Program-made: the position numbers and the translations under genes
Part shown: one piece after another, positions 1 to 13,571 of the stretch
How the letters are laid out: the number at the start of each line of letters is the position of its first letter
Numbering within the stretch: position 1 is the first letter of the stretch
Notes under the pieces: generated by a model
What the model was told of the DNA's origin: nothing
Seen by the model: only the letters and a program-made list of their open reading frames with translations
The model's database searches: none
DNA from: Flavobacteriaceae bacterium
GTDB lineage: Bacteria > Bacteroidota > Bacteroidia > Flavobacteriales > Weeksellaceae
Assembly (NCBI GenBank): GCA_031289875.1
Contig: JAITOO010000048.1
Span: 1-13,571, forward strand
Direction: 5' to 3'
Length of the DNA stretch: 13,571 bases

Positions 1-45
1 AGTATCAAATTGTTGCGAAGTTTTTTCCATAGTTCTGACGACCAT
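1..45 (-). CDS. Possible 5' end of a gene leaving the left edge
   Basis: On the minus strand an ATG at 45-43 opens a frame that stays open to the edge and reads MVVRTMEKTSQQFDT; a second in-frame ATG lies at 30-28. Only 15 codons are visible, so no family can be named. A consensus -7 element (RC of 64-71) sits about 19 nt upstream, which is the usual spacing for a short flavobacterial leader and is the main reason for listing it. Another ATG at 52-50 is in a different frame and stops after 15 codons. Confidence 0.35.
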   Translation of the reverse strand, partial: MVVRTMEKTSQQFDT

Positions 46-63
46 TTTTCATGGTTTGCGCAA

Positions 64-71
64 CAAAATTA
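64..71 (-). promoter_or_regulatory. Putative -7 promoter element, minus strand
   Basis: The reverse complement reads TAATTTTG, an exact match to the Bacteroidota TAnnTTTG -7 box. It would drive the gene leaving the left edge. No convincing -33 TTG/TTTG was found 17-25 nt upstream, so this rests on one element. Confidence 0.35.
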
Positions 72-103
72 ACGCTATTTTTGTTAAGAAAAAAAGTAAA
101 TCT

Positions 104-306
104 TTAATTTTGTCTTTTCGCAGATTCAACTTCTAAATGCGACAAAAGGCAGTACAAAGATGCGTAAAAAATTTTAGTCGGCGTTTGAAAGCAGAACTTT
201 TCTTCGGGGTCATCTATTAATTTCGCTGTATAATCCTGTATTGTTATGGTTTTCAATTCAATTTCAATCCATTAAATACCTCATTTACAACGCTTTCAGA
301 GTACAT
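104..306 (-). pseudogene. Possible gene remnant, two short frames
   Basis: This part of the 376-bp gap between ribE and the left-edge gene is not plain AT-rich spacer. On the minus strand a 50-codon frame runs from a TTG at 256-254 to a TAA at 106-104. It has varied residues, including a CFQTPTKIFYASLYCLL segment. A 17-codon ATG frame at 306-253 (MYSESVVNEVFNGLKLN) ends exactly where that frame begins, with TGA overlapping the TTG by two bases. One base shift would join them into about 67 residues. No family is recognised. It could be a decayed gene continuous with the out-of-frame coding DNA at 285-425, a tiny two-gene overlap, or chance. There is no start context or promoter of its own. Confidence 0.25.
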
Positions 307-328
307 TTTGACGAATCCGAAATGAGGT
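278..328. repeat. Inverted repeat, 9-bp arms, 33-nt loop
   Basis: ACCTCATTT at 278-286 and AAATGAGGT at 320-328 are exact reverse complements. The hairpin lies downstream of ribE on the minus strand and covers the stop (285-287) of the out-of-frame tail. It could be a weak terminator, since ATTTAAT follows on the minus strand, but the loop is long and there is no true U-tract. Confidence 0.3.
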
Positions 329-425
329 CGGGGTTTTGTTCATCAGCAAATTTCTTGCCTTGCAAATACTCGAAGCCATTGCGACCAAGCAGGGAAGCCA
401 AGTTGAGGTTTTTTCTATCCCTTAC
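285..425 (-). pseudogene. ribE: Out-of-frame C-terminal tail of riboflavin synthase
   Basis: Directly after the ribE stop, the minus strand stays open for 46 codons in the -1 frame, from GTA at 425-423 to a TAA at 287-285. It includes the stretch NLNLASLLGRNGF. Bacterial riboflavin synthases of the Bacillus type end with a C-terminal helix finishing in ENGF, placed 27 residues after the conserved IGKY. Here NGF ends 26 residues after IGKY if the frames are joined at the stop. A single missing base just before the TAA, for example in the GAAAG run, would explain the break. Joined, the protein would be about 239 residues, longer than the family's usual 200-215, so residues beyond NGF may be read-through into spacer. 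It could be a true mutation or an assembly error. Confidence 0.5.
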
Positions 426-1003
426 TTTCTGTCCATCATTTTCTGAACATATTTTCCGATGATGTCAAATTCCAAATTCACTTCGCCTCTCAACTGTAAG
501 AATTTCAGGTTAGTATGTTCCCAAGTGTAAGGAATCACGGCAACGGAAAATTCGTTGTCGCGGCTGTTTACTACCGTCAGGCTGATGCCGTTCACGCAGA
601 TTGAGCCTTTTTCTACCGTCAGGTTTGAACCTTTATATTGAAAAGTCAAAAACCAGCTTCCCTTTTGGTTTTCAATAGATTTCAACGTCCCGATTTGGTC
701 GGTATGTCCCTGCACAATGTGTCCATCCAATCGGTCGGAAACCTTGACGCACCGTTCCAAATTGAGAATTTCCCCGATTTTCAATTCTCTGAAACGTGTC
801 TTTTTCAAAGTTTCAGCAATGGCGGTTACTGTGTAAAAGTCAGGCTGCAAGTCAATTACCGTCAGGCATACACCGTCGTGCGCAATGCTTTGGTCTATTT
901 TCAGTTCCTGAAAAAACGGCGCTTGTATAGAAATATTTAAATTTTCTTCCGTTTTTTCCAAATTGACGATTTTTCCTGTAGTTTCAATAATTCCCGTAAA
1001 CAT
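422..1003 (-). CDS. ribE: Riboflavin synthase, alpha subunit
   Basis: This enzyme performs the last step of riboflavin synthesis: dismutation of two 6,7-dimethyl-8-ribityllumazines into riboflavin and a pyrimidinedione, as a cytosolic homotrimer. The 193-residue protein starts with the family's signature N-terminus MFTGIIE. It carries two tandem lumazine-binding barrels, roughly residues 1-90 and 95-185, with the repeat signatures AHDGVCLTV and VNGISLTVV. It ends FDIIGKYVQKMMDRK. The conserved trimerisation helix that should follow IGKY is missing from this frame but visible in the -1 frame immediately downstream. The catalytic barrels are complete, so activity may survive with impaired trimerisation. 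No other riboflavin genes are in the window. A TATCTTTG -7 box lies about 24 nt upstream of the ATG. Confidence 0.95.
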   Translation of the reverse strand: MFTGIIETTGKIVNLEKTEENLNISIQAPFFQELKIDQSIAHDGVCLTVIDLQPDFYTVTAIAETLKKTRFRELKIGEILNLERCVKVSDRLDGHIVQGHTDQIGTLKSIENQKGSWFLTFQYKGSNLTVEKGSICVNGISLTVVNSRDNEFSVAVIPYTWEHTNLKFLQLRGEVNLEFDIIGKYVQKMMDRK

Positions 1004-1026
1004 TTTTGCTGTAAATAAGATGAATA

Positions 1027-1034
1027 CAAAGATA
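1027..1034 (-). promoter_or_regulatory. Putative -7 element for ribE
   Basis: The minus strand reads TATCTTTG, an exact TAnnTTTG, about 24 nt ahead of the ribE ATG. The nearest upstream TTTG (RC of 1047-1050) leaves only a 12-nt spacer, too short for a normal -33, so the full promoter is uncertain. Confidence 0.4.
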
Positions 1035-1044
1035 GGACTTTAAA

Positions 1045-1110
1045 AGCAAAAAGCGGATTGTCTTTGCCCGATATTTGGTTTTTTTTCATTTCGAGAAGAT
1101 GCAATCCGCT
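1045..1110 (-). terminator. Long-loop terminator after the TonB receptor
   Basis: On the minus strand AGCGGATTG (RC of 1102-1110) pairs exactly with CAATCCGCT (RC of 1052-1060) and is followed at once by TTTTTGCTTTT. The stem starts about 20 nt past the receptor stop. Stem plus U-tract fits a rho-independent terminator, but the 41-nt loop is unusually long. Confidence 0.55.
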
Positions 1111-1130
1111 GAATATTAACGTTTTAAATA

Positions 1131-3386
1131 TTACAATTTCAAATCAATGCCGATATAAAACATGGCAGGCGTAATCGGAGCATAAACCAGTGAAGTATCA
1201 AAATACGTCCCGAACGGATTTTCTGCTTCGATAATCGGGTTACGTTGTTTATATCCTCCAAGATTTTCCACACCTGCATACACACGCACTTTCTCGGAAA
1301 AATGTCTTGAAACCTGTGCATTGGCTAAGAAATAATCAGGAGAATACGTTATCCGTTGAAATTCATCAGGATTGGAAGAGGTGTCGGGAAGACGCTGTTT
1401 TCCAATGTATTGAACGGTGAAATCAAACGTCCATTTGCTATTTTTTTCAGTTTTGCGGGTTGAGTAAGTAGCATTCAGCAAGGCTCTGTCTTTGGCTGTG
1501 AAAGGGATTTCCCGTTTCCCGCCGTCATATTCTGCTTGAATGTCATACCACTTGTACGCCAAATGAAGTTCCAGATTTTCCGAAAGAAAAACGTCCCAAA
1601 CCGCTTGCAAAGAGTTGGAGTACGATTTTCCGTCAAGGTTGTAAAACCACAGTTCCTGCGGAGATTTGTCCAAATCAATCAAGACTTGTTTCTGAAAATC
1701 CGTTCGGTAAAAATCCAGCGTGAATGTGTTTTTCATGTTTCCGATTTTAAAATCCTGAACGATGCTTGCGCCGTAATTCCACGCAATTTCAGGCTGCAAG
1801 CCGTAAATATCGCCGTTGCCGGAACGAATTTGCACTTTTCGGGAGGAGGCAAAATACTGCATGTTTTCCGCAAAAACGTTGGCAGTCCGCATTCCGCGCC
1901 CTGCCGCCAAGCGCAAAGTGGTTTTCGGCAGAAGACTGTATTTGACGTTCAGTCTCGGCAAAATCTGCGTTCCTGCCAAATTGTGGAAATCTGCCCGCAA
2001 ACCCGCTACCACAGTGAGTTTTTTCCAAGAAGTATTGGTGTATTCGGCGAATACGCTCGGCACGTTTTCCGTTCGTTTGTAATTGTCCGTTTCAAAAGTT
2101 TCGTTGTAAACATCGTGAAGAAAACTAACGCCCAACTTGTATTTGTTATTGGTATCGCCCAAAATGCTCTCAAAAATCAAATTGGCAAAAAGGGAATTTT
2201 CATTGCCATTATAAATTCTCTGCCCAAAATAACTCCCAATGTCGTGATGTATGTACTTGGTTTGCAGTCCGATACTTTGATACGATTTATTCAGAAAAAC
2301 ATAGCCCGTTTTGTTCCAAACCTCAAAGTGAGTGTTCTCTATCCCAAGTCCATAACGGTTTTGCTTGAGTTTATCAACCGATTCGACAAAATCTTTTTGT
2401 CCGCCTAACTGTTTGTCGTACAAGGCTTGAACGGCAAAAATCGAAGCCCAGCCATTGGTTTGGATTCCGTCGTAGCGAAGAATGTTCATAGCGTTAATTT
2501 GCTTAGACAGAGGCAAATCCAAAAATCCGTCGTGATTCATGTCTTCTTTTGCCAGATTTCCGTTGAAGTGAAGCAGCGAAGTGTTGCTCCAATGGTTGCC
2601 CAAGTCTGTGCCATTCACTGCGTTAAATTCCAGTCTGACATTTTGGTTGGCGTAGAAGTTCAGATTGGTGAAATTTTTGTCCTGATATTTCATCAACTCC
2701 GTATTTATTTGACCTGTAATCGCTTCGTAGCCGTTGATGACGGTGCTTCCGCCTTTGGTCAATTGAATGGAATTAATCCATGTTCCGGACAGAAAATTGA
2801 TACCGTTTGCGGAAGTCAGACCGCGCACTTCGGGCATATTTTCAACGGTAATCGACGAATATTTTTGGTCTAAACCGAGCATTTTTATTTGCTTAGAGCC
2901 TGTTGCAGCGTTAGTTGTAGAGACATCGACCGTCGGGTTGGTCTCAAAACTTTCTGCCAAGTTGCAGCAAGCGGCTTTCAGCAGTTCAGTTTTGCTGAGG
3001 TTGAAAATCAAATCTGCGGATCTGGCGTTGATGTTTACTGCCTGCGCTCTCTGTCTGACAATCACTTCGTTCAGAGTTTTTTCGCTGGTTTCCAGCACAA
3101 TTTCTATCGGTTGTTCAATAGATTCGACTTTTACTTCTTTGGTTTTGAAACCGTCCTTTTCCGCTACGATATTGTACAGCCCGTCGTGATACATCAACTG
3201 AAAATTTCCCAGACTGTCTGTAACTGTCTTCATCACAGTGTGTTCCTTCCAGTGAACGTCTGCGCCGTTTACGGGAATTTTTTCTCCGTTTTCCGTCAGA
3301 ATGACGGCGTTTCCTTTCAGCGTTTTCATTTGTGCTAACGAGAAGATTCCCAAGCACATAAAAAATAAAATGGTGTATTTTTTCAT
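1131..3386 (-). CDS. TonB-dependent outer-membrane receptor, probable metal uptake
   Basis: A 751-residue outer-membrane transporter that would use TonB/ExbBD energy to import a bound ligand. It has a signal peptide (residues 1-19, MKKYTILFFMCLGIFSLAQ), a carboxypeptidase-regulatory-like beta-sandwich at about 22-100, a TonB-box-like LNEVIV at 105-110, then the plug and a C-terminal barrel ending GIDLKL. The plug contains a Cys-Cys pair at 140-141 (KAACCNLAESFETNP), then the conserved MLGLDQKYSSITVENMPEVRGL-like region, broken by family norms only slightly. Cys pairs of this kind occur in Bacteroidota receptors found next to metal-related genes. The gene upstream in the same orientation is an HYC_CC_PP-type protein, which fits copper or another thiophilic metal. 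The substrate is inferred, not shown. The 98-bp gap to that gene holds a dyad but no clear promoter, so the pair is probably one transcript. Confidence 0.9.
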   Translation of the reverse strand: MKKYTILFFMCLGIFSLAQMKTLKGNAVILTENGEKIPVNGADVHWKEHTVMKTVTDSLGNFQLMYHDGLYNIVAEKDGFKTKEVKVESIEQPIEIVLETSEKTLNEVIVRQRAQAVNINARSADLIFNLSKTELLKAACCNLAESFETNPTVDVSTTNAATGSKQIKMLGLDQKYSSITVENMPEVRGLTSANGINFLSGTWINSIQLTKGGSTVINGYEAITGQINTELMKYQDKNFTNLNFYANQNVRLEFNAVNGTDLGNHWSNTSLLHFNGNLAKEDMNHDGFLDLPLSKQINAMNILRYDGIQTNGWASIFAVQALYDKQLGGQKDFVESVDKLKQNRYGLGIENTHFEVWNKTGYVFLNKSYQSIGLQTKYIHHDIGSYFGQRIYNGNENSLFANLIFESILGDTNNKYKLGVSFLHDVYNETFETDNYKRTENVPSVFAEYTNTSWKKLTVVAGLRADFHNLAGTQILPRLNVKYSLLPKTTLRLAAGRGMRTANVFAENMQYFASSRKVQIRSGNGDIYGLQPEIAWNYGASIVQDFKIGNMKNTFTLDFYRTDFQKQVLIDLDKSPQELWFYNLDGKSYSNSLQAVWDVFLSENLELHLAYKWYDIQAEYDGGKREIPFTAKDRALLNATYSTRKTEKNSKWTFDFTVQYIGKQRLPDTSSNPDEFQRITYSPDYFLANAQVSRHFSEKVRVYAGVENLGGYKQRNPIIEAENPFGTYFDTSLVYAPITPAMFYIGIDLKL

Positions 3387-3445
3387 TTTGTTTTTTTAAT
3401 TGATTTTTTTAATCTGTTGAAAATAAAAAGATTACAATTTTTTAA

Positions 3446-3467
3446 ATTTTTTGAAAATTCAAAAAAT
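3446..3467. repeat. Perfect AT-rich palindrome between the two metal-uptake genes
   Basis: The element is ATTTTTTGAA, a 2-nt AA centre, then TTCAAAAAAT: 10-bp arms, perfectly symmetric. It lies about 60 nt upstream of the receptor ATG and 18 nt past the stop of the upstream gene. It could be an operator or a weak attenuator that lowers receptor expression relative to the first gene. The pairing is mostly A-T, so a stable hairpin is unlikely and chance in AT-rich DNA cannot be excluded. Confidence 0.4.
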
Positions 3468-3484
3468 CTAAAACAAAATGAGAA

Positions 3485-3883
3485 CTAACCGTAGTAAACG
3501 TAACGGCAATAATATTGATACAGAGATATTTGCGGAGGCGGAGGATTGGAAAACAGTTGAACTGCGGTTTCTTCTTCTTCAATGCTTTGAAAATCAATGC
3601 TATGATAGATTTCGGGGAAGATTCCTTGAACTTGAAAAAATGTCAGTTGCAAAATTTTTTCCAAAGAAAAAACAGACCCGCCACTGGATTTAATCAAAAC
3701 GTCCTTGCAGCAGTTATCTTGCTGAAACTCAGTTTTTTGATTTTTTTCCTGATGAGAATCAAATTTTTTAGAATTGACAGAAAGCCCAATATTTTCGCCA
3801 TGACACCAACTTTGGTACACGGCAAGATTGAGGTTCGCAAAGAGAACCAAGCTTGTCAAAAATATGGCATAAATCTGATTCAC
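3485..3883 (-). CDS. HYC_CC_PP-type small exported protein
   Basis: A 132-residue protein of the Bacteroidota family named for its motif order: a Cys near the end of a signal-like N-terminus, a central Cys-Cys pair, and a proline run near the C-terminus. Residues 1-25 are hydrophobic (YAIFLTSLVLFANLNLA), followed by WCHG at 26-29 in place of the usual His-Tyr-Cys. A Cys-Cys pair lies at 58-59 (DNCCKD), PPPP at 114-117, and one last Cys at 126 in the closing YQYYCRYVYYG. Family members sit beside TonB-dependent receptors and are thought to act in metal handling, but no biochemical role is established to my knowledge. The start is a GTG at 3883; no in-frame ATG lies upstream near the promoter or before the motif. 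A -7 box begins only 5 nt upstream, so the mRNA may be nearly leaderless. Confidence 0.75.
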   Translation of the reverse strand: MNQIYAIFLTSLVLFANLNLAVYQSWCHGENIGLSVNSKKFDSHQEKNQKTEFQQDNCCKDVLIKSSGGSVFSLEKILQLTFFQVQGIFPEIYHSIDFQSIEEEETAVQLFSNPPPPQISLYQYYCRYVYYG

Positions 3884-3887
3884 GAAG

Positions 3888-3895
3888 CAAAAGTA
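3888..3895 (-). promoter_or_regulatory. Putative -7 element for the metal-uptake pair
   Basis: The minus strand reads TACTTTTG, matching TAnnTTTG. Its 3' end is 4 nt from the GTG start codon, so transcription would begin at or very near the start codon. No -33 element is evident. Confidence 0.4.
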
Positions 3896-3970
3896 TAAAT
3901 TATTTCTATAACGGATTTATAAAATTTGGGAGATTAGTTACAGTTTTTTGGAAAGCAATAGTTGGGAATG

Positions 3971-4001
3971 TAATTTCAACTAACAACCTAATTTCAATTA
4001 G
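3971..4001. promoter_or_regulatory. Tandem operator-like repeat in the divergent region
   Basis: TAATTTCAACTA (3971-3982) recurs as TAATTTCAATTA (3989-4000), 11 of 12 bases identical, offset 18 bp. The second copy is also part of a dyad, CTAATT-TC-AATTAG (3988-4001). Two near-identical sites at close to two helical turns between divergent genes suggest a regulator-binding site. This is inferred from pattern alone. Confidence 0.35.
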
Positions 4002-4042
4002 TAAATGCAATTTTAGATAAAAAAACGTTTTTTTATAAAAAA

Positions 4043-4060
4043 AAGTGTAATTTTACACTT
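4043..4060. promoter_or_regulatory. 18-bp perfect palindrome overlapping a probable promoter
   Basis: AAGTGTAA-TT-TTACACTT has 8-bp arms around a 2-nt centre and ends 27 nt before the ATG of the barrel gene. Its middle, TAATTTTA (4048-4055), resembles the TAnnTTTG -7 box with a final A, so a bound regulator would block transcription there. The form is that of a dimeric helix-turn-helix operator. The cognate regulator is not in this window. Confidence 0.45.
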
Positions 4061-4087
4061 AAAATTATTCAATAAATCATTTTAATT

Positions 4088-4639
4088 ATGAAAAAAACTT
4101 TTTTTGCTTTATTGCTTTTGTCTAACATATTTTTATTAAAAGCACAGTCTGTCTCAACTGAAACAGAACGGCTTAATGAAGTGATGATAACCCCATTTGC
4201 TTTTTTTGCGCCTGCACTTGACGTGTCGTATGAAAGACTTTTAAATGAAGATTGGGGAATCGGGATTAATGTTATGGCAGATTTTAGTTCTAATGATGAC
4301 TCAGACGAGTCGAACGTGATGACCTCTCAATTTTCACCTTATGCGAGAATGTATTTTGGGAATGGCTTTGCAAAAGGATTTTTTGTAGAAGCATTCGTTC
4401 CGATTACTTCCTCCAAAGATTGGTATTCTTATAATGACAGTGATGGTTATTACCACAGCGGACGAAAAAACAACACAACCGTAGGGTTGGGAATTGGACT
4501 CGGTGGAAAATGGGTGGTAAAACGAAATCTAATTTTTGAAATCAGCGGCGGAGTAGCCCGAAGATTCGGTATGGACGATAAAAAATACGATTCGACTTTT
4601 ACAGGTATCGGAATGCTGGGAATAGGGTATAGATTCTAA
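4088..4639 (+). CDS. Small outer-membrane beta-barrel protein
   Basis: A 183-residue exported protein with a clear signal peptide at residues 1-19 (MKKTFFALLLLSNIFLLKA) and a mature part of alternating polar/nonpolar strands rich in Gly and aromatics, closing on a C-terminal phenylalanine (GIGYRF), the usual signal for outer-membrane insertion. It resembles Bacteroidota DUF3575-like or outer-membrane beta-barrel proteins: a first strand around PALDVSYERLL, a YARMYFG strand, FFVEAFVPI, a Gly-rich VGLGIGLGGKWVVKRN, then the last strand. About eight strands would fit the length. The acidic loop DFSSNDDSDES and a Tyr/Asp/Ser loop near residue 118 are probably surface exposed. It is divergent from the metal-uptake pair and has its own dyad-marked upstream region. 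The function is unknown. Confidence 0.8.
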   Translation: MKKTFFALLLLSNIFLLKAQSVSTETERLNEVMITPFAFFAPALDVSYERLLNEDWGIGINVMADFSSNDDSDESNVMTSQFSPYARMYFGNGFAKGFFVEAFVPITSSKDWYSYNDSDGYYHSGRKNNTTVGLGIGLGGKWVVKRNLIFEISGGVARRFGMDDKKYDSTFTGIGMLGIGYRF

Positions 4640-4642
4640 TAA

Positions 4643-4674
4643 ATAAAATTCGCAAAGAAATTTGCGGATTTTAT
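4643..4674. terminator. Bidirectional terminator between convergent genes
   Basis: ATAAAATTCGCAAA (4643-4656), loop GAAA, and TTTGCGGATTTTAT (4661-4674) form a 14-bp stem with one G-U type mismatch. T-rich runs on both sides let it serve the barrel gene on plus and lysS on minus. It ends one base before the lysS stop codon. Confidence 0.75.
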
Positions 4675-6381
4675 TCAGTTTATCAATTCCACCTCCTTTT
4701 TTTCTCCCTCAACAACAACTTTCACTAAATTATTTTTGGAAAGATTTTTCATCGCTTTGTCCCATTTTTTGCCCGAAAGTTGCGAGAGGTCTTTCAGTGT
4801 GGAAATCGGCAGTTTATTTTCGTTTTTTTGCAAAATTTCCAAAATTTTCTTTTCTTCGTCATTTAGCTCAAAACTCGGCGCGGCGGCGTGCTGTTCAGGC
4901 TTCATTTGCGGGAAAAATAAGACCTCCTGAATGGATTGATTATCAGTCAGAAACATCGCCAACCTGTCCATTCCGATTCCTAATCCCGAAGTCGGCGGCA
5001 TTCCAAATTCGAGTGCTCGCAAAAAGTCCTGGTCTATGAACATTGCTTCATTGTCTCCTTTTTCGGAAAGTTTTAATTGTTCTTCAAACCGTGCACGCTG
5101 GTCAATCGGGTCGTTCAATTCGGAATAAGCGTTGGCAATTTCTTTTCCGCAGACCATCAGTTCAAAACGTTCGGTCAAGTCGGGGTTAAAGCGGTGTTTT
5201 TTGGTTAGCGGCGACATTTCAATCGGATAATCAGTGATGAAAGTCGGTTGAATGAAATTTTCCTCGCATTTTTCACCGAAAATTTCATCGATAAGTTTGC
5301 CTTTTCCCATCGTCTCATCTATTTCAATTCCAATGGATTTGGCAAAATCAAACAAGTCTTTTTCAGATTTTCCCGATATGTCGTAGCCTGTGTATTTTTT
5401 GATTGCGTCGCTCATTGTAATTCGTGGATACGGCGCTTTGAAGTCAATTTCATTTTCTCCGAAAATTGCTTTGGTAGTTCCATTCACGGCGATTGCACAG
5501 TGTTCCAGAAGTTGTTCCGTGAAATTCATCATCCAGTTGTAGTCCTTGTAGGCAACATAAATTTCCATACATGTAAATTCGGGGTTGTGGGTTCTGTCCA
5601 TTCCCTCGTTTCGGAAGTTTTTGGAGAACTCATAAACACCGTCAAACCCGCCTATAATCAGCCTTTTCAGATACAGTTCATTGGCAATTCTCAGATACAG
5701 AGGAATATTCAAAGCGTTGTGATGCGTGATGAACGGACGCGCCGCAGCTCCACCCGGAATAGCCTGTAACACAGGAGTTTCCACTTCAAAATAACCTCGT
5801 TCATTAAAAAACGCGCGCATTGCATTGAACAATTTTGTCCGTTTGATGAAAATTTCCTTAACTTGCGGATTTACAATTAAATCCACGTAGCGCATTCGAT
5901 AACGCTGTTCGGGATCGTTGAAAGCGTCGTGGGTTTTGCCGTTTTCGTCGATTTTCGGCATCGGCAGAGGTCTTAGAACTTTTGACAATAACGTAAAATT
6001 TTGAACCTCAACGGTTTTCTCGCCTTTATGAGTGATGAAAAGTCTGCCTTCCACTCCGATAAAATCACCCAAATCTAAAAGTTTTTTGTAAAAATCGTTG
6101 TATTTAAACTTGTCTTCGTCCGAACAGAGAATATCGCGGTTGAAATAGAGTTGAATGCGCCCTGTACTGTCCTGCAATTCGGAAAATCCTGCCTTGCCCT
6201 GAATGCGATTGGACATTAGCCTGCCTGCGATGCGTACCAATTCATCTTCTTTAAAGTTTTCTTTAATTCCCTGCGCAGTGTGCGTAACTATATATTCATC
6301 AGCAGGATAGGCTTCTACGCCTGCTTCGTTAAGTTTTTGTAATTTTTCTCTTCGGATTAATTCTTGTTCTGAAATCTGCAT
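4675..6381 (-). CDS. lysS: Lysyl-tRNA synthetase, class II
   Basis: It charges tRNA-Lys with lysine using ATP, in the cytosol as a homodimer. The 568-residue protein has an OB-fold anticodon-binding domain at about 48-140 (VRIAGRLMSNR onward), then the class II core. Motif 1 is around FFNERGYFEVETPVL (191-205), motif 2 is FRNEGMDRTHNPEFTCME (256-273), and motif 3 is GLGIGMDRLAMFL (466-478). Residues past about 497 form a charged tail of some 70 residues (ILEILQKNENKLPISTL and on) not present in the 505-residue E. coli enzyme; it may be a helical or winged-helix-like extension and is seen in Bacteroidota LysS. The frame extends 24 codons further upstream, but I chose the ATG at 6381 because the protein then begins like the family and a -7 box lies just ahead of it. 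Confidence 0.97.
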   Translation of the reverse strand: MQISEQELIRREKLQKLNEAGVEAYPADEYIVTHTAQGIKENFKEDELVRIAGRLMSNRIQGKAGFSELQDSTGRIQLYFNRDILCSDEDKFKYNDFYKKLLDLGDFIGVEGRLFITHKGEKTVEVQNFTLLSKVLRPLPMPKIDENGKTHDAFNDPEQRYRMRYVDLIVNPQVKEIFIKRTKLFNAMRAFFNERGYFEVETPVLQAIPGGAAARPFITHHNALNIPLYLRIANELYLKRLIIGGFDGVYEFSKNFRNEGMDRTHNPEFTCMEIYVAYKDYNWMMNFTEQLLEHCAIAVNGTTKAIFGENEIDFKAPYPRITMSDAIKKYTGYDISGKSEKDLFDFAKSIGIEIDETMGKGKLIDEIFGEKCEENFIQPTFITDYPIEMSPLTKKHRFNPDLTERFELMVCGKEIANAYSELNDPIDQRARFEEQLKLSEKGDNEAMFIDQDFLRALEFGMPPTSGLGIGMDRLAMFLTDNQSIQEVLFFPQMKPEQHAAAPSFELNDEEKKILEILQKNENKLPISTLKDLSQLSGKKWDKAMKNLSKNNLVKVVVEGEKKEVELIN

Positions 6382-6398
6382 AAAAACGATTTTGTCGG

Positions 6399-6406
6399 CA
6401 AATTTA
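6399..6406 (-). promoter_or_regulatory. Putative -7 element for lysS
   Basis: The minus strand reads TAAATTTG, an exact TAnnTTTG, 17 nt ahead of the chosen lysS ATG. It falls inside the longer frame, which argues against the upstream start at 6453. No clear -33 element. Confidence 0.45.
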
Positions 6407-6441
6407 GGAATATTTTTGTAAGTAGAAATGAAAGTGAGTGA

Positions 6442-6468
6442 TTGGTAAATCAAAATACACTATTTTTG
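6442..6468 (+). promoter_or_regulatory. Putative promoter of ogt
   Basis: TTG at 6442-6444 and TATTTTTG at 6461-6468 match the Bacteroidota -33 and -7 boxes with a 16-nt spacer, slightly short. Transcription would begin near 6474, giving a leader of about 13 nt. This TTG is the alternative start of the longer frame, so the ATG at 6487 is preferred. Confidence 0.5.
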
Positions 6469-6486
6469 TTTATTAATTACAAACAA

Positions 6487-7011
6487 ATGGATGCCTTAGA
6501 TATACAATATCATCAAACGCCTGTCGGAGAGCTGGTTTTAGGATCTTTTGGCAACCGGTTGTGTCTTTGCGATTGGAAGTTTAGAAAAAATAGAGCGCCG
6601 ATTGATAAAAGAATAAAAAACTGCCTGCATGTTGAATTTGTCGAGGAAAACTCTGAAACTCTTACACTTGCTACTCATCAGCTTGATGAATATTTTGAGC
6701 GAAAAAGAGAAAAATTCACTGTTCCACTTCTATTCTGCGGTACGGATTTTCAAAAATGGGTCTGGAATGAACTGCTAAAAATTCCTTATGGAAAAACGCT
6801 CTCTTATTTGGAACTTTCTAAAAATGTGAATAATACAAAAGCTGTTCGAGCGGTTGCTTCTGCTAACGGAGCAAATGCGCTCTCCCTTTTCGTTCCCTGC
6901 CACCGAGTTGTTGGCTCAGACAATAAGTTGGTCGGTTATGCGGGCGGTCTTCAAGCAAAAAAGAAATTGCTGGAATTGGAAAAAAATGAACTTCAACAAG
7001 AATTGTTTTAA
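6487..7011 (+). CDS. ogt: Methylated-DNA--protein-cysteine methyltransferase
   Basis: A suicide DNA-repair protein that moves alkyl groups from O6-alkylguanine (and O4-alkylthymine) to its own cysteine. The 174-residue protein has a divergent N-terminal domain (1-80) and the standard C-terminal domain (about 85-165). The active site is VPCHRVVG with the acceptor Cys at 138. The DNA-binding helix carries the RAVASANG motif, with Arg121 as the probable base-flipping finger, and the tail has the conserved GYAGGL. No Ada-type AraC regulator domain is attached, so it is a stand-alone Ogt/MGMT type. The start at 6487 follows a good promoter; the family-like sequence begins right after it. It is divergent from lysS with a 105-bp gap. 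The next gene starts 19 nt after its stop. Confidence 0.93.
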   Translation: MDALDIQYHQTPVGELVLGSFGNRLCLCDWKFRKNRAPIDKRIKNCLHVEFVEENSETLTLATHQLDEYFERKREKFTVPLLFCGTDFQKWVWNELLKIPYGKTLSYLELSKNVNNTKAVRAVASANGANALSLFVPCHRVVGSDNKLVGYAGGLQAKKKLLELEKNELQQELF

Positions 7012-7016
7012 TTTTG
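7009..7016 (+). promoter_or_regulatory. Putative -7 element before the sugar transferase
   Basis: TAATTTTG, an exact TAnnTTTG, overlaps the last codon and stop of ogt and sits 14 nt ahead of the next ATG. No -33 at normal spacing was seen, so the gene may also be read from the ogt promoter. Confidence 0.35.
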
Positions 7017-7030
7017 CACTTTGATTCAGA

Positions 7031-7606
7031 ATGAAATCCGTCAAAAGCATATTCGATTTTTTTTCAGCGCTCATCTTGCTGATTATCTTATTTATACCCT
7101 TAATTATTTTCTGTTTCATCGCTACGATAGACACCGGTCAGAGCGGTTTGTTTGTTCAAAAAAGGATTGGAAAAAATGGAGAGATTTTCAACATATTGAA
7201 AATCAGGACAATGGAGGGGGTGTACGCTTCGGCGGTTACCACTAACGCAATGAAAATCACGTCGTTCGGCAGATTTTTGCGCAAATACAAATTGGACGAA
7301 CTTCCTCAACTTATCAATATCGTTAAAGGAGAAATGTCTTGGGTAGGTCCCCGCCCTGACGTGCAAGGCTATGCAGACGTTTTGACCGGCGATGACCGAA
7401 TTATTCTTTCCGTCAGACCGGGAATTACGGGACCTGCACAAATCAAATACCGAAACGAAGAAAAAATTTTGTCGCAGTTCGAAAATCCGCAACAGTACAA
7501 TGACGAGGTTTTGTGGAAAGACAAGGTTGAAATCAATAAAAATTATGTGAAAAACTGGAATTTTTGGCAAGATTTTAAATATTTGTGGGGAACAGTTTTT
7601 CACTAA
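7031..7606 (+). CDS. Small phosphoglycosyl transferase, PglC-like
   Basis: A 191-residue member of the bacterial sugar transferase family (monotopic phosphoglycosyl transferases such as PglC and the catalytic domain of WcaJ). It would start glycan assembly by moving a sugar-1-phosphate from a nucleotide sugar to undecaprenyl phosphate at the inner membrane. One hydrophobic segment at 10-31 fits the re-entrant membrane helix. Core motifs follow in order: FVQKRIGKNG (41-50), FNILKIRTM (53-61), RKYKLDELPQL (84-94) with the Asp89-Glu90 catalytic pair, MSWVGPRPD (102-110) and RPGITG (129-134). The multi-helix N-terminal domain of the WcaJ type is absent. No other glycan or capsule genes lie beside it, so the product (O-antigen, capsule or glycoprotein glycan) cannot be read from context. 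Confidence 0.92.
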   Translation: MKSVKSIFDFFSALILLIILFIPLIIFCFIATIDTGQSGLFVQKRIGKNGEIFNILKIRTMEGVYASAVTTNAMKITSFGRFLRKYKLDELPQLINIVKGEMSWVGPRPDVQGYADVLTGDDRIILSVRPGITGPAQIKYRNEEKILSQFENPQQYNDEVLWKDKVEINKNYVKNWNFWQDFKYLWGTVFH

Positions 7607-7664
7607 AAATCGTAAAAAATCATGCCGGATTTTGTGAAAAATTAACATATCTTCAACAGTTTCC

Positions 7665-7698
7665 TTTGAGCGGCTTAAAAAAATTAACCCTATATTTG
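7665..7698 (+). promoter_or_regulatory. Promoter of the DedA gene
   Basis: TTTG at 7665-7668, a 22-nt spacer, then TATATTTG at 7691-7698: both Bacteroidota boxes with acceptable spacing. The start codon at 7717 would follow a leader of about 13 nt. This also fixes the start, since the longer frame from 7585 would run through the promoter. Confidence 0.6.
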
Positions 7699-7716
7699 CA
7701 AAAATTTTTCGCACAC

Positions 7717-8424
7717 ATGAATGATTTTAGTTGGGGACAACTTCTGAACCCCGAATTTTACATAAATTTTGAATTAGGCGGAATTAGATTGGGAATTTAT
7801 GTAGTTTTGCTTATCGTTTTCGCAGAAACAGGCTTGTTTGCAGGATTTTTTTTGCCGGGCGATAGTTTGCTGTTTCTATCAGGAATTTACAGCCGAGACT
7901 TGGTGCAGGAACTTTTCACGATTGAGTCCGATTTTCTCAACGTGTTCGTTTTGGGCTGCTTGGTTTCTTTGGCAGGAATTATCGGAAACGAAGTCGGATA
8001 CTGGTTTGGACGCAAAAGCGGACCCTTTTTGTACAGTCGCAAAGACACCCTGATTTTCAAGAAAAAATACCTGTTCAAAGCCCGCGATTTCTACGAACAA
8101 TATGGCGGCGGAACGATTATTTTTGCGCGTTTTCTACCTATTATCAGAACCTTTGCCCCGATTGTGGGAGGAATCGTGCAAATGAATAAAGCCAAGTTTG
8201 TGTTGTTCAATATTGTAGGCTCAATGGCATGGTCGTTTTCCTTGATTTTTGCAGGACATTATTTATATAAATTCTTCTTAAAAACAATAAATTTCGATTT
8301 GAAAGAACACATAGAAATCATCGTGTTAGGCATCGTCATCGTAACTACTGCACCTGTGTTGTTCAAACTCTTTTTTGGCAAAAGCAAAAATTCCGAAGAC
8401 TACGAAGATTCTGAAAAAAAATAA
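7717..8424 (+). CDS. DedA family membrane protein
   Basis: A 235-residue inner-membrane protein of the DedA/VTT family, which includes flippases that recycle undecaprenyl phosphate or move phosphatidylethanolamine. Signature motifs are clear: AETGLFAGFFLPGDSLLFLSG (36-56), with the conserved Glu and Gly-Asp; GNEVGYWFGRK (90-100); and FARFLPIIRTFAPIVGGIVQM (136-156), with Arg138 and Arg144. Hydrophobic segments lie at about 25-56, 74-96, 144-182 and 199-220, and the tail is charged. The chosen ATG at 7717 gives a family-length N-terminus and follows a good promoter; the frame upstream of it is non-family sequence. The exact lipid substrate is unknown. The nearby phosphoglycosyl transferase also uses undecaprenyl phosphate, but separate promoters make a working link speculative. 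Confidence 0.93.
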   Translation: MNDFSWGQLLNPEFYINFELGGIRLGIYVVLLIVFAETGLFAGFFLPGDSLLFLSGIYSRDLVQELFTIESDFLNVFVLGCLVSLAGIIGNEVGYWFGRKSGPFLYSRKDTLIFKKKYLFKARDFYEQYGGGTIIFARFLPIIRTFAPIVGGIVQMNKAKFVLFNIVGSMAWSFSLIFAGHYLYKFFLKTINFDLKEHIEIIVLGIVIVTTAPVLFKLFFGKSKNSEDYEDSEKK

Positions 8425-8618
8425 TTTATATTAATTACAAATTAAAAAACATTTCCTTATAATTTTGTTTTTAAATAGCTATGAATAAATGATTTGCATG
8501 TTTATTTTTTGCGAAAAAGATAAATTTTTATTCATTTACTGATTTATATCATTCAAAATAAGTCCTATCATCTTTGCCATATTAAGACAATTAGTTAAAT
8601 TGCGCCCAAATTCGCAGT
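8425..8618. other. AT-rich intergenic region with an orphan -7 box
   Basis: This 194-bp gap holds an exact TAATTTTG -7 box at 8460-8467 on plus, too far from the next start for a short leader. An inverted repeat follows, ATGAATAAA (8481-8489) with TTTATTCAT (8527-8535) and a 37-nt loop. Only tiny frames of 3 and 14 codons follow. A small RNA or a long leader is possible, but the DNA is so AT-rich that chance explains this well. No strong terminator after the DedA gene was seen. Confidence 0.3.
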
Positions 8619-8999
8619 ATGAGTAAAGTAAAATACCAGTTGGAATTTGCCATGAACAGTTCTATCTCCTTGTTGTTCGATTACATAGGGACTTCGTCAG
8701 GCATGAGCGAATGGCTGGCAGACGAGGTGAGGGAGCGCGGAGACGAATTTATTTTCGTATGGAGCGGACAAGAAGAAGTAGCCAATTTGATTAGATATAA
8801 GGAAGAAGGTTTTGTGCGGTTTCGCTGGCAGGAAGACGAAGGCACGAAATACTATTGGGAACTCGCCATTCATGAAGACGAAATCACCAGTGACGTAGCT
8901 TTGGTTATTACCGATTTTGCAGAAGAAGACGATTTAGACCAATCCAAACTGTATTGGAGCAATTTAGTCGATGATTTGCGAAAAATTATCGGCTTTTGA
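8619..8999 (+). CDS. START-like domain protein
   Basis: A 126-residue cytosolic protein made of one START/SRPBCC-like fold as found widely in Bacteroidota (START_2 type). It begins YQLEFAMNSSISLLFDYIGT, the typical first strand and helix, followed by SEWLADEVRERGDEFIFVW, repeated amphipathic strands (FVRFRWQEDEGTKYYWELAI, DVALVITDFAEE), and a long closing helix ending LRKIIGF. It has no signal peptide or membrane segment and is strongly acidic. The fold usually binds a hydrophobic ligand, but no ligand or partner is known to me for this family. It lies 51 bp upstream of a class IV aminotransferase homologue, an adjacency I recall in other Flavobacteriales, which hints at a shared though unknown role. 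Family length and start match. Confidence 0.85.
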   Translation: MSKVKYQLEFAMNSSISLLFDYIGTSSGMSEWLADEVRERGDEFIFVWSGQEEVANLIRYKEEGFVRFRWQEDEGTKYYWELAIHEDEITSDVALVITDFAEEDDLDQSKLYWSNLVDDLRKIIGF

Positions 9000-9050
9000 T
9001 TTTTCCGTTTTTTCATTCGTAAAAATCTATAATTCTTAAACTTATAATTT

Positions 9051-9884
9051 ATGAAGATTATTTTTAATCATCAGGCAATTGATGAAGAAAACTTATTGAT
9101 AAAATACACCGAACATAGCTTGTTTTCAGGTGATTACGTGCAGGCATTCTGTTGGTTTTTTCAGAAAAAACTTCTTTTTTGGGAAGACGTTTATTTTCAA
9201 TTGATGGCTTCAATGCGAAAAATGAGAATGGAAATTCCTCAAAATTTCACACCTGAATTGTTTGAAAAAGAAATAGTTGATTTAATTAATGAAAACCTAT
9301 CAACGCAGGGAACTGTAAAAATTACGGTTTTTAGAAAATCAGATTCGGCTGTTGATTATGTCAGTGAAATTTTGCCCTATAAAAATTTTATCGAACTCCA
9401 AGATAACGAACTTGACATCTACAAGGAAATCAATATTTTTCCGAATTTGTTATCAGGAATTTACATTTTTCAGCCCGTCAATCTGCCGGCTCGAAAATAT
9501 GCACAAGAGAATGATTTGCAGGAAGTTATCATCTTGAACGATAAAAAGAATATTGCCCGCGCAGTTTCAGGCAATATTTTCATGATTCAAAATAACGAAA
9601 TCCGCTCCAATCCTCCTTTTGACGGGGCTTTTCTCTCTTCGCTAAAAAAGAATTTCATTACTTTCCTGCGGGAGGAAACCGATTATATCTATCGGGAAGA
9701 AACGCTGTCGCCGTTTCAAACGCAGTCGGTGCAGGAGATTTTTATTTTGAGTGATGAAAAAGGAGTAATTCCTGTTACAAAAATTCGAAAAACTACATTT
9801 TCTACCGACCGAACACTGTTTTTGGTCAAGAAATTTATCGGCTATGCAGTAAAAAAAAATTCAGACAATCCAAATCTGTCTTAA
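9051..9884 (+). CDS. Class IV aminotransferase homologue lacking key PLP residues
   Basis: A 277-residue protein with the class IV aminotransferase fold (branched-chain and D-amino-acid aminotransferases, aminodeoxychorismate lyase). Family landmarks are present: VYFQLMASMRKMRMEIP (47-63), ITVFR (91-95), LQEVIILND (156-164), SGNIFMI (173-179) and the C-terminal EIFILSDEKGVIPVTKIR. However, the position of the Schiff-base lysine, normally in an SSxK-type motif, appears to be Tyr138 (LLSGIY, 133-138). The glutamate six residues before the Phe... region, normally contacting the PLP ring nitrogen, appears to be Arg170 (IARAVSGNIF). The usual GDGVFET is GDYVQAF at 27-33. These are by-eye alignments. 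The frame is intact and codon use looks normal, so it is an expressed, probably non-PLP or catalytically dead paralogue rather than a broken gene. Confidence 0.8.
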   Translation: MKIIFNHQAIDEENLLIKYTEHSLFSGDYVQAFCWFFQKKLLFWEDVYFQLMASMRKMRMEIPQNFTPELFEKEIVDLINENLSTQGTVKITVFRKSDSAVDYVSEILPYKNFIELQDNELDIYKEINIFPNLLSGIYIFQPVNLPARKYAQENDLQEVIILNDKKNIARAVSGNIFMIQNNEIRSNPPFDGAFLSSLKKNFITFLREETDYIYREETLSPFQTQSVQEIFILSDEKGVIPVTKIRKTTFSTDRTLFLVKKFIGYAVKKNSDNPNLS

Positions 9885-9963
9885 AAGCAGGCGATTTTTT
9901 TTAATTTTTCTGTTGAAATCCTTAAAGTTTGAAATTTCCTTATTTTCCTAATTTGTCAGGACA

Positions 9964-9994
9964 TTGCATTTCGATAATATCTTTACTATCTTTG
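9964..9994 (+). promoter_or_regulatory. Promoter of the recQ-fmt operon
   Basis: TTG at 9964-9966, a 20-nt spacer and TATCTTTG at 9987-9994: a near-ideal Bacteroidota promoter. The implied transcript starts around 10000, about 10 nt ahead of the TTG start at 10011, which supports that start. Confidence 0.65.
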
Positions 9995-10010
9995 TGCAAA
10001 ATACAAAATT

Positions 10011-11897
10011 TTGGACTTTTCTTTGCCTGAGAAAATATTGCATCATTATTGGGGATACGACCATTTCAGAGACCCGCAGAAAGAGATTATTCTCAGCATT
10101 TTAGACGGCATTAACACCGTTGCGCTTCTGCCGACGGGTGCCGGAAAATCTATTTGCTATCAAGTTCCCGCCCTCATGAGTATGGGGGTTTGCCTCGTCA
10201 TTTCCCCGCTTTTGGCGTTGATAAAAGATCAGGTTTTTCAGTTGAAAAGACGGCAGATTTCTGCCGAATATCTTTCTTCCGACCAAACGCCCGAACAGCA
10301 ATACACGGTTTTTGAAAGGCTTAAAAACAAAGAAATCAAATTGTTGTATGTCTCTCCTGAAAGGCTTTTGAATAAAACTTTTTTGGAGGTAGTTCGCGAT
10401 ATTCAAATTTCGTTTTTAGCGGTTGATGAAGCGCACTGCATCTCCGAATGGGGCAACGATTTTCGACCTTCCTATCAGCAAATCAAAGACTTTCGGCAGC
10501 ATATCGGAATGCAGATTCCCTGCATTGCAATGACGGCAACCGCCACTGAAAAAGTTTTGGAAGAAATTATTTTAAAACTGCAACTTAAAGAAGCTCAGGT
10601 TTTTAAAAAATCTTATGAACGAGAAAATCTGTCGCTCAGCATTGTGAAAACCGAAGACAAAATCGGACAAATAGAACGGATTTTAAAAAAACATCAAGGT
10701 TCGGGAATTATTTATTGCCGCACGAGAAACGAAACAAAAAATATTTGGCAAGTTCTCGAACACAAAGGCTTTGACGTAGATTTTTACCATGCGGGGCTGC
10801 CGCTGTCCGAAAAAATCCGAAAACAAGAAGAATGGACGGAAAGTCCGACCAAAGTATTGATTTCCACCAACGCTTTCGGCATGGGTATTGACAAGGAAAA
10901 TGTACGTCTCGTCATACATCTTTCGCCCCCCTATTCTTTGGAAAATTATTATCAGGAAGTTGGGCGTGCAGGGCGCGACGGACGGTTGTCTCAGGCTTTT
11001 CTGTTTTGGTCTGAAAATGAACTCGCTGAAATTGAGACCTCTATAAAAAACTCCATTCCCTCTTGGCTGGAATATGAAAAAATTATAAAATATTTGTATT
11101 CTTTGTATGGAATTGCTCCCAATGAATTGGCTGACAATTATTTTGACTTTAATTTTCATGAATTTCAGCAAAGTTTGAAAATCCATAAAAACAAAATCAT
11201 CAACGTGCTGGAATATCTGAATAACAGCAGTTTGCTTCATTGGAACTATGAACCGGCGGACAGCCGTCTGCAATTCAAATTTCCTGCGGAAAAATTGGAC
11301 AAAAAGTATTTTTTCGAAAAAGATTTTGAAATTATTGAGCAGATTTCGAGAAAAGTCATCGGCATTTTCAGCCATTCCGTTAAATTTTCCGAGAAGAAAC
11401 TCGCAGACGCTCTGATGATTTCACATGCCCGCCTTCGTTATATTTTATTGAAATACAGCCAATCAGGCGAGTTGTTGTATATCGACGGCAACAAACAGAA
11501 AATCAATTTCTTGTCTCCAAGAAATGACGAACTTCTATTCAACGAATACCGAAAAAAATTTGCCTTAATTCAAGAAAATAAATGGCGGAAATTTAAAGAA
11601 TTAGAATTTTTTATTCAAAATACAAAATTCTGCCGAATGAAGCTCATTTTGGGCTATTTCGGCGAAAAAATCAAGCACAACTGCGAAAAATGCGATGTCT
11701 GCCGACAAAAAGTTAAAACTAAAAATCCGGTACAAGACATTTTTCTTTTTATTGGAGAAAAAATCCGAAAAAAAGATGAAATTTACTCTGAATTTCAAGA
11801 GTTTACCTTTGATGAAATCCACGAAGTTTTGCAGGAACTCATCTCGGAAGAAAAAATCAAATTATTGAATTTTAACACTTATACCATTCATGAATAG
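10011..11897 (+). CDS. recQ: ATP-dependent DNA helicase RecQ
   Basis: A superfamily 2 helicase unwinding DNA 3' to 5' in recombination and fork repair. The 628-residue protein has motif 0 around HFRDPQ (18-23), Walker A LLPTGAGKS (39-47), DEAH box (139-142) joined to the aromatic-rich loop AHCISEWGNDFRPSY (141-155), motif III MTATAT (174-179), motif V STNAFGMGIDKENV (285-298) and motif VI YYQEVGRAGRDG (313-324). Four zinc cysteines lie at 541, 558, 561 and 564 (NCEKCDVC), unusually far past motif VI compared with E. coli (about 220 residues rather than about 60). As I recall, this is the arrangement of the short Bacteroidota RecQ, with helical and winged-helix sequence in between. No HRDC domain. 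The start is TTG at 10011, set by the promoter; the next Met is inside the core. It overlaps fmt by 8 nt. Confidence 0.95.
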   Translation: MDFSLPEKILHHYWGYDHFRDPQKEIILSILDGINTVALLPTGAGKSICYQVPALMSMGVCLVISPLLALIKDQVFQLKRRQISAEYLSSDQTPEQQYTVFERLKNKEIKLLYVSPERLLNKTFLEVVRDIQISFLAVDEAHCISEWGNDFRPSYQQIKDFRQHIGMQIPCIAMTATATEKVLEEIILKLQLKEAQVFKKSYERENLSLSIVKTEDKIGQIERILKKHQGSGIIYCRTRNETKNIWQVLEHKGFDVDFYHAGLPLSEKIRKQEEWTESPTKVLISTNAFGMGIDKENVRLVIHLSPPYSLENYYQEVGRAGRDGRLSQAFLFWSENELAEIETSIKNSIPSWLEYEKIIKYLYSLYGIAPNELADNYFDFNFHEFQQSLKIHKNKIINVLEYLNNSSLLHWNYEPADSRLQFKFPAEKLDKKYFFEKDFEIIEQISRKVIGIFSHSVKFSEKKLADALMISHARLRYILLKYSQSGELLYIDGNKQKINFLSPRNDELLFNEYRKKFALIQENKWRKFKELEFFIQNTKFCRMKLILGYFGEKIKHNCEKCDVCRQKVKTKNPVQDIFLFIGEKIRKKDEIYSEFQEFTFDEIHEVLQELISEEKIKLLNFNTYTIHE

Positions 11898-12843
11898 ACA
11901 GTTACGAGTTATTTTTATGGGAACTCCTGAATTTGCCGTTGCTCAATTGGACGAAATTATGAAGTCGCAACATGAAGTAATTGCGGTAGTTACCACGCCG
12001 GACAAGCCCTCAGGGCGCGGACAGAAACTGTCGGAATCTGCCGTGAAAAAATATGCTTTGGAACACCAACTGCCTGTATTACAGCCTGAAAAATTAAAAA
12101 CCCCCGAATTTATTTCTCAACTCACTGTATTTCAACCTGATGTCATTGTGGTGGTAGCGTTCCGAATGCTCCCAAAAGAGGTCTGGACACTTCCGAAACT
12201 TGGGACGTTCAACCTTCATGCTTCTCTGCTTCCGCAGTATCGAGGCGCTTCGCCGATTAATTTTGCCCTCATCAACGGCGACAAAGAAAGCGGCGTTACG
12301 ACTTTCCTCATCGACGAAAAAATCGACACGGGCGGAATTTTATTGCAGGCAAAAATTCCGATTGAAAATAGCGACGACGCAGGTTCGCTCCACGACAAAT
12401 TGATGAATCTCGGCAGAAAATTAGTGGTGGAAACGCTGGACGGTTTGGCGGACGGAAGCCTGCAACCTGACCATCAACTTGTTGAAAATGAGATTAAATA
12501 TGCTCCAAAAATTTTTAAGGAAGATTGCCAAATCCATTGGGAACAGCCTTTGGAAAAAATCCACAATCTTGTGCGCGGACTCAGTCCTTATCCGACGGCG
12601 TTTACGCATTTGTATTCAGGAAATTCTTCCAAAATTTTGAAAATTTTTAAAGGCTATTACGAAGAAACAAAACATATTCTGCCTGTCGGAACAGCGGTTG
12701 CCGAAGGAAAAAAAATATTGAAAATTGCAGGCAAAGACGGCTTTTATTTTCCTCTGATTGTGCAAATTGAGGGTAAAAAAAGAATGAATATTGCCGATTT
12801 TCTCAACGGATGGGCGGAAAGGGAAAATTTAACAGTTAAATAG
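11890..12843 (+). CDS. fmt: Methionyl-tRNA formyltransferase
   Basis: It formylates the amino group of Met-tRNA-fMet using 10-formyl-tetrahydrofolate, making the initiator tRNA for translation. The 317-residue protein is of family length (E. coli 315). The N-terminal formyltransferase Rossmann domain begins LRVIFMGTPEFAV; the catalytic residues are Asn108 and His110 in FNLHASLLPQYRGASPI and Asp146 in IDTGGIL, the same numbers as in the E. coli enzyme. The C-terminal OB-like tRNA-binding domain starts around 207 and contains VRGLSPYPTAFT. The ATG lies inside the end of recQ, sharing ATGAATAG, so translation is probably coupled to it. The next gene starts 6 nt after the stop. No def gene is present nearby. 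Confidence 0.97.
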   Translation: MNRQLRVIFMGTPEFAVAQLDEIMKSQHEVIAVVTTPDKPSGRGQKLSESAVKKYALEHQLPVLQPEKLKTPEFISQLTVFQPDVIVVVAFRMLPKEVWTLPKLGTFNLHASLLPQYRGASPINFALINGDKESGVTTFLIDEKIDTGGILLQAKIPIENSDDAGSLHDKLMNLGRKLVVETLDGLADGSLQPDHQLVENEIKYAPKIFKEDCQIHWEQPLEKIHNLVRGLSPYPTAFTHLYSGNSSKILKIFKGYYEETKHILPVGTAVAEGKKILKIAGKDGFYFPLIVQIEGKKRMNIADFLNGWAERENLTVK

Positions 12844-12849
12844 TTGAAA

Positions 12850-13571
12850 ATGACTGATTTTAAAAACATAAAACTCATTGCGGCAGATATGGACGGCACG
12901 CTGCTTCATTCCGACCATTCGCTGAATCCTGAGTTTTTCGCTATCTTTCAGCAACTTAGGGATTTAGGGATTTGCTTCACAGCGGCAAGCGGAAGGCAGT
13001 ACGCCAGCCTGAAAAGCGTTTTTGAGCGCATTCAAAACGAAATGTATTTTATTGCCGAAAACGGAGGTTATGTTACTTATCAAAATCAAAAGCTTATAGT
13101 TCAACAACTTGATGAAAATTTAATCAAAACGGCGATAGCTGTCTGTCGAAATTTGGCAAATACTTTTCCCGTGCTTTGTGGGACGGATATTGCTTATATT
13201 GAGGACGATAGTTTTTCGGAACTGATTTTTCCTTTCTATCCGAGACAGAAATTAGTGGAAAATCTACTCGAAGTGAAAGACGAAATCGTGAAAATTGCTG
13301 TGTATAACACGGAAAATGCTGAAAAAAAGGTCTATCCATATCTGGAAAATCTGGAAAACAACTATTTGGTGAAAGTTTCAGGAGAGTTCTGGGTCGATGT
13401 TTCCACTAAAACTTCAAACAAAGGCTTTGCGCTCAAACAGTTGCAAAAAATCCTCCACATTTCCAACAAAGAAACGATGGCTTTCGGAGACTACCTCAAC
13501 GACACGGAAATGATGCAGGAAGCCTGTTTCAGTTATGCCATGAGCAATGCGCACCCCGAGTTGAAAAAACT
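12850..13571 (+). CDS. Cof-type HAD-IIB family hydrolase, partial at the right edge
   Basis: The frame opens at ATG 12850, 6 nt after the fmt stop, and runs off the window after 240 codons; perhaps 20-30 residues are missing. It is a haloacid dehalogenase-like phosphatase of the Cof/IIB type, which acts on small phosphorylated metabolites. Motif I is AADMDGTLL with nucleophile Asp13 and acid/base Asp15, motif II is the TAASGR serine, motif III is the lysine in SNKGFAL, and motif IV is GDYLNDTEM with two acidic residues. The ending AMSNAHPELKK is typical of the subfamily. The cap domain lies between motifs II and III. Substrate cannot be predicted. It probably shares the recQ-fmt transcript. 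Confidence 0.92.
   Translation, partial: MTDFKNIKLIAADMDGTLLHSDHSLNPEFFAIFQQLRDLGICFTAASGRQYASLKSVFERIQNEMYFIAENGGYVTYQNQKLIVQQLDENLIKTAIAVCRNLANTFPVLCGTDIAYIEDDSFSELIFPFYPRQKLVENLLEVKDEIVKIAVYNTENAEKKVYPYLENLENNYLVKVSGEFWVDVSTKTSNKGFALKQLQKILHISNKETMAFGDYLNDTEMMQEACFSYAMSNAHPELKK

Follow-up and report, generated by a model that had tools for sequence, protein, structure and literature searches.

Among PLP enzymes of fold type IV, the described systems closest to the protein reported here are PabC and the D-AAT and BCAT enzymes. For Pseudomonas PabC, the accessible part of PMC3174152 describes seven residues that are strictly conserved across four PabC enzymes, and a review of aminotransferases, likewise available in part (PMC9309667), gives matching roles for IlvE Lys160, Glu194, Arg60 and Gly220. 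Pseudoenzymes in general offer a second point of reference: excerpts of two sources treat the trypanosome AdoMetDC prozyme (PMC5201418) and the wider class (review PMC5106787), and the accessible sections of PMC12910592 describe PLP-fold relatives in M. tuberculosis without presumed enzymic function.

Here, we analyse a stretch of 13,571 nucleotides of bacterial DNA, which we refer to as the window, from a family that we coded f1 and identified as Weeksellaceae through named loci. It encodes a class IV aminotransferase homologue in which, as in pseudoenzymes in general and in the M. tuberculosis PLP-fold relatives, an enzyme fold is kept and catalysis is lost or presumed lost. Unlike in pseudoenzymes in general, the change affects an entire orthologue throughout a single bacterial family, and no live PF01063 relative was found in the window genome among the matches listed. 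We document its predicted fold, the loss of its cofactor site, its presence throughout the family in one clade, the purifying selection on its relatives, its synteny with a START_2 gene and a motif that it has in common with Lys-bearing orthologues. In the literature searched (open-licence sources and few subscription journals), we found nothing on this protein or on any lysine-less fold type IV clade. The best explanation, to which we assign a probability of about 0.5, is that of a retired PabC-type pseudoenzyme that holds a second, non-catalytic job as a structural or sensing partner, with START_2 as the best candidate for the protein it works with.

Fold and PLP site of the window protein

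The open reading frame at positions 9051–9884 of the forward strand runs from ATG to stop and encodes 277 amino acids, as the original prediction had it in calling the full reading frame kept. Its product matches PF01063 (Aminotran_4) with an E value of 2.1e-14 and 54.4 bits, above the cut-off of 28.5, which places it in the class IV family, and 60 of 60 members of an alignment of Lys-bearing and lysine-less proteins (A2) match the same model at E 0.001. Against TIGR03461, the pabC model, it reaches 36.8 bits, below the cut-off of 176.85. The AlphaFold2 model has a mean pLDDT of 92.4 and a pTM of 0.90, and Foldseek searches with it returned TMq values of 0.75–0.83 to BCAT, D-AAT and PabC (about 0.78–0.83 for D-AAT and BCAT; 0.75–0.77 for the PabC structures 3lul and 6bb9, whose length is also alike), with all 50 matches listed being fold type IV enzymes. 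Judged from this model, the fold type IV structure is retained, which bears out the earlier claim that the fold is kept despite the loss of cofactor residues.

Residues were read one by one in 56 family genomes (36 + 20) and 62 named Weeksellaceae loci, a part of the 295 genomes in which the gene was matched; the 56 genomes overlap in part with the named loci and include a few below 90% completeness. The resulting 118 family rows correspond to 107 distinct sequences; the entropy test described below used the 71 that remain after collapsing at 85% identity. The gene and the replaced positions are as follows, with counts over the 107 family sequences and the 36 Lys-bearing rows outside the family.

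9051..9884, + strand: putative pseudoenzyme gene, encoding a PLP-less class IV aminotransferase homologue of 277 aa (ORF call, PF01063, AlphaFold2, Foldseek)
9141..9149, + strand: Gln31-Ala32-Phe33 where GDGVFET has Phe-Glu-Thr; 71/107 family sequences have Ser for the Thr
9198..9200, + strand: Gln50 at the phosphate-binding Arg; Phe in 78/107 family sequences, Arg in 0/107 against 36/36 Lys-bearing rows
9462..9464, + strand: Tyr138 at the Schiff-base Lys; Lys in 3/107 inside the family, 36/36 outside
9558..9560, + strand: Arg170 at the ring-contact Glu; Arg in 106/107 of the family, Glu in 35/36 outside
9636..9638, + strand: Ser196 at the phosphate-loop Gly; Ser in 105/107 of the family, Gly in 36/36 outside
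9750..9752, + strand: Ser234 at PabC Asn236; Ser in 98/107 of the family, Asn in 36/36 outside

The placements proposed by eye in the original prediction agree with our alignments: Tyr138 falls on E. coli PabC Lys140 and hence on the Schiff-base lysine, Arg170 falls on Glu173, the ring-contact glutamate, and residues 27–33 read GDYVQAF where GDGVFET is expected. With D-AAT as the second anchor of the proposed structure-family check, the outcome was the same, as the profile of 14 lysine-less family members gave a near whole-length match (positions 5–273) in which the columns of Tyr138 and Arg170 hold the Lys (in DIKS) and Glu177 of D-AAT. E. coli IlvE ran off by one residue at Lys160 in the MAFFT alignments, where PabC and D-AAT serve as the anchors.

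None of the seven residues given as strictly conserved across four PabC enzymes in the accessible part of PMC3174152 is found in the window protein. In E. coli numbering, which we mapped from the P. aeruginosa numbers of that study, the replacements are Phe26 to Gln31, Thr28 to Phe33, His42 to Val47, Arg45 to Gln50, Lys140 to Tyr138, Gly199 to Ser196 and Arg202 to Lys199. The loss thus goes further than the original prediction stated. Relative to D-AAT and BCAT, the protein is without the Schiff-base Lys, the acidic ring contact (Glu), the phosphate Arg and the phosphate-loop Gly. A second lysine taking over at the PLP site, named at the outset as a finding that would speak against the prediction, was set aside: no such residue appears in the sequence alignments, where the family-conserved lysines lie elsewhere, in columns 57, 125, 166 and 248, and a separate profile alignment agrees.

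The window protein should not bind PLP. We consider it highly improbable that it continues to bind PLP or PMP, non-covalently and in an unusual site. D-AAT tolerates losing just the Glu, its E177K variant having been crystallized with PMP (title of 5daa), and Lys does stand at column 138 in 3 of the 107 family sequences, but these three also carry Arg170 and Ser196 and are without the phosphate Arg, and the window protein keeps 0 of the 7 PabC-invariant residues. Its exchange of Gly for Ser in the phosphate loop should moreover clash with the phosphate, since any change on the C-alpha of the PabC glycine would do so according to the accessible text of PMC3174152. Proteins of the lysine-less clade exceed the PF01063 cut-off, and automatic annotation would likely call them aminotransferases, yet PLP binding is not expected of them.

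Distribution, descent and selection

The orthologue is present in 54 of 60 relatives, with 36 of 37 family members and 18 of 23 other genomes having it, and a profile search over sampled Weeksellaceae genomes of 90% or higher completeness matched the gene in all but one of them (295 of 296). The family assignment of the 36 f1 and 18 other orthologue rows is independent of residues; that of the named loci to Weeksellaceae or Flavobacteriaceae was made with residue states in view and agrees with what their records show. Of the 107 distinct orthologues in the family, 104 lack the Lys and all 107 lack the Glu and the Gly, a shared loss that excludes sequencing error or chance. By strict identity, the family sequences hold 0/7 PabC-invariant residues in 92/107 cases and never more than 3, and Lys-bearing orthologues outside the family hold 7/7 in 31/36 and never fewer than 5; all 12 Flavobacteriaceae proteins picked via START_2 keep 7/7. 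Some replacements within the family are mild (Ser for Thr28 in 71/107, Arg for Lys in 68/107).

Lys at column 138 occurs in L016 (G018), L191 (G118) and L192 (G061), yet with Arg170 and Ser196 present and the phosphate Arg absent; it is perhaps a chance change from Arg. Another outlier, L053 (G015, positions 2387–3166), is a very divergent member with an end branch of 3.44, from a genome that is 83% complete, and still adjoins START.

When 60 chosen rows were put through a quick maximum-likelihood analysis, a branch with an SH-aLRT of 100 set all 26 lysine-less rows apart, and the lysine-less clade is nested among Lys-bearing orthologues; the long branches in the resulting tree are those of L053, L040 and E. 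coli PabC. The loss of the PLP site looks like a single, family-wide and conserved switch.

Selection was estimated from pairs of named loci that are at least 80% identical with dS of 0.05–1.2; the pairs are non-independent and none includes the window gene. On that basis, the median dN/dS of the pseudoenzyme is 0.059 (range 0.02–0.122; 100 Weeksellaceae pairs) and that of the Flavobacteriaceae orthologues 0.08 (6 pairs), with medians for START_2 of 0.022 (436 Weeksellaceae pairs) and 0.05 (6 Flavobacteriaceae pairs). We give next to no credence to a decaying pseudogene, a reading that the lost catalytic residues, the absence of the gene from G096, its short, broken frames in two other genomes (G105 and G312) and the one or two in-frame stops within some profile matches might suggest. 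Against it stand the median dN/dS of 0.059, the match in 295/296 genomes, the intact predicted fold and the lack of any internal stop in 36 family matches; moreover, the stop-flagged G069, G079, G085 and G118 gave frames of more than 200 aa across the site, which probably places those stops before the start. Taking the family together, dN/dS and near-universal presence refute decay.

The individual exceptions are few. In the sole genome of 296 without a match (G096, L219, positions 1431–1495), START and YqgE are separated by about 60 nt, without the pseudoenzyme in the gap. G105 (C1:2979454-2979876) and G312 (C87:115627-116040) gave two matches each, in short split frames of only 193 and 215 aa that may reflect a frameshift or an assembly error; the profile search likewise found two matches each in G062, G194 and G247. 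The absence from G096 and the split frames of G105 and G312 indicate that the pseudoenzyme is dispensable.

With a fold that is retained by prediction, catalytic residues that are lost in the alignments and purifying selection as measured on relatives, the protein is by these marks a pseudoenzyme, and we hold with high confidence that it is a conserved one without PLP. The suggestion that it was repurposed for a non-PLP role is supported in so far as a predicted fold without a PLP site is kept under purifying selection in relatives; the proposed link to START holds only in part, as described below.

What the former pocket now does bears on the main rival to the START-partner mechanism, our first choice. 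According to this rival, the protein is a PLP-independent enzyme or small-molecule receptor whose pocket was rebuilt around Arg170, Ser196, Ser234 and Asn175 for a different ligand, converted or sensed, that START may deliver or share. We regard it as possible, though less probable than the partner role. The four residues are nearly fixed in the family (106/107, with His in the remaining sequence, 105/107, 98/107 and 103/107, respectively), and since column 138 spans ten residue types while Arg170 and Ser196 hardly vary, the pattern looks as if a new requirement had arisen, beyond simple relaxation. Similarly, 22 pocket columns are somewhat more conserved in the family than the rest (mean entropy 1.30 compared to 1.65), with 5% of random column sets being as low. 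However, this difference is slight and counts against a full retooling: in Lys-bearing orthologues the same columns are far more constrained (0.90 compared to 1.78 for the rest), and several of the family's pocket columns, that of the lysine included, vary widely.

Probable PabC ancestry and 4-aminobenzoate synthesis

The Lys-bearing flavobacterial orthologues mostly keep the PabC residues, and for the three tested the best NCBIfam model is pabC_Proteo, at 131–147 bits and thus below the pabC cut-off of 176.85. The Thr that the available portion of PMC3174152 ties to the PabC mechanism is present in 31 of the 36 Lys-bearing orthologues and is Ser in the other 5. We consider descent from a PabC-type enzyme likely.

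The gene content of the genomes compared differs in a related respect. A long PabB-like gene (E < 1e-86) occurs in 20/23 genomes outside the family and 0/37 inside, and a shorter PabB-like match in 30/37 family genomes, one of them a fragment; as PabB-like matches reach the TIGR00553 cut-off in only 2/60 genomes, the PabB names are putative. Matches of 464–519 aa at about 1e-60 to 1e-72, found in both groups, were tentatively taken for anthranilate synthase, and those of 300–380 aa near 1e-20 for other chorismate enzymes. In six genomes compared, the short PabB match ends 14–17 nt before a short PF01063 match. An example of such a pair is G034:C1:1684265-1685561, with similar ones in other Weeksellaceae (L167–L184) and a class IV match of about 205 aa that carries PabC motif residues. 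We took 18 short PF01063 stretches from Pfam matches, of which a local profile read 12 and missed 6. All 12 short PabC-like genes that were read keep the Phe-x-Glu-Ser/Thr, His, Arg and Lys motifs together with Gly-x-x-Arg, with Lys for Arg in L173; in L172 the Gly-x-x-Arg motif was read from the alignment, the automatic pattern having matched another stretch. Taken from sequence, this suggests that a compact pabB–pabC pair took over 4-aminobenzoate synthesis in Weeksellaceae.

The short genes and the pseudoenzyme do not go together within the window's genus. All nine genus members keep the pseudoenzyme, and G001, G003, G005 and G006 have both short genes; short pabB and short pabC were not found in G000, G002, G004, G007 and G008, the window genome among them. 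Since these five genomes keep the pseudoenzyme, its job is seemingly independent of 4-aminobenzoate synthesis, and a subunit of that pathway is an unlikely identity for it. A folP gene is present in 58/60 genomes (two matches in G000), and its retention in the same five without short pabB and pabC may mean that they depend on imported 4-aminobenzoate.

The same gene content bears on a third reading, in which the protein would join a working class IV enzyme of its own cell, either IlvE or the short PabC, as a regulatory subunit, a role that catalytically dead paralogues have in some eukaryotic enzymes. The prozyme (PMC5201418, as far as accessible) is one such inactive paralogue that activates its live counterpart, and in the accessible part of PMC3174152 the PabC active site lies near the dimer interface, with a tyrosine from the partner subunit. 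We nevertheless find this reading improbable, and such a pairing unlikely for the window genome in particular, where no other PF01063 protein was found at E 0.001 among the matches listed and no short PabC at E 0.1; that genome is 97.8% complete in 233 contigs, so that a missed class IV gene is possible.

The START_2 neighbour and the motif at residues 45–67

The surroundings of the gene point to its descent and to a candidate partner. The neighbouring genes in the window are the following.

8619..8999, + strand: START_2 protein gene, 126 aa (PF19569, E 5.2e-33), 51 nt upstream of the pseudoenzyme gene on the same strand
10011..11897, + strand: gene for what we take to be a RecQ-like helicase; downstream in 17/18 Flavobacteriaceae loci and Moheibacter L165
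11890..12843, + strand: gene for a presumed Fmt-like methionyl-tRNA formyltransferase; downstream in 18/18 Flavobacteriaceae loci and Moheibacter L165

The upstream gene is a member of the START_2 proteins of Bacteroidia (PF19569, 2lio), a different protein from the pseudoenzyme and its neighbour; it matches the solved structure 2lio, titled 'Uncharacterized protein', with an E value of 7.4e-21, and no described function of START_2 was found in the literature searched. START_2 lies directly upstream in 35/36 family loci, the exception being G011, where START is on a different contig, and near the class IV gene in 80/80 named loci. The gene order is START-AT-YqgE-HU-Fmt-RecQ in Flavobacteriaceae, START-AT-YqgE-PdxH-HU-Fmt-RecQ in Moheibacter and START-AT-RecQ-Fmt in the window, a comparable arrangement that makes the lysine-less gene a positional orthologue of the Lys-bearing ones. 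The RecQ-like and Fmt-like neighbours are signs of common locus ancestry and have no part in the mechanism.

The original prediction asked whether the lysine and the glutamate are lost in all orthologues next to START genes, and would have read a lysine kept in that context as lineage-specific decay. START-adjacent orthologues of Flavobacteriaceae do keep the lysine (18/18 among the 80 named loci and 12/12 picked via START_2), those of Weeksellaceae lose it, and the decay does not follow, as the loss looks like the single conserved switch described above. As the START-adjacent Flavobacteriaceae proteins keep their PLP site, the pairing with START is older than the loss. The link to the upstream gene is accordingly upheld in position and weakened in other respects: the pairing predates the loss, no class IV gene was found beside START_2 in 20/20 other Bacteroidia compared, and G096 has START without the pseudoenzyme. 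A matching change in START_2 was also considered and set aside, as its sequence has only conservative switches coinciding with the loss of the PLP site.

A further trait common to Lys-bearing and lysine-less forms lies within the pseudoenzyme itself, outside its pocket.

9183..9251, + strand: ExxYFxLMASMRxxRxxIPxxxT, residues 45–67, a candidate interaction surface; common to START-adjacent Lys-bearing orthologues

Scored over 13 positions, this motif averages 12.8 in the 118 family rows and 12.6 in the 36 family rows that were not pattern-picked; the 80 named loci, among the matches listed, were found partly with patterns including this motif and KxIAR, and their conservation of it is not independent. 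The 22 START-adjacent Lys-bearing rows average 12.6 of 13, and the 12 Flavobacteriaceae proteins picked via START_2 score 11–13. In 14 Lys-bearing rows without a directly adjacent START, the mean is 7.4 (range 2–12), a contrast that is confounded with kinship, as these rows are also more distant; G040 and G049, counted among them, have START_2 about 9 kb away. E. coli PabC scores 3 and IlvE 4. The presence of the motif in both Lys-bearing and lysine-less forms hints that a non-catalytic role preceded the loss; START_2 is the first candidate partner for this stretch.

On the preferred reading, that of a retired PabC-type protein with a START_2 partner, the ancestor would have been a flavobacterial class IV protein of PabC type (4-amino-4-deoxychorismate lyase-like), presumably with that activity, encoded beside START_2. 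At the base of Weeksellaceae, its role in 4-aminobenzoate synthesis would have passed to the compact pabB–pabC pair, and this displacement may have been what allowed the old protein to lose its PLP site, namely the Lys, the Glu, the phosphate Arg and the phosphate-loop Gly. It would have been retained because of another, non-catalytic task that it performed even when it still held PLP. Residues 45–67 would bind another protein, with START_2 as the foremost candidate, and the former pocket, with the nearly fixed Arg170, Ser196 and Ser234, would either form a stabilized core or hold a different, perhaps anionic, small molecule.

A more specific version, which we put forward tentatively and hold to be doubtful as it stands, gives the ancestor a double life as PLP enzyme and START_2 partner. 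The enzymatic half would have been erased after the takeover by pabB–pabC, leaving a family-wide module of two genes, START and the pseudo-aminotransferase, that would bind a ligand or a protein, and in this function the Lys-bearing Flavobacteriaceae proteins would still be moonlighting. Orthologues with and without an active site in the same neighbourhood amount to a natural experiment in which comparison could isolate a non-catalytic function of a metabolic enzyme; with them, the role of START_2 becomes testable, and a non-orthologous displacement of 4-aminobenzoate synthesis in Weeksellaceae is suggested.

The locus holds one more recurrent neighbour, pdxH, whose product is the PLP-making oxidase. 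It lies within the fetched stretch in 55 of the 62 named Weeksellaceae loci (named loci L089–L165). A special link between pdxH and the pseudoenzyme was set aside, because nine genomes from other families (G039, G040, G041, G042, G045, G046, G049, G050 and G054) also have pdxH close to their Lys-bearing gene, and in the window's genus it sits elsewhere, so we take it for a probable ancestral neighbour. This pdxH neighbourhood is old and persists after the loss of the PLP site.
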